Shown: in pieces, positions 1-64,000 of the stretch
Layout: each line of letters starts with the position of its first letter
How positions within the stretch are numbered: position 1 is the stretch's first letter
Source of the DNA: Actinomycetes bacterium
GTDB lineage: Bacteria; Actinomycetota; Acidimicrobiia; Acidimicrobiales; Palsa-688
Assembly: GCA_021850325.1 (NCBI GenBank)
Contig: JAJZMF010000042.1
Location: 1 to 64,000 of the forward strand
Length of the DNA stretch: 64,000 bases
Direction: 5' to 3'
Translations under genes and position numbers: made by a program
Notes under the pieces: model-generated
The model's input: only the letters and a program-made list of their open reading frames with translations
Database searches by the model: none
What the model was told of the DNA's origin: nothing

Positions 1-952
<952 letters not shown>

Positions 953-1614
953 GACCTTCGGCACGACCCTTGCGAGCGCACCGTAAGCCGTTTGAAGAGC
1001 GCCAGCCCTGCGGGGCCCGGTGAGCCGGGCACTACAGAGCCGGAAAATGGCACAAGACGGAAGTTGTTGTCCGTCTAATGCTTGACAAGATGGCGCTCCG
1101 GCTCACGCCGGAACACCCGCACTAGCTTTTGGCTTTTCTCTGTTCCGTTTTCAAGGTTCACTTGTCGCGGCAGCACACGTCTGCTTTGGGCAGGCGGCGG
1201 TGCGGACCGCTCGGCACCCCGGGCCTCCAGCCGCTTGGGCCTTCGTCCCTGGTGCCTGCCCGGCGAGCTCGTGCTCACCGGAGCGGGATTGAAACTTACC
1301 CTACCCCGTCCGACCTGTCAAGCCCGCTCCTGGCGGCTCTGCCGCCGGCGTACGGGCCCTGGGGCCGCCGGTGCCCCCCGATCTGGGGAGCAGGTCCATG
1401 TTAGCCGCGCCCGCACCTTCAGCGGGCAGCGCGTCCACTTTTGCCCTCCCAGCTGGGCAAACAGGTGCGGGCCACCGCGAGGCGCCACGGGGTGCCGGCG
1501 GGGCGCCACGCCGACCTGCGCCTTCGGGCCGGGCGGCTACTCGTGAAAGACGTCACGTGGTACTGACGGGCCCTTCCTCCGCCCCGGGTGCAACAAGTCA
1601 CACCGGCGCCGCGG
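953..1614 (-). other. rRNA leader and upstream non-coding region
   Basis: No gene is supported in these 660 bases between the DNA glycosylase stop and the 16S 5' end; the small ORFs in it lack family resemblance. Read on the minus strand it holds a promoter (1293-1321), then a leader of about 330 nt. The leader contains a CTTGAAAACGGAACAGAG element (1133-1156) like the conserved actinobacterial pre-16S leader/boxA region, a TCCGGC-GTGA-GCCGGA hairpin with a GNRA-type loop (1097-1112), a 7-bp AGACGGA/TCCGTCT hairpin (1055-1076) and a second boxA-like GCGCTCTTCAAACGG (about 988-1003). These would serve antitermination and RNase III processing. The part 1322-1614 shows nothing recognisable. Confidence 0.7.
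1293..1321 (-). promoter_or_regulatory. rRNA operon promoter, TTGACA-N17-TAAGTT
   Basis: On the minus strand a perfect -35 hexamer TTGACA (1316-1321) is followed by a 17-bp spacer and TAAGTT (1293-1298). Transcription would start near 1286, about 335 nt before the mature 16S 5' end. The consensus -35, exact spacing and position are what is expected of a strong rRNA promoter; no second promoter of equal quality was found upstream. Confidence 0.75.
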
Positions 1615-2301
1615 TCAGCCTGTCGCCTTGCCAGAGGCCCAACGGCTGGCGGCCACGACGAAGCGGTAGGGCAGCTCCGCCCCTCGGGCCGGCGAAAGAC
1701 CGGTCCTGGTTGTCACCACCACCTGCCCTCCGGGGCCGGCGCCGTCGTCCACGAGCTCCAGCCTTTGGCCGCACCCCGGCACGGCCACGGCCGGCAAGCC
1801 GTTGTCCTGACCGCTGAGGCCGAAGGCGGCCGCCAGGCGCCCGGGGCCGCGGCAGAGGTCCCGTACGGCCGGAGCACGGCCGCCCCGCGCCCGCTCTGCC
1901 GCCATCTGCTCCAGGCCCTCGAGGGGCTGTGCAGCCCGTAGCAGCACAGCGGCGGCCACCCCTTCGGGGCCGCACACCAGGTTGGCGCACCAGTGCATGC
2001 CGTACGAGAAGTACACGTACAGGCGCCCGGGCGCCCCGAACATCGCGGCGGCGCGGGGCGTAGGGCCGCGCGCTGCGTGGCTGCCCGGGTCGTCCGTGCC
2101 CAGGTAGGCCTCGACCTCCACCAACCTTGCCACCCGCCCGTCACCGGCCACCAGCAGCTTGCCCAGCAGCTCGCGGGCCACGACCCGGGCGTCACGGGCG
2201 AAGAAGTCCTCGCTCAGCACCCGCCGGGCACGGCCCGGAGGGGGCGGGCCGGGGCCCCGCTCGTCCGGGCCGGTACCGGCCCGGGACGGCGGACGGTTCA
2301 A
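1615..2301 (-). CDS. 3-methyladenine DNA glycosylase (AAG/MPG family)
   Basis: Base-excision repair enzyme that removes alkylated purines. The 228-residue product has the family core: SEDFFARDARVVARELLGK, then ARLVEVEAY with the catalytic glutamate, the GSHAARG stretch, and YVYFSYGMHWCANLV, which forms the DNA-intercalating and active-site wall in this family; ELPYRFVVAASRWASG closes the fold. Length is typical (about 200). The start used is TTG at 2301, overlapping the argH stop by 4 bases (TTGA), which suggests translational coupling; a GTG at 2220 just before the conserved domain is an alternative. It is the last gene of the arginine cluster, probably by chance of operon position. Confidence 0.93.
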   Translation of the reverse strand: MNRPPSRAGTGPDERGPGPPPPGRARRVLSEDFFARDARVVARELLGKLLVAGDGRVARLVEVEAYLGTDDPGSHAARGPTPRAAAMFGAPGRLYVYFSYGMHWCANLVCGPEGVAAAVLLRAAQPLEGLEQMAAERARGGRAPAVRDLCRGPGRLAAAFGLSGQDNGLPAVAVPGCGQRLELVDDGAGPGGQVVVTTRTGLSPARGAELPYRFVVAASRWASGKATG

Positions 2302-3704
2302 CTAGCCGCTTGCCCCGAGGGGCCCAGGCCGAAGCGCTCGGCGTCCGCCCGGAGCTGCACCGAGAAGCGCTCCATCTGGTCCCCCACCGGCCCGGGGCCG
2401 GCCCCCCCGGGTGTGGTGCGCCTGGTGACAGCCACGCCGGGCTCGAGCAGGGCGACGGCGTCCGCCCCCAGGGCAGGGTGGGCAGCCACCAGCTCGGCCA
2501 GGGGCACCCTCCGTTGGAGCGACTCACGCACGAGGCCTCCCACCAGGCCGTGGGCCTGGCGGAACGGGACGCCCTTCTGCACGAGCCACTCGGCCAGGTC
2601 GGTGGCGGCCGAGGTGTGCGAGTCGGCTGCCCGGGCCATCGCCGCGGTGTCGAAGGTCGCGGTCGCGAAGAGGCCGCTCATGGCGTCCAGGGAACGCAGC
2701 ACCTGGTCCATGGCGTCGAAGAGCGGCTCCTTGTCCTCCTGCAGGTCCCGGTTGTACGCCAGGGGCAGGCCCTTGAGCGTGGTCATGAACCCGGCCAGGT
2801 GGCCAACCAGCCGCCCGCCTTTGCCCCGTGACAGCTCGGCGATGTCGGCGTTCTTCTTCTGGGGGAGCATCGAGCTCCCGGTCGCATAGGCGTCGTCGAG
2901 GTGCAGGAAGCCGAACTCCTCGGTCGACCACAGCACCACCTCCTCCCCCATGCGCGAGAGGTGCGTGCCCAGCAGGGCCAGGTCGAAGAGGGCCTCGGCT
3001 ACGAAGTCGCGGTCGGACACCGCATCGAGCGAGTTCTCGAAGCGCCCCGCAAAGCCGAGCTCACGGGCCACCCAGTCCGGGTCGAGGGGCAGGGACGAAC
3101 CCGCCAGGGCCCCAGCCCCCAGGGGGCTCACGTCCAGGCGTCGCCGCGTGGCCGCCAGGCGGTCCACGTCGCGGGCCAGCGCCCAGCCGTGCGCGAGCAG
3201 GTGGTGCGCCAGGAGCACCGGCTGCGCCCGCTGCATGTGCGTGTAACCGGGAAGGTAGGCGTCACCCACCTCCTCGGCCCGGGCCAACAGCACCTGCTGC
3301 AAACGGACCACGCCACGCGCCACCTCGGAGAGCCCCCGTTTGGTGAACAGGCGCAGGTCCGTCGCCACCTGGTCGTTGCGGCTCCGGCCGGTGTGCAGAC
3401 GGCCGCCGACCTCTCCCGCCACCTCTGTCACCCGGCGCTCCACCGCCGTGTGCACGTCCTCGTCACCGGCCTGGAACTCGAAGGAGCCCTCCGCCAGCTC
3501 CCGCTCCACCTCGGCCAGTGCCGCCAGCAGTGCCCCGGCGTCCTCACCCGAGATCAGGCCCGCCCGCTCCAGCCCGCGCACGTGGGCGCGGCTGCACGCG
3601 ATGTCGTCAGGGGCCAGGCGCCTGTCAAAGGACAGGCTCTCGGTGAACGCGAAGAGCTCGGCCGACTGGTTGCTGGTGCCGAAGCGGCCCTGCCAGAGCG
3701 TCAT
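2298..3704 (-). CDS. argH: Argininosuccinate lyase
   Basis: Cleaves argininosuccinate to arginine and fumarate, the last step of arginine synthesis. The 468-residue length is normal. It starts with the family N-terminus MTLWQGRF and has the fumarase/aspartase-superfamily signature GSSMLPQKKNADIAELSRGK; HTGRSRNDQVATDLRL and GYTHMQRAQPVLLAHH are substrate-binding segments. The gap of 82 bp to argR is the place where many actinobacteria carry argG; no argininosuccinate synthase is present here. The stop overlaps the downstream glycosylase start. Confidence 0.97.
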   Translation of the reverse strand: MTLWQGRFGTSNQSAELFAFTESLSFDRRLAPDDIACSRAHVRGLERAGLISGEDAGALLAALAEVERELAEGSFEFQAGDEDVHTAVERRVTEVAGEVGGRLHTGRSRNDQVATDLRLFTKRGLSEVARGVVRLQQVLLARAEEVGDAYLPGYTHMQRAQPVLLAHHLLAHGWALARDVDRLAATRRRLDVSPLGAGALAGSSLPLDPDWVARELGFAGRFENSLDAVSDRDFVAEALFDLALLGTHLSRMGEEVVLWSTEEFGFLHLDDAYATGSSMLPQKKNADIAELSRGKGGRLVGHLAGFMTTLKGLPLAYNRDLQEDKEPLFDAMDQVLRSLDAMSGLFATATFDTAAMARAADSHTSAATDLAEWLVQKGVPFRQAHGLVGGLVRESLQRRVPLAELVAAHPALGADAVALLEPGVAVTRRTTPGGAGPGPVGDQMERFSVQLRADAERFGLGPSGQAAS

Positions 3705-3786
3705 CGGTGCGCCACCCTAGCCCGAGCGTCGGGATGAGAGGGCCACGGGTGCGGCCACCGTGCCGCCCGCCCTCGAAGGCCCTCCC

Positions 3787-4275
3787 TCAAGCCTCCCCCG
3801 TGCCCGGCGCCTGGCCGGCCATGGAGGCCAACTTGTGCGCCAGCCGGGCCCCGTCGACGTCTGCCGCGGCCACCACGAGCACCGTGTCGTCGCCGGCCAC
3901 CGTGCCCAGCACCTCGGCCAGGCCGGCCCGGTCCAGTGCCGAGGCCACGACGTGGGCGCAACCGGGTGGTGTGCGCACGACCACCAGGTTGCCCGAGCTG
4001 TCCACGTCGGCCAACCACTCCCCCAGCACCCGGCGCAGGTGCAGTTCAGGTGCCGGGCGCTCAACCGGCGCTTCGGGCAGGGCGTACACGAGCGCGCCGC
4101 CCGGCCGGCGCACCTTTACCGCTCCCAGCTCCTCCAGGTCCCGCGACACGGTCACCTGGGTAGCCTCCACCCCCTGCTCGCTGAGCAGCCGGACCAGCTC
4201 GGCCTGGCTGGGCACCTCCTCGCGTTCGATCAGCTGTGCCACCCGGTGCTGACGCTGGGTCTTGGTCAGGCGCAC
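3787..4275 (-). CDS. argR: Arginine repressor ArgR
   Basis: Hexameric, arginine-responsive repressor of the arginine regulon. The N-terminal winged helix is [16 protein letters not shown] to [16 protein letters not shown]; the C-terminal oligomerisation and arginine-binding domain contains the hallmark [13 protein letters not shown] choose the GTG at 4275 because AGGGGG lies 8 nt upstream and the resulting 162 residues match the family; an ATG at 4311 overlapping argF by 17 bases would add 12 residues. It lies directly behind argF and probably acts on the ARG boxes at argB and argC described separately. Confidence 0.95.
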
Positions 4276-4294
4276 TGCCGGCACCCCCTGCGGC

Positions 4295-5212
4295 TCAGGC
4301 CTGGCCGTCATGGGAGCCGAACATCCACAGCAGCAGGCCCCGCACCGCCCTCAGCCGGTTTGCGGCCTGGGGCCACACCACGCTCTGAGGGCCGTCGATC
4401 ACCTCGTCGGTCACTTCCTCCCCCCGGCGCGCCGGCAGGCAGTGCAGGAACGCCGCCTTCGGCGCCGCCCTGGCCATCAGGGCGGCATCGACCTGGTAGG
4501 GGCGGAAGGCCTCCAGCCGGGAGGCCTCCTCGCCTTCCTGGCCCATGGAGACCCACACATCGGTCGAGACGGCATCGGCCCCCTCCACCGCCTCGACGGG
4601 TGAGGACGTGGCCTGTACCTCGCCGCCCAGCGCAGCGACCCTGTCCAGCACGTCCTGGTCCAGGCCGTGCCCGGGCGGGGAGGCGATGCTCACCGCAACG
4701 CCCGACATGGCGCAGCCGATGACCAGGCTGCGGGCCACGTTGTTCCCGTCGCCCACCCAGGCCAGGCGCCGCCCGGCCAGGCTCCCGCCCCAGTGCGCCC
4801 GCAGCGTCAGCAGGTCGGCGAGAGCCTGCAGGGGGTGGGCACGGTCCGAGAGCAGGTTCACAACGGGCACGCTGGCCACCCGGGCCATGCGCTCCAGGAC
4901 GGCGTGGTCCAGTACCCGCGCACCGATGGCACTGTGGTACTGGCACAGTGCCCTGCACACGTCCTCCGCCGTCTCCCGGGTGTCGATGCCGACCTCGTCG
5001 CCGCGTATGGACACCGGATGGCCGCCCAACTGGAACACCGCCACCTCCGAGGAGTTGCGGGTCCGGGCCGAGGGCTTCTGGAACACCAGGGCCACGCCCC
5101 GGCCGGCCAGCACGTGGGGAGGGTACTCGTCCTGAGCCAGCGCCAGGACAGCGGACAGCTCGGCCGGAGCCAGGTCGTCCAGGTCCAGCAGGTGGCGCAC
5201 GCCTCTCGTCAC
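4295..5212 (-). CDS. argF: Ornithine carbamoyltransferase
   Basis: Forms citrulline from ornithine and carbamoyl phosphate. The 305-residue protein has the carbamoyl-phosphate loop as S48-A-R-T-R52 (most homologues have STRTR), [11 protein letters not shown] at about 126, the ornithine loop DVWVSMGQE at about 218, and [11 protein letters not shown] with Cys258. These last two motifs favour ornithine over acetyl- or succinylornithine as substrate. It starts with GTG at 5212 behind GAGGAG, overlapping the argD stop by 4 bases (GTGA). It belongs to the argB-D-F-R-H transcription unit. Confidence 0.96.
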
Positions 5213-6354
5213 CGCTCCTCCCCCAGCACAGCGGCCAGGGCACCGACCGCTTCGTCGACCTCTTCCTCGGACACGAGCAGCGAAGGGGCCAGGCGCAGGG
5301 TGGTCGGTGTGACCGCGTTGAGCACCAGCCCGGCGGCCAGGCAGTCCTTGGCCACCTGCCGGGCGTCGACGCCCTCCAGCTCTGCTCCGAGCAGGAGCCC
5401 TTGCCCCCTCACCTGGCCCACGCGGGCCAGCCCCGCGAGCCGGCCTGCCAGGTAGCGCCCACGGGACTCGGCCCGCGCCGGCACCTCCTCCCGCTCCATC
5501 ACCGCCAGCGTGGCCCGGGCGGCCGACGCGGCCAACGGCTGGCCCCCGAACGTCGTCGCGTGGTCACCGGGCACGAACGCCGATGCCACCTCCTCGCGTG
5601 CCCAGCAGGCACCGATGGGCACTCCGTTGCCCAACGCCTTGGCCATACTGACAACGTCGGGACGGACGCCATGGTGCTGGAACCCGAACCAGCGCCCGGT
5701 GCGCCCCAGGCCCGTCTGCACCTCGTCCACCATGAGCAGTACGCCACGCTCGTCGCACAACCGGCGCACCGCCTCCAGGTAACCCGGAGGGGCGGGCCAG
5801 ACGCCACCCTCCCCCTGGACCGGTTCGAGGAGAACCGCCGCCACCTCCGGCGACAGCGCACGCTCCAGTGCCTCGACATCGGCCCAGGCGACATGGCGGA
5901 ACCCTTCGGGCAGGGGCTGGAAGGCCTCGTGCTTGGCCGGCTGGCCCGTGGCGTGCAGGGTGGCCAGGGTGCGCCCGTGGAAGGACCCGTAGGCGCTGAC
6001 CACCACGTACCGGCCGTGCCCTGCCCACTTGCGAGCCAGCTTTATGGCGCACTCGTTGGCTTCGGCCCCGCTGTTCGCAAAGAAGACCCGGCCGCCCCCG
6101 CCCACCAGGCGGTCCAGCGTTGCCGCCACCTCCCGCTGCGGGAGCGTCCCGAAGAGGTTGGAGGTGTGGAGCAGGGACCTGGCCGCGCCACAGATGGCGT
6201 CAGCCACCTCAGGGTGGGCGTGCCCCAGCGAAGTCACCGCTATCCCGCTCAGGAAATCGAGGTAGCGCCGCCCTTCTTCGTCCCACAGGTACGAGCCCTC
6301 ACCCCGCACGAAGGTGACTGCCGGCTCGGGGTAGGTGTTCATGAGCCTGTTCAC
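5209..6354 (-). CDS. argD: Acetylornithine aminotransferase
   Basis: PLP enzyme converting N-acetylglutamate semialdehyde to N-acetylornithine. The 381-residue class III aminotransferase shows NSGAEANECAIKLAR, SFHGRT, VDEVQTGLGRTG with Asp210 contacting the PLP ring nitrogen, and SMAKALGNGVP with the Schiff-base Lys239. TTFGGQPLAA completes the PLP phosphate site. The GTG start at 6354 overlaps the argB stop by 4 bases (GTGA); an in-frame ATG lies 4 codons later. Because argJ is missing, the fate of its product (deacetylation by ArgE or transacetylation by an ArgJ elsewhere) cannot be told from this window. Confidence 0.96.
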   Translation of the reverse strand: MNRLMNTYPEPAVTFVRGEGSYLWDEEGRRYLDFLSGIAVTSLGHAHPEVADAICGAARSLLHTSNLFGTLPQREVAATLDRLVGGGGRVFFANSGAEANECAIKLARKWAGHGRYVVVSAYGSFHGRTLATLHATGQPAKHEAFQPLPEGFRHVAWADVEALERALSPEVAAVLLEPVQGEGGVWPAPPGYLEAVRRLCDERGVLLMVDEVQTGLGRTGRWFGFQHHGVRPDVVSMAKALGNGVPIGACWAREEVASAFVPGDHATTFGGQPLAASAARATLAVMEREEVPARAESRGRYLAGRLAGLARVGQVRGQGLLLGAELEGVDARQVAKDCLAAGLVLNAVTPTTLRLAPSLLVSEEEVDEAVGALAAVLGEER

Positions 6355-7229
6355 GGCACCACCATGGTCCCTGTGCCCCGGTCGGTGAAGAACTCGAGCA
6401 GCAGGACGTGGGCTGTCCGGCCGTCGAGTATGTAGGCCCGGGCCACACCACCCCGCACCGCGTCCAGCGCTGCCTCGACTTTGGGCACCATCCCGCCCAC
6501 CACCGACCCCTCGGCGACCATCTGGCGCAGCTCGTCGGCGCCCACCTGGCTGAGGAGGCTGGACGGGTCACCCGGGTCGCGCCGCACACCCTCCACGTCG
6601 GTGAGGAAGACCAGCTTCTCCGCCGCCAGGGCAGCAGCTATGGCGGCAGCCGCCGTGTCGGCGTTGATGTTGTAGGCCTGGCCGGTCCGGTCGCTGCCGA
6701 TGGTGGCCACGACCGGCACCAGGTCCTCGGCCACCAGGCGGGCCAACAGCTCCGGGGCAACGTGGGTGATGTCGCCGACGAACCCGAGGGCCGGGTCACG
6801 TGGCGAAGCCTGGATTATGCCCGCGTCCTCGCCCGACACCCCTACCGCGAGCGGGCCGTGCACGTTGATGGCCGCCACGATGTCCCGGTTGACCTTGCCC
6901 ACCAGGACCATACGGGCTATGTCGAGCGTCTCGGCGTCGGTCACCCGTAGCCCGTCCCGGAACTCCGGGATCTTGCCCAGCCTGCTCATGAGCTCGCCGA
7001 TCTGGGGGCCGCCTCCGTGGACCACCACCGGGCACATGCCCACCGACCGCATGAGGACGATGTCGGTTGCGAAGCCCGCCAGGTCGGAGCCGCTGCCGAG
7101 GGCACTGCCCCCGTACTTGACGACCACGATCTTGTCGCGGAAGCGCTGGATGTACGGCAGGGCTTCGACCAGCACCTCGGCCTTCACTGCCGGGGCCAGG
7201 TCCGGCGGGGCCCCTTGCGTAGTCGTCAC
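6351..7229 (-). CDS. argB: Acetylglutamate kinase
   Basis: Phosphorylates N-acetylglutamate, the regulated second step of arginine synthesis. The product from the GTG at 7229 has 292 residues, with KYGGSAL (about 39-44) and HGGGPQIGEL (about 71-80) of the amino acid kinase fold, and NINADTAAAAIAAAL near the C-terminus. A longer frame to 7343 exists, but the GTG at 7229 fits family length and sits exactly 8 nt after a good -10 hexamer, so the mRNA is probably leaderless. It is separated from argC by 55 bp that hold its own ARG-box promoter; argJ, usual at this place, is absent. Confidence 0.95.
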   Translation of the reverse strand: MTTTQGAPPDLAPAVKAEVLVEALPYIQRFRDKIVVVKYGGSALGSGSDLAGFATDIVLMRSVGMCPVVVHGGGPQIGELMSRLGKIPEFRDGLRVTDAETLDIARMVLVGKVNRDIVAAINVHGPLAVGVSGEDAGIIQASPRDPALGFVGDITHVAPELLARLVAEDLVPVVATIGSDRTGQAYNINADTAAAAIAAALAAEKLVFLTDVEGVRRDPGDPSSLLSQVGADELRQMVAEGSVVGGMVPKVEAALDAVRGGVARAYILDGRTAHVLLLEFFTDRGTGTMVVP

Positions 7230-7266
7230 GGAGAGTAATGATACACGTGACTGGATAAAGATGCAA
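7230..7266 (-). promoter_or_regulatory. argB leaderless promoter overlapped by a double ARG box
   Basis: On the minus strand TTGCAT (7261-7266), 17 bp, TATCAT (7238-7243), then 8 nt to the GTG of argB: a near-consensus promoter whose start point would fall at the start codon. Laid over it are TGCATCTTTATCC (7253-7265) and TGTATCATTACTC (7233-7245), 20 bp apart, matching the pattern of paired ArgR half-site boxes. The same arrangement occurs at argC, including the identical TGCATCTTTAT. Binding of ArgR would cover both hexamers. Confidence 0.8.
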
Positions 7267-7284
7267 GGCCCCGCCGCCGGCCCG

Positions 7285-8307
7285 TCACGGCATGAGGCCG
7301 GCCATGGGCAACCCCAGCGTCTCGGGCCAGCCCATGACCGCATTGGCGCACTGCACCGCCTGCCCCGAAGCCCCTTTTACGAGGTTGTCCAGCGCGCAGA
7401 TCGCCACCACCCAGCCCGTACGGGGGTCGCTGCGCGCGGTCACATGGGCGACGTTGCTGCCCAGGACGGCCTTGGTGGACGGGATCCTCTCCCCGGCCAG
7501 CACGAACGGCTCCTCGCGGTAGGCCTCGACCAGGGCCCCCAGGGCGTCGACCGGGCCGTGCCCGGCCGGACGGGCATAGCAGGTGGCGAGGATCCCCCGG
7601 TTCATGGGAGCGAGGTGCGGCGTGAACAGCACCTGGCCACCGATGGCCTGCTCCATCTCAGGCGTGTGACGGTGCACGAGCAGGCCGTAGGCCGTGAAGT
7701 CCTCGTCCACCGAGCAGAACTGGGTGTTGTCAGCCGGCTTGCGGCCCGCTCCGGACACGCCACTGGCGGCGTCCACCACGAGGCCCTCGGGCTCCACCAA
7801 GCCTGCTCCCACCAGGGGGGCGAGAGCGAGCGTTGCCGCCGTCACATAACAACCGGCCGCAGCGACGAGCCGCGCTCCCGGGAGGCGGGCCCTGTCCAGT
7901 TCGGGGAGGCCGAAGACCGCCTCCTCCAGCAGCTCGGGACAGGTGTGCTCCTCCTTGTACCAGCGGGGATAAGCCGAAGCGTCCTTGAGCCTGAAATCAG
8001 CCGCCAGGTCCACGACATGGCCCACCTCGCCCAGCAGGCCGGGGACGAGCTTCTGGGAAGCGCCGTGAGGCAGAGCGCAGAACACGAGGTCCGTCCCGGC
8101 CACCGAGGCCAGCTCCTGGGGACGGTAGGCCAGCCCGGGGTAGGCAGCGGCGAGCGAGGGGTACAGGTCGGCGACCTCCCTGCCCTCCTGGGAGGACGCC
8201 GTGACCGCCGTCACCTCGAAGCGGGGGTGGGCGGCCAGGAGCCGTAGCAGCTCGGCCCCGACATAGCCCGACGCCCCGAGGACGCCTACCTTCCTGGTCC
8301 CAGTCAC
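7285..8307 (-). CDS. argC: N-acetyl-gamma-glutamyl-phosphate reductase
   Basis: NADPH-dependent reduction of N-acetylglutamyl phosphate to the semialdehyde. From the GTG at 8307 the protein has 340 residues and begins VTGTRKVGVLGASGYVGAEL, with the dinucleotide motif GASGYVG at 11-17. The catalytic cysteine is Cys153 in AAGCYVT, and GVSGAGRKP and HRHTPEMEQ are conserved downstream. An ATG 7 codons upstream (8328) is in frame but lies inside the promoter, so I reject it. It is first in the arginine cluster and lies 51 bp behind pheT. Confidence 0.95.
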   Translation of the reverse strand: MTGTRKVGVLGASGYVGAELLRLLAAHPRFEVTAVTASSQEGREVADLYPSLAAAYPGLAYRPQELASVAGTDLVFCALPHGASQKLVPGLLGEVGHVVDLAADFRLKDASAYPRWYKEEHTCPELLEEAVFGLPELDRARLPGARLVAAAGCYVTAATLALAPLVGAGLVEPEGLVVDAASGVSGAGRKPADNTQFCSVDEDFTAYGLLVHRHTPEMEQAIGGQVLFTPHLAPMNRGILATCYARPAGHGPVDALGALVEAYREEPFVLAGERIPSTKAVLGSNVAHVTARSDPRTGWVVAICALDNLVKGASGQAVQCANAVMGWPETLGLPMAGLMP

Positions 8308-8342
8308 AGGCTCACTATACAGTGCCACGTATAAAGATGCAG
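8308..8342 (-). promoter_or_regulatory. argC leaderless promoter overlapped by a double ARG box
   Basis: On the minus strand CTGCAT (8337-8342), 17-bp spacer, TATAGT (8314-8319), then 6 nt to the GTG of argC. TGCATCTTTATAC (8329-8341) and TGTATAGTGAG (8311-8321) are spaced by 20 bp, as at argB. The shared 11-mer TGCATCTTTAT in the same position relative to the -35 hexamer at both genes is the strongest sign that these are ArgR operators. Confidence 0.8.
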
Positions 8343-8358
8343 GCCCCGTGCCCGGGGC

Positions 8359-10779
8359 TCAGCCCTGGCGCAGGGCAGCCCCCAGAGCGTGAGCGGCCCG
8401 TTGCGCGGCCTCACGTACCTCCGCCACGTCCGCCTCGGTGAGGGTCCGTTCGGCAGAGCGCAGCCGCAGGCGGAAGGCAAGGCTCCTCCGGCCCGGCCCC
8501 AGCGGGGCACCCCGCCACACGTCGAAGAGGGCCACGTCGGTGAGCAACCCGCCGGCAGCCGTGCTCAGTGCCCGCCCGAGCTCGTCAGCGCTCACCTCTT
8601 CGCCCACCTCGAACGCCAGGTCGAGGTCCGTGGCCGGGTAGCGGCTCACCGGTGCCGCCTCCCGGCGGCCGTCCGCCGCCCTCAGCAGCGGGACGAGGTC
8701 GGCCAGGACCAGCCCCGCCCGGCCCGGGAGGTCGTAACGCTCCGCCACGTCGGGGGCCACTTCACCGACCAGGCCCACCGCCCGCTCGCCCACCATTACC
8801 GCCGCCACCCGGCCCGGGTGGAACGCAGCCGCGCCCGGCCATGTCGACGGCCCGGCGGGGGCCAGGCGCGCCTGCGAGAGCGCCAGGCCCCGGCGCAGCA
8901 CCTCGAAGGCCTGGACGGCCCAGGTGGCCCCGGCACCATCCCCCACGGCCAGCACGCCCAACTGCTCGCGCTCGTCCACGCCCTCGACGGGCCGGTCCCC
9001 GGAGGCCTCCCGAGCCGTCCCGCCCACCTCCGGGCGTCGGAAGACGCTGCCCAGTTCGAACAGGGCCATGGCGCCGGCCTGGCGCTCACGGTTGAAGCGG
9101 GCCGCCCGGGCCAGGCCCGGGAGAAGTGAGGTACGCAACAGTCCCTGCGACTGGTCGAGCGGGTTCTCCAGCTCGAGGGCCTCCCCCGGGTCGAGGGCGC
9201 ATGCGGCCAGTTCGTCCGCAGAGACGAAGGTGGCTGTCCATGCCTCGTGGGCACCGGTGCCGGCCAACAGCTCACGCACCCGGCGCCTGGCTCTCTGGTG
9301 CGGGGACAGGGAGGTGGCCCGGGCCGGCCGGGGAGGCATGCGGCGCGGGATGTTCTCGTAACCGTGCACCCTTGCCACTTCCTCGACGAGGTCGACCTCG
9401 CGCGAACAGTCGGGCCGCCAGGACGGCACCGTCACCGAGAAGGCGTCCGGCCCGTCGGGACGGGCCACGAAGCCCAGTGGCCCGAGGAGCCGCCGACAGG
9501 CCTCAGCGCTCAGCTCGGTCCCGAGCAGCTGGTTCACCCGTCCCACCCTCAGGCGCACAGGAGGGCGGGCGGGCAGGCCGCGGCCCACGTCCGTGGTGAC
9601 GCCGCGCCGGGCCCCTGGCCCCAGCAGCTGGGCGAAGCGGTCCACGGCCCTGTCCGCCAGCTCGATGTCGACCCCCCGTTCGAACCGGGTGCGGGCCTCG
9701 GTGTGCAGGCCCAGGCGTTGGCCGGTGGCCGCCACCGCCAAGGGGTCGAAGTTCGCCACCTCCAGGAGCACAGTGGTCGTGGAGGCACTGATCTCGCAGG
9801 AGGTGCCGCCCATTATGCCGGCCACGCCCACGGCAGCCCCGGTCCCGTCCGCGATCACCAGGTCGCGCTCCGACAGCCGACGGGCCACACCGTCCAGGGT
9901 CACCAGTTCCTCGCCGTCGCGGGCCCGCCTCACCACCAGGCCACCGCCGCCCAACAGGGCCAGGTCGTAGGGATGGTTGGGCTGGCCCAGCTCGAGCATC
10001 ACGTAGTTGGACACGTCGACGACGGGCGAGATGGGCCGCATGCCGGCCAGGCTCAGGCGCCGCCTCACCAGGGCAGGTACGGCAGCGGCCTGCACCCCTT
10101 CGAGCACAGTGCCCGTGAAGCGCGGGCACAGCGCTTCCGCACCGGGGGCCAGGGAGACTTCGGCCCGGGCCACGAGCGGGTCGACCGAACGCGGGGGTTC
10201 GGGTAGCGAGAACGGCAGGCCCAGGGCAGCGGCCAGGTCGCGGGCCACCCCCGCCACCGAGAAACAGTCGGAGCGGTTGGGCCCCACCTCGATATCGAAG
10301 ACCACGTCCGGCCCCAGGCCCAGCACGTCGGCCACCGGGCTGCCCGGCTGGGCGGAGGTGGGCAGCACGTAGATGCCCTTCTCGCCCCCCTCCTCGCCCA
10401 GCTCCAGCTCCGGGGCCGAGCACAGCATGCCGTTGGACCACTCGCCCCGCATCTTGCGCCGGGCGATCTCCATGCCGTTGGGCATGACCGTGCCCAGGGT
10501 GGCCAGCGGGACCAGGTCGCCGGGCTTCATGTTGAAGGCGCCACAACATATCTGCAGCGCCTCGCCGTCGCCCAGGTCGACGTCGACGAGCTGGATGCGG
10601 TCGGCCGCAGGGTGGGCCCGGGTCTCGAGGACCCTGGCCACCACGACCCCGGGCAACGGGGCCCCGATGACCTCTGTGCCCTCCACCACCAGGCCGAGGA
10701 ACGAGAGGGCCCGGGCTATCTCCTCCGGTTTGCCCTCCACGGGCGTGAACTCACGGAGCCAGGACAAGGGTGCGCGCAT
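8359..10779 (-). CDS. pheT: Phenylalanine-tRNA ligase beta subunit
   Basis: Beta chain of the heterotetrameric phenylalanyl-tRNA synthetase, 806 residues, normal length. It opens with MRAPLSWLREFTPVEG, followed by a tRNA-binding (EMAP-like) domain with a VVARVLETRAHPAADRIQLVDVD segment, the B3/B4 editing domain, B5 (about 400-480), the catalytic-like core, and a C-terminal anticodon-binding FDX-ACB domain starting near SRYPATDLDLAFEV. Only 9 bp separate it from pheS, so the two are co-transcribed at the end of the infC operon. Confidence 0.97.
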   Translation of the reverse strand: MRAPLSWLREFTPVEGKPEEIARALSFLGLVVEGTEVIGAPLPGVVVARVLETRAHPAADRIQLVDVDLGDGEALQICCGAFNMKPGDLVPLATLGTVMPNGMEIARRKMRGEWSNGMLCSAPELELGEEGGEKGIYVLPTSAQPGSPVADVLGLGPDVVFDIEVGPNRSDCFSVAGVARDLAAALGLPFSLPEPPRSVDPLVARAEVSLAPGAEALCPRFTGTVLEGVQAAAVPALVRRRLSLAGMRPISPVVDVSNYVMLELGQPNHPYDLALLGGGGLVVRRARDGEELVTLDGVARRLSERDLVIADGTGAAVGVAGIMGGTSCEISASTTTVLLEVANFDPLAVAATGQRLGLHTEARTRFERGVDIELADRAVDRFAQLLGPGARRGVTTDVGRGLPARPPVRLRVGRVNQLLGTELSAEACRRLLGPLGFVARPDGPDAFSVTVPSWRPDCSREVDLVEEVARVHGYENIPRRMPPRPARATSLSPHQRARRRVRELLAGTGAHEAWTATFVSADELAACALDPGEALELENPLDQSQGLLRTSLLPGLARAARFNRERQAGAMALFELGSVFRRPEVGGTAREASGDRPVEGVDEREQLGVLAVGDGAGATWAVQAFEVLRRGLALSQARLAPAGPSTWPGAAAFHPGRVAAVMVGERAVGLVGEVAPDVAERYDLPGRAGLVLADLVPLLRAADGRREAAPVSRYPATDLDLAFEVGEEVSADELGRALSTAAGGLLTDVALFDVWRGAPLGPGRRSLAFRLRLRSAERTLTEADVAEVREAAQRAAHALGAALRQG

Positions 10780-10788
10780 ATCAGAACC

Positions 10789-11862
10789 TCAGAACTGGGT
10801 CAGGAACCGGACGTCGTTGTCGAGCAGGTCCCGGATGTCGCCCAGGTTGGTGCGGGCCGCGGCCAGCCGGTCGATGCCCAGGCCCCAGGCGAAGCCGGTG
10901 TAGCGCTCCGGGTCGACCCCGACCGCGGAGAACACGGCCGGGTCCACCATGCCGCAGCCACCCAGCTCCACCCAGCCCGAACCGGCGCACGTCCGGCAGC
11001 CCGCGCCGCCGCACACCCAGCACGTGACGTCGAACTCCGCCGAGGGCTCGGTAAAAGGGAAGAAGCTCGGCCGCAGGCGGGCACGGCGGCCGGGGCCGAA
11101 GAAGGCGTCCGTGAAGGCGTCGAGCGCCCCTGCCAGGTGGCTCATGGAGATCCCCTCGTCCACCACCAGTGCCTCCAACTGGTGGAAGACGGGCAGGTGC
11201 GTGGCGTCCGGCGTGTCCCGCCTGAAGCACCTCCCGGGAGCCACGGCGTAGATGGGCGGCCGGCGCGACTCCATCAACCTCACCTGTACGGGGGAGGTGT
11301 GGGTGCGCAGGAGCACGCTCTCCGGCTCACCGGCGCGCAGGTAGAACGTGTCGAACATGCCCCGCGCCGGGTGGTGCAGGGGCATGTTGAGAGCCTCGAA
11401 GTTGTGCCAGTCGTCCTCCACCTCGGGCCCCTCCGCGACCTCGAAGCCCATGGCGATGAAGATGTCCTCGACCTCCTGGCGTACCTGTGTCACCAGGTGG
11501 AGGTGGCCGGCCGGCACCGGGGCACCGAGGCTCCGGGCCAGGGGCCCGCCCGCGCCGGCCATGGACCACACCTGCTCGGTGAGGTCGAGACGCTCCGCCC
11601 GGGCCCGGTCCAGGGCCGCTGCCTGCTCGAGCTCGGCAGCCCGTGCGGTATACAGATCGGTGAGCTCGGCGCGGGCCTCTTGGAGCTCCCGGCCCCTCTC
11701 CCGGCGCTCCTCCGGCCCGAGGTCCCTCAGCGCAGCGGTCATGGCGGCCAGGGCGCTCCGCCTGCCGAAAGCCTCACTGTGGGCTGCCTGCAGCTCGGCC
11801 GGCGTCGTGGCTGCCCCGATCAGGGCGCGGCCGCGCTCTACGGCCTGCTCTATGGCGTTCAT
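10789..11862 (-). CDS. pheS: Phenylalanine-tRNA ligase alpha subunit
   Basis: Catalytic chain of phenylalanyl-tRNA synthetase. From the ATG at 11862 the product has 357 residues: an N-terminal coiled coil (about 1-85), then the class II catalytic domain with HNFEALNMP, FHQLEALVVDEG (motif 2 region) and FAWGLGIDRLA (motif 3). It has the CWVCGGAGCRTC cysteine stretch seen in many PheS proteins, close to motif 3. The open frame extends to 12099 without family resemblance, so the internal ATG is used. Confidence 0.97.
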   Translation of the reverse strand: MNAIEQAVERGRALIGAATTPAELQAAHSEAFGRRSALAAMTAALRDLGPEERRERGRELQEARAELTDLYTARAAELEQAAALDRARAERLDLTEQVWSMAGAGGPLARSLGAPVPAGHLHLVTQVRQEVEDIFIAMGFEVAEGPEVEDDWHNFEALNMPLHHPARGMFDTFYLRAGEPESVLLRTHTSPVQVRLMESRRPPIYAVAPGRCFRRDTPDATHLPVFHQLEALVVDEGISMSHLAGALDAFTDAFFGPGRRARLRPSFFPFTEPSAEFDVTCWVCGGAGCRTCAGSGWVELGGCGMVDPAVFSAVGVDPERYTGFAWGLGIDRLAAARTNLGDIRDLLDNDVRFLTQF

Positions 11863-11926
11863 GGTCCAGCCAGCTTGCCACCTCGGCCGCCGGCGCGCAG
11901 ACGAGTTGGCACGCCCGGGCCGGATG

Positions 11927-12814
11927 TCACCGCCCGAGGCGCCGTTGCCGGGCCGCCTCGAAGCACAGCACGGCGGCCGCCATGCCCACGTTGAGCGACT
12001 CCGCCCCTCCGGGCATGGGGACCGTGACCAGCTCGTCCAGCTGGTCGCCCACCTCGGCCAGGGGCAGGCCGGAGGCCTCGTTGCCCAGCACGAACGCACA
12101 GGGCGGTACCAGGTCGACCGTGGCGTAGTCCCGGCCCCCGGTCGAGACGGCGCCCAGCCGCCGCATGCCCCACCTTGCGACCATCGCCAGTAGCTCGGGC
12201 GCCGGACCGCCCGCCACCACAGGCACGTGCAGGACGGCCCCGGCCGAGGCCCGGACGGCCTTGGGGTTCCACACGTCGACCGTCCCGTCCGCGCACAGGA
12301 CGGCGTCGGCCCCTGCCGCCCAGGCAGAGCGCACGACGGTCCCCGCGTTGCCCGGGTCCCGCACGTCCACGCAGACCACGACCAGCGAGGGCCTCCCGGT
12401 CCCCACGTCGGCCACGCTGCAGGCAGGTACCTCGACCACGGCCATCACCGGTTGCGGGCTCACCGTGCCTGCGACGCGGGCCAGCACTCCACGCTCGAGC
12501 TCGAACACCCGGGTGCCCATGTCATAACAACGTGCCAACAACGCCGCCAAGCGCTGCTGGCGCTGCGGGCCGTCCTCACCCGGCGCCAGCCCCCACGGTG
12601 CGTCCTCCTCGCCGCCGACGGCGCGCGCCGGCGCACCGGTGGCCCAGTCGGCGTCCACGTAGACCGCCTCCACCCCCGCTCCCGAGGACACCGCCTCCTC
12701 CAGGAGGTTGAGGCCCTCGATGACGAAGCGGCCCTCTTCCCGACGCGCACTGCGGCGCCCCAAGAGGCGCCGCAGTCGTTGAACGCGCTGGTGACGGTAG
12801 GTGAGGCCGCTCAT
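11927..12814 (-). CDS. TrmH/SpoU-family RNA 2'-O-methyltransferase (TsnR-like)
   Basis: SPOUT-class methyltransferase, 295 residues. An N-terminal substrate-binding domain begins RRLLGRRSARREEGRFVIEG, and the knotted C-terminal domain has the three family motifs: VVCVDVRDPGNAGTVVRSAW, FVLGNEASGLP and VPMPGGAESLNVGMAAAV. It probably methylates 23S rRNA at a ribose. The position directly behind rplT and before pheS is the same as that of tsnR in mycobacteria, which supports an rRNA target; the exact nucleotide is unknown. Confidence 0.92.
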   Translation of the reverse strand: MSGLTYRHQRVQRLRRLLGRRSARREEGRFVIEGLNLLEEAVSSGAGVEAVYVDADWATGAPARAVGGEEDAPWGLAPGEDGPQRQQRLAALLARCYDMGTRVFELERGVLARVAGTVSPQPVMAVVEVPACSVADVGTGRPSLVVVCVDVRDPGNAGTVVRSAWAAGADAVLCADGTVDVWNPKAVRASAGAVLHVPVVAGGPAPELLAMVARWGMRRLGAVSTGGRDYATVDLVPPCAFVLGNEASGLPLAEVGDQLDELVTVPMPGGAESLNVGMAAAVLCFEAARQRRLGR

Positions 12815-12868
12815 CGGGCGGTCGCCCGCCCCCGGTGACGCCCCCCGGGCAAGACCGTCAGGACGGGC

Positions 12869-13279
12869 TCAGGCGCCGGCCCGTACCGGGCCGGCCGGTG
12901 CGCCCTTGGGCAACGAGGCCGTCTCGGGCAGCGCCTGACGCGCCACCTCTACCAGCTTGGCGAAGCTGGCCGCATCGGTTGCCGCCACGTCAGCCAGTAC
13001 CTTGCGGTCGACCTCCACCCCGGCGGCGTTGAGGCCGGCGATGAACCGGCTGTAGCTCAGGCCGTTGGCCCGGCAGGCGGCGTTGACCCGCTGCACCCAC
13101 AGGCGGCGGAACTGGCCCTTGCGCGCCCGACGGTCCCGGAAGGCGTAGGCCATGGAGTGCATGACCTGCTCGTGGGCCGCACGGTAGCTACGGCTCTTGT
13201 TGCCGTAGTAACCCTGTGCCGCCTCCAGTACCGACCGGCGGTGCTTCTTGCTGTGTACGGCGCGCTTGACACGTGCCAC
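12869..13279 (-). CDS. rplT: 50S ribosomal protein L20
   Basis: Assembly-initiating large-subunit protein, binding 23S rRNA domain II. The 136-residue product has the conserved beginning [20 protein letters not shown], the [18 protein letters not shown] segment and [20 protein letters not shown]. It is longer than usual by a C-terminal tail, [19 protein letters not shown], with no conserved feature. Second of the infC-rpmI-rplT trio, 30 bp after rpmI. Confidence 0.98.
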
Positions 13280-13309
13280 TGGGAGTCTCCTTTCGGCCCG
13301 CCGGGCCTG

Positions 13310-13504
13310 CTAGATACCGAGCAGCCGCTTGGCGGCCTTGACATCGGCGGGTGCCACGTCCTGCTCCCGGCCCAGGCGGCGGGTACGCGTGGACGTCTTC
13401 TTCTCGAGCAGATGGGAACGCATCGCCTGCCGGCGGCGCAGGCGACCGCTACCGGTCACCTTGAACCGCTTGGCCGCTCCCCTGTCTGTCTTCTGCTTCG
13501 GCAT
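13310..13504 (-). CDS. rpmI: 50S ribosomal protein L35
   Basis: Small basic ribosomal protein, 64 residues, starting MPKQKTDRGAAKRFKVTGSG at 13504 with the conserved RRRQAMRSHLLEKKTSTRTRRL core. The open frame begins 11 codons earlier, but that extension is not conserved. It lies 96 bp downstream of infC and 30 bp upstream of rplT. Confidence 0.97.
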   Translation of the reverse strand: MPKQKTDRGAAKRFKVTGSGRLRRRQAMRSHLLEKKTSTRTRRLGREQDVAPADVKAAKRLLGI

Positions 13505-13600
13505 CAAAGAACCTCTCTGGTCTCCGCTCGGTGCCATGAGCGCCGATGGTGGGACGCGCGCCCACCCGGCCAGGTACCGGAGTTACAAGCTAGCAGAAAC

Positions 13601-14254
13601 CTAGACGCTGGTCGCGGCCGGAGACTCGGCAGCCGAACTGCCGTCCTGCTGTGCGCCACCGGCGCCGTCCCCCGCACTGCCCTCGGCTGCCGCCTCGGCC
13701 GAGCCGGGGCGCCTGGCGACCTGCTTGGCCCGCCTGTCAGGGGCAAGCACCATGGTCATGTTGCGCCCGTCCAGCTTGGGCGCCGCCTCGACCTTCGCCA
13801 CTGCCGACACCTCCTCCGCCAGCTCCTCCAGGATCTTCATCCCCAGCTCAGGATGGCTCACCTCCCGGCCACGGAACATGATCGTGACCTTGACCTTGTG
13901 GCCGTCCTCCAGGAACCGGCTCACCTGCTTGGTCTTGGTCGTGAAGTCCCCCGTGCCGATCTTGGGCCGGTACTTCATCTCCTTGATGCTGGTGTTGGTG
14001 GACTTCTTCCTGGACTCCTTGGCCTTCTGTGCCGTCTCGTACTTGAACCGGTTGTAGTCCATGATCCGGCACACGGGCGGGTTGGCATCAGGAGCCACCT
14101 CGACCAGGTCGAGGTCGAGCTGCCGGGCGACGGACAGAGCCTCAGGGAGAGCCTTGACGCCGAGCTGCTTGCCGTCGGCGTCGATCAGACGGACCTCCCG
14201 GGCGCGGATGCGGTCGTTGACCCTGTGGTCGCTCAGGTCGGTTGCGGTGGGTAT
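13601..14254 (-). CDS. infC: Translation initiation factor IF-3, apparent AUA start
   Basis: Binds the 30S subunit and checks start-codon pairing. The N-domain RVNDRIRAREVRLIDADGKQ and the linker/C-domain PPVCRIMDYNRFKYE to KVTIMFRGREVSHPELG are typical; a 40-residue Ala/Gly/Ser tail is extra. The family N-terminus is encoded well upstream of the first GTG (14098). Going upstream, the frame meets a TAG at 14270-14272, and between it and the conserved RVND there is no ATG, GTG or TTG. The ATA at 14252-14254 lies 8 nt after AAGGAG and gives 217 residues; a CTG six codons later lacks such spacing. Unusual infC starts underlie autoregulation in enterobacteria. Confidence 0.93.
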   Translation of the reverse strand: MPTATDLSDHRVNDRIRAREVRLIDADGKQLGVKALPEALSVARQLDLDLVEVAPDANPPVCRIMDYNRFKYETAQKAKESRKKSTNTSIKEMKYRPKIGTGDFTTKTKQVSRFLEDGHKVKVTIMFRGREVSHPELGMKILEELAEEVSAVAKVEAAPKLDGRNMTMVLAPDRRAKQVARRPGSAEAAAEGSAGDGAGGAQQDGSSAAESPAATSV

Positions 14255-14643
14255 GCGCGGTTCTCCTTGCTAGAGCCCGGGCTCGGCCGGGCGCGTTGGG
14301 TGGACAGGAAGGACCTGTTCAGAGGTGTTACAGGGCGCTGGCCGGCATGCGGCCGGGCACGCCCCACGGGACGAGCGAGAGCTCATACCGAGGCAGCCGG
14401 GTGGGCACCAGGGACAACCAACGGGCTGCACCGACGGGAGCACCGGACGTGGCCAGCGTGCGCCGGGCGCGACGGCCAGGCACCGGGACGGGACAAGCGG
14501 GTACCTGTCATCGGCGTTCGCCCCAAGGACCAAGGGCGGCCGGGCCCAGCTCCACGCTTGGCACCCTATTTACCGTCTGTGACCATTAAGTTCGCCGGGC
14601 TCCTTCATGCCAGCTTGTCCGTCTGCTCTTCTAGAGTAGCGCG
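14255..14643. other. Divergent intergenic region between infC and the DUF1844-like gene
   Basis: These 389 bases hold no supported gene. The infC side contains the AAGGAG ribosome-binding site (about 14263-14268) and an in-frame stop; a run GGTAAATAGGGT near 14565-14575 read on the minus strand is a possible -10 for the infC operon, without a convincing -35. The other side carries TAGAGT (14632-14637), which would serve a leaderless plus-strand transcript. The long infC leader (about 300 nt) could carry regulatory RNA structure, but I see no family I can name. Confidence 0.5.
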
Positions 14644-15117
14644 GTGAGCTCGCTTTGGACACCGAGCGGGGAGCACCAGGTGCCCCGCAACACCCAGGCC
14701 GCCCAGCCCGGGCCCGACGAGGGCACCGGCCGACCGGCGGCCCCCCCCGGCGGCGGGACCGGGCAGAGCGCCCCCAGGCAGAGGCGCGGTGGGCAACAGC
14801 TCTCGGACGAGGAGATGCGCCTGGCCGAGGCCGAGCTCGACGCAGTGAGGGAGCAGTTGCTGCGCGCACCCGTCGAGGTCGTGGTGGCCAACCACGCCAT
14901 GGGCTTGTGGGAGCTCGCCGCGCTGCACCTGTCGCAGCAGCCGCCGGGGCTCAGCGAGGCCCGGCTGGCCATCGATGCCATGAGCGCCATGCTCGACGGG
15001 GTGACGGGCCGCCTCGGCGAGGCGGAGAGGAGCCTCGGGGAGGGCCTGGCACAGCTGCAAATGGCCTTCGTGCAGATCGCCAACAGCCCGGGCCGGCCGG
15101 CCACCCCCGGCACCTAG
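14644..15117 (+). CDS. DUF1844-like small helical protein
   Basis: 157 residues from a GTG at 14644, with TAGAGT six bases before it, so a leaderless start is likely. The first 55 residues are Pro/Gly-rich and disordered; the rest is helical, with PVEVVVANHAMGLWELAALHL and a C-terminal LAQLQMAFVQIANSPG. This resembles the actinobacterial DUF1844 proteins that are often encoded next to infC, and the divergent placement beside infC agrees. Function is unknown. Confidence 0.7.
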   Translation: MSSLWTPSGEHQVPRNTQAAQPGPDEGTGRPAAPPGGGTGQSAPRQRRGGQQLSDEEMRLAEAELDAVREQLLRAPVEVVVANHAMGLWELAALHLSQQPPGLSEARLAIDAMSAMLDGVTGRLGEAERSLGEGLAQLQMAFVQIANSPGRPATPGT

Positions 15118-15152
15118 GCAGAGCCCGCGGCCGGGACCGCCAGCTCGCGTGC

Positions 15153-16307
15153 TCAGGCCGTCCCCACCAGCAGGGGCACCTCGAGCTCGGCTGGGGACAA
15201 GCCTCCATGGCGGCAGACAAGGCGGGCGTCGCCGGCGTCGCGGGGGTCGATGAAGGCCTGGTCCCCCAGGGGGACCAGGGCCACGTCGCCCAACCGGGCG
15301 CCCACCTCGGCCGGCAGCGCCCCGCCCAGCACCCCGGCGGAGACGACCTCCTCCCGCGTCGCCACCCAGGCCTGCCCGCCATAGGTGCGGCGGAGCAGGG
15401 CGAGGAGCGCCGACTGCTGGCCCGGCAAGCTGTGGGCCCATCTGAACCGGGCTTCCCCGCTGGTCATCGTGGTCGCACGCACCACCTCCGGGGCCAGCGG
15501 AGCGGCCGACGCGCCCACCTCGACCTGGCCGTGGTCCGCAGTGACCACGAGAGCTGCGCCCGCAGGGAGGGTAGCCAGGAGGTCGGACACCATGCGCTCG
15601 ACGGCCAGGAGCTCGGCGTCGTAGAGCTCCCCCAGCCCGGTGGCATGGGCAACCTTGTCCAGCCCGTCGTAGTAGGCGTAGACGAGAGGCTCACCCTGCC
15701 TCAGCAGGTGGCCCACGAGGGCCGGCAGACTGGAGGGCACCACCCAGCCGACCTCACGCCCGCCCCGCTGGTGGGCCAGGCTGAACCCGGTGCCCATGAA
15801 GTCGGCCCGGGTGACGACCGGGACCGGCCGGCCGCCGAAGGCGGTGAGGGGTTGGAGCTGGTCGGGAGGAAGGAACGGACGGGCATCGCCCGAGCTGGTG
15901 CTCCAGCGGAGCACGTTCAGCACCTCGCGACCGCTCGGGCCGTCCACAGCGAACTTGTAGCCCACGATCCCGTGCTCAGCGGGCGGCCGGCCCAGCGTCA
16001 GGGAGGCCAGCGCCACTGCCGTGGTGCTCGGGGCGACAGAGGTGATGGGCCGCCCCGGCAACGAGGCCAGCAGGGGCACCCGGCCCGCCCGCTCCCGGAG
16101 CTGCTGCCAGCCCAACCCGTCGACCACCAACAGGGCAACCTGGGCTGCGCCGGCCAGGGGCGTGGGCAACCAGGAGGGCCGGTGACCCGGCCCCATCTGG
16201 AGAGCCGGCAGCAGGGTGCTGAGGCAGGCCCCCGCGTAGTCGGGGACCATGAGGGGCGCTGGAGGCGCCGGCGAGAGCTGCCTCCGCTCAACGGGGTTGG
16301 TGTCCAT
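15153..16307 (-). CDS. Type I phosphodiesterase / nucleotide pyrophosphatase family protein
   Basis: Alkaline phosphatase superfamily hydrolase, 384 residues from the ATG at 16307 (AGGAG lies 6 nt upstream; the frame runs on to 16382 without resemblance). Metal-site motifs are visible: LLVVDGLGW with the first Asp, VAPSTTAVALASLTLG with the catalytic Thr, YYDGLDKVAHATG with Asp and His ligands, and VVTADHGQVEVG with the paired Asp-His. It lacks a clear signal peptide. The substrate (nucleotide pyrophosphate or phosphodiester) cannot be told. It is divergent from the Rrf2 regulator 82 bp away. Confidence 0.88.
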   Translation of the reverse strand: MDTNPVERRQLSPAPPAPLMVPDYAGACLSTLLPALQMGPGHRPSWLPTPLAGAAQVALLVVDGLGWQQLRERAGRVPLLASLPGRPITSVAPSTTAVALASLTLGRPPAEHGIVGYKFAVDGPSGREVLNVLRWSTSSGDARPFLPPDQLQPLTAFGGRPVPVVTRADFMGTGFSLAHQRGGREVGWVVPSSLPALVGHLLRQGEPLVYAYYDGLDKVAHATGLGELYDAELLAVERMVSDLLATLPAGAALVVTADHGQVEVGASAAPLAPEVVRATTMTSGEARFRWAHSLPGQQSALLALLRRTYGGQAWVATREEVVSAGVLGGALPAEVGARLGDVALVPLGDQAFIDPRDAGDARLVCRHGGLSPAELEVPLLVGTA

Positions 16308-16350
16308 TGTCGGCTCCTGCGCAGGGCCCCGGTCGAGGGGGCGGTCCCCA

Positions 16351-16371
16351 CCACCGTGCCGGGCCCGGTGG
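16351..16371. promoter_or_regulatory. CCACCG-N9-CGGTGG dyad upstream of the Rrf2 gene
   Basis: A 6-bp inverted repeat with arms at 16351-16356 and 16366-16371 sits in the 82-bp divergent region, 18 bp before the Rrf2 start. It could be an autoregulatory operator. In such GC-rich DNA short dyads arise often, so support is weak. Confidence 0.25.
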
Positions 16372-16389
16372 CCCGGTACCATGGGGCGT

Positions 16390-16836
16390 ATGAGGGTCTC
16401 GACCAGAGGCGACTATGCCTGTCGGGCCCTGCTCTCGTTGGCCCTGCACGGTGGTGACACGCCGACCTCCGTGCGGGACATCGCCGAGCGTACCGGCCTG
16501 CCTCAACCCTACCTGGAGCAGATCCTCCTGGCGTTGAAGGGTGCCGGCCTGGTGCGTTCCAAGCGGGGAGTGGGAGGCGGGTACGTGCTGGCCCGTCCCC
16601 CCGAGAGCCTGACCCTGGGCCAGGTCGTTTCGGCCGTGGACGGCCCCATTGCCGTGGGTGACTTCGGGGAGCCGCACGAGGGAGGGGCGTGCGACCACGA
16701 GGGCCAGTGCGTCCTGCTTGCGGTATGGGCGGAGGTGGGTGAGCACATGAGGGCCCACCTCGACTCCTACACCCTCGCCGACATGGTCCGCCGGGTGACC
16801 GGCCCTGCCACGCTGGCGGGACCTCTCAGCGGCTGA
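16390..16836 (+). CDS. Rrf2-family transcriptional regulator with two of three cluster cysteines
   Basis: Winged-helix regulator of 148 residues. The family core is clear: MRVSTRGDYACRALLSLALH, SVRDIAERTGLPQPYLEQIL as the HTH, and RSKRGVGGGYVLARPPE as the wing. IscR and NsrR hold a [2Fe-2S] or [4Fe-4S] cluster with three cysteines; here Cys101 and Cys107 match the second and third, while the first is replaced (Pro95 or His96 at that place). Cys11 is another possible ligand. An iron-sulfur or redox sensor is likely, but its signal and targets are unknown. The start at 16390 may be leaderless (TACCAT seven bases upstream). Confidence 0.9.
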   Translation: MRVSTRGDYACRALLSLALHGGDTPTSVRDIAERTGLPQPYLEQILLALKGAGLVRSKRGVGGGYVLARPPESLTLGQVVSAVDGPIAVGDFGEPHEGGACDHEGQCVLLAVWAEVGEHMRAHLDSYTLADMVRRVTGPATLAGPLSG

Positions 16837-16841
16837 ACGCC

Positions 16842-17909
16842 CTACGGTAGCTCCGCAGGGGGAGCAGGCAGCCCGAGCACGGGCAGCGTGCGCGCCAGCT
16901 CCAGCGGCAGAGGGGACGAGAAGTGCAGCGGCTCCCCGCTGAGGGGGTGCACGAAACCGAGCTCGGCGGCGTGCAACCAGGGACGTGACAGCTCCGGCAG
17001 CACAACGGCGAGCGGACGGGCCAGACCGGCACGCCCGTACCTGTCGTCCCCCGCCAGGGGATGGCCGATAGCCGCCAGGTGGGCCCGGACCTGGTGGGTA
17101 CGGCCGGTCTCCAACCGGCAGGCCAGGAGGGTGACAGGCACGGGACGTGAGGAGCGGCCCAGGACGCGGTAGCCGGTACGGGCCTGCCTCCCGCCCTCCA
17201 CCACGGCCATCTTGAGGCGCTGTGCAGGCGAACGTCCGAGAGGCGCGTCGACCAGCCCCTCGTCCGCCTCAACGAGGCCGTGGGCCACGGCCAGGTAGCG
17301 CCTGCGGGCCGAGCGGGCTGCCATCTGGGCCACCAGGCCCTCCCGGGCAGCTGCCGTACGGGCCACCACGAGAAGGCCCGATGTCCCCTTGTCGAGCCGG
17401 TGGACGACCCCCGCCCTACCGGCCGGCCCGGCCGCCGCCATGTCGGGGAACCTGGCGACCAACTGGTCGACCAGGGTCCCTGTCGGGTTGCCGGCCCCCG
17501 GGTGGACAACGAGGCCGGCCGGCTTGTCCACCACCACCAGGTCCTCGTCCTCGTAGACCACCACCGCCCAGAGCCCGTTAGCATCCTCGGGCACCCCGGG
17601 CCCGGGCGCGCCCGGCTCGGGGGGCGCTGAGATGGCCTCCTCGAGCAAGGTTGCCATCCCGGCCGGACCGGCGGGCACCGAGAGCTCGACCACCTCACCC
17701 GCCCGCAACCGACGGCTCCCCGTGGTCACCGTACGGCCCCCCACCCGGGCCAGGCCGGCCGAGACAAGCCGGGCCACCTGGCTACGGCTGGCGCCCACCA
17801 GCAGGGAGAGCCCCCGGTCCAGCCTCTCGCCGTCCAGCGCAGCAGGCACGTTGAACGCCACCGACGCCCCGTCCCCCACCAGGCCCGCCCCGGGCCCGGG
17901 CTCAGCCAT
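16842..17909 (-). CDS. RluA/RluD-family pseudouridine synthase
   Basis: Converts uridines in rRNA (23S in RluD) to pseudouridine. The 355-residue protein has an S4-like N-terminal domain (ERLDRGLSLLVGASRSQVARLV), the entry DEDLVVVDKPAGLVVHPG, the catalytic motif HRLDKGTSGLLVVART with its Asp, and ETGRTHQVRAHLAAIGHPLAGDDRYG. The ATG at 17909 overlaps the lspA stop by 8 bases (ATGGCTGA), as in many bacteria where lspA and rluD are paired. It is convergent with the Rrf2 gene, 5 bp apart. Confidence 0.95.
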   Translation of the reverse strand: MAEPGPGAGLVGDGASVAFNVPAALDGERLDRGLSLLVGASRSQVARLVSAGLARVGGRTVTTGSRRLRAGEVVELSVPAGPAGMATLLEEAISAPPEPGAPGPGVPEDANGLWAVVVYEDEDLVVVDKPAGLVVHPGAGNPTGTLVDQLVARFPDMAAAGPAGRAGVVHRLDKGTSGLLVVARTAAAREGLVAQMAARSARRRYLAVAHGLVEADEGLVDAPLGRSPAQRLKMAVVEGGRQARTGYRVLGRSSRPVPVTLLACRLETGRTHQVRAHLAAIGHPLAGDDRYGRAGLARPLAVVLPELSRPWLHAAELGFVHPLSGEPLHFSSPLPLELARTLPVLGLPAPPAELP

Positions 17910-18492
17910 CACGACCCGGGCGGCCGGCCGCACGAGCTTGCCCACCGGGACGCTGGGAGGGCGCGCCCAGGGGCGCGGCCTGCCCGGCCTGCCCCGGCTT
18001 CGCCTTGGGGAAGGCAAAGGACACGGCCACCATGGCGGCGCCGACCGTCACCGCCACGTCGGCCAGGTTGAACACCGGCCACCAACCGACCAGTTGCACG
18101 AAGTCGACAACGGCGCCGTGGTTGTGACGAAAGAGCCGGTCACCGAGGTTGGACAGCGCCCCGGCGGCCAGCAGGCTGAGGCCGGCCATGGTGGCCATCC
18201 GGCCTCCCGAGCGAGCGAGCCGGCCGGACTGCCAGAGCACGCCCGCGACGAGCACAATGGCCAACAGCTCCACCACGGGCGTGGCGCCCGAGCCGAGCGA
18301 GAAGGCGGCGCCCGTGTTCTCGGTCAGCACCAGGCGCGCCGGGCCGACCAGGTGCACGGACCGGCCACCGGACAGGGCGTCCTCCGCCCAGGACTTGGTC
18401 CACTGGTCCGCCGCCACGACGACCACCGCCATCAGCACCAGCAGGCCGGACCTCCGGGTGACGGGCCGCCGGCGGCGGTCCGCTCCGCTCAT
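17902..18492 (-). CDS. lspA: Lipoprotein signal peptidase II
   Basis: Integral membrane aspartic protease that removes signal peptides from prolipoproteins. 196 residues with four predicted membrane segments. Conserved parts are DQWTKSWA, LTENTGAAFSLGSG, GALSNLGDRL and VFNLADVAVTVG; the catalytic aspartates are those in NLGDR and FNLADV. A basic Gly/Pro-rich C-terminal tail of about 35 residues is extra. The start overlaps the dksA-like stop by 4 bases (ATGA). Confidence 0.95.
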   Translation of the reverse strand: MSGADRRRRPVTRRSGLLVLMAVVVVAADQWTKSWAEDALSGGRSVHLVGPARLVLTENTGAAFSLGSGATPVVELLAIVLVAGVLWQSGRLARSGGRMATMAGLSLLAAGALSNLGDRLFRHNHGAVVDFVQLVGWWPVFNLADVAVTVGAAMVAVSFAFPKAKPGQAGQAAPLGAPSQRPGGQARAAGRPGRDG

Positions 18493-19214
18493 TGGCGCCT
18501 GACAGCCAGCCCCCCGCTCTTGCAGGTGACACAGAGCCTGGCGTGCGGTAGCGCTTCGAGCCGCGCCCTCGGGATCGTCCGCCCACAGCTCTCGCAGATG
18601 CCGTAGGTACCGGCGTCGATCTTGGACAGCGCGGCGTCGATCTCCTCGATCGCCGCCTGTGCCTGAGCCGAAAGGTGCAGGTCCAGTTCGCGGTCGACGT
18701 TGGCCGTGCCGCCCTCTCCCCCCTCCTCGTCGAACTGGACGTCGCCCGGCTCGTGCTCCAGCGCCAGGGCCGCCGCCTGGGCCCTCAGCTCCTCGACCTG
18801 GCGCGTGTAGTTGTTGCGCTCGGCAACCAGCACCGCCCTCTGGTGGTCGATGAACTCCGCCTCGTCGCCGGCCTCCCCGTCCGGGCCACTGGCCCCGGCC
18901 AGCTGCGGGGCAGGCTCCGCCGGCTTGGGCTGCTTGGCAGCCTTGGCCTGTCGCCTCGGTGCAGCCTGCGCCTCTGGAGCCGTCACCGTGGGCGTGGGGG
19001 CACCCGGGGCAGCGGTCTCGTGCGCGCCCTCGGCCTCGACGTGCTCAACGCCTGCCTCGGGGACCTTGGCCGCGGCCTTCCTGGCCGGCGCCCTGGTCGC
19101 AGCGGCCTTGTCAGCCACCGGAGCGTGGCGCACGGGAGCCGTGACGGCGTTGTCGCTCAGGGCTGCGCCGTTGCCGGCGGGCGCTGCGGGCTCTTGTTGC
19201 TTGGCTCTAGGCAT
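18489..19214 (-). CDS. DksA/TraR-type zinc-finger protein with long Ala-rich N-terminus
   Basis: 241 residues. The C-terminal 100 residues are DksA/TraR-like: a helical hairpin (IDHQRAVLVAERNNYTRQVE to DALSKIDAGTYGIC) and a four-cysteine zinc finger, GICESCGRTIPRARLEALPHARLCVTCKSG. The N-terminal 130 residues are low-complexity Ala/Pro/Glu with ARKAAAK, reminiscent of histone-like tails. Family members bind RNA polymerase through the secondary channel or act in chromosome/stress regulation; which applies is not clear. Located upstream of lspA and coupled to it. Confidence 0.85.
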   Translation of the reverse strand: MPRAKQQEPAAPAGNGAALSDNAVTAPVRHAPVADKAAATRAPARKAAAKVPEAGVEHVEAEGAHETAAPGAPTPTVTAPEAQAAPRRQAKAAKQPKPAEPAPQLAGASGPDGEAGDEAEFIDHQRAVLVAERNNYTRQVEELRAQAAALALEHEPGDVQFDEEGGEGGTANVDRELDLHLSAQAQAAIEEIDAALSKIDAGTYGICESCGRTIPRARLEALPHARLCVTCKSGGLAVRRQ

Positions 19215-19370
19215 CGTGGCACCTTACCCTTCCACGGAGCGGGGAAGCCTACCATGGCTTGCAAAGCAACGTCTCGGACCGCTCGGGCATTCCCTGGGCG
19301 GGCGCAGCCACCGCGTGGCGCGCGCGCCACCTCCCAGGAGGCGTACGGACGGGGCCCGGTAGGGCCCGGT

Positions 19371-20384
19371 CTACCTGCCGCGCCGGAAACGGCCCAGGCC
19401 GCGGGCGTCCCCGAGGTCCTGGTCCTTGAAGAAGCTGTCCAGCGCCCTCTCGTCGAAGGCCACCGTGTCCTCTCCCTGGCCCGCGGTGTCACGAACCGTA
19501 CCGGCTCCCTGGGCCACCGCGTCGACCTGGCTGCTCTGGACAGCATGACGGCCCGGGGTATGGGCTGACTGCAGGTCGTCCAGGTAGCGCGGGTCCCACT
19601 GGCCACCATCGGCCACGCCCGGGGTGCCCTCGGTCGGTTCGGTGCCCGGCTCGGTGGCGCCACCCGCGTCGAGCACTTCGGGGCCGGGATCGCCGGCAGC
19701 CGCCGGTGCCTGGTCGGCTACGGGCTCGGCTACGGTCTCGGGCTCGGCCGCGGTCTCGGGCTGCCGGGCAGGCTCCTCGGGGACCGAGGGCCCGGCCTGG
19801 GCTGCCGCCACGGCTCTGTCGCCGGCGCCCTTGTCCGCCACAGCCTGGGGCTCCGGGGAACCACCGTTGTCGAGGCCCACACCCTCCACGATGGCCAGGG
19901 CGTCCCGCAGGGATGCGAGCATGTTGGCCTTGTGCTGCTGGACCCAGCCCTGGAGGGCGTCAACATCGGCTTGGCGCTGGCGCCTGCTCTCCTCGAGCCG
20001 GGCGAGAGCTGCCCGACCGTCGGCGATTGCCGTGTCGTAGGCCCGCCGGCCCCGCTCCTCACCGTCTACAACCAGAGCCTCCGCCTGGCGACGGGCGTCG
20101 GAGACGATCTTGTCCGCCTCATCGCGCGCCTCGCGCACGGCCTGGTCGGCGGTCTTCTGCGCCATCACCAGCATGCGCTTCAGCGTGTCGTCCGTCGAGC
20201 TGGCGTCGGTTGCCACCTGCTCCGCCCTCTGGGCGCGCTCGGTCGCCTGGCGCAACTTCTCGAGCAGAGCCTCCGCGGCCACCGCCGCCTGCTCCAAGAA
20301 CTCGTCGACGTCCTCGGGGTGGTACCCGCCACGCAGCTTCTCGCGGAACTGCACGTCGCGGAAGACCTTGGGGGTCAGCTCCAT
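19371..20384 (-). CDS. DivIVA-domain protein (Wag31-like)
   Basis: Cell-pole and septum scaffold that recognises curved membrane. From the ATG at 20384 the 337-residue product starts MELTPKVFRDVQFREKLRGG with the membrane-binding YHPEDVDEFLEQAAVAAEALL, followed by coiled coil to about residue 150 and an acidic Pro/Ala-rich region to the C-terminus. The C-terminus DSFFKDQDLGDARGLGRFRRGR is basic. Length and order match actinobacterial Wag31/DivIVA, and the neighbours yggT-sepF-ftsZ agree. It may have its own promoter, since a hairpin lies between it and yggT. Confidence 0.93.
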   Translation of the reverse strand: MELTPKVFRDVQFREKLRGGYHPEDVDEFLEQAAVAAEALLEKLRQATERAQRAEQVATDASSTDDTLKRMLVMAQKTADQAVREARDEADKIVSDARRQAEALVVDGEERGRRAYDTAIADGRAALARLEESRRQRQADVDALQGWVQQHKANMLASLRDALAIVEGVGLDNGGSPEPQAVADKGAGDRAVAAAQAGPSVPEEPARQPETAAEPETVAEPVADQAPAAAGDPGPEVLDAGGATEPGTEPTEGTPGVADGGQWDPRYLDDLQSAHTPGRHAVQSSQVDAVAQGAGTVRDTAGQGEDTVAFDERALDSFFKDQDLGDARGLGRFRRGR

Positions 20385-20440
20385 GGCGGCAATGCTAACA
20401 CCGGCAGGTCGTCGGCCTTTGACATTGTGCACGGTCCCCC

Positions 20441-20471
20441 GGGCCCACCCGGCCCTGGGCCGGGAGGGCCC
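20441..20471. terminator. GC-rich hairpin between yggT and divIVA
   Basis: Arms GGGCCCACCCGGCCC and GGGCCGGGAGGGCCC form a 15-bp stem with one mismatch around a single base; a real loop would open a few central pairs. It lies 28 bp after the yggT stop on the minus strand. There is no T run, so it would be a non-canonical terminator or an mRNA end-protection structure. Confidence 0.45.
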
Positions 20472-20498
20472 TTTCAGGCACCCCGGGGGGTAGCCCGG

Positions 20499-20768
20499 CT
20501 AGATGGAGACGAGCGACAACAGGTAGGCGGAGACGACGTAGAGGACGATGAACGCCAGGATGAACGAGATGTCGAAGGACCCCATGGGAGGCACCAGCTT
20601 GCGGAACGGCGCCAGGTAGGGCTCGGTGGCGAGGTACAACCACCGGTAGAGGCGCGCCGCAGTGGAGCCCGGCTCTATGGGGAACCATGTGAAGACCATC
20701 CTCACCACCAGGGCCAGCAGGTAGAGCATGCCCAGGGTGTAGAGGGGGTGGTGCGCCCAGTACGACAT
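20499..20768 (-). CDS. YggT-family membrane protein
   Basis: 89 residues, two hydrophobic segments (about 8-27 and 66-86) with the family motif FPIEPGSTAARLYRWLYLATEPYLAPFRKLVPP between them. YggT proteins are encoded next to sepF in actinobacteria, firmicutes and cyanobacteria and have been tied to division and envelope stability, without a known activity. It follows sepF by 41 bp. Confidence 0.9.
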   Translation of the reverse strand: MSYWAHHPLYTLGMLYLLALVVRMVFTWFPIEPGSTAARLYRWLYLATEPYLAPFRKLVPPMGSFDISFILAFIVLYVVSAYLLSLVSI

Positions 20769-20809
20769 GTGTCAGCCCCGGGCGCCCAGGCCCGGCCCCA
20801 GGCCGGCGC

Positions 20810-21400
20810 TCACGAGCGGTACAGCCCGCGCTCCTGGAGGCGCCGCTTCTCCTCCGCCGACAGCTCGACGTTGCTCGGCGTCATCAGGAAGACCTTGTCG
20901 GCAACCTTGTCCATGCTGCCGCCCAACGCGTACGCCACACCGCTGCAGAAGTCGATCATCCGGTGGGCGAGCTCGCGGTAGGCGTTACCCAGGTTGACGA
21001 TCACCGGTTGCCCGCTGCGGAAGCGGTCGGCGATCTCCTGGGCGTCGGCGAACTCGGACGGGGCAGCCACGTGGACCTTGGCGGCCAGGGCCTGGAACGG
21101 GCTGGGCCCGGGCGCAACCGAGGTGGGCACGGGGCGGCCGGCCGGGGCCGGGGCGGCCCGGAGGTTGATGGGGGCGCCGTTCTCCTGGCCGTCCCGGGGC
21201 AACGTGCGCACAGCCGGGGAGACCGGCGCTGCCTGCAGTGGCGCCTCGGCGGGTTCGGGGCTGCGGCGCAAGGGGGCGGGGGCCGGGGCAGCCGCTGCGG
21301 GTTGGGGAGCAGCGGTCTCCTCGTAGCCGTCGTACTCGTCGTACTCGTCGGCGTCGGCCAAGCCGAGCCACATCAATACCTTTTTGCCTGTACCCGGCAT
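20810..21400 (-). CDS. sepF: Cell division protein SepF
   Basis: FtsZ-binding membrane anchor. The 196-residue protein has an N-terminal amphipathic helix, MPGTGKKVLMWLGLADADEYDEYDG, a variable Pro/Ala linker and the conserved C-terminal domain from about residue 105: EIADRFRSGQPVIVNLGN, IDFCSGVAYALGGSMDKVAD, KVFLMTPSNVELSAEEK. In actinobacteria without FtsA, SepF links FtsZ to the membrane. The C-terminal FtsZ peptide DVPPFL encoded here is its expected partner. Confidence 0.96.
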   Translation of the reverse strand: MPGTGKKVLMWLGLADADEYDEYDGYEETAAPQPAAAAPAPAPLRRSPEPAEAPLQAAPVSPAVRTLPRDGQENGAPINLRAAPAPAGRPVPTSVAPGPSPFQALAAKVHVAAPSEFADAQEIADRFRSGQPVIVNLGNAYRELAHRMIDFCSGVAYALGGSMDKVADKVFLMTPSNVELSAEEKRRLQERGLYRS

Positions 21401-21421
21401 GGTTGCCTCCTTGTCACAAGC

Positions 21422-22129
21422 CTAGCGTGGTGCCACGCCGGCACGGGCCTCCGGCGGACGGGGCCCGAACAGCACCCGCCCCAGCCGCAACATCGTGGCC
21501 CCTTCGGCCACGGCCACCTCGAAGTCGTCGCTCATCCCCATCGAGAGCTCGCCCAGGCCGAGCCTGCCCGCCAGGGCGGCCACGGACGCAAAGTCCCGGG
21601 CCTGCTCTCCGGCCGTCGCCCCCGGGCGCCCCACCGCCATGAGCCCACGAACAGCCAGGCCCAGGTCCCGCCCCGCCGCCACCAGCTCCTGGGCCCTTTC
21701 CGGCGGTGCCCCCCGCCGACCGGGGCCAGGTGCCAGCTGCACCTGCACCAGCACCGCGGCGCCCGGGGCGCGCCGAGCCAGGGCTTCCAGGGCGGCCTGG
21801 TTGTCGACCCCCTGCCACAGGGTGACAAGTGGTGCCAGGCGCGCCAGTTTGTTGCTCTGCAACGGCCCCAGGAAGTGCCACCGGGCGGCACCGGGGACGG
21901 CGGCCGCCTTGGCCACGAGCTCCTGGGCGTAGTTCTCCCCCAGGTCGACCAGGCCTGCACCGAGTGCGGCACGGACCGCAGAAGGCCCGAACCCTTTGGT
22001 CACGGCCACCACGGTCACCCGGCCCGGCGGCACCCCGCGGGCGGCCACACGCGCCCTCACCTCGGCCAGACGTCCCGCCACCTGCTCCGCCGTGGGCCCC
22101 GTCCCCCCCTCGGCCTCCCGCTCAGCCAC
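21422..22129 (-). CDS. YggS-family PLP homeostasis protein
   Basis: Alanine-racemase-fold protein that buffers pyridoxal phosphate. 235 residues from a GTG at 22129, which overlaps the pgeF stop by 8 bases (GTGGCTGA). The PLP lysine is Lys45 in VVAVTKGFG; DLGENYAQELVAKA, WHFLGPLQSNKL, LMAVGRPG and LSMGMSDDFEVAVAEGATMLRLGRVLFG are conserved. The open frame continues to 23023 but upstream sequence is out-of-frame pgeF, so it is not a fusion. Confidence 0.93.
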   Translation of the reverse strand: MAEREAEGGTGPTAEQVAGRLAEVRARVAARGVPPGRVTVVAVTKGFGPSAVRAALGAGLVDLGENYAQELVAKAAAVPGAARWHFLGPLQSNKLARLAPLVTLWQGVDNQAALEALARRAPGAAVLVQVQLAPGPGRRGAPPERAQELVAAGRDLGLAVRGLMAVGRPGATAGEQARDFASVAALAGRLGLGELSMGMSDDFEVAVAEGATMLRLGRVLFGPRPPEARAGVAPR

Positions 22130-22841
22130 GGGCGGGCTGCTCCCCGACCCAGACCACAGAAGCCTGCCGGCCCGAGTCCCGGCGCGCCCGCCAGGACCAG
22201 TGCTCATCGGAACAGTGCGTACAGGTCGGGCAGACGGCCACGAGCTCGGCTCCGCAACCGCCCAGGGCGGCCCGCACTGCCGCGCCGAGGTCGAGCGCAG
22301 GTGACCCGTCAACGGTCCGGGCGCGCACGCCCCCGCCCAACCGCGCCGCCACCGCGCCCAGGTCGGCTTCGGAGAACTCATAGGCGTGAGGATGGACGTA
22401 CGGCCCGACCGCGGCCGAGACCTCCTGCGCCCCCAGGCGGCGCATGGTGCCCACGCAGGCCTCGACAACTCCTGCCAGCAGGCCCCGCCATCCCGCGTGC
22501 GCCACCGCCACCACGCCCTGGGGACTGGCCAGGCCGATCGGCACGCAGTCCGCCGTCCGCACGACCAGTGGGGCGCCGGAGGTCGCGGTGACGGCCGCAT
22601 CGGCCTCCTCCCCCTGGCCCTGCCCGGCGGCGTCGACGACCACCACCCGCGCGCCGTGGACCTGGCGCAGCCACGTGTACCCGGCACCGGCCGGCACCTC
22701 GGCATAGTCACCGTCAGACCTGCCGCCGGCGACGAAGGTGGCGCCTCCGGGCAGCTGCACCCTCCAGCCCCGGCTGGGCAGGCCGGGGACGGGCGCCGCC
22801 CGGACGTCCCTAGGAACGGGCCTCTCCCCGACGGGGCGCAC
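22122..22841 (-). CDS. pgeF: Peptidoglycan editing factor PgeF (YlmD/YfiH, laccase-domain)
   Basis: 239 residues with the Zn/Cu site of the family: the His of RQVHGARVVVVD, Cys in VVRTADCVPIGL and His in VAVAHAGWRGLLAGVVE. In E. coli PgeF removes mis-incorporated L-Ser from muropeptide precursors; other activities (purine nucleoside phosphorolysis, oxidase) are reported for relatives. Placement between ftsZ and yggS is the common actinobacterial order. The GTG at 22841 is used, 39 bp after the ftsZ stop. Confidence 0.92.
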   Translation of the reverse strand: MRPVGERPVPRDVRAAPVPGLPSRGWRVQLPGGATFVAGGRSDGDYAEVPAGAGYTWLRQVHGARVVVVDAAGQGQGEEADAAVTATSGAPLVVRTADCVPIGLASPQGVVAVAHAGWRGLLAGVVEACVGTMRRLGAQEVSAAVGPYVHPHAYEFSEADLGAVAARLGGGVRARTVDGSPALDLGAAVRAALGGCGAELVAVCPTCTHCSDEHWSWRARRDSGRQASVVWVGEQPARG

Positions 22842-22880
22842 CGCACCCGACGGGCCGGGGGGCGGCAGACGGCAGCGTCA

Positions 22881-23993
22881 CTACTTGAGGAACGGCGGGA
22901 CGTCGAAGTCGTCCTCGTCGCCGAAGCTGACGCCGGCGGCGGCAAGCTCGCCGTCGTCCTCCAGCAGGCCGAGGCCTCTTCGCGTCGGGGCGGGGGCCGC
23001 CTTCTCCTGGGGCCGACCGGCACTGGCAGCCTCGGCAGGGGCGTCGAAGCGGTCGAAGCCGGCGGCGATGACCGTCACCCGCACCTCGTCGCCCATGTCC
23101 TCGTCGATCACCTGGCCGAAGATGATGTTGGCGTCGGGGTGGGCTGCGGCGTGGATGATCTCAGCCGCCTCGTTGACCTCGAACAGGCCCAGGTCCGTCC
23201 CACCGGCGATGTTGAGCAGTATGCCCCGGGCCCCCTCGATCGAGGCCTCGAGCAGCGGGGAGGTGACAGCCATCTTGGCCGCCGCTGTGGCCCGCCCGTC
23301 CCCGGAGGCCGAACCAATGCCCATGATGGCCGTCCCGGCATTGCTCATGATCATCTTCACGTCCGCGAAGTCGGTGTTGATGAGGCCCGGCGTGGTGATC
23401 AGCTCGGTGATGCCCTGAACGCCGTGCAGTAGCACCTCGTCGGCCATCTTGAACGCGTTGACCATGGTGGTCTTGTTGCTGGACACAGCGAGCAGCCGGT
23501 CGTTGGGGATCACTATGAGGGTGTCCACCTTCTCCTTGAGCCGCTGCACCCCTTGCTCCGCCTGCAGGGAGCGGCGACGGCCCTCGAACGAGAAGGGCCG
23601 GGTCACGACCCCGATGGTCAGCGCTCCAGCCGCCTTTGCCACCTCGGCCACGACCGGTGCCCCTCCGGTACCCGTGCCCCCGCCCTTGCCGGCGGTGATG
23701 AAGACCATGTCGGCCCCCTTCAGGACCTCCTCGATCTCGTCCCGGTGCTCCTCGGCCGCCATCCGCCCGACCTCAGGGTCGCTCCCCGCCCCCAGGCCCC
23801 TGGTCAGCTGGCGCCCGATGTCCAACTTGACATCGGCGTCGCTCATGAGCAACGCCTGCGCATCGGTGTTGATGGCTATGAACTCCACGCCCTTCAAGCC
23901 GGCGTCGATCATGCGGTTCACGGCATTGACGCCACCTCCACCGATCCCCACGACCTTGATGACGGCTATGTAGTTTTGCGCCGGACCAGCCAT
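22881..23993 (-). CDS. ftsZ: Cell division protein FtsZ
   Basis: Tubulin-like GTPase forming the Z ring. 370 residues from the ATG at 23993, starting [20 protein letters not shown]. The GTP signature GGGTGTG is at 104-110, the T7 loop NTDFADVK is seen, and a variable linker leads to the C-terminal peptide [10 protein letters not shown] (361-370), which binds SepF/other partners. A frame extension to 24056 lacks homology. Upstream are 192 bp of lower-GC DNA likely to contain a strong promoter; ftsQ precedes it. Confidence 0.98.
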
Positions 23994-24091
23994 CGCACCT
24001 TTCCTCTGGGTTGGACGTAGGGCCAATGTCGAGCAGACCTGAGGCCCGCTGGGCAAGCGACCATGTCGCGTGTCTTGCGCCGGCCATTACT

Positions 24092-24114
24092 CTTGACCTA
24101 AACTTCAGGTTGAG
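24092..24114. promoter_or_regulatory. Imperfect dyad in the ftsQ-ftsZ intergenic region
   Basis: Within the unusually AT-rich 192-bp gap, CTTGACCT and AGGTTGAG flank AAACTTC (24093-24114), an inverted repeat with two mismatches. It sits about 100 bp before the ftsZ start, where transcription control is expected. I see no confident -35/-10 pair attached to it and cannot name the binding protein. Confidence 0.35.
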
Positions 24115-24185
24115 ACTTGCTCAAGCTCTACCGACGGTTGAACAAGGTTAGCCCCGGGGTCACTTTGCGATCAAGTGACACGGGC

Positions 24186-25247
24186 TTAGCCATTGGCGTA
24201 GTTCGGTAATGGCGTGAGGGCCGGGTGCCCCGGGACAGTCAGGTCGACCTGGGAGTAGTGGGACAGGGGGGCGACGCCAGCCAGCTCCTGGAGCACGGCG
24301 ACCTTTTCGGCCGCCTGGTCGGCGCTGCCCAGCACGATCGTGGCCGGCCAGCCGTTGACGTGGGCCACCAGGCCCTGGGAGCCGGACCAGGACAACTGCA
24401 TCCCCGAAAGCCCCTGTAGGCCGGACGCGGCCGAGGCGGCCACCAGCATCTGCTGCAGTTCACTGCTGCTCACCGGCCCCACTGGCACTACCTGCTGGCC
24501 GGGCGCCACCCCTAGTGCTGGCTTGACCACTGGCAGCGCCGGCACCGGTTCACCCGCCGGCACCTGCTCCAGCGAACGCCCGGTGACGTCGACGACGTCC
24601 CAGGCCCCGTGGGCGGCGCTGACAAGAGCCGCCGGCTTGCGTTCCTGCACGTCGACGACGACCGTCCACGGCCAGTGCCTGTGGAAGCTCACGGAGGCGA
24701 CCCAGGGCAGGCCCTCCACCGCCCGGACGGCAGCGGCCGAGCCCACGTCGACCATGAGCTGGTGACCGCCCCCGGGCCTCACCAGCCCGGCCGCCCCTTC
24801 GACAGCTGCCGCACCGGTGTGCCCGGCTCCCACGACCTCGACCCGTTTGACGGCCATCAGGGAGGAATGCAGGACGCCCCAGCCCGCTGCCACCAGGGCG
24901 AGGCACGAGGTCACGGTGACCAGGGCCCTCAGACGGCGGAGGCCCTCCTGGCGGCGGGCCTCCGCCCACCGGCGCCGGAAACGGGGGTGGACCGGGAGCC
25001 TCTGGAGCTGGCTCCTGCCCACAGGGCGCCCCGCGACCGCCGGCCCGGGCCCGGCCTCCACCGCCGGCTCCTGCCTCCTCCCGGCGGCGCCGCCACCGTC
25101 TGGCAATGGGCCGGAGGGCGGGGGCGGGAGGTGACGCGCCCGGCCCGCTTGCGGTGCCGGACGGTCCTCCGGGCCGTCCATCACGGCACCCGGGCCATGC
25201 CCGGGCCTGACATGGCGGGCCGGGGGCGGCGGGACGGTCCTGGTCAT
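24186..25247 (-). CDS. ftsQ: Cell division protein FtsQ
   Basis: Bitopic divisome protein linking early and late division proteins. 353 residues: a long Pro/Arg-rich cytoplasmic part (1-105), one membrane segment (about 106-126, LVTVTSCLALVAAGWGVLH), then POTRA (VKRVEVVGAGHTGAAAV to VASVSFHRHWPWTVVVDVQERKPAALV) and the FtsQ/DivIB beta domain. The ATG overlaps the murC stop by 4 bases (ATGA). The cytoplasmic tail is longer than in most homologues. Confidence 0.92.
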   Translation of the reverse strand: MTRTVPPPPARHVRPGHGPGAVMDGPEDRPAPQAGRARHLPPPPSGPLPDGGGAAGRRQEPAVEAGPGPAVAGRPVGRSQLQRLPVHPRFRRRWAEARRQEGLRRLRALVTVTSCLALVAAGWGVLHSSLMAVKRVEVVGAGHTGAAAVEGAAGLVRPGGGHQLMVDVGSAAAVRAVEGLPWVASVSFHRHWPWTVVVDVQERKPAALVSAAHGAWDVVDVTGRSLEQVPAGEPVPALPVVKPALGVAPGQQVVPVGPVSSSELQQMLVAASAASGLQGLSGMQLSWSGSQGLVAHVNGWPATIVLGSADQAAEKVAVLQELAGVAPLSHYSQVDLTVPGHPALTPLPNYANG

Positions 25248-26785
25248 CGCTCTACCTCCTCAGTTGGCGCAGCCGGCTCAGTTGGCGCAGCCGGCTCAGT
25301 TGGTGCAGCCGGCTCAGTTGGCGCAGCCGGCTCACTTGGTGCAGTGGGCGCGGGCTGCCGGTCGCCCTCGTCGGCGCCACCAGTTACCGCCACCCCCATG
25401 TCGTCGGCCAGCGTGGTGATGTCACCAGCGCCGATGCTCAGGCACAGGTCGCCCGGGCGCAGGGCACGGCGCAGGTGGCCGACCAGTGCGGCCCGGTCGC
25501 CGGGCACGTAGGCGACCTCCATGCCTGGCCGGGCGTCCGAGGCGGCCCGGGCCACCAGCTCACCCGTCACCCCGTCCAGCGGTACCTCGCCGGCCGGGTA
25601 CACGTCTGTCACCACCGCCACGTCCGCCAGCGTGAGGGCGTGGCCGAGCTCGCGCCACAGGGCAGCGGTACGGCTGTAGCGGTGCGGCTGGAAGACCGCC
25701 ACCACCCGGCCCGGGCCGACCCCGCGTGCCGTGGCCAGCAGGGCCTCCACTTTCCCCGGGTTGTGGGCGTAGTCGTCCACATAGGTCACGCCGTCCCCGT
25801 TGCCCCGAAGCTCGAACCGTCGGCGTACGCCCCGGTAAGCGGCTAGGGCGCGCCGGGCCTCGTCGGCGCCGACGCCGGCTGACATCCCCATGGCCACTGC
25901 GGCCGTGGCATTGAGGACGTTGTGCAGGCCGGGAACGGGAAGCTCGAACCAGCCCAGGTCGGCGCCCCCGGGCCCGGTCAGGGCAAAGCCGGCCACGGTG
26001 CCCCCGAGCCGCAGGTCGTGGGCACGGAAGTCGGCATCCGCGGACGTCCCGTACGTGGTCACCCCCGCCCCGGCCACCGGGCCCGCCAGCAGGCCTGCCG
26101 CTCCGGGGTCGTCCAGGCACAGGACGCGCGGCCCGGGGACCTGGCGCAGGAAGCGCTCGAAGGCAGCCCTCAGGTGCTCCTCGTCGCCGTAGTAGTCGAG
26201 GTGGTCGGGTGCGACGCTGGTGACCAGCGCCCCGTGAGCAGGCAGCTCGAGGAAGGTCCCGTCGGACTCGTCCGCCTCCACCACGAGCCAGGGCCCGCTC
26301 CCCCACCGCGCGCCCCCGGGGCGGCCCGGGATCTCGCCGCCCACCAGGTACGACAGGTCCGTGCCGGTGGTGCCCATGACCTCGGCCAGCATTGCCGTCG
26401 TGGTCGTCTTGCCGTGCGTGCCGCTCACCGCCAGGCACCGGCGCTGGGCGCACACCGCGGCCAGCAGCCGGGCCCGCGACCAGACGGGCAGCCCGGCCAG
26501 ACGGGCCGCCTCGAGCTCGACGTTGTCGGCCCGCACGGCACTCGAGAAGGCGACCAGGTCCGCCCCCTGCACATTGGCCGCCGCATGCCCCACGTGCACC
26601 GTGGCTCCCATGCCGGCCAGGCGCTCGAGGACGGGGGAACGGCGTTCGTCGCTGCCCGACACCTGGTGGCCCATGGCCAGGAGCACGGTGGCGATGGCGT
26701 TCATGCCCGAGCCGCCCAGGCCCACCAGGTGGAGCCGCCACGGCCCTGTCCCGAGGTCCACCGGGCCCCCCCGTCCGGCGCTCAA
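25244..26785 (-). CDS. murC: UDP-N-acetylmuramate-L-alanine ligase, with repeat C-terminus
   Basis: Adds L-Ala to UDP-MurNAc in the cytoplasm. 513 residues from a TTG at 26785 overlapping the murG stop by 4 bases (TTGA); a GTG at 26761 is also possible. Motifs are LHLVGLGGSGMNAIA, the ATP loop SGTHGKTTTTAML, VVEADESDGTFL, DDYAHNPGKVEALL and FQPHRYSRT. The last 35 residues are a PAAPTE repeat encoded by an 18-bp tandem repeat, absent from usual MurC. The same frame stays open far into murG, but that is not a real extension. murB, often next to murC, is not here. Confidence 0.95.
   Translation of the reverse strand: MSAGRGGPVDLGTGPWRLHLVGLGGSGMNAIATVLLAMGHQVSGSDERRSPVLERLAGMGATVHVGHAAANVQGADLVAFSSAVRADNVELEAARLAGLPVWSRARLLAAVCAQRRCLAVSGTHGKTTTTAMLAEVMGTTGTDLSYLVGGEIPGRPGGARWGSGPWLVVEADESDGTFLELPAHGALVTSVAPDHLDYYGDEEHLRAAFERFLRQVPGPRVLCLDDPGAAGLLAGPVAGAGVTTYGTSADADFRAHDLRLGGTVAGFALTGPGGADLGWFELPVPGLHNVLNATAAVAMGMSAGVGADEARRALAAYRGVRRRFELRGNGDGVTYVDDYAHNPGKVEALLATARGVGPGRVVAVFQPHRYSRTAALWRELGHALTLADVAVVTDVYPAGEVPLDGVTGELVARAASDARPGMEVAYVPGDRAALVGHLRRALRPGDLCLSIGAGDITTLADDMGVAVTGGADEGDRQPAPTAPSEPAAPTEPAAPTEPAAPTEPAAPTEEVER
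25261..25350 (-). repeat. 18-bp tandem repeat at the 3' end of murC
   Basis: Four near-identical units of CAGTTGGCGCAGCCGGCT start at 25261, 25279, 25297 and 25315; a diverged fifth ends at 25350. Read on the minus strand they encode repeated SEPAAPTEPAAPT. One base differs between unit 3 and the rest, indicating recent duplication. Copy number may vary between strains. Confidence 0.9.
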
Positions 26786-27933
26786 CGTCCCTCCCGGGGC
26801 ATGGGCCGGCGGGCATGACGCTGGACGAGGTCCGCCACCTCGGAAGTGGCGCCCGGCCGTCCCAGGCCCTTCGCGGCGCGGCCCATCTCCTCCAACCGGG
26901 CGGGGGCCCCGAGCAGCGCTTCCAGCTCGGACGCCAGGCGCCCCCCGTCCAGTTCGTCGTCGTTCACCACCACCGCGCCACCTGCCCCCGCAACGGTGCG
27001 GGCGTTGGCCCCCTGGTGGTCTCCCGGCGCCCCGGGCAGGGGCACCAGTAGCGAGGGCACCCCGGCCAGCGCCAGTTCGGCCACCGTGTTGGCCCCCGCC
27101 CGCTGTACGGCCACATCGGCGGCGGCGTAGAGGGACGCCATGTCCTCCTCGTACTCCACCTGCTGGTAGCACATGGCCCCGGGCGCGGGGCGGGCGGCGC
27201 TGACCCAGGGCCAGTCCCGCCGCCCCACCACGTGGCGCAGGGCGACATCCGCACGGTCCGACCAGGCGGCGGCCAGTTCGAGGGTGGCTTGGTTGATGCG
27301 GCGCGCCCCCAGGGAGCCACCGGAGACCACGACCACCCGGCCTCGCTCTGGCAGGTCGAGGCGCAGACGGGCCCGCCTGCGGCCCTCGGGGCTGCGGTCG
27401 AGGTCGGCCATGGACGAGCGCACCGGGACTCCGGTGTGGACGGCGCGGGGCACGGCCACGCCCGGGGCGCCGACCGCCGTGGCACGGGCCAGGCGGGCGG
27501 CCAAACGGTTCACAGCACCGGGCACGGCGTCCACGTTCACGACCACCAGGGGGCAACGCCACAGCACGGCGGCCAGGACGCAGGGCAGGCTGGCATAGCC
27601 CCCCAGGGCCATCACCACGGCGGGCCGCCAACGGGCAAAAAGGGCGAGCGCCTCCCCGACCGCCAGAGCCGTGCCGGCGAGCGCCCCCAGGTTGGCGGCC
27701 CAGGCGTCGGCCGACAACGAACGCCGCAGGCCCCGGCCGGGCAGGAACGTGGCCGGGAAGCCCTCCAGCGCCCTGGTACGTGCCTCCAGGCCCCGCCGGG
27801 CCCCCACGAAGTGCACGGCCGATGGCGGGCACCCCCGGCTCACGAGCTCCCGGGCCACGGCCAGGCCCGGGTAGAGGTGCCCACCCGTGCCGCCGCCGGC
27901 CACCACCAGCCATGGCCGGGCCGATGACCTCAT
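26782..27933 (-). CDS. murG: UDP-GlcNAc:lipid I GlcNAc transferase
   Basis: Peripheral membrane GT28 glycosyltransferase making lipid II. 383 residues from the ATG at 27933, 4 bp after the ftsW stop. The N-terminal AGGGTGGHLYPGLAVA loop, SGGSLGARRINQ, EYEEDMASLYAAADVAVQRAGANTVAELAL and LPGAPGDHQGANA are conserved donor and lipid-binding parts. Upstream in-frame codons to 27981 overlap ftsW and are not used. Confidence 0.96.
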   Translation of the reverse strand: MRSSARPWLVVAGGGTGGHLYPGLAVARELVSRGCPPSAVHFVGARRGLEARTRALEGFPATFLPGRGLRRSLSADAWAANLGALAGTALAVGEALALFARWRPAVVMALGGYASLPCVLAAVLWRCPLVVVNVDAVPGAVNRLAARLARATAVGAPGVAVPRAVHTGVPVRSSMADLDRSPEGRRRARLRLDLPERGRVVVVSGGSLGARRINQATLELAAAWSDRADVALRHVVGRRDWPWVSAARPAPGAMCYQQVEYEEDMASLYAAADVAVQRAGANTVAELALAGVPSLLVPLPGAPGDHQGANARTVAGAGGAVVVNDDELDGGRLASELEALLGAPARLEEMGRAAKGLGRPGATSEVADLVQRHARRPMPREGR

Positions 27934-27937
27934 CGGC

Positions 27938-29188
27938 TCACGCCCGGGCCGCCGTCGCCGCCCCGCTACGGCCTGGGGCATGGCGGGCGATGTTGGCCAG
28001 GAGCCCGGTGGCGAACAGGACGATCACCAGGGATGTGCCGCCATAGGAGACGAAGGGCAGCGGCACCCCGGTGACGGGCAGGACGTCGGCCACAGCGCCG
28101 ATGTTGATCACGGCTTGAGCCGAGAGCCAGGCCGTCACCCCGGCTGCCACCAGGCTCTCGAAGGTCGTGCCGGCCGAGAGCGCCACCCTGGTCCCCACCA
28201 GCGCCAGGGCTACGAAGAGGCCGACGACGACCAGGCTGCCCATGAAACCCGCCTCCTGGCCGATCACGGCGAATATGAAGTCCGTGTACTGGTTGGGCAG
28301 GTAGCCCCAGCTGGCCAGGCTCTGGCCCAGGCCAGCACCGGTCCAATGGCCGGCGCCCAGGGCGATGAGGCCCTGGGCCGACTGGTAGCCCGTCGAGTTG
28401 GCGTGGGCGAACGGGTTTATGAACGAGGTCAGGCGGGCCGCCCGGTAACGAGCCGTCATGGCGAGGACCAGGGCCAGGGCCCCACCAACGGCGCCCAGGC
28501 TCGACATGGCCCGTACGGGCATCCCGGCCGTGAACAGGACGGCGGCCGCTATGCAGCTGATGACGACGGCTGTGCCCATGTCGGGCTGCTTCATGATGAG
28601 GGCCACGAACACCAGCGTGGTCAGGATGACCGGCAGGGACCGGTAGGTCCAGTCACGCCTGCCCTCACGCCGGGCCAGGACATCGGCCGCAAACAGGACC
28701 AGCGCCAGCTTGGCAAGTTCGGACGGCTGGAACTGGACCGGGCCCCGCCCCAGCCAGCGCGAGGCACCGCCTGCGCTCCGGCCCGCCACCAGCACGGCCA
28801 TCAGGGCCAGCGCGGAGAGCACGGCGAGGGGCCGGGCCAACCTTTGCCACCGGGCCATCGAGGCCCGCAGGGCCACGAAGAAGGCACCCACGCCCAGTAC
28901 CAGGTAGAGCACCTGGCGCTCGAAGAACGACCAGGGAGTCCCGTAGGCACGCAGGCTGGCTACTGCAGATGCCGAGAGCACCATCACCAGACCGGCAGTG
29001 CAGAGCACTCCCACCACCACCAGCAGGACCAGGTAGGTGCTGTTGTGCGCCCGCTCGGCGGTGCCGGCCCGGCCCACCGCCCGGGCCTTCGGGCCGGCCG
29101 CTGCCCCGGCCCGTCCGGCCTCGGCCGGCTTCCTGCCGGTCCCGGCCGAACGCCCCAGCTTGCCCAGCACAGTTGTGACCGCAGTCAT
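27938..29188 (-). CDS. ftsW: FtsW, SEDS-family septal peptidoglycan polymerase
   Basis: Lipid II polymerase of the divisome working with the class B PBP FtsI. 416 residues; about 55 N-terminal cytoplasmic residues, then about ten membrane segments. Conserved stretches are LGRGPVQFQPSELAKLALVLF, MKQPDMGTAVVI, YQSAQGLIALGAGHWTGAGLGQS and LPFVSYGGTSLV. It is separated by 67 bp from mraY; the murD gene normally in this gap is missing. Confidence 0.95.
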   Translation of the reverse strand: MTAVTTVLGKLGRSAGTGRKPAEAGRAGAAAGPKARAVGRAGTAERAHNSTYLVLLVVVGVLCTAGLVMVLSASAVASLRAYGTPWSFFERQVLYLVLGVGAFFVALRASMARWQRLARPLAVLSALALMAVLVAGRSAGGASRWLGRGPVQFQPSELAKLALVLFAADVLARREGRRDWTYRSLPVILTTLVFVALIMKQPDMGTAVVISCIAAAVLFTAGMPVRAMSSLGAVGGALALVLAMTARYRAARLTSFINPFAHANSTGYQSAQGLIALGAGHWTGAGLGQSLASWGYLPNQYTDFIFAVIGQEAGFMGSLVVVGLFVALALVGTRVALSAGTTFESLVAAGVTAWLSAQAVINIGAVADVLPVTGVPLPFVSYGGTSLVIVLFATGLLANIARHAPGRSGAATAARA

Positions 29189-29255
29189 CTCGGGCCAACC
29201 TCCGCTCTCGTGGCGCGCCCGGCAACCGGCGCGTTGACCGTACGCCGGGGGGCGG

Positions 29256-30284
29256 TCAACCCGTGCCCCCGTGCGCCAGGAAGTCGGCGTAGAACACGCC
29301 GAGCGACAGGGCGGTGAAAAGCCCCGCCAGTATCCAGAACCTGACTATCACCGTCGTCTCCGGCCAGCCTGTCAGCTCGAAGTGGTGGTGCACCGGTGCC
29401 ATGCGGAACACCCGCCGACCGAACATGCGGAAGCTGGCCACCTGCACGATGACCGAAACGGTCTCCAGCACGTACAGCCCACCGATGATCGGGAGCAGCA
29501 GGTCCACGTTCTCCAGCAAGGCCAGGACGGCAACCGCCGCCCCTATCCCCAGGGAACCGGTGTCGCCCATGAAGATGCGGGCGGGTGCCGCGTTCCACCA
29601 CAGGAACCCGGCGCAGGCCCCGATCATGGCCGCCGACATGACCGCCTCGTCCAGGGCGGCCGGGTTGCGGTAGAGGGCGACGTGACGCAGCTGGTAGAAG
29701 CCGATCACCGTAAAGGCGACGAACGTGAAGGCCGAAGAACCCGATGCCAGCCCGTCCAGGCCGTCCGTGAGGTTGACGGCATTGGTGCTGCCCACGATGA
29801 ACAGCACGGCCATGACCACCCACCCCACCTTGCCCAGTTGCAGGCCCAGGGAGTCGAACCGGGTGAACGACAGGTGCGTGTCGACCTTGAGCCAGGTGAC
29901 GGCCACCACGGCGAAGGCCAGGGCGACCGCCAGTTGGCCGAGGATCTTGGCCCGCTTGTTGAGGCCCAGGCTCCGCTGGCGCGTGACCTTGAGCCAGTCG
30001 TCGAGGAACCCCACCAGAGCGGCGGCGCAGATGGTCAGCATCCCGGCCAGCCCGCGTGTGGTGAAGGCGTTGGCGACATGGGCAACGCCGTAGCCCACCA
30101 CCCCGGCGAGCATGATGGCCAGGCCCCCCATGGTGGGGGTACCGGCCTTGGAGAAGTGCCCGGCCGGGCCGTCCTCCCTTATCTGCTGGCCGATGCCGCG
30201 CACGCGCAGCTCGGAGATCAGCAGCGGGGTGAACAGGATGGCCACCAGGAGCCCTGCCCCCCCGGCGATGAGGAGGGAGATCAC
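29256..30284 (-). CDS. mraY: Phospho-N-acetylmuramoyl-pentapeptide transferase
   Basis: Makes lipid I from UDP-MurNAc-pentapeptide and undecaprenyl phosphate. 342 residues, ten membrane segments. Key motifs: AGTPTMGGLAIM, the aspartates of GFLDDWLK, NAVNLTDGLDGLASG, and the PVHHHFELTGW histidine cluster. I choose the GTG at 30284, which overlaps the murE stop (GTGA) and lies 7 nt after GGAGG; a TTG 5 codons upstream is the open-frame start. murF is absent between murE and this gene. Confidence 0.96.
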   Translation of the reverse strand: MISLLIAGGAGLLVAILFTPLLISELRVRGIGQQIREDGPAGHFSKAGTPTMGGLAIMLAGVVGYGVAHVANAFTTRGLAGMLTICAAALVGFLDDWLKVTRQRSLGLNKRAKILGQLAVALAFAVVAVTWLKVDTHLSFTRFDSLGLQLGKVGWVVMAVLFIVGSTNAVNLTDGLDGLASGSSAFTFVAFTVIGFYQLRHVALYRNPAALDEAVMSAAMIGACAGFLWWNAAPARIFMGDTGSLGIGAAVAVLALLENVDLLLPIIGGLYVLETVSVIVQVASFRMFGRRVFRMAPVHHHFELTGWPETTVIVRFWILAGLFTALSLGVFYADFLAHGGTG

Positions 30285-31738
30285 TCCGCTACCTCCCAAT
30301 GGCCGTCCGCGCCCAGCTGCCCGAGAGCCCGGTGGGCGACCTCGGCGTCATCGAAGTGCTCCACGTGGCCCCCGAAGTCCTGGCCGGTCTCGTGGCCCTT
30401 ACCAGCGATCACCACGACGTCGCCCGGCCGGGCGAGAGCCAGGGCGCCGCTGATGGCCTTGGCCCGGTCCAGCTCGACCAGGGGCTCCCCGCGCACGCTC
30501 CCACCCACCACCTCCTCGACGATGGACAACGGCTTCTCGCTACGAGGGTTGTCCGAGGTCACCACCACGACGTCCGCCAGTTCGCTGGCGACCCGCCCCA
30601 TGAGCGGGCGCTTGCCCCGGTCACGGTCGCCGCCGGCGCCGAAGACCACGATAACCCGGCCACCCGGAGGCCGCGTCAGCTCCCGGGCAGCCCGCAACGC
30701 CTCCGCCAGCGCCGCCGGCGTATGGGCGAAGTCCACCACCACGCTGAACGGCTGGCCGGCCTCCACAGGCTCGAAACGCCCCTTGACCGGGGCGACCGAA
30801 GCCAGGCCGGGCAGTACGGCGTCCCAGCCCAGGCCGAGCTCTCTGGCTGTCGTCGCTGCGGCTACGGCGTTCGTCACGTTGAAGCGCCCGGGGACGTTCA
30901 GTTCGACCCGCTCTCCGTTCCAGGTGAAGGAGGCGCTGCGCCGGCCCAGGACCACGTCGCTGGCATCGTCCGGGCTGTAGGTGACCAGGCGTACCGGCCC
31001 ACCCTGCAGCCTCTCGACGAGCCTCGCCCCCCAGGGGCCGGCCCTGTTCACCACGGCCAGGCCGGTGTAGGCCCTGGTGAACAGCAACGCCTTCGCCTCG
31101 AAGTAGGACTCCATGGTCCTGTGGTAGTCCAGGTGGTCCTGGCTGAGGTTGGTGAACACGGCAGCCGCGAACTCGGTGCCCGCCGCCCTCCCCTGGGCGA
31201 GAGCGTGGGAGGAGACCTCCATGGTCACCGCCTGCACCCCGATGGCACGCAGGTCGGCCAGGCGCCGCTGCAGCTCTGGTGCCTCCGGGGTGGTCCGGGT
31301 GCCCGTGAGGGTCCCCACGACACCCGTCTGCCGTCCCGCTGCCATGAACACTGCCGCCAAGAGGGCGCAGGTCGTGGTCTTGCCGTTGGTACCCGTGACC
31401 CCCACCACGGTCATCGCCCGGGCCGGGTGCTGCCAGAAGGCCGCGCTGAGCGGCCCCAGGACCGCTCTCACCGAGGGGACGACCAGCTGGGGCACCGCCA
31501 GGTCGAGCGGCCGTTGGCAGACCAGGACCGAGGCGCCCCTGCGCACCGCCTCGGCTGCAAAGTCGTGGCCGTCCGCCCGGCTCCCGGGCACGCAGGCGAA
31601 CATGGCCCCGGCCGTCACCTCAGAGGAGGCCATGACCAGGTCCGTCACCTCCGGGCCCGCACCGGCCAGGGCCGGGCCGGCCAGTTGGTAGCGCTCCAGC
31701 CCGGCCTCGCTGACCAGGGCCCTCAGACGCACGCTCAT
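30281..31738 (-). CDS. murE: UDP-MurNAc-tripeptide synthetase, meso-DAP type
   Basis: Adds the third amino acid of the stem peptide. 485 residues from the ATG at 31738 (an in-frame TTG lies 3 codons earlier). Motifs: VVGVTGTNGKTTTCALLA for ATP, FTNLSQDHLDYH, VVDFAHTPAALAEAL and, near residue 395, DNPRSEKP. The DNPR form is the known marker for meso-diaminopimelate specificity. It is followed by mraY, not by murF. Confidence 0.96.
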   Translation of the reverse strand: MSVRLRALVSEAGLERYQLAGPALAGAGPEVTDLVMASSEVTAGAMFACVPGSRADGHDFAAEAVRRGASVLVCQRPLDLAVPQLVVPSVRAVLGPLSAAFWQHPARAMTVVGVTGTNGKTTTCALLAAVFMAAGRQTGVVGTLTGTRTTPEAPELQRRLADLRAIGVQAVTMEVSSHALAQGRAAGTEFAAAVFTNLSQDHLDYHRTMESYFEAKALLFTRAYTGLAVVNRAGPWGARLVERLQGGPVRLVTYSPDDASDVVLGRRSASFTWNGERVELNVPGRFNVTNAVAAATTARELGLGWDAVLPGLASVAPVKGRFEPVEAGQPFSVVVDFAHTPAALAEALRAARELTRPPGGRVIVVFGAGGDRDRGKRPLMGRVASELADVVVVTSDNPRSEKPLSIVEEVVGGSVRGEPLVELDRAKAISGALALARPGDVVVIAGKGHETGQDFGGHVEHFDDAEVAHRALGQLGADGHWEVAE

Positions 31739-31759
31739 TGTGCTCAAGCTTCCCTGAAC

Positions 31760-33913
31760 CTAGTGGCCCGGGCCGCCAGACGTGGTCGAGGTGGTCGCGC
31801 CGGTGGCGGCCCCGGGCGCCGCGGTGGTCGGCGGGGCACCGGGCCCCGTGGTGCCGGTCGTGGACGTCGTCGCAACCTTCCCACCGCTACGGCTGTTGGT
31901 GCTGCCAGGCCCGTGCGCCGGTGCGCCGGTGACGCTGACCCGCACGACGGGTGTGCCCGACAGTCCGGGCAGAGCAGGGCCGGCCGCCTCACCCTCACCG
32001 CCGTACGGGCTGGCCAGAGCCACCCCGGGGAGGGGGGGCTCGGGCTTGTGGGGCGGGACCCCGAGCTGCTGCAGGGCGTCCCGGGCCAGCATGGCGAAAA
32101 CCGGGGCCGACGCTTCGGCACCGTACTGATGGGTACCCTCGACCACGACCATCACCGTCACGGCAGGGTCTTCAGCGGGCACGAAGCCGGCGAAACTGGA
32201 GACGAAGTCCCCTGCGATGTAGCCCCCCTTGGGCGAAGGCACGAGCGCGGTCCCCGTCTTGCCCGCCACCGTGTACGGCGAGAGGTCCGCCGCCCCACCC
32301 GTGCCCACCTTGACAACCCCTTCGAGCATCTGGGTCATCTCTCGGGCGACGACCGGGCTCACCACCCGGTGGGGTTTGGGTACGGGGAAGAGGTGCTCGC
32401 GGCCCTGGGCGTCGACGTAGCCGTCGACCAGTCGGGCCGGGACGGCAACGCCGCCGTTGGCGATGGTGTTGTAGGCGTCGAGCATCTGCACGGCCGTGAC
32501 CGCGACCCCCTGGCCGATGGGGATGGTGGCGATGGAGGTACCGGACCACTGCGCCGGCCCGGGGACCAGGCCGGCCGATTCCCCGGGGAACTGGACGTTG
32601 CTCACCTGGCCTATGCCAAAGGCGCGCACGTAGTCCAGCAGCTTGGGGAGCCCGAGCTTCTGGGCGATCTCGACCGTGCCGATGTCCGAGGAGTGGGCGA
32701 GGATGCTGGCCGGCGACCAGTACAGGGTCGGGTGCGGCCAGGCGTCCCCGATGATGGTGCCCGCCACGTTGTAGGTGCCGGGCACGTTGAACATCTCGCT
32801 GGGCGTGATGGCTCCCGACTGCAGGGCAGCCGACAGGGTCACGAGCTTCTCGACCGAACCGGGCTCGTACACCGTTGTGAACGCCGTGGCCGTCGGCGCC
32901 TCCACCGGTTGCACGGACTTGACCTGTTGCGAGGTCGGGGCACGGCCCGCCCCCCCCTGGGACGGGGCGCCCGGGGACGAGCCCTGGGGCACGAACCACA
33001 CCGGCAGGGCCGGGGGCTCCTGCATGGTCACGGGATCGGAACGGCTGGGCGTCACCAGTTCGGCCGCGGCCAGGAGCTCACCCGTGCGCGAGTCCATGAT
33101 CAGGGCTATCCCGCTGCGCCCCTGGGCAGCCACCAGCGCCCGGGCCAGGGCCTGCTCCGCATCGAACTGCAAGGGTTTGTCGAGCGTGAGCACCAGGTCG
33201 TCGCCACGCACGGGGGCCTGGTACTGGTGCACGCCGCCGGGGATCATCCCACCGGCCGGGTCCATGTCCTCCACCAGCTTGCCCGGCCTGCCCTCGAGCA
33301 ACCGGTTGTACTTGTACTCGAGGCCCGAAAGGCCCTGGCCACTGGTGCCCACCACACCGATGAGCGGCAGTGCGAGCTGGCCGGCGGGCAGGAAGCGCTT
33401 GGGCTCCTGCATGGTGTACACGCCAGGCAACAGGCCCGACGCCAGGAGCGAGCTCACCTTGGCGGCAGCCGCGTCGGGGATGGTGTGGGCCAGGTACACG
33501 AAACCGCTGGCCTCGCTCAGGTCGTTCTGCAGGACCGGTTCGGGCACGCCCAAGGGGCCGCTCAGGTACTGGGCCTCGGCCCGGGGGTCGGTCACCTGGT
33601 AGTCGTCGGCGTACACGGTGGTGAGGGGCACCGACATGGCCAGCGGGTTCCCGTTGCGGTCCAGGATGGAACCACGCTCACCCAGGAAGGAGATCTCATG
33701 GACGTACTCGTTGCGAGCGGCCTGCGCGTAGCGCGCCGCGTCCACTCCCTGCACGAAGAACAACCTGGTGAGCACTCCCCCCAGGCACGCCGTCATCACG
33801 GCTGCTGAAGCCAGGTAGCGGCGACGGTTGCGTTCGGGTGGAGCGGGTCGCCCCCCTCGACGCGTGCCTGCGGTGCTGCGTCGTGCGCCGCCGCCACGGG
33901 CACGGTCGGTCAT
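31760..33913 (-). CDS. ftsI: FtsI/PBP2-type class B penicillin-binding protein
   Basis: Septal transpeptidase. 717 residues: cytoplasmic basic N-terminus, one membrane segment (about 35-57), pedestal/dimerisation domain, transpeptidase domain, and a C-terminal Thr/Gly/Pro-rich tail of 60 residues. Active-site motifs are SVEK in YEPGSVEKLVTL (SxxK) and KTG in VAGKTGTALV. The second motif, SxN in most homologues, reads SSD in LAHSSDIGTVEIA. A PASTA domain is not seen. The ATG overlaps the ftsL-like stop by 4 bases. Confidence 0.94.
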   Translation of the reverse strand: MTDRARGGGARRSTAGTRRGGRPAPPERNRRRYLASAAVMTACLGGVLTRLFFVQGVDAARYAQAARNEYVHEISFLGERGSILDRNGNPLAMSVPLTTVYADDYQVTDPRAEAQYLSGPLGVPEPVLQNDLSEASGFVYLAHTIPDAAAAKVSSLLASGLLPGVYTMQEPKRFLPAGQLALPLIGVVGTSGQGLSGLEYKYNRLLEGRPGKLVEDMDPAGGMIPGGVHQYQAPVRGDDLVLTLDKPLQFDAEQALARALVAAQGRSGIALIMDSRTGELLAAAELVTPSRSDPVTMQEPPALPVWFVPQGSSPGAPSQGGAGRAPTSQQVKSVQPVEAPTATAFTTVYEPGSVEKLVTLSAALQSGAITPSEMFNVPGTYNVAGTIIGDAWPHPTLYWSPASILAHSSDIGTVEIAQKLGLPKLLDYVRAFGIGQVSNVQFPGESAGLVPGPAQWSGTSIATIPIGQGVAVTAVQMLDAYNTIANGGVAVPARLVDGYVDAQGREHLFPVPKPHRVVSPVVAREMTQMLEGVVKVGTGGAADLSPYTVAGKTGTALVPSPKGGYIAGDFVSSFAGFVPAEDPAVTVMVVVEGTHQYGAEASAPVFAMLARDALQQLGVPPHKPEPPLPGVALASPYGGEGEAAGPALPGLSGTPVVRVSVTGAPAHGPGSTNSRSGGKVATTSTTGTTGPGAPPTTAAPGAATGATTSTTSGGPGH

Positions 33914-34473
33914 GGGTTACCGCTCAGGTACGGCTTGACCGACGGCCAGTCGGCCGCACCCGGGGGTGCGGTCACCGTGGGCCCGTGCGCGGTCAGCGGG
34001 CTGCCGAACGAGGGCCCATTCGACGACAGCCCGGCTGAGGCCCCGCTGCCCGCGCCCTGGGGCGCAGGCAGATAGGTCACCGAACCCGGTTGCTGCATCC
34101 CGAGCACGCCCTCTGCGATCGAGACGATGCGGGCCGGGGACTCCAACTGGGCGACGCTGAGACGCAACTTCTCGTACTGCGCCTGGTCCTGGCCCGCCTG
34201 CTGCTGCAGACGGTCCAGGCGGAACTGCGCCTGGGCGATGAGCACGTGCAGCACCACCAGAGCCAGGGCAAGGCCGGCAACAACCGACAGCCCCGCCCAC
34301 AGAGCCATGTAGCGGCGGTTGAAGTGCGGCCGCCGGGAGGGGACGACGAGGTGCAGGTGCGGCTCCGCCCGTGGCGACGGTTCGGGGCGTGCGCCGTTGG
34401 CGGGCGCAGGCGAACCGGCACCCGCCGGTTGGCGCAGGGCACCCTCCGGGCCCCGACGCGGCTCTGCGGGCAT
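33910..34473 (-). CDS. FtsL-like bitopic division protein
   Basis: 187 residues from the ATG at 34473, overlapping the rsmH stop by one base (TGATG). Pro/Arg-rich cytoplasmic tail (1-52), one membrane segment (about 57-80), then a short coiled coil (RLDRLQQQAGQDQAQYEKLR) and the SPARIVSIAEGVLGMQQPGSVTYLPAP segment that is characteristic of FtsL. A Gly/Ser/Pro-rich tail follows. Position between rsmH and ftsI is the canonical ftsL position, which decides the call. Confidence 0.85.
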   Translation of the reverse strand: MPAEPRRGPEGALRQPAGAGSPAPANGARPEPSPRAEPHLHLVVPSRRPHFNRRYMALWAGLSVVAGLALALVVLHVLIAQAQFRLDRLQQQAGQDQAQYEKLRLSVAQLESPARIVSIAEGVLGMQQPGSVTYLPAPQGAGSGASAGLSSNGPSFGSPLTAHGPTVTAPPGAADWPSVKPYLSGNP

Positions 34474-35456
34474 CACCGCGGCCTCCTCAGTTCCGGCGCC
34501 AGGGCTTCCACGGCGCGCAGGCGGGCGCTCTCCGAACGCGGGTTGGCCGACCTCTCGGCGGCCGACGGCTGACGGGAGCCCCGGTTGAGCAGGCGGACCG
34601 TGGGAACGGCACCGCACACACAGGGCAAGGTGGGCGGACAGGTGCAACCCCCGGTCGAGGCAGTAACAAAGGCCTCCTTCACCAAGCGGTCCTCACCCGA
34701 GTGGTACGAGATCACGACAACCCGTCCACCGGGCACCACCAGTCGCAGGGCCTGGTCGAGAGCGACCGGCAACACCTCGAGCTCGGAGTTGACCGCCGCC
34801 CTGAGCGCCTGGAACACCCGCTTGGCCGGGTGCCCGCGCCGGCGGGCGGGCATCGGCACGGCGCTTGCCACGACCTCGGCCAACTGCCCGGTGGTGACAA
34901 CCGGCCGGGCCGCCACGATGGCAGCTGCGATCCTGCCCGCGAGGCGCTCCTCGCCATGCCTTCTCAAGAGGGCGGCCAGGGTGTGCTCGTCCCAGCTGGC
35001 GAGCAGGTCCGCCGCCGTCGGCCCGGTCGAGCGGTCCATTCGCATGTCGAGCGGGGCATCGAAGCGGTAACTGAAACCACGCTCCGGGCGGTCGAACTGA
35101 TGGGAGCTCACCCCCAGGTCGAACAGCACGCCCGCCGCCCCGGTGGCCCCCACCTGGGCCAGAGCCTCCGCCATGTCGTCGTAGCGCCGGTGGGCCACGA
35201 CCGCCCGGTGACCGAACCCGGCCAGGGCGGCACGGGCCGCCTCGACGGCCTCCGTGTCGCGGTCGAGCCCGAGCAGGCTCACCTGCGGCACGGCCTCGAG
35301 GAGGGCACGGGCGTGGCCGCCACCGCCGACGGTGGCATCTACCAGCCACCCCGGGGGGACGGGCCGCATGAGCTCGACGACCTCGTCGAGCATCACCGGA
35401 CGGTGGGCGAACTCGTGCCCGGGCTCATCGTGCCCGGTCGGGGTGCCTGGGCTCAT
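34473..35456 (-). CDS. rsmH: 16S rRNA (cytosine-N4)-methyltransferase RsmH
   Basis: Methylates C1402 of 16S rRNA (E. coli numbering). From the ATG at 35456 there are 327 residues: EFAHRPVMLDEVVELM, SAM loop DATVGGGGHARALLE, GLDRDTEAV, FDLGVSSHQFDRPERGFS, PLDMRMD and VVISYHSGEDRLVK. The frame runs open to 35657, overlapping mraZ, but the extension has no homology. Between the mraZ stop and this start are about 200 bp in which I see no gene. Confidence 0.96.
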   Translation of the reverse strand: MSPGTPTGHDEPGHEFAHRPVMLDEVVELMRPVPPGWLVDATVGGGGHARALLEAVPQVSLLGLDRDTEAVEAARAALAGFGHRAVVAHRRYDDMAEALAQVGATGAAGVLFDLGVSSHQFDRPERGFSYRFDAPLDMRMDRSTGPTAADLLASWDEHTLAALLRRHGEERLAGRIAAAIVAARPVVTTGQLAEVVASAVPMPARRRGHPAKRVFQALRAAVNSELEVLPVALDQALRLVVPGGRVVVISYHSGEDRLVKEAFVTASTGGCTCPPTLPCVCGAVPTVRLLNRGSRQPSAAERSANPRSESARLRAVEALAPELRRPR

Positions 35457-35653
35457 ACGCAGCCCCTCGGCCAGCTCTGCCCCGGGTTGTCTCCCCGGGT
35501 GCACGGTACCGGGCAGGTGGAGAAGGAGGCCCTGGCCCTGCTGGTCAAGGGGCTGCGTAGCAGCCCTGCGCCCGCCGGCGCCATGTTCGCAGCACCGTCG
35601 CGGTTGGTTGCCCCGGGAATGCTGGAGGCCCGGCAGCCGGGTGCTGGAACGGG

Positions 35654-36130
35654 TCACCCGAGAGCCGCCCCACCGGTGGCGGACGTGGTCGGCTCAGCGA
35701 ACAGGTCGCTGGTGCCGTTGGCCAGGCTCTCCAGGCTGGGCGCCATACGCTGGCGCCAGAGGTCGGCCTGCCACAGCTCCACACGGTTGAGGGCACCGAT
35801 GACCATGACCGGGCGTTCCGGCTCCAGGCCGGCGTAGTCCCGCAGGCTCCCCGGGATGGTCAGGCGCCACTGGCCGTCGATCTCGACCTCGGCCGACATG
35901 GCCGAGAGGGTACGGGCCAGGTTGCGCCCTTCCGCCCCCCGGCTCTCCATGCTCTCGGCGCGGGCCAGGTGCCGGTTGAACTCATCGGGGGTCCACACCG
36001 CTAGGCACCGGTCCACGTAGCAGGACACCAGGCACCTCTTGGTCTCGAACTGGGAGCGCAGACGTGCCGGGAGGATGACCCGGCCTTTCGCGTCGAGCGC
36101 GTACTCGAAGTTGCCATAGAAGCGCTCCAC
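35654..36130 (-). CDS. mraZ: MraZ, transcriptional regulator of the division and cell wall cluster
   Basis: First gene of the dcw cluster, an AbrB-like DNA-binding protein that in E. coli represses its own operon. 158 residues with two SpoVT/AbrB-like halves: FYGNFEYALDAKGRVILPARLR and MSAEVEIDGQWRLTIPGSLRDYAGL. The start is GTG at 36130. Upstream lies a promoter with three 10-bp-spaced AGnnGAG repeats that look like its own binding site. Confidence 0.96.
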   Translation of the reverse strand: MERFYGNFEYALDAKGRVILPARLRSQFETKRCLVSCYVDRCLAVWTPDEFNRHLARAESMESRGAEGRNLARTLSAMSAEVEIDGQWRLTIPGSLRDYAGLEPERPVMVIGALNRVELWQADLWRQRMAPSLESLANGTSDLFAEPTTSATGGAALG

Positions 36131-36162
36131 CTGCCTGCCCAGTCGGTCCGGTCCGGGCCGGG

Positions 36163-36218
36163 TTCCTCCCCTGCCCTCTACTTTGCTCCACTATAAACCA
36201 CCATCCTCCACCGGGCAA
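36163..36218 (-). promoter_or_regulatory. mraZ promoter with three 10-bp-spaced MraZ-type boxes
   Basis: On the minus strand TTGCCC (36213-36218), a 17-bp spacer and TATAGT (36190-36195) form a promoter, with transcription expected near 36183 and a leader of about 52 nt. Starting at the -10 are AGTGGAGCAA (36183-36192), AGTAGAGGGC (36173-36182) and AGGGGAGGAA (36163-36172), one per helical turn. MraZ proteins are known to bind short G-rich repeats at 10-bp spacing near their own promoter, so this is a probable autoregulatory operator. Confidence 0.7.
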
Positions 36219-36508
36219 GGAACTGCCCCCACTCCTGGACGAAGAGCTCCCCCTGGGGACCGCCGGCGTCGGCCCTTGGCGGCCACAAGTTGGGGGCCCC
36301 TGCCATGCGCGCGCCGAGTGCCCGGCAGAGAGGCCGTCCCGAAGCAAGGGCGCCGCCTCGAGCCAGCTGCCCGGACCGCCGGGGACGGTCAGGGCACGCG
36401 CCGTGCACCGGGTCAGGGCACGCGCCGTGCACCGGGTCAGGCCCCGGCCATAGGGGCGCCGCGTACCTCCGGTAGGCGCCTGGCGCGGCGGCGACCAAGG
36501 GTGGCCGC
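36219..36508. other. Non-coding stretch upstream of mraZ with a 24-bp duplication
   Basis: No gene is supported here. It contains a 24-bp tandem duplication (36387-36434, listed separately) and runs into an HTH-protein remnant on the plus strand. Short open frames on both strands lack resemblance to anything and have low-complexity composition. The degraded content suggests a site of past insertion or deletion at the edge of the dcw cluster. Confidence 0.5.
36387..36434. repeat. 24-bp tandem direct repeat, two full copies
   Basis: GGTCAGGGCACGCGCCGTGC plus ACCG occurs at 36387-36410 and again, without change, at 36411-36434; the first seven bases recur at 36435. Identity of the copies indicates a recent duplication. 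It lies in non-coding DNA. Confidence 0.9.
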
Positions 36509-36630
36509 CTGCCGCTCACCGTCGAGGAGCCCGCCAGGCTCCTCGGCATCGGTCGCGCCTTCGCCTACGAGGCCGTCCGACCAGGGGACGCACCGGGCAC
36601 CCGGGGCCTCCCACCGCTGTTCATGAACCG
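36482..36630 (+). pseudogene. Remnant of an excisionase-family helix-turn-helix protein
   Basis: Reading the plus strand from about 36476, after a TAG at 36473-36475, gives GGRLPLTVEEPARLLGIGRA, then FAYEAVRPGDAPGTRGLPPL. This matches the shape of the MerR-like HTH_17 domain of excisionases (LTVEEAARLLGIGRxxAYEAVRRGEIP...). There is no start codon or ribosome-binding site in frame, the wing is disrupted by prolines, and the frame runs into the 3' end of the opposite-strand gene. It is best read as a decayed fragment of a phage- or integron-type regulator. Confidence 0.45.
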
Positions 36631-39248
36631 GAGTAGGGGAAGACCACCGGCAGTCCGCCCGGGCCCGGCACCGGCACCGCCGCGCTGCCCCCGTAGCCGT
36701 CGGCCAGCAGCTGGGACATGGTCTTGAAGCCGAACAGCTGGCCCTGGTAGGCGACGTAGACGCCCGCGGCCGTCACGCTGACGAGCACGCCGTCAGCCGG
36801 CGGGGCAGCGAGCTCAGAGGCGCTCAGGTTGCCCGCGACGGGCTCGGCGCCATCTGCCTGGCGCAGGGCCAGGAGCTGGCCCGGGGTCGGGATGCCGAAG
36901 GCCCTCCCGCCGGCGAGGACGTACCACGTGTGGCCTGATATGACCAGTGCCCCGTCCGAAGCCGTGGACAGGGCGTCCAGGTGGGCGGCCCCGGCGCTGA
37001 GCGCCGACACCGGGGCGTTGCCCAGGCTGCCCAGGCTGACCACCAGGGCCGGGTCGAAGCCACCGGAGAGGAACTGGTGGAGCGATGCGAAGCCATGCAG
37101 TGCTCCATCGGTGCCCTGCACGTAGATGGTGGGGTTGGCGTCCACCGAGCTGGTGGTCACCATGGTGCCGGCCCGGACCGGGGCCGTGGTGGGCGCCAGC
37201 GCCCCCGGGGGGGCATCGAGCACCTTGGCATGGTCCACGCCCTGGAGCTTGGCCAGCTGGGAGGCCGTCAGCCCGAAGGCCCGGCCCCCGGCGAAGACGT
37301 AGTAGGAGCCACGGAAGTTGACCAGTGCCCCGTTGGGGTAGCTGTAGGGCGCGTCGGGGAAGCTGGGCGGCGCCGGGGTGGGCGGGCCCGACGGGGTGGC
37401 CGTTGCGGGCGGGGTGGCCGAGGGGCCCAGCACCGTGACCGTGCCCGGGGCATAGGAGATGGAGTAGCCGGCCGCCTCCGCCCCGCTGCAGGTGGCCGGG
37501 TAGGTCCCAGGAGGCGAGGATGAGGTGGCCGTTGTCGAGCAGGTGGGGGGCACCGACAGAGCAGACGGGCCCTGGCCCAGCACGAAGCCCCCGTAGCTCG
37601 GAGTTATGGGCGGCACCGGCGCCCCCTCGGTCATGGTGGCGCTGGTGGCGGTGATGCTGAGAGGGGCCGGGGAGACCACGAACGGCCCGCCGTTGTAGGA
37701 CAGGGCGTAGGAGGAGGCCCCGGCGCCGCCGAGGCTGAGCCCGCTGCAGGTGCCGGCCTCCAGGGTGTAGGTGCCCACCGCCAGAGAGGCCGACACGGCG
37801 GTGGCCGTCTCCACCTCGCTGCAGGTGGCCGAGCCGCTGACGCCGACACCGCTCGGGGCGTTGTCGGTGAAACTGAAGCGGGGCGCCGAGGACCCATAGG
37901 CCTGTGAGCCCGAGACCGCGGCGTCGACGAACAGAGGCACGGCATCGTAGACGTAGGCGGCGCCGTTGCCCGAAGCAGCGTTCGGGGCGCCCACGAGGGC
38001 CGTCTGGCCGTCGCCTGCGATGGCCACCGAGGAGCCGAGGCCCTCACCGCCGCTCCCGGTGAAGCTCGCCGTCGGTGTAGCAGGCCAGGTGCCCGAAGTC
38101 TCGGAGTAGAGGTAGGCGGCGCCGTTGCCCGAACTGGCGGCCCAAGCCCCCGCCAGGGCCGTCTGGCCGTCGGCGGAGAGGGCCACCTTGTAGCCGAGCT
38201 CCTCGTTGCCGCTCCCGGTGAAGCTGGCCGTCGGGGGGGAGGGCCAGTTGCCCGAGGTCTCGGCGTACAGGTAGGCGGCGCCGTTGTCCGCAACGGCACC
38301 CGGGGCCCCAACGAGGGCCGTCTGCCCGTCGGCCGACAGGGCCACCGAGTAGCCGAGCGCGTCGCCCCCGGTACCGGAGAAGGTGGCGGTAGGGGCGCTC
38401 GAAGGGGCCACGAAGGGGTCGATGCGCACCGGGTAGGTGGCACCGGCGGCATTCACGGTTATGCGCAGGGCCCCGTGGGCTGCCACCAGGTGTGCGCTCA
38501 GGGCCCGCCCGGTGGCGTCGGTGGCGTGGAGCCCGCCGTAGGTCATCTCCGCGCCTGCCGGCCCCGAGATGTCAAAGCCCTGGGCGCCTGCCGGGCGGGG
38601 GTGCAGGGCACCGGCGTAGGAGAGCACGAGCAAGAACGTCCTGGAGGCCCCCGCCGGGGGCCGCGAGACGGTGAAGCCCTGCTCGAAGCCCTGCACCGAG
38701 GCCTTGTACCAGGCGCTCACACCTCGGGCCAGGGCCTCGGTGACCTGTTTGGCCCCGAAGACGAAAGGCCCGGGGGCAAAGGCCTCCGAGCGCGAGCCCT
38801 CCAGGGCCACAGGCCGCAGGGAGAAGGCCACTGACGGCGCCTTGGACAAGGCGAAGGAGACCTGGCCGCCCCGGCCCCAGCTCAGCCTGAGGCCGCCCGG
38901 GGTGCTGACCGGCTGGGAGGCCAGGGCCCTGTCGATGGCCGTCTGCAGCCCGCTCGGCAGCTGGGCCGGGGCGGTGCGGCCCGCGGGCAAGGCGGTGCCC
39001 CCTGAACGCAAGGCGGTGCTCGCCGACGGGCCGGCAGACGGGCCGGTCCCCGACCGGGCGGGACGGGCCGCCGCGGCGCCGGGCATGCCGAGCAACCCCA
39101 TGGCCACCAGGGCCACCAGGGCCACCAGGGCGGCGACGGTACGGCCAGCCGAGCGAGAAGGGGCCGAGCCTGCACCGGGGGCTCGCAGGTGGCCGGCACT
39201 GCCGGCGCCAGAGAGGGTGCACCTGGAGCTAGACGGGGCGTACCGCAC
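36621..39248 (-). CDS. Large secreted protein with FG-GAP-like, MBG-like and AGGRAFG repeats
   Basis: 875 residues, exported: a hydrophobic segment ALVALVALVAMGLLGMPGAAAA at about 40-60 ends in an AxA site. A unique region follows, then three FG-GAP-like repeats (about 282-442, each with ALSADGQTALVGAP and NGAAYLYAET), MBG-like beta domains (about 445-605, PLSITATSATMTEGAPVP), a Pro-rich linker, and three copies of a short unit: YYVFAGGRAFGL (about 645), WYVLAGGRAFGI (about 773), YVAYQGQLFGFK (about 831). These folds are typical of cell-surface or adhesive proteins. The start is GTG at 39248. Function is unknown; no anchor is visible. Confidence 0.75.
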   Translation of the reverse strand: MRYAPSSSRCTLSGAGSAGHLRAPGAGSAPSRSAGRTVAALVALVALVAMGLLGMPGAAAARPARSGTGPSAGPSASTALRSGGTALPAGRTAPAQLPSGLQTAIDRALASQPVSTPGGLRLSWGRGGQVSFALSKAPSVAFSLRPVALEGSRSEAFAPGPFVFGAKQVTEALARGVSAWYKASVQGFEQGFTVSRPPAGASRTFLLVLSYAGALHPRPAGAQGFDISGPAGAEMTYGGLHATDATGRALSAHLVAAHGALRITVNAAGATYPVRIDPFVAPSSAPTATFSGTGGDALGYSVALSADGQTALVGAPGAVADNGAAYLYAETSGNWPSPPTASFTGSGNEELGYKVALSADGQTALAGAWAASSGNGAAYLYSETSGTWPATPTASFTGSGGEGLGSSVAIAGDGQTALVGAPNAASGNGAAYVYDAVPLFVDAAVSGSQAYGSSAPRFSFTDNAPSGVGVSGSATCSEVETATAVSASLAVGTYTLEAGTCSGLSLGGAGASSYALSYNGGPFVVSPAPLSITATSATMTEGAPVPPITPSYGGFVLGQGPSALSVPPTCSTTATSSSPPGTYPATCSGAEAAGYSISYAPGTVTVLGPSATPPATATPSGPPTPAPPSFPDAPYSYPNGALVNFRGSYYVFAGGRAFGLTASQLAKLQGVDHAKVLDAPPGALAPTTAPVRAGTMVTTSSVDANPTIYVQGTDGALHGFASLHQFLSGGFDPALVVSLGSLGNAPVSALSAGAAHLDALSTASDGALVISGHTWYVLAGGRAFGIPTPGQLLALRQADGAEPVAGNLSASELAAPPADGVLVSVTAAGVYVAYQGQLFGFKTMSQLLADGYGGSAAVPVPGPGGLPVVFPYSGS
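39103..39129 (-). repeat. 9-bp tandem repeat in a signal sequence
   Basis: GCCACCAGG occurs three times without change (39103-39129), encoding ALV repeats in the hydrophobic core of the secreted protein's signal sequence. Loss or gain of a unit would change the length of the hydrophobic core by three residues. Confidence 0.8.
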
Positions 39249-39283
39249 CGGGCGGGCACTAGAGGCCGCCGGCCTGGCTCCAC

Positions 39284-39301
39284 ATCAGTGAGCTCACTGA
39301 T
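39284..39301. promoter_or_regulatory. 18-bp perfect palindrome upstream of the FG-GAP protein gene
   Basis: ATCAGTGAGCTCACTGAT is a perfect palindrome without loop, 36 bases before the GTG at 39248 and in locally AT-rich sequence. A loopless dyad of this length is more like an operator for a dimeric repressor than a terminator. The regulator is unknown; the MarR-like gene at 41250 is a candidate only by proximity. Confidence 0.5.
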
Positions 39302-39436
39302 CTTTTGGGATCCCGGTGCCCCTCGCCCAAGCCTGTTGAGGACCACGAAGTGGCGGTGCGGGCGCCCACGTGACGCGGCCCGGGGGTACGGGGGGAGGGA
39401 ACAGTCCCCAGCCCCTTCTCCCAACGGGCCGGGTGG

Positions 39437-40273
39437 TCAGCGCACGAGGAACCTCAAGGAGTAGCTCGCAACGGGGGGCGCCCCCCGCTGCGGCCCCGTC
39501 TCGTAGAGGTGCATGCTCGCCATCCCCTGGCCCGTGGCTCGGAGCACCCACCGGGTCTCGTACGGGAAGCCAACGGCCCCTGACGGGTGGGGCAAGGGGA
39601 CGAGGGCCGGGCCCGAGGCCCGCACCACGGTCGGGTCGGGTAACGACCTGGCGTGCCAGGAATAGCCGCAGTCCACACACGTCTTCAGCGAGAGGACCAC
39701 CTTCCGGCCCACGGCAAGGTAGACGAGACGGCCATTGTCGGCAGGGCCGAGCGCAGCCGGTCCGCCCGCGGGCACCTGGGCGTCGATGACCACCCGCGGG
39801 GGGCCGGTCAGGGTGGACACACGCAACGGCACCTTCTGCCACAGGCCGGCCCCGAAGGAAACGACGCCCTCGAAGTCCCCCGCAAGCCGCAACGAGCGCA
39901 GCACCGGGTAGTCGAACCGGCCCGGGACGGGCCCGGTCCAGGTCGGCGCCCCTGCGGATGTGTGCGCTACGGCCGGGCTGAAGACCATCCGCAGGAACGC
40001 CTTGCCGCCGAGGCTCAACGGCTTGCCCGAGGCGTCCTGGGTGACCTGTCGCACCCAGGTGACCGAGCGGTTCGCCGGCAGGGCCCCGCTGAACTGGAAG
40101 ACGATGCGGTCGAAGCCCGGGTGGGCACCCACCCTCACCTCGGCCAGCCGCGCCGTGGGCACCGACGAGGTGCGGGCCTCGCCCCCGCCGGCCAGGGGGC
40201 CGATGGCCAGTACTACCGCGCCGAGCCCCGCCAGGGCCCGGGCCTGCGGCAACGCCCTACCACCGGCCCCCAC
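39437..40273 (-). CDS. Secreted AMIN-like plus chagasin-like (I42) two-domain protein
   Basis: 278 residues with a signal sequence (about 8-33, ending GGGEA). Residues 42-168 look like an AMIN-like domain: AEVRVGAHPGFDRIVFQF and PPRVVIDAQVP. Residues 185-278 resemble the chagasin/I42 protease-inhibitor fold: GRKVVLSLKTCVDCGYSWH where chagasins have NPTTGYxW, then GAVGFPYETRWVLRATGQG and MHLYETG, and a final beta strand SYSLRFLVR. Cys199 and Cys202 may pair. It could block cysteine proteases or bind cell wall; both are inference. It follows the DUF4389 gene by 10 bp. Confidence 0.65.
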   Translation of the reverse strand: MGAGGRALPQARALAGLGAVVLAIGPLAGGGEARTSSVPTARLAEVRVGAHPGFDRIVFQFSGALPANRSVTWVRQVTQDASGKPLSLGGKAFLRMVFSPAVAHTSAGAPTWTGPVPGRFDYPVLRSLRLAGDFEGVVSFGAGLWQKVPLRVSTLTGPPRVVIDAQVPAGGPAALGPADNGRLVYLAVGRKVVLSLKTCVDCGYSWHARSLPDPTVVRASGPALVPLPHPSGAVGFPYETRWVLRATGQGMASMHLYETGPQRGAPPVASYSLRFLVR

Positions 40274-40283
40274 CCATGCCCCC

Positions 40284-41000
40284 CTACTCCGCCGTCGTCG
40301 TCGGTGGCCCGGGCCGCGGCGGGACGATGCTCAGCGTGGGCGTGGGCTCGTGCCCACCCATGTCGAGCCGGAACGGCGGGTACTCGTCCGTCATGAGGGC
40401 AGCGTAGGCCGCCACGCGCAGCACCCAGCGGTTCATCCCGAGCACGAAGTCGAACAACTGTTGCGGGTAGCGGCCGGTGATGGCCAGGGTGACGGCAGCA
40501 ACGAGCACCAGCACGCCGATGAGGCCGGGCGCGCTCCCGGTCCTGAACGCACCAACCTCCCAGGCGGCCCAGGTCCCACCACCGACGAAGAGGCCCACCA
40601 CCAGGTAGTGCGGGAGCGCCAGCAGCCACCACTTCACGAGCACCAGGCCACGCGAGAGGTGCTCGGGGTACTTGATGTCCAGGTGGGCCGGGTAGTCGGG
40701 CACATCGGCGAGGCTGAACGGCGGGTAGCGGTCGGTGCCGAGCGCACCGTAGCTGTAGTAGTCCACCCGCCAGCTCCAGCGCAGGACGCCAACGTTGAAC
40801 TCGAACAGGGCCGGCGGGTAGCGGCCCGTGAACAGGATGGAGAAGAAGGCGATGACACTGACCACCGCGAAGGCCACCCATAGGAAGAAGAGCACGAAGT
40901 AGTGCGGTACCACCAGGAGCCACTTCACCAACCACAACCACCGGCTGACACCTGGGTCGAGCGTGGCATCGACCCGCACCGGGTACGCAGCAACTGACAT
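40284..41000 (-). CDS. DUF4389-domain membrane protein, internal duplication
   Basis: 238 residues with four membrane segments in two similar halves. Each half has a [13 protein letters not shown]-type hydrophobic segment and ends in [20 protein letters not shown] or [20 protein letters not shown], then a YxxLxTDxYPPF element. This is the DUF4389 arrangement, of unknown function and common in actinobacteria. It is divergent from the MarR gene (249 bp between them) and probably co-transcribed with the AMIN-like gene. Confidence 0.88.
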
Positions 41001-41249
41001 GGAGATCTCCGTTCGTCGTCAATACGCTCCCCGCCTGCCATGTCGCGGTGGTGCACGGGACGTCGAGGACGGGTGGAGACCCCGGACCGACCGGCGGCCT
41101 CGGGCCCGCCCGGGCAACGCAGGGGGGACCGACGGCACGTCCCGGCGGGAGGCGGGCCCCGACGGCCGGGTGGCGACAAGGGCGGGAGGACTCGTAGACT
41201 GTAACGGTAACTACGGTTTGCGAGGGCGCGAGCAGCCAGGGAGGCGAGC

Positions 41250-41825
41250 ATGGGGCCGGGCGGTGACAAAGTCGTCGGCCCGGCGACCACGGGGGCCGTG
41301 CCCCGGGTCGAGCAGGGCATCGGCCCTGCCGTGGGGAGGGCGAACCGGGCCCTGCGGGAAGCGTGGGAGGAACAGATCTCGGACCTGGGACTTAGCGCAC
41401 CTCAGGCCCTGGTGCTGCGCCTCGTCCACGAGCAACCGGGTTGTGGCCTGCGCGAGCTCGCACGTCGGGCCCGCACCGACGCCATGAACGCCAGACGGGT
41501 CACGGAGCACCTCGTCGCGAACGGTCTGGTCATCTCACAGGCGGGCCCTGGTCACCGCCAACGCCGGTCACTGCGCACCACACCACAGGGAACGGCCCTG
41601 GCAGAGGAGGTGGCCCGGCGGGCCGCGGCCTGGGACAGCCACCTCGCCGTCCTGTTGGGGCGCTCGGGTACCGAGCGCCTGCAGGCGGTCCTGCGCCGTC
41701 TCGACCGGGTGCTCAGCTCCTTGCCGCACGGCCCTGCGCCGGCGAGGGCGTTCAGCGCCGACGGCGTGGTGCCACCGGACCATGAGCCGCGAGCACCCAG
41801 GGGCAGCGACGACAGGGGCCCTTGA
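41250..41825 (+). CDS. MarR-family transcriptional regulator
   Basis: 191 residues. The winged helix spans about 50-125: LSAPQALVLRLVHEQPGCGLRELARRARTDAMNARRVTEHLVANGLV, then RQRRSLRTTPQGTALAEEV. MarR proteins are dimeric repressors released by small ligands. The divergent DUF4389 gene is the natural target. Upstream, TGTAACGGTAACTACGGTT around 41198-41216 may hold its promoter or operator. Ligand unknown. Confidence 0.88.
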   Translation: MGPGGDKVVGPATTGAVPRVEQGIGPAVGRANRALREAWEEQISDLGLSAPQALVLRLVHEQPGCGLRELARRARTDAMNARRVTEHLVANGLVISQAGPGHRQRRSLRTTPQGTALAEEVARRAAAWDSHLAVLLGRSGTERLQAVLRRLDRVLSSLPHGPAPARAFSADGVVPPDHEPRAPRGSDDRGP

Positions 41826-41836
41826 AGTCACGGCGC

Positions 41837-41863
41837 TGGCCCGGGCCCTGAGGGCCCGGGCCA
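41837..41863. terminator. Bidirectional 12-bp hairpin between converging genes
   Basis: TGGCCCGGGCCC (41837-41848), loop TGA, GGGCCCGGGCCA (41852-41863): a perfect 12-bp stem between the MarR gene (ends 41825) and the DUF5666-like gene (ends 41893). There is no T run, but the position between convergent genes and the stem quality favour a transcription-end structure. Confidence 0.65.
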
Positions 41864-41892
41864 CGTGGTCGCCCCAGCAGTAGGCCGAGCGC

Positions 41893-42837
41893 TCAGGCCG
41901 CGCTGCCCGGGCTCGGGGCCGAGCCCGTCTGGTCCGGCGCAGGCCCCTGGTCAGCCGAGGGGCCAGGGCCGAGCGGGCCGCGGCCACCCGGGCCGGGGCC
42001 GAAGCCGGGGCCACCCACATGTGCGGGCCGGATGAGCACGGCCGTGGCGTCGACGGTGCCCGAGGAGCTGGTGCCCTGGACCACGACCCGCTCCCCTCGC
42101 TTCAGGTCGGAGATGGAGGCTGAGGTGACGCCCGGCTCCGTGTACTTGGTCGAGGAGCTCACGTTGACCGTCTCGGTCGCCCCCGATGGGGTGAGCAGCG
42201 TGAAGCTGTTGGTGGCCGAGCTCACACCGAGAACCGCACCCGAGGTCGCCGGGGTGCCGGCCGCTCCGGCACCATCGGCCCCGGGACGGTCCCCGGCGGG
42301 CAGTACGGCCACAGTGCCGGCCGTCACCGTCCCCGAGGAGGTGGTGCCCTGGACAGCCACAACCTCGCCCGCGGTCACGTCGGACAAGCTGGCCGAGCTG
42401 GCTGCCGGGTCGTCGTACTTGGTGGACGGGCTGACCTTGACGGTGACGTCGGCCCCCTGGGGGGTGAGGACGTCGAAGCTTCCCGAAGTGGCGTCGACGC
42501 TCAGGACCGTGCCGGCCGTAGCCGGCTTGGCGCCCAGCGGGCCCGGGCCCAGGAGGCCCCGGCCTGCACCCGGGGCGCAGTAGCCCGGCGAAGCGGTCGA
42601 AGAAGACGGGCTGGTGCCCGACGTCGAGGTGGTCACGTGGGCCGGTGCCGCCGAGGTGGTGGCCGCGGAGGCCGAGCCCGCCGTCAGCAGGCTGTTGACT
42701 GCGAAGCCGCCCGCCCAGGCGGCCCCGACCAGCGCCATGGCCGCAGCGGGGCGGCCGAAGCGGGCCCGGGCCTGCCCGGCCACGCCACCTGCCCCGACGG
42801 TGCCGGCGCTCTCGGTTGTCTGTGCGGTCTTTCCCAT
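41893..42837 (-). CDS. Exported protein with two DUF5666-like repeats
   Basis: 314 residues from the ATG at 42837 (AAGGAG 8 nt upstream). A hydrophobic segment at about 32-60 ends GSASAATTS, so it is exported. Then a Ser/Thr-rich linker and two copies of a beta module: TAGTVLSVDATSGSFDVLTP with VVAVQGTTSSGTVTAGTVAV, and SGAVLGVSSATNSFTLLTP with VVVQGTSSSGTVDATAVLI. These fit DUF5666, an OB-like module of unknown role. The C-terminus is Gly/Pro-rich. Confidence 0.75.
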   Translation of the reverse strand: MGKTAQTTESAGTVGAGGVAGQARARFGRPAAAMALVGAAWAGGFAVNSLLTAGSASAATTSAAPAHVTTSTSGTSPSSSTASPGYCAPGAGRGLLGPGPLGAKPATAGTVLSVDATSGSFDVLTPQGADVTVKVSPSTKYDDPAASSASLSDVTAGEVVAVQGTTSSGTVTAGTVAVLPAGDRPGADGAGAAGTPATSGAVLGVSSATNSFTLLTPSGATETVNVSSSTKYTEPGVTSASISDLKRGERVVVQGTSSSGTVDATAVLIRPAHVGGPGFGPGPGGRGPLGPGPSADQGPAPDQTGSAPSPGSAA

Positions 42838-42961
42838 GTCCGGTGCTCCTTGTGGCTGTCTGCCCGGCTCTCTGCCGGGACGACGACCATCCTCGGGGAG
42901 GGCCTTGGGCGCGCCCTGTGGCCTGACTGGGGCCCAGCGGTGAAGCGGGCGGGCACAAGCC

Positions 42962-45900
42962 CTAGTTGTAGAGGATCTGCTTGACGGCACGGATGATGCG
43001 CTCCTCGCTCACCGTGCCCCTGGTCCCGAGCGACTGGGCGAAGAGGCTCACCCTGAGCTCCTGGGCGCTCCAACGAAGCTGTTCCAACGCAACCAGGACG
43101 GCAGGGCCCCTCCCCTGGGACCGGGCTGCGGCTGTGGCCTTGTCGATGATCCTCTCCACGGCCTGCGCCCGGGCGGCATGGGCGCCGTCGCGCCCGGGGT
43201 CGGCAGGCAACTTGTCCAGGCGCCTCCCCAGCGCCGTCAGGTAGCGCTGCAGGTCGGGCACCCGGCCCAGACCGGCTCGTTCGAGCATCTGCGGCCCCGC
43301 CAGCCCGGCCAACTGCAAGACGACGTCCTCCACGCCGGCCGCCAGCAGCCCGGCCCCGGGGGCGCCACCGGTGGCTGCTCGGGCCGAGACCTGCTCGCAA
43401 CGCCGGTACAGGGCGCCCAGGTCGACGACCAGGCGGGCGGCCGAAGCCACTGCCCTCCGGGCTTGTCCTTCGACGACCGACCGCACCGCGGCCAACAGGC
43501 CCTCGAAGCCCGCCTTGTCGCGTACCGGGCCGCCGTTCGCCGCCACAGCGGCGTCCACCGCAGCTACGAGCGCGTCCTCAGCCAGCCGGCGGGGAGTGCC
43601 GTAGGACAGCTCGCCCAGCGCGGCGAGGGCCAGGCGCGTCCTGTTGTCCAGCAGGCCCTCCAAAAGGCCGGTGAGCTGGCGGGCGCCGGGCAGGTTGAGC
43701 AGGACCAACCGCCTCGTACCCGCGGTCATCGATGCACCGGCGGAGGCCTCGTCGCGGAACAGGCCCAGGCGCACCGTGGTCCCCTCGTCGACGAGGGCCG
43801 GGTACGCCTCCAGTCTGTAACCCTGCCAGACGGGCCTGAAGCTCGGCGGCAGTTCGCCGAAGTCCCAGTTCCCCGAGCGGGCACCAACAGGGCCCCAGCC
43901 CAGGCCGGGTGCCTGTGCCGCTCGCGCAAGGGCCTGGTCGAAGCGTGGCTGCAACTGCTGGAGCAGCTCGGCGGTGGTCTTGCCTCTCGCCAGTGCTCCG
44001 CCGTCGCCGCCAACCACCTCCAGGGTCGGGCGCAGGTAGCCGGGGACCCGGTCCCAATCGAAGTCCCCCACGCCCACCGGCGACCCCACCTCCCGGCTCA
44101 CCGTCCTGGCCAGCACCTCGAGCAGTGGGCCGTCGGCAGGGGTGGCCGAAGCCACGAAGCGCCGGGCGTGCTCGGCTATCGGGACCAGTTGGCGGCGCAA
44201 GTCCTTGGGCAGCGAGCGCAGGAGAGCCGTCACGAGCTCCTCCCTGAGGCCGGGGATCTGCCACTCGACACCCTCATGGCCCAGGTCGCCGAGCGCGGCG
44301 AGCGGCACCTGGGCCACCACCCCGTCCTCCTCGGCCCCCGGGTCCCAGTTGTAGCTGAGCGGCAGGCTCAGGCCGCCCACCTCCCAGTGGTCGGGGAACT
44401 GGTCTGTACCGAGGGCGCCCGCCGATGCCGCCAGGTCCGCTTCCCGGGCCTGGAGCGCCGCCCGGGCTCCGGGCGCCAGCCGGCGCCACCAGGCGTTGAA
44501 AGTGGCCGCCGAGGTCACCTCGTCACCCAGGCGGGCGTCGTAGAAGTCGTACAACTGCTCGTCGCCGACCATGAGCTCGGTGCGCCGGGCCCGTTGCACC
44601 AGGGCGCGCAGATGGGACAATGTGGCCCGGTTGAGCTCGACGAACGCCGGGGCGTCGTCCCATTCGCCCTCGACCAGCGCTCGGCGCAGGAAGAGCTCCC
44701 TCGCCTGTTCCCGGTCGTAGCGGGCCAGGGCGCTGCGGCGGCCCGGTACCACCACCAGGCCGTACAGGGTCGCCCGGGCCAGGACGAACGCCTCGGCACG
44801 GCCGGCGTCCCAGGCGGGCTCGCCATAGGACCAGGCCAGGAGGTGGGCGGCTGCCCGCTCCACCCAGCGTGGCTGGACCGGGGCCACGGTGCGGCCCCAC
44901 AACCTGCCTGTCTCGACCAGTTCGGCCACCATCACCCAACGGGGCGGGTGCTTGGCCACCACCGACCCGGGCCACACGGCAAAGCGGGCACCCCGGGGGG
45001 CGAGGAAGTCGGTGCGTTCCCCCTCGCGCAGGCCGACCTGGGTGGCGATGCCGGCGAGCAGGGCCTGGTGCACCAGCGCCCGCTGCTGCTCCGACAACGG
45101 GCCTCTGCGGCGCGTCCCGGTGGCGGAGCCCAGTTGCCGGCACACCTCCGTCAGCTGGCCGGTCACGTCCTGCCACTCACGCGTGCGCTGGTAGGAGATC
45201 ATCTCGCGCCGGCAGAGCCGCCGGAACTGGCCCGAGCTCAGCTCCTCCTGACGTTCGTCGAGGTAGTCCCACAGCGCCAGGTAGGCGAGGAAGTCCGAGC
45301 CCTCGACGTCGAAGCGCCCGTGCAGGGCGGCGGCCGCCTCTCTCTTGTCGGCCGGACGCTCCCGGGGGTCCTGGACCGAGAGCGCAGCCGCGATGACCAG
45401 CACCTCGTCCAGGCACCCGAGCCGGTCGGCCTCGAGCACCATCCTGCCCAAGCGGGGGTCGAGCGGCAGCTTGGCCAGACGGCGGCCGAGCCCGGTGAGC
45501 CGGTGGCCCTCCTCCGAGCGCGCCAGGGCGGCCAGTTCCTCGAGCAGGCCCACACCGTCGGCAATGTTGCGGCGGTCCGGCGGGTCGAGGAAGGGGAAGT
45601 CCTCTGCCGGCCCGAGCCCGATCGCCGCCATCTGCAGGACGACCGATGCCAGGTTCGTGCGCAGGATCTCCGGTTCGGTGAAGGGGCGACGGGCGTCGAA
45701 GCTCGCCTCGGAATAGAGGCGTACGCACACGCCGGGGCCCAGGCGACCGCACCGGCCGGCACGCTGGTTGGCCGAGGCCTGCGATATGGGCTCGATAGGC
45801 AGGCGCTGCACCTTGGTCCGACGGCTGTAGCGGGAGATCCGGGCCGTGCCCGGGTCGACCACGTAGCGCGTGCCGGGCACGGTGAGCGAGGTCTCGGCCA

Positions 45901-46906
45901 CATTGGTGGCCAGGACCACCCTGCGGCCAGGGTGGGGCTCGAAGACCCGGTGCTGCTCGGCCGAGGAGAGGCGGCCGTAGAGGGGCAGGACGTCCAGGCC
46001 TGCCAGGCCCAGCTTGGAAAGGGCCTCGGCCGTGTCCCGGATCTCCCGCTCCCCGGCCAGGAACACCAGGATGTCGCCCGGGCCCTCGGCGCACAGCTCG
46101 ACCACGGCGTCGCAGACCGCCTGCACCTCGTCCACTGCCTCGTCACCCGGAGCGGTGCCGGCGCCGTCTGCAACCCCCGTGGCGCCCCTGCCGACCGGAC
46201 CGCTCGCCGGGGGTGGCGGCCCCTCCTCCTCGTCGTCATCGGGCTCAGGCTCACCGTAGGGGCGGTAACGGACCTCGACGGGGTAGCTGCGACCGGATAC
46301 CTCGATCACCGGTGCCTGGTCGAAGTGAGCCGAGAACCGGGCGGTGTCGATGGTCGCCGAGGTCACCACGAGCTTGAGGTCCGGGCGCGCAGGCAGGAGC
46401 CGCTTCAGGTAGCCGAGGATGAAATCGATGTTCAGGCTCCGCTCGTGGGCCTCGTCGACGATCAGGGTGTCGTAGGCGAGCAACCGGGGGTCGTTGTGGA
46501 GCTCGGCCAGCAGCACCCCGTCGGTCATGAGCTTGACCAGAGTGCCGTCCCCCACCCGGTCGGTGAAGCGCACCTTGTAGCCCACCGGGCCGCCCAACCT
46601 GCTGCCCAGCTCCTCGCTCACCCGCTCGGCGATGCTCCGGGCGGCGATACGCCGGGGCTGGGTGTGCCCGATCATCCCCGCCGAGCCCCGGCCGGCGTCG
46701 AGGCACAGCTTGGGCAGCTGGGTGCTCTTGCCCGAGCCCGTCTCACCGGCCACCACGAGGACCTGGTGAGGCCCCGCCAGAGCGTCCAGCAGGTCCTGGC
46801 GGCGGGCTGTTATGGGCAGCTCGGGAGGGTAGGGCAGCACGGCCGGTAGGGCAGCCCGGGCGCGCCGGCGTGCCTCGGCCCGTCGCGCTTGCATACCTGA
46901 CAGCAT
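42962..46906 (-). CDS. hrpA: ATP-dependent RNA helicase HrpA
   Basis: DEAH-box helicase of 1314 residues, the size of bacterial HrpA. Walker A GETGSGKST (54-62), DEAH (151-154), SAT (183-185), and the helicase C-terminal motif QRAGRCGR (about 383) are present, followed by HA2, OB and the long DUF3418 region with DEGTTVRLGLFRDE and FAQSLGTRGTVSEERI at the end. It rescues stalled ribosome complexes in E. coli. ATG at 46906 is used; the ATG four codons later is possible. It sits 32 bp behind ackA. Confidence 0.96.
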   Translation of the reverse strand: MLSGMQARRAEARRRARAALPAVLPYPPELPITARRQDLLDALAGPHQVLVVAGETGSGKSTQLPKLCLDAGRGSAGMIGHTQPRRIAARSIAERVSEELGSRLGGPVGYKVRFTDRVGDGTLVKLMTDGVLLAELHNDPRLLAYDTLIVDEAHERSLNIDFILGYLKRLLPARPDLKLVVTSATIDTARFSAHFDQAPVIEVSGRSYPVEVRYRPYGEPEPDDDEEEGPPPPASGPVGRGATGVADGAGTAPGDEAVDEVQAVCDAVVELCAEGPGDILVFLAGEREIRDTAEALSKLGLAGLDVLPLYGRLSSAEQHRVFEPHPGRRVVLATNVAETSLTVPGTRYVVDPGTARISRYSRRTKVQRLPIEPISQASANQRAGRCGRLGPGVCVRLYSEASFDARRPFTEPEILRTNLASVVLQMAAIGLGPAEDFPFLDPPDRRNIADGVGLLEELAALARSEEGHRLTGLGRRLAKLPLDPRLGRMVLEADRLGCLDEVLVIAAALSVQDPRERPADKREAAAALHGRFDVEGSDFLAYLALWDYLDERQEELSSGQFRRLCRREMISYQRTREWQDVTGQLTEVCRQLGSATGTRRRGPLSEQQRALVHQALLAGIATQVGLREGERTDFLAPRGARFAVWPGSVVAKHPPRWVMVAELVETGRLWGRTVAPVQPRWVERAAAHLLAWSYGEPAWDAGRAEAFVLARATLYGLVVVPGRRSALARYDREQARELFLRRALVEGEWDDAPAFVELNRATLSHLRALVQRARRTELMVGDEQLYDFYDARLGDEVTSAATFNAWWRRLAPGARAALQAREADLAASAGALGTDQFPDHWEVGGLSLPLSYNWDPGAEEDGVVAQVPLAALGDLGHEGVEWQIPGLREELVTALLRSLPKDLRRQLVPIAEHARRFVASATPADGPLLEVLARTVSREVGSPVGVGDFDWDRVPGYLRPTLEVVGGDGGALARGKTTAELLQQLQPRFDQALARAAQAPGLGWGPVGARSGNWDFGELPPSFRPVWQGYRLEAYPALVDEGTTVRLGLFRDEASAGASMTAGTRRLVLLNLPGARQLTGLLEGLLDNRTRLALAALGELSYGTPRRLAEDALVAAVDAAVAANGGPVRDKAGFEGLLAAVRSVVEGQARRAVASAARLVVDLGALYRRCEQVSARAATGGAPGAGLLAAGVEDVVLQLAGLAGPQMLERAGLGRVPDLQRYLTALGRRLDKLPADPGRDGAHAARAQAVERIIDKATAAARSQGRGPAVLVALEQLRWSAQELRVSLFAQSLGTRGTVSEERIIRAVKQILYN

Positions 46907-46938
46907 GCCCGGCCCGGCGCCCCCGGGCCCTGGCAGGC

Positions 46939-48057
46939 TCAGAGGCCCAGGACCTGGCGCACCCCGCGGGCGATCTCCAGGTCCTCGCGCGCGGCGACGA
47001 CGAAGCAGGCCACGGCGGCACCGGGCGGGCTGACCTCGGCCAACGGCCCTGCAGCAGTGTTGGCAGAGGGGTCGATGCTGGCGCCCAGGAAGCCCAGCCC
47101 GTCCACGACCCGCTGGCGCACCGGTGCCGAGTGCTCACCGATGCCGCCCGTGAACGCCAGGGCGTCCAGGCCTCCCAGTGAGCACGCCATGGCGGCGACC
47201 GAGGCCCGGAGCCGGTGCAGGTAGACCCCCATGGCGAGCGCCGCACGCTCGTCGCCCGCCGCCTCTCGCTCCAGCACCTCACGCATGTCGGCGGTACCGG
47301 CCAGTCCGAGCAGGCCGCCCCCGCGTTCCAGGCCGGCCGAGATCTCGGCCGGGGAAAGCCCACCCTGCTGCGCCAACCAGAGGACCATCCCGGGGTCGAC
47401 CGTGCCCGACCGGGTGGCCATGACCAGGCCCTCGAGGGGCGTGAAGCCCATCGTGGTGTCCACGCAACGCCCTCCCGCCACGGCAGCCAGGGATGCCCCG
47501 GCCCCCAGGTGACAGGTGACGACCCGGGGCCTCGGACCGGCCCGGCCCGCCAGGCGCTCTCCCACCGTGCGCGACACATAGGCGTGGTTGAGGCCGTGGA
47601 AGCCGTAGCGGCGCAGGCCCCACTTCTGGCGCCATTCCAGTGGCACCGCGTAAGTGGCGGCGGCTGCCGGGACGCTGGCGTGGAAGGCGGTGTCGAAGCA
47701 GGCCACCGCCGGCACCTCGGGGAGCGCACGCCCTACCGCCTCCAGGCCGGCCAGGGCCCCCGGTTGGTGCAACGGGGCCAGGGGTGTGAGCTCCCGGATC
47801 TGCTCCACGACGGCCTCGTCCACCCGCACCGGGGCGGTGAGCGTGGTACCCCCGTGGACCACACGGTGGCCCACAGCGGACACCGGCCCGTGGCTGCGGA
47901 CGAAGCGGGCCAGCGCCCCCTCGTCCGCCCTCCCCCCGGGAGCCTCGATGGTCTCGCTCCCCAGTGCCTGGTCGGAGCCGTCCAACATGGAGAGCTTGAG
48001 GGTGCTCGAGCCGGCGTTCACGACCAGCACCCTCCCGTTCAGTGAGGCCAAGTCCAC
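46939..48057 (-). CDS. ackA: Acetate kinase
   Basis: Makes ATP and acetate from acetyl phosphate. 372 residues, ASKHA fold: [49 protein letters not shown] (GLNH rather than the more usual GTSH), [30 protein letters not shown] and [10 protein letters not shown]. The start overlaps the phosphoketolase stop by 19 bases, so the two are translated together, giving a direct route from phosphoketolase-made acetyl phosphate to ATP. Confidence 0.96.
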
Positions 48058-50429
48058 TCCTTGATGGCAGGCACGTCCTCGCCCTCCAGCCGGGTGTAGG
48101 CCTGCGCCCGCGCCCGCTCGTCGACCATCTTCTGGCGCAGGGAGGCGGCACGGGGGCCGAGGAAGGGCACCCGGTCGATGACGTCCATGACCAGGTGGTA
48201 ACGGTCCAGGTCGTTGAGCATGACCATGTCGAAGGGCGTGGTGGTGGTGCCCTCCTCCTTGTAGCCACGCACGTGCATGTTGGCGTGGTTGGCCCGCCGG
48301 TAGGTCAGACGGTGGATGAGCCAGGGGTAGCCGTGGTAGGCGAAGATGACGGGCTTGTCCGTGGTGAACAGGATGTCGAACTCGGCGTCCGAGAGGCCGT
48401 GGGGGTGCTCCATCTCGGGCTGCAGGCGCATAAGGTCGACCACGTTCACCACCCGGGCCTTGAGCGAGGGCACCTCATGGCGCAGGATGTCGACCGCAGC
48501 CAGGGTCTCCAGGGTGGGGATGTCACCGCAACAGGCCATGACGACGTCCGGTTCTCCCTCGTCGTTCGAGGCCCAGTCCCAGATCCCGATGCCACGGGTG
48601 CAGTGGAGCACGGCCTCGTCCATGGAGAGGTAGTTGAGCGAGGGCTGCTTGCCCGCCACGATCACGTTCACGTACTGGCGGCTGCGCAGGCAGTGGTCGG
48701 CCACCGAGAGCAGGCAGTTGGTGTCGGGCGGGAGGTAGACCCTGATCACCTCGGCCTTCTTGTTGACGACGTGGTCGATGAAGCCGGGGTCCTGGTGGGA
48801 GAAGCCGTTGTGGTCCTGGCGCCACACATGGGAGGAGAGCAGGTAGTTGAGCGAGGCGAGCGGGCGGCGCCAGGGGATCTTGCTGGTGGTCTTCAGCCAC
48901 TTGGCGTGCTGGTTGAACATGGAGTCGACGATGTGGATGAAAGCCTCGTAACTGGTGAACATCCCGTGGCGCCCGGTGAGCAGGTAGCCCTCCAGCCAGC
49001 CCTCGCACTGGTGCTCGGAGAGCATCTCCATGACCCGGCCCTGGGGTGCGAGCGACTCGTCCGTCGGGTAGACCTCGGCGTCCCATTGGCGGTCCGTCAC
49101 CTCGAACACTGCCTGGAGGCGGTTGGACGCCACCTCGTCGGGGCCGAAGAGGCGGAACCGGGTGGGGTTGGCCACCATCACGTCCCTCAGGTAGGCGCCG
49201 AGCGCCCGGGTGGCCTCGGCCGAGGTGGTACCGGGTTCGTCCACCGGTACCGCATAGGCCCTGAAGTCGGGCAGGACGAGGTCGCGCAGGAGCAGGCCGC
49301 CGTTGGCGTGCGGGTTGGCGCTCATGCGCCGCTCGCCCCGGGGAGGCAGAGCGGCGAGCTCGGGCACCAGGCGGCCTTCATGGTCGAACAGCTCCTCGGG
49401 ACGGTAGCTGCGCAACCAGGCCTCCAGGGCGGCGAAGTGCGCCGGGTCCTGGCGAGCCTCGGCCATGGGCACCTGATGGGAACGCCAGGTGCCCTCCGCC
49501 GGCTTGCCGTCCACGACCTTGGGCCCCGTCCAGCCCTTGGGGGACCGCAGCACGATCATGGGCCAGCGCGGGCGCCCCTTGGCACCACCCTGGCGGGCGC
49601 CCTCCTGGATCTCCTTGATGCGCCCGATGACGGTGCCGAGGGTGGCCGCCATGTCCTGGTGCATCCGGGCCGGGTCGTCGCCCGAGACCCAGTGGACCTC
49701 GTGCCCGTAACCCTCGAGCAGCGAGGTCAGCTCGGCGTCGGGTATGCGGGCCAGTACCGTGGGGTTGGCGATCTTGTAGCCGTTCAGGTGCAGGATGGGG
49801 AGCACCGCGCCGTCGGTCGCCGGGTCGATGAACTTGTTGCTGTGCCAGCTCGTGGCCATGGGCCCGGTCTCCGCCTCCCCGTCACCCACCACCGCGCACA
49901 CCACCAGGTCCGGGTTGTCGAAGGCGGCACCGTAGGCATGGGAGAGCGCGTAACCCAGCTCACCCCCTTCGTGAACCGAGCCCGGTGTCTCGGGTGCGAC
50001 ATGGGAGGGGATGCCACCGGGGAAGCTGAACTGGCGGAAGAGACGGGCCATCCCGGCTTCGTCCTGGGTGATGTGGGGGTAGTACTCGCTGTAGGTGCCC
50101 TCCAGGTAGGCGTTGGCCACAGCCGCCGGCCCCCCGTGGCCGGGCCCGAACACATAGATGGCGTCCAGGTCAAAAAGGCGCACCATGCGGTTCATGTGGG
50201 CGTATATGAAGTTCAGGCCCGGAGTGGTGCCCCAGTGACCGAGGAGGCGGGGCTTGACGTGCGCCGGCTCCAGGGGCCGGCGCAGCAGCGGGTTGTCGAG
50301 GAGGTAGATCTGTCCGACGGAGAGGTAGTTGGCGGCCCGCCAGTAGGCGTCGAGCAGCCGGGCCTCCTCCGCACTGAGAGGGCTCTGGGCGCCTCCGGTG
50401 ACGCCGTGGGCCGGGGCCGGGTCGGTCAT
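48039..50429 (-). CDS. xfp: Xylulose-5-phosphate / fructose-6-phosphate phosphoketolase
   Basis: TPP enzyme that splits xylulose-5-P or fructose-6-P with phosphate into acetyl phosphate and glyceraldehyde-3-P or erythrose-4-P. 796 residues from the ATG at 50429. Typical segments: [43 protein letters not shown], the TPP motif [20 protein letters not shown], and [17 protein letters not shown]. The longer open frame to 50936 is not supported. It precedes ackA in an operon. Which sugar phosphate is preferred cannot be told. Confidence 0.96.
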
Positions 50430-50709
50430 GGGTGAACCGTCCTTTCGGGCGTTGGCGGGCCGGGAGGCCGTCTCGGGGCCTCCCCTGCCGACCTTAGCCG
50501 GGGGAGGCGCCGCGGCCGGGGCCCGACATCCCCCAGGGCACCGGGCCGTGGGCCCCGGGGCTCCAGTGCCCTTGGGCCCGCTCCCGCCCCATCTCTTCGC
50601 AGGATCATCACATTTCGATGGCATTGTTAGGGCCGGGGGTGGACGAAGATATACCAAGGCAGGTGCAGCGCCAGTGCTGGCAGGGCACCAGGCACGTGAG
50701 GAGGGCCGG

Positions 50710-51396
50710 ATGTCATCCGTGAGACGGGCGAGCGCCATGGCCTTGGTCACGGCCGCGCTGTGCTGGGCACCGGCGGGTGCCGGTGCAGTGCCCGCCCCGG
50801 CGTACCTGGCGTCCCACCACCGCGACCGTCCACCGCAGGGCGCCGGTGCCGGCCCCACTCCGACCACCGCAGCAGCCATCATGCCCGTGCCCACACCGCC
50901 CGCCGCTGCCCCTGAGGACACCTGTGTGCCCGGCACCTGGCAGAGCGCGCAAGGGGCCCCTGCGGCCTACCTGCCCGGGCTCAACGCGGCCTACCTCTGG
51001 CACGACGCAGACGGAGGTTGGGCCTTGCGTGTGACCCACCCCTCCGACCGGGCCAAGGCCGTCTTCTCCGGCTCGCTCAGCACCACGACAGGGCAGTTCG
51101 TCCAGGTGGCAGCCTCCCCCGGGACGGGCAACGACATCGTCTACCTGAGCGCTGACCGGCGCACGGTCTACTTCCGCTTCGTCAACTTCGGCCTCCTGGA
51201 CGGCCTCGACTTCGCCACCCACTGCGCCCGGGCCCTGGTGCTCCGGGTGCACCTGGGGGCCGCCGACCTGCCGCCGGAGCACATCTTCGTGGGGGCGAAC
51301 GGGACGCACCCGCCCCGCGACCCCTTCAAGGTGGCCCGCTCGGCCTACCTGGAGGCGGTCAACCGGCACCTGCCCGGGCCGGCCCCTAAGGGGTGA
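50710..51396 (+). CDS. Secreted protein of unknown function
   Basis: 228 residues from the ATG at 50710 (GAGGG just upstream). A signal peptide (1-27: [20 protein letters not shown] then PAGAGAV) is followed by a Pro/Thr-rich linker to about 67 and a compact domain to the end, with two cysteines (in EDTCVPGTW and [10 protein letters not shown]) that could pair. [22 protein letters not shown] segment and [16 protein letters not shown] near the end are distinctive, but I recognise no family. It is divergent from xfp; TTGTTA-N18-GATATA (about 50624-50653) may be its promoter. Confidence 0.7.
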
Positions 51397-52888
51397 CCAC
51401 CCGGCCGGGCACCGCGGGCAGCCCGGCCAGCCAGGACAGGTAACGCTCCTCCGCGGCGTCCGCCCAGTCGGCCCTGGGCTCCACGGGGGCGAGCCAGCGA
51501 GCCCAGCGGGAGGCGTCGTCGAGGGAGCCCTCCAGGCCCACCGAGAGCCGGGCGAGGTAGGCCGCTCCCAGGGCCGCACCCTCGGGGCTGGCCGCGGGGA
51601 GCACCGGGGCGCCGAGCACGTCGGCCAGGGCCTGCAGCCAGGCCCGGTTGGCCGTCCCTCCGCCGCTCACCAGGCAACGCCTCACCCCGGTACCGGACGC
51701 GCTGGCCAGTTCCGCGATGTGGCGGACGACGAACCCCGTCGCCTCCAGGGCCGCCCGCCGCAGTGCACCGGGGCCGAGCGACAGGTCCGCCCCGCTCATG
51801 CTGGCCCGCAGCGAGGGGTCGTGCCAGGGGACCCTCTCCCCCTTGGCCCAGGGCCACCAGACGGGCACACCCGCGGGGCGCAGCCCGTCGGGCCCCGTCG
51901 TGGAGGGCCAGTTGGAGCCCTCCACGCCCCCGCCCTGCTCCCCGGCCTCCCCGGCCGGGCCGGCGGGCCGCAGCAGCCGGTCCGCCCAGTCCACCCAGAG
52001 CCCTCCTGCGTTGCTTGCCCCTCCCACGAGCGCCTTGCCGCCCACCAGGTGGGGCACCCTCCACAGGCCGGGTGCGGCGGACGGCCACCCGGGGGTGCAC
52101 AGCCAGACGACCAGGGTGGAGCCCAGTACCACCAGCAGGTCACCGTCCTCGACCGCACCGCTCACCAGCTGTTCGCAGAAGCCGTCCACCGAGCCCGCAG
52201 CCAGGACGGGGGCCTCTCCGGGACCGGGCCACAGCTCCGGGGCGAGGTGGCCCACCGCCTCGCCGAAGACGGCCACCCGGGGCATCTGGCCCGTGGCCAC
52301 ACCCGCCGCCCCGCAGGCCGCTCCCGCCCAGGACGAACCGTCGAAGAGGGAGCCCGAGGCAAAAGCGGACGCCAGGTCGACCACGCCCGGCACCCCCAGG
52401 GAAGCGTTGGCGACGGCCTGGGCGGGCCAGTAGCCGGCGGCCTCCGGCCGCTGCTCGGCCACCCAGCCGGTCAAGCGGGCCATCTCCTGGCTGGCGGTCG
52501 GGCCCTCCGGTGCCGCCTCGCCACCCGCTGCCGCCCCTCTGGGGTCGCCGTAGAGGAGACCGGGGCCGAGGGGACGCCCCGAGGCGTCCACGGCAGCCAC
52601 CGAGGGCATCATGGCCGACACCGCCACCGCGCTCAGCCGCCCCTCTCCCACCGGGCCCCCCTGCAGGGGCCCGAGGACCGCCGCCAGCGCCTGGCGCGGC
52701 GCCTCCCACCAGGTCGCCACGGCATCGTGCTCGAAGCGGCCCGGCCCCACGACCAGGCCACTGGGGCGACGGGCCCGGGCGACGACGCGGCCGGTGCCAT
52801 CTGCTACGACCACCTTGACCGATGTGGTCCCCACATCGACGCCGGCGGTCAGTGCTCCTGAACCTGCGGATTGGGGCCCAGCGACCAT
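51386..52888 (-). CDS. FGGY-family carbohydrate kinase
   Basis: 500 residues. The N-terminal phosphate loop GVDVGTTSVKVVVADGTGRV, GLLYGDPRGAA and the C-terminal RCLVSGGGTANRAWLQALAD with PVLPAASPEGAALGAAYLA identify the FGGY (xylulokinase/glycerol kinase) family. The substrate is not clear; relatives include xylulokinase and LsrK. It is divergent from a 2-hydroxyacid dehydrogenase and class II aldolase, with only 20 bp between the start codons, which suggests one sugar route. It ends 11 bases inside the 3' end of the converging secreted-protein gene. Confidence 0.88.
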   Translation of the reverse strand: MVAGPQSAGSGALTAGVDVGTTSVKVVVADGTGRVVARARRPSGLVVGPGRFEHDAVATWWEAPRQALAAVLGPLQGGPVGEGRLSAVAVSAMMPSVAAVDASGRPLGPGLLYGDPRGAAAGGEAAPEGPTASQEMARLTGWVAEQRPEAAGYWPAQAVANASLGVPGVVDLASAFASGSLFDGSSWAGAACGAAGVATGQMPRVAVFGEAVGHLAPELWPGPGEAPVLAAGSVDGFCEQLVSGAVEDGDLLVVLGSTLVVWLCTPGWPSAAPGLWRVPHLVGGKALVGGASNAGGLWVDWADRLLRPAGPAGEAGEQGGGVEGSNWPSTTGPDGLRPAGVPVWWPWAKGERVPWHDPSLRASMSGADLSLGPGALRRAALEATGFVVRHIAELASASGTGVRRCLVSGGGTANRAWLQALADVLGAPVLPAASPEGAALGAAYLARLSVGLEGSLDDASRWARWLAPVEPRADWADAAEERYLSWLAGLPAVPGRVVTP

Positions 52889-52908
52889 GCTGGGACAATA
52901 TTGCAGCG
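52889..52908. promoter_or_regulatory. 20-bp divergent promoter with palindromic -10 core
   Basis: The whole gap between two divergent start codons is 20 bp. Its centre is the palindrome CAATATTG (52896-52903). Read to the right, CAATAT is 7 bases before the dehydrogenase ATG; read to the left, CAATAT is 9 bases before the kinase ATG. Either way the transcript would begin at or next to the ATG, so both genes are predicted leaderless and to share one symmetric -10 element. Possible -35 elements must lie inside the opposite gene; TTGGGG at 52871-52876 is a weak candidate for the right-hand one. Confidence 0.65.
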
Positions 52909-53943
52909 ATGTCGCCCCTCTCAGGTCCCCCAGTCCCCCCAGGTCCCGGGCACGGGCGCACGCCCGCCCACCGCGCCTTCGTCACCGCCCCGATGCGGGG
53001 CCCCGGCCTGGACAAGCTGAGGAGCCTGGCCGAGGTCGTCTACGAGCCCTGGATCGAGCAGCAGCCCCTCAAGCTGTACGACGGGCCCAAGCTGGCCGAG
53101 CGGCTGGCCGCCGAGCAGGCCGACATCGTCGTGGTCGAGGGCGACTTCGTGAGCGGGCCCGTCTTCGAGCTCCCGCTGGTGGCGCTGGCCGCCACCCGGG
53201 GTGACCCCAACAACATCGACGTGGCCGGGGCGACCGCAGCCGGTATACCGGTGCTACGCACCCCGGGCCGCAATGCCGACGCCGTGGCCGAACTGGCCGT
53301 GTGCCTGCTGCTCGCCGTGGCCCGCCGGGTGCTGCCGGCAGACGCCGACGTGCGGGAACTGCAGGTCTTCCGGGACGGGACCATCCCCTACCAGCGCTTC
53401 CGGGGCCCCGAGATAGCCGGCCGCACTGCAGCTCTCATCGGTTACGGGGCGGTGGCCCGCTCGCTCGAATGGCGCCTCCGGGGCCTGGGCATGCAGGTGA
53501 CGACCTACGACCCCTATGTCGAGGGAGCCGGCCGGGACATGCGGGCCGCCGTGGAGGCTGCCGACGTGGTGTCCCTGCACGCCACGGCCACGCCCGAGAC
53601 GGTGGGCTTCTTCGGGGCGGAACAGTTCGGCTGGCTGCGCCCCGGCTCCATCTTCCTCAACACGGCCCGGGCCAAGCTGGCCGACATGGACGCCCTCGTG
53701 GCCGCCCTGGAGAGCGGCCGGCTGGCCGGTGCCGGCCTGGACCACTTCGAGGGTGAGCAGCTCCCGGCCGGCCACCCCCTGCTCGGCATGTCGAACGTGG
53801 TGCTCACCCCCCACATCGGCGGGGCGACCCTGGAGACAGAGGCCCGGGGCGCCCAGATGGTGGCGGACGACATCGAACGCCTCCTGGCCGGCGGTACGCC
53901 GGTCCACATCGTCAACCCAGAAGTACTAGGCAGGCAAAAATGA
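52909..53943 (+). CDS. D-isomer-specific 2-hydroxyacid dehydrogenase
   Basis: NAD-dependent dehydrogenase, 344 residues from the ATG at 52909. The catalytic domain is split around the nucleotide fold: GDPNNIDVAGATAAGIPVLR, GRNADAVAELAVCLLLAVARR, GRTAALIGYGAVARSLEWRL (GxGxxA loop), FLNTARAKLADMDALV and GLDHFEGEQ, then VLTPHIGGAT with the catalytic His. Family length and order resemble phosphoglycerate dehydrogenase, but the neighbours (aldolase, sugar kinase) point to sugar-acid metabolism. The stop overlaps the aldolase start (ATGA). Confidence 0.9.
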   Translation: MSPLSGPPVPPGPGHGRTPAHRAFVTAPMRGPGLDKLRSLAEVVYEPWIEQQPLKLYDGPKLAERLAAEQADIVVVEGDFVSGPVFELPLVALAATRGDPNNIDVAGATAAGIPVLRTPGRNADAVAELAVCLLLAVARRVLPADADVRELQVFRDGTIPYQRFRGPEIAGRTAALIGYGAVARSLEWRLRGLGMQVTTYDPYVEGAGRDMRAAVEAADVVSLHATATPETVGFFGAEQFGWLRPGSIFLNTARAKLADMDALVAALESGRLAGAGLDHFEGEQLPAGHPLLGMSNVVLTPHIGGATLETEARGAQMVADDIERLLAGGTPVHIVNPEVLGRQK

Positions 53944-54590
53944 GAAGTGTCAGCGACGCGCACCAGTCGGTCCTGGCCACAGCCAAGGAGCTCCTGCGCC
54001 GTGGCCTGGTCGAGGGCACATCGGGCAACATCTCCGCCCGCATGGAGGACGGCAACGTGGTCTGCACGCCCTCCTCGGTGGACTACACGGCCATGACGCT
54101 CGAGGACCTGGTCGTGGTGGCCCCCGACGGCACCGTGGTGGCCAAGTCGGCCGACCGCAGCCCGACCTCGGAGCTCGGGCTCCACCTGGCCTGTTACGCC
54201 GCATTCGAGGACATCGGCTCGGTCATCCACGCCCACCCGGTCTGGGCCACGATGTTCGCCTGCAGCCGGCAACCGGTCCCCGCCTGCGTGGACGAGTTCA
54301 GCATGTACGTGGGCGGCGAGGTGCGCTGCGCCGAGTACGCCATGTCGGGCAGTGCCGAGGTGGGCTCCAACGCCGTCGAGGCGCTACGGGGCCGGGGGGC
54401 GGCGCTCATCGCCAACCACGGGATGGTGGCCGTGGCCCAGAACCCGTCCAAGGCGCTGCACATCGTCGCCCTCGTGGAACGCACGGCCCAGATCGCCTGG
54501 GGCGCCCGGGCGCTCGGGGGGGTCGTGCCCGTGCCGGACAAGGTGGTCAGCGACTTTGCCGGCGTCTACGAGCTGATGCGCTCGCTCTAG
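53940..54590 (+). CDS. Class II (fuculose-phosphate type) aldolase family protein
   Basis: 216 residues, zinc-dependent aldolase/epimerase family. GLVEGTSGNISARMEDGNVV binds phosphate, SPTSELGLHLACYAAF carries the catalytic Glu, SVIHAHPVWATMFA two zinc His and LIANHGMVAV the third. It would cleave a sugar phosphate into a 3-carbon phosphate and an aldehyde. Coupled to the dehydrogenase by a 4-base overlap and presumably working with the divergent FGGY kinase. Confidence 0.92.
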   Translation: MRSVSDAHQSVLATAKELLRRGLVEGTSGNISARMEDGNVVCTPSSVDYTAMTLEDLVVVAPDGTVVAKSADRSPTSELGLHLACYAAFEDIGSVIHAHPVWATMFACSRQPVPACVDEFSMYVGGEVRCAEYAMSGSAEVGSNAVEALRGRGAALIANHGMVAVAQNPSKALHIVALVERTAQIAWGARALGGVVPVPDKVVSDFAGVYELMRSL

Positions 54591-54606
54591 GCGGCAGTAT
54601 GGGGGC

Positions 54607-55812
54607 GTGAGCCTCGCCCCCTGGCCGACCGAAGGGCCCTCCACCGGCGCCGGGGCACCGCCCGGCCCACCCGGGCCTGGGGAGGCCCACAGCGGGCCGG
54701 GCGCAGTCACGGGCGGAGCGGGCCCCGGTTGGTCCTGGCCGTCCACGGACGCCGCGGTGCCCGCCCGGGGACAGGTGGCATCGGCCGGCGCCCTGATGGT
54801 GGCGGCTCTGGCCCTGCACGTGGCCGCCATGTTCCCCGCTTATCCCGGGCAGCCGCCCTCCCCGGTGGCCGCCCTGCCCCACTACCTGGCCATGTTCGTC
54901 TGCCTGGAGGCGGGCTGGGCCCTGGCGGCGGGCCTGGTGCTGGTGGGCGGCCGCCTGCGCCAGGGAGTCGCCCTGGGGGCCGGCCTGGGCCTGGTCGAGG
55001 CGGGCCTCCTCGTGGCCAACGTCCTGGGCGGCTTCGACGAAGGCACGGCAGGGGCGGCCGGCGCCTGGCTCTCCTTGGCCGGCCTGGCTGCCGGCTTGGC
55101 GGGCGTCCTGTGGGGGGCCAGCCTGGTGCCCATGGGCCGGCCGGTGCCCGGTCGGGCACGTGGCCTGGAGGTGGCGATGGTGCTGGCCGGCCTTCTGGCG
55201 GTGGCCGAGTTCTGGCCCAGTTGGCAGTCGGGGCAGCTGGTCTTCAGGGCCGCCGACGGGTCCCTGCTGTCGGCACCGGTCAACGGCTTCACCTTCGACC
55301 AGCCCCTCGGCGTGGCCCTCCCGAGCACACTGGCCGGCCTCGCCATCGGTGTCATCGTCGTCGTGGCGGCCTTCTGGGTGCCCCGCCAGGTCGGGGCGTG
55401 GGCAGTCGTGGGCGTGGCCGTGGCACTCGGCTCCCAGCTCCTGGAGGCCGTGGTGGGGGCGTTGGAGCCCGTCCAGGACTACCTGAACGGTGGGAGCACC
55501 TCGGGCATCGACGTAGCCCGCTCGAGCGTCAGCCTCAATGCCGTCTGGGGCGCCGAGACAGCCTCGGTACTGGCCCTGCTCGTCCTGGCCGGCGCCGTGA
55601 TCGTCCGGGGCCACCGTCGCCCACCGGGCCCGGCCCTCACCCCGGGCCTCCTACCGGGGGTGCCCGGGGAGGACGGGGCCGGGGAGGACGGGGCCGACGA
55701 GGGTGGGGCCGGGAAGGACGGGCCGGGCGCCACCGTGCCCACGCCACCGCAGGCGGGGACAGGACGGGCTACGGGCACGTCGGGGCCGGCCTGGCCCGGT
55801 TCAGGAAGCTGA
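54607..55812 (+). CDS. Multi-pass membrane protein of unknown function
   Basis: 401 residues from a GTG at 54607, with CAGTAT six bases before it, so possibly leaderless. The first 55 residues are Pro/Gly-rich; then about eight hydrophobic segments (GALMVAALALHVAAMF, MFVCLEAGWALAAGLVLV, TLAGLAIGVIVVVAAFWV and others). The C-terminal 80 residues are an acidic EDGAGEDGADEGGAGKDG-type tail. I recognise no family. It follows the aldolase by 16 bp but may be independent, and ends 12 bases inside the converging PilZ gene. Confidence 0.65.
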   Translation: MSLAPWPTEGPSTGAGAPPGPPGPGEAHSGPGAVTGGAGPGWSWPSTDAAVPARGQVASAGALMVAALALHVAAMFPAYPGQPPSPVAALPHYLAMFVCLEAGWALAAGLVLVGGRLRQGVALGAGLGLVEAGLLVANVLGGFDEGTAGAAGAWLSLAGLAAGLAGVLWGASLVPMGRPVPGRARGLEVAMVLAGLLAVAEFWPSWQSGQLVFRAADGSLLSAPVNGFTFDQPLGVALPSTLAGLAIGVIVVVAAFWVPRQVGAWAVVGVAVALGSQLLEAVVGALEPVQDYLNGGSTSGIDVARSSVSLNAVWGAETASVLALLVLAGAVIVRGHRRPPGPALTPGLLPGVPGEDGAGEDGADEGGAGKDGPGATVPTPPQAGTGRATGTSGPAWPGSGS

Positions 55813-56943
55813 CAGCCGCTCGATGGCGAGCTCCTTGACGGCCTGGCGGAACTGGGCCTCGTCCTGGCCCCGGTAGACGTCGAGGCTCACGCGGACGCGG
55901 TAGCGCCGGGGCGCGCCGCCCTCCTCGGGGACGAGCTCACTGGCCAGCACGCTGGTGCGGAAGTGGTGGAGCTGGCGGCCCAACCTCACGCGCAGTTCGA
56001 GCTCCTCACCCGGGACGTGGCCCTCGTAGGCCTTGAAGACCAGGTCCCCGGGCGACACGTCGGTCCCGAAGGCCTCTACGAAGGACCGGCCCGGGGAGCG
56101 GTACTCGAGGGCGGTGACGGCGTGCACGCAGGGCATGAGCCTTCGCTGGTGATGGCCTACGAACTGGGTCAGGCGACGCTCGGCGTCCCCGGTCAGGGCT
56201 ACGAACTCCAGGCCGGCCGTGTAGTTGCAGCTCTTGGGGGACGGTGGCGTTGGGGGTGACGGGCGGCGGGTGCCGAAGGCACCCGGCGGCCTGCTCCCCA
56301 CCTCCACCGTCTGCGCCAGGTATGGCCGGCAGTGCCTCACCACCGCCAGCGCCTCCACGACGGCGCCGTTGAGCAGCACCGGCTCCAAGGCCACCTCCTG
56401 GCCCACCTCGAGGGCATCAGGCAGGCACACGCGCATCCCGCCCACGGACACGTCCAGGGAACGCACGCTCCAACGCCGGCCCTCGCCCAGGCCCATGCCC
56501 ACATCGGTGGACACGGCCACCCGGAACAGGGTGCGCCGCTCCATCATCAGGACCATGCCGGGCGGCTCGCAGACGGCGGTGTTGCCCCGCTGGTAGCTCT
56601 TGCGCACGACGAAGCGCACCGGGCCCCCGACGGCCAGCGTGCTCACGAGCAGCAGCTCCCCCAGGGGCCGGGGGGTGGCGGTCTCGAAGCGCAGCACCTT
56701 GGGCCGCGCCCAGGACAGGACGGCCCTCTCGCCCTCCTGGGCGCTGGGCAGAGGCCCCGGCTCGTCCAGGACCTCCCCGGCCGGCCACAGGACCGCCTCG
56801 GTGCCCTCCACCAGCCGGGTCTGCTCCCAGGCGACCCGCCGGACCACCTCCTCCTCGAGGCCGGTGCTCACCCCTGCCCCCGTGGCGGGGCGGCAGGGCC
56901 GGGCTCCCGGTGAGCTGACAGCCGGCCACGACCCCTGGGCCAT
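55801..56943 (-). CDS. PilZ-domain protein
   Basis: 380 residues. The PilZ signature for cyclic di-GMP is complete: R137-T-L-F-R141 (RxxxR) and, 23 residues later, D164-V-S-V-G-G169 (DxSxGG). An N-terminal YcgR-like domain of about 130 residues precedes it. The part after 240 repeats a beta-rich pattern (ALEYRSPGRSFVEAFGTDVSPGDLV, LELRVRLGRQLHHFRTSVLASEL) and may be a degenerate second PilZ or another domain. Cyclic di-GMP output, perhaps in motility or envelope functions; nothing nearby fixes the target. Confidence 0.85.
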   Translation of the reverse strand: MAQGSWPAVSSPGARPCRPATGAGVSTGLEEEVVRRVAWEQTRLVEGTEAVLWPAGEVLDEPGPLPSAQEGERAVLSWARPKVLRFETATPRPLGELLLVSTLAVGGPVRFVVRKSYQRGNTAVCEPPGMVLMMERRTLFRVAVSTDVGMGLGEGRRWSVRSLDVSVGGMRVCLPDALEVGQEVALEPVLLNGAVVEALAVVRHCRPYLAQTVEVGSRPPGAFGTRRPSPPTPPSPKSCNYTAGLEFVALTGDAERRLTQFVGHHQRRLMPCVHAVTALEYRSPGRSFVEAFGTDVSPGDLVFKAYEGHVPGEELELRVRLGRQLHHFRTSVLASELVPEEGGAPRRYRVRVSLDVYRGQDEAQFRQAVKELAIERLSAS

Positions 56944-57021
56944 GCCCCCGTGCGCGTCATATCGGCTAAGTGATCGACCACCGGGGCCGGGCAGTTGAGC
57001 CGAACGGACTAGTCAGGGCGG

Positions 57022-58056
57022 CTACCAGCCGGTCGGAGGCCCCGCGGCGGCCTCCAGGGCGCGCTCGTGGGCCTGGCGCGCCCTGTCGACCATGTCACGT
57101 CCCGGTCCTCCCGAAGTCGGCTTCTCGGGCCTGAAGCCCCCGCCCAGCAGGGCGGAGACGACCGAGCCCACGCTCGCAGTGACCGCCGGCAGGTCGTAAC
57201 CGCCCTCCAGCACCAGCACCAGGCGACCGGCGGGCACCAGGCCGGCGACAAAGCGCGCCAGGTCGGCGAAGTCCCCTGCACTGAGGCCCAGGTCGGCCAG
57301 AGGGTCGGCCCGGTGGGCGTCGAAACCGGCCGACACCAGGGCCCACGTGGGGCGGAAGAGCTCGACCGCCGGGGCCAGCACCGTGTCGAAGCAGTAGCGC
57401 AGCACGTCCCCGGTCGCGCCGGGGGGCAGCGGCACGTTCACCGTGAGGCCGCGGGCCGCCGGGCCGCCGACGGCCTGGGCGGCCCCGGTGCCCGGGTACA
57501 GCGGCCACTGGTGCGTGGACATGTACAGCACCTGCGGCTGGTCCCAGAAGATCGCCTGCGTGCCGTTGCCGTGATGGACGTCCCAGTCGACGATGAGAGG
57601 CCTCTCGCCCCGTTCCACCAGGGCTGCGGCGGCCACCGCCACGTTGTTCAGCAGGCAGAACCCCATCGCCTGGTCGGCGGTGGCATGGTGGCCCGGAGGG
57701 CGGTGGGCCACCAGGGCGACGCCCTCGCCCGCTTCGGCCAGGGCGTCGACCGCAGCCAGGGCACCGCCCGCCGCGGTGAGGGCGGTGGGCCAGGAACCGG
57801 GTGAGGCGACGGTGTCGGGGTCCAGGCGGCCCCCTCCCGCCGCGCACAGCTCCTCCAGGCGTTCCAGGTACCCGCCGTCGTGCACCCGGAGCAGCTCGGC
57901 CCGGGTGGCCTCCCGTCTGGGCAGGCGCACAACGGCGTCGCCCAGCCCGGCTGCGCCCACACCCTCCAGGGCCGCTACGACCCGCTCCGGCCGCTCCGGG
58001 TGGCCGTGGCCCGTGAGGTGGTGGTCCAGCTCCGGGGAAGCGCTCACGAACAGCAC
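57022..58056 (-). CDS. Histone deacetylase superfamily protein (AcuC/HDAH-like)
   Basis: 344 residues from a GTG at 58056; the frame is open to 58167 without homology. All catalytic parts are visible: GHPERPERV, HRPPGHHATADQAMGFCLLNNVAVA with the His dyad, VDWDVHHGNGTQAIF with Asp-His zinc ligands, SAGFDAHRADPLADLGLS and LEGGYDLPAV. Bacterial members deacetylate acetyl-CoA synthetase or small acetylated amines such as polyamines. Upstream lies the palindrome at 58123-58138 shared with the next gene. Confidence 0.92.
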   Translation of the reverse strand: MLFVSASPELDHHLTGHGHPERPERVVAALEGVGAAGLGDAVVRLPRREATRAELLRVHDGGYLERLEELCAAGGGRLDPDTVASPGSWPTALTAAGGALAAVDALAEAGEGVALVAHRPPGHHATADQAMGFCLLNNVAVAAAALVERGERPLIVDWDVHHGNGTQAIFWDQPQVLYMSTHQWPLYPGTGAAQAVGGPAARGLTVNVPLPPGATGDVLRYCFDTVLAPAVELFRPTWALVSAGFDAHRADPLADLGLSAGDFADLARFVAGLVPAGRLVLVLEGGYDLPAVTASVGSVVSALLGGGFRPEKPTSGGPGRDMVDRARQAHERALEAAAGPPTGW

Positions 58057-58122
58057 CCCTGCAGCGTACGCAGTCCCGGGGCGGCGGCCACGCGCAGGGG
58101 GTGACTTTGGAGCACCTATGCC

Positions 58123-58138
58123 AGGGACGTACGTCCCT
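58123..58138. promoter_or_regulatory. 16-bp perfect palindrome resembling a DosR box
   Basis: AGGGACGTACGTCCCT is a perfect palindrome between the HDAC-like gene (starts 58056, minus) and a membrane protein gene (starts 58222, plus). Mycobacterial DosR boxes have GGGAC-TWWA-GTCCC; here GGGAC-GTAC-GTCCC keeps both 5-bp arms at the same spacing. A possible -10 (CATATA, 58165-58170) lies 26 bp to the right, so the box would sit near position -47, as for an activator. A DosR-like regulator is encoded at 59034. Confidence 0.55.
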
Positions 58139-58221
58139 AGAGCAGCCCCCGCCAGCTGGGCCAACATATAGCTAAGGCTTCCTTAAGGGAACACCAAGGG
58201 AGCACAAAGAAAGGAAAGCAA

Positions 58222-58872
58222 ATGCGCAGGAAGTCATTTGATGCCCTCGTTAGCGCAGCCGGCATGCTCCTCACCGTGGTCCTCCTGGCCGCCGGCGCCC
58301 TGGCGTTCTGGGGCTACAGCTACAGCAACAACACCGTTACCAGCCAGCTGAAGGCGCAGGACATCACCTTCCCGTCGAAGGCCGCTTTCGCCAATGCCAA
58401 GCCGGGCACCGAGATCACCCCGGCCATGATCCCCTACCTGGAGAAGTACGCCGGGCAGCAATTGACCAACGGTGCGCAGGCGGAGGCTTATGCCGACCAC
58501 TTCATCGCCGTCCACCTCTCGGAGATGCCCTACGGCGGCGTCTACGCCAAGGTGAGCGCAGCCGCCATGGCCGCAGCGCCCGGTAGCGCCCAGGCCACCT
58601 CGCTCAAGGCCGTCGAGCAGACCGTGTTCCAGGGCACGAGCCTGAGGGGCATGCTGCTCAACGCCTACGGTTGGTGGAAGATCGGCCAGATCGCCTTCCT
58701 CGCCTCGATCGTCTCGTTCGTGCTGGCCGCCGTCACCCTGGTGCTCTCGGCCTTCGGCATCCGCCACATGCGCCGGGTCTCGCTGGACGAGGAGATCCCC
58801 AGGCTGGGCACGTCGCCCGCCGACCAGCCGGCGATGAGCCGGAAGGACCGCCTGGCCCCCAACCCCTCATAA
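58222..58872 (+). CDS. Two-segment membrane protein of unknown function
   Basis: 216 residues from an ATG preceded by AAAGGAAAG. Membrane segments at about 10-32 and 148-178 frame an extracytoplasmic domain with TEITPAMIPYLEKYAGQQL and ADHFIAVHLSEMPYGGVYAKVSAA; the C-terminus is cytoplasmic and ends MSRKDRLAPNPS. The upstream region is markedly AT-richer than its surroundings. I recognise no family. The DosR-like box upstream makes it a candidate target of the regulator encoded next. Confidence 0.7.
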   Translation: MRRKSFDALVSAAGMLLTVVLLAAGALAFWGYSYSNNTVTSQLKAQDITFPSKAAFANAKPGTEITPAMIPYLEKYAGQQLTNGAQAEAYADHFIAVHLSEMPYGGVYAKVSAAAMAAAPGSAQATSLKAVEQTVFQGTSLRGMLLNAYGWWKIGQIAFLASIVSFVLAAVTLVLSAFGIRHMRRVSLDEEIPRLGTSPADQPAMSRKDRLAPNPS

Positions 58873-58887
58873 GGTCCCCTGCGCCCC

Positions 58888-58915
58888 CGAGCCCCGGCCC
58901 ACCGGCCGGGGCTCG
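58888..58915 (+). terminator. 12-bp hairpin after the membrane protein gene
   Basis: CGAGCCCCGGCC (58888-58899), loop CACC, GGCCGGGGCTCG (58904-58915): a perfect 12-bp stem beginning 16 bases after the stop at 58872. No T tract follows, as is usual for hairpin terminators in such GC-rich genomes. Confidence 0.65.
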
Positions 58916-59033
58916 GTCGCGTCCGGGGTGCCCGGGCCTCGCCCCGCCGGGCAGGCACCGCAGGGACGATGGCCGTCCGCCCACCCGCACTAACCTTGGG
59001 GAGACCAGGGCACTACACGAGAGCAGAGGCGCT

Positions 59034-59681
59034 ATGGCAGTCAGGGTGTTCCTCCTCGACGACCACGAGATCGTGCGGCGGGGCTTGCGGGAGCTGTTCG
59101 AGGCCCAGGAGGACCTCGAAGTGGTGGGCGAAGCCTCCAACGCGGACGAGGCGATGCTCCGGGTGCCCCCCACCCGGCCCGACGTCGCCGTCCTCGACGT
59201 CCGCCTGCCCGGGGCCAGCGGGATCGAGGTCTGCCGGGACCTGCGGGCGGCCATGCCCGACCTGCGCTGCCTGATGCTGACGTCGTTCGCCGACGACGAC
59301 GCCCTCTTCTCGGCCATCCTGGCCGGCGCCAGCGGCTACCTGCTCAAGCAGATCCGGGGCACCGAGCTGGTGACCGCGGTGCGTCGGGTGGCCGAGGGGC
59401 AGTCGCTCATCGACCCCGCCCTGACGGCCCGGGTAATGGAGCGCCTCCGGGGCAAGCAGGAGGACGAGCGGATCGCCAAGCTGTCCCCCCAGGAGCACCG
59501 CATCCTGGACCTCATCGCCGAGGGCAAGACGAACCGCCAGATCGGGGCCGAGATGTTCCTCGCCGAGAAGACGGTGAAGAACTACGTCTCCAACCTCCTG
59601 GCCAAGATGGGCTTCTCACGGCGCACCGAGGCCGCCGTCTACGCCACCCGGGCCCGCACCGGCCACCCCGAGACGCCCTGA
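59034..59681 (+). CDS. DosR/NarL-type response regulator
   Basis: 215 residues. Receiver domain 1-120 with acidic D9/D10, phosphoacceptor Asp55 (AVLDVRLPG), Thr83 and Lys105, each one residue on from Mycobacterium DosR D54, T82, K104. The C-terminal LuxR-type HTH has NRQIGAEMFLAEKTVKNYVS and LLAKMGFSRRTEAAVYAT; the recognition helix LAEKTVKNYVS is that of DosR, including the DNA-contacting Lys-Asn pair. No sensor kinase is in the window. It ends 21 bp from the converging pyruvate oxidoreductase gene. Role in low-oxygen response is inferred from the resemblance. Confidence 0.9.
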   Translation: MAVRVFLLDDHEIVRRGLRELFEAQEDLEVVGEASNADEAMLRVPPTRPDVAVLDVRLPGASGIEVCRDLRAAMPDLRCLMLTSFADDDALFSAILAGASGYLLKQIRGTELVTAVRRVAEGQSLIDPALTARVMERLRGKQEDERIAKLSPQEHRILDLIAEGKTNRQIGAEMFLAEKTVKNYVSNLLAKMGFSRRTEAAVYATRARTGHPETP

Positions 59682-59702
59682 CCCGTCAGCGCCGGCGGCG
59701 CC

Positions 59703-63461
<3,759 letters not shown>

Positions 63462-63582
63462 CGCCTCGGGACCTCCGGTCTGCTCTCAGAGCCGAGCCAG
63501 TGCTGCCTCCGGGGACGCTGGCCCCCCTGCGGCCCGGTGGCCCCCGTGCCACCGGGGTTACCGCAACCGCAGAGCCGGCCAA

Positions 63583-63604
63583 CGTCGACTTTCAGCGTCG
63601 ACTG
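63583..63604. promoter_or_regulatory. Paired CGTCGACT sites upstream of the pyruvate oxidoreductase
   Basis: CGTCGACT occurs at 63583-63590 and again at 63596-63603, 13 bp apart; each contains the palindrome GTCGAC. They lie about 125 bp before the start codon of the oxidoreductase (minus strand) and 40-70 bp before the hypA-like stop. Paired short palindromes of this kind can be operators. The regulator is unknown. Confidence 0.3.
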
Positions 63605-63653
63605 TCGTGGCTGGGCGTCACCCCGATGTCTACACCGGCCCCGGGCTTTGCCC

Positions 63654-64000
63654 TTAGGGGAGTTCGTCAGCTCGCGCGGTGCCTTGCGCCACAGCCGAGG
63701 GGGCAAAGCTCATACCCATCAGCTCCAGGGGTGGCTGGTCCAGCTCGCCGGCCCGGCCGCAGGACGGGCAGACGCCCATATGTCCCGCTACCTGGCCGTC
63801 ATCCAGGTCCCCTTCATAGCCGCACCCGCAGCGGATGTGAGAGGCGACGGTCTCCAAGCGGAGCACGGCCCCCTGCAGCGACGGGTCCCCGGCGGCCGCC
63901 AGCTGCTCGGCCAGGTACCCGAAGCACTCATCGACCTCTTCGGCATCGGTCGCCGCCGGGCAGCGTGCCCACACCACGAGGGCGCGGCGCCCCCCGGCTG
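63654..64000 (-). CDS. HypA-like hydrogenase nickel-incorporation protein, N-terminus cut by window edge
   Basis: The C-terminal 115 residues are seen; the frame is open to the right edge. HypA features are GYLAEQLAAAGDPSLQGAVLRLETV, the zinc-binding RCGCGYEG and CPSCGRAG, and the closing LELMGMSF. The N-terminal Met-His-Glu nickel site, if present, is beyond 64000. A GTG within the window (63977) is an internal valine, not the start, because homology continues before it. HypA delivers nickel to [NiFe]-hydrogenase, suggesting hydrogenase genes just outside the window. Confidence 0.7.
   Translation of the reverse strand, partial: AGGRRALVVWARCPAATDAEEVDECFGYLAEQLAAAGDPSLQGAVLRLETVASHIRCGCGYEGDLDDGQVAGHMGVCPSCGRAGELDQPPLELMGMSFAPSAVAQGTARADELP

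Follow-up and report, generated by a model that had tools for sequence, protein, structure and literature searches.

Putative ArgR operators overlapping predicted leaderless promoters at argC and argB of an acidimicrobial arginine gene cluster

The ArgR-binding region of S. clavuligerus has been footprinted as two 18-nt ARG boxes 2 bp apart (PMC3293853), and the arg operators of E. coli are similarly composed of two 18-bp boxes with 2-3 bp in between (PMC3293853). As for promoters, that of M. tuberculosis was described as a TANNNT motif without a -35 element (PMC3898074), and published estimates place the leaderless genes at about one fifth of the genes in Actinobacteria (PMC3160421). Each ingredient of the arrangement reported herein, namely ArgR boxes over promoters, the 20-bp spacing, an ArgR site before argB, and leaderless TANNNT promoters, is already known; no description of an ArgR operator placed on a leaderless promoter was found in the searched literature, which was mostly without subscription papers.

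The window, i.e., the whole 64,000-nucleotide stretch of DNA analyzed in this study, belongs to a 3.18-Mb draft genome of 49 contigs, whose nearest named relatives in terms of argC were MAGs labelled Acidimicrobiaceae, Acidimicrobiales or Actinomycetes; its source is accordingly regarded as an uncultured actinobacterium of the class Acidimicrobiia. Its minus strand carries pheS-pheT-argC-argB-argD-argF-argR-argH in this order, where pheS and pheT were named on the basis of their translations and position. Separated from pheT by 51 bp, argC (7285..8307) starts with the GTG at 8307 and encodes N-acetyl-gamma-glutamyl-phosphate reductase having Semialdhyde_dh/dhC domains, and argB (6351..7229), which encodes N-acetylglutamate kinase having an AA_kinase domain, starts with the GTG at 7229, so that the distance of 55 bp between the two genes given in the first-pass annotation was correct (7230-7284). 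The starts in the ORF list (8328 for argC and 7343 for argB) were set aside because the conserved N-termini and the operator position favored 8307 and 7229. Further downstream, argD (5209..6354) overlaps the end of argB by 4 nt, as does argF (4295..5212) the end of argD, and they are followed by argR (3787..4311) and by argH (2298..3704), the latter of which has TAGGGT 9 nt before its ATG and no ArgR box. In the window (7229-7285) and in most of its family, the argC-argB interval is devoid of argJ; in the window's genome this gene is located on a separate contig (L128; G000 contig 21:127665-128777), and no operator-like site was found in that locus. Nor was an ArgR-type site seen upstream of argG when that stretch was read by eye.

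On the minus strand, argC is preceded by TGCATCTTTATACGTGGCACTGTATAGT (8341-8314) and GAGCCT, and argB by TGCATCTTTATCCAGTCACGTGTATCAT (7265-7238) and TACTCTCC. These stretches contain the putative ArgR boxes 1, TGCATCTTTATACG (8328..8341) for argC and TGCATCTTTATCCA (7252..7265) for argB, the latter being the sole exact match to TGMATNNNNATNCA in the genome. The palindrome TGNAT-N4-ATNCA was present exactly in the argB box and with one mismatch in the argC box, the right half of which (ATACG) is degenerate against the class consensus ATGCA. At an offset of 20 bp from box 1, both genes have the half-box TGTAT (8317..8321 for argC and 7241..7245 for argB) as the left half of a second box, the right half of which is degenerate in the window; the half-box has bases in common with the -10 hexamer, in argC its TAT. 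The first-pass annotation had described the two sites as carrying the same 11-mer, with a half-box 20 bp further on, and as being alike to the base. The 11-mer TGCATCTTTAT was indeed found exactly twice in the whole genome (none for the control pattern). It is identical at the two genes, as are the half-box and its offset of 20 bp; the distance from the -10 hexamer to the start codon is not (6 vs 8 nt). When one mismatch was allowed, a genome search for the single box yielded no more matches than the control (89 vs 116). The composite pattern TGCATCTTTAT-N9-TGTAT matched twice in the window and never in 100 window shuffles even at 3 mismatches, and a pattern search for the degenerate operator allowing up to 3 mismatches matched just these two sites in 3.18 Mb. 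In the window, box 1 is preceded by CGGGGCC at both genes (7229-7275 and 8307-8350).

The assignment of these boxes to ArgR was sustained by a cognate ArgR encoded nearby and by the agreement of their sequence and 20-bp spacing with the published actinobacterial ARG boxes, as two 18-nt boxes 2 bp apart correspond to the same offset as that in the window. The argR gene lies in the same gene run as the operators, and its product, the presumed binder of both, possesses the two domains Arg_repressor and Arg_repressor_C. The best PDB match of this product was an arginine repressor, a chain of 3ere/3fhz/3laj/3lap, which we take to be M. tuberculosis ArgR, in some entries with operator DNA. ArgR would accordingly be predicted to bind at both operators, with an affinity that could be modest considering the degenerate right halves of the argC box 1 and of box 2 at both genes. 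It is highly improbable that the boxes are read instead by another regulator such as FarR, a further protein that in C. glutamicum binds in front of both argC and argB (PMC4258820), because the sequence and the 20-bp register match ARG boxes (PMC3293853), argR is part of the same gene run, and the sites in this genome are found at arg genes only.

The -10 hexamers, TATAGT (8314..8319) for argC and TATCAT (7238..7243) for argB, lie 6 and 8 nt before the respective GTG, in line with the 6-8 bases proposed in the first-pass annotation. Its -35 hexamers, however, are weak, CTGCAT agreeing with TTGACA at 2 and TTGCAT at 3 of the 6 positions. A promoter scan found no sigma-70-like -35/-10 pair, and a canonical sigma-70 promoter (-35 near TTGACA, 16-18 bp) was rejected since the scan gave no acceptable pair. 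Given such weak hexamers and the outcome of the scan, the supposed -35 hexamers are probably nothing more than part of ArgR box 1. No Shine-Dalgarno sequence precedes the GTG of argC or argB, and both genes thus combine its absence with a TANNNT motif about 5-9 nt before the start. The leaderless signature was scored wherever a candidate start within the first 60 codons followed the end of a TANNNT by 5-9 nt; it was detected in 10 of the 40 window ORFs called coding by codon-position GC content, vs 1 of 624 control stretches taken inside the same ORFs (Fisher p about 2e-12), in agreement with both the published share of leaderless genes and the M. tuberculosis motif. These data support leaderless argC and argB mRNAs with predicted transcript ends, and operator, promoter, and start codon would overlap in about 35 bases at each gene. 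For argB, the -10-to-GTG distance of 8 and a C at the usual start distance imply that transcription could begin 1-2 nt away from the GTG. Transcripts could additionally be supplied by readthrough, either from pheT across its 51-bp gap or from argC. A terminator-like stem at 8354-8340 was dismissed as weak and at chance level.

Comparison with related genomes supported the proposed architecture, in that both the register of the operator and the close spacing of -10 and start codon were conserved across Acidimicrobiia. The comparison covered 72 distinct argC upstream regions (protein identity of at least 54%) from named and species genomes, and an operator was counted as present at a score of at least 13 of 17 specified positions. 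It was present in 64 of these 72 loci, and the argC switch is thus common across the class. The box-1 consensus of the 64 operators was T-G-C-A-T-N3-T-A-T-G-C-A; positions G2, C13, G22 and A24 were invariant, and A4 (63/64), T5, A10, T11, T23 and T25 nearly so. The right half of box 2 resembled ATGCA (at least 3 of 5) in 28 of the 64, often abutting the start codon, as in GATGCAATG. Counted from the end of the -10, the first in-frame start was 6-9 nt away in 56 of these 64 operators, exactly 6 nt being the mode (35 operators), and the last T of the -10, which lies outside the ArgR half-box, was kept in 57.

These frequencies bear on the alternative that the boxes are ArgR operators of leadered mRNAs, which would start upstream by readthrough from pheT or argC, with ArgR acting mainly as a roadblock and TATANT being no more than part of the half-box. 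As TGTAT supplies the TAT of the -10, ArgR alone predicts part of the -10 conservation, and the poor -35 and the upstream gene gaps of just 51 and 55 bp are also in line with leadered transcripts. Nevertheless, the conservation of the last T beyond the half-box argues for a real -10, and the fixed distance to the start codon, the lack of a Shine-Dalgarno sequence, and the leaderless signature common in this genome all speak against leaders, as do some Shine-Dalgarno-bearing, more distant relatives (e.g., L047, L048, L171, L174, and L178), in which the box is much further from the start. We consider leadered mRNAs improbable and retain the leaderless reading. Distant Actinomycetota (L061, L064-L066, L073, L075-L077, and L081) have a different repeat, e.g., TATGCGTGTATGCGTATA or TATCGGAATATGTGTATA, at the end of which a -10 stands roughly 6-7 nt ahead of argC; this suggests a leaderless argC with another box layout.

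The argB operator was of far narrower distribution. In a tree built on joined ArgC and ArgB, all eight argB operators, in which the -10 lies 7-8 nt before the start, fell inside one 9-row clade (SH-aLRT 100). Their distribution required two changes on the tree, interpreted as a single gain and a single loss; the argB copy arose in this one small lineage. Among the genomes with argB directly after argC, the gene was coupled to argC in 0 of 7 cases with the operator and in 16 of 18 without it (p = 7.5e-5 ignoring relatedness). In the coupled operator-less genes, the overlap with the argC stop amounts to 4 nt, except for one gene with 1 nt, whereas the first downstream candidate start of the operator-bearing ones was 32-138 nt past it. 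In the window, argB is uncoupled from argC (55-bp gap). L089, the single clade member lacking the argB operator, has a coupled argB. As the pattern rests on about two evolutionary changes, it is a correlation rather than proof, and whether the lost coupling led to the gained promoter or the reverse is a matter of inference. An uncoupled argB without a Shine-Dalgarno sequence most likely depends on its own leaderless transcript, over which the operator would keep arginine control, and the absent overlap coupling may explain why a gene just 55 bp away has a switch of its own. In L009, a CAP/SCP-domain-like gene (7054-8160), not argJ, is situated between argC and argB, and argB there still has its own predicted ArgR-leaderless promoter.

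Alternatively, the argB operator might have been copied recently and locally from that of argC, by duplication or gene conversion, and might have no needed function. The box-1 sequences of the window, including the CGGGGCC before them, are nearly identical (one-base indel), and in the congeners L084 and L085 either gene has a form such as TGAATGA(A/T)TAT or TGAATGGTTAT; box 1 differs together at the two genes, being TGCATCTTTAT in the window vs TGAATGATTAT-like in the congeners, which suggests local copying. On the other hand, seven further clade genomes kept the argB operator with diverged spacers, and genus g3 kept it despite the loss of the argC operator, both of which point to selection; a functionless duplicate is improbable as well, and a retained, functional argB operator is preferred.

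In this sister genus (L087, L088, and L091), the argC operator was gone in all three genomes, two of which are close relatives, and the argB operator was kept. Upstream of argC, they have TANNNT, 6 nt, and then a 12-codon mini-ORF (MKRSRRQRNRRP, MKLGRRQRNRRP, and MMRVRRAAGSWP), which begins with an ATG 35 nt before argC in 3/3 genomes and the stop of which overlaps the argC start. The mini-ORFs contain 5-6 Arg codons in two genomes and 3 in the third. At this base composition, 5 or more Arg codons among 11 would arise by chance with a probability of about 0.02, and the Arg-richness alone is thus weak evidence. Canestrari and colleagues reportedly described, in 2020, cysteine-rich leaderless short ORFs that attenuate operons in mycobacteria (cited in PMC9031893). 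By analogy, the g3 mini-ORF is a candidate arginine-sensing leaderless leader peptide. That arginine control was rewired in the clade, with an ArgR-controlled leaderless promoter gained at argB and the g3 argC operator replaced by a mini-ORF possibly sensing the arginyl-tRNA supply, is a tentative scenario that we regard as rather unlikely.

Taken together, we consider it highly probable that an ArgR operator sits on a leaderless promoter at both genes and that the argB unit, gained once, drives argB together with argDFR. In the proposed mechanism, ample arginine would cause the ArgR hexamer, with arginine bound, to occupy both box 1, which covers the -35 position, and the half-box TGTAT, which shares bases with the -10, making the promoter unusable by RNA polymerase. 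When arginine is scarce, ArgR would be off the DNA, transcription would start at the GTG or 1-2 nt away, and ribosomes would initiate on the 5'-terminal start codon. Owing to the 55-bp gap and the missing Shine-Dalgarno sequence, the argC transcript is proposed to be a poor template for argB translation, and argB hence to use its own repressible leaderless promoter, which would also serve the overlapping argDFR. The origin of this unit would be a single event in the clade of the window, later than the departure of argJ from between argC and argB, and in genomes with uncoupled argB. The locus permits a comparison across the class of an arrangement in which repressor site, -10, and leaderless start codon would lie within the same few bases, places the gain of a second operator at argB, accompanying absent translational coupling, on a tree, and allows testing whether a leaderless gene requires a promoter of its own when it is part of an operon.

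Among the known systems, the argCJBDR operon of S. clavuligerus (PMC3293853) likewise has two ARG boxes with 20-bp centre spacing upstream of argC and includes argR in the same operon, but the second box here is a conserved half-box over the -10 with the start codon 6-8 nt downstream, and a second operator is present at argB. As in E. coli, the repressor sites overlap the promoter; unlike in E. coli, the mRNA is predicted to be leaderless, so that the start codon, too, falls within this stretch. In C. glutamicum, a further site bound by ArgR has been described inside the cluster, immediately in front of argB (Lee et al. 2010, 2011, as cited in PMC4258820), but there argJ precedes argB and FarR is involved; the likeness is by description, not base by base. 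The g3 mini-ORF is possibly akin to the cysteine-rich leaderless attenuators of mycobacteria, but as a candidate sensor of arginine. Finally, the promoters share with the leaderless TANNNT promoters of Actinobacteria (PMC3898074, PMC3160421) a -10 shortly before the start and no conserved -35, and differ from them in that the motif is common to a repressor half-box.
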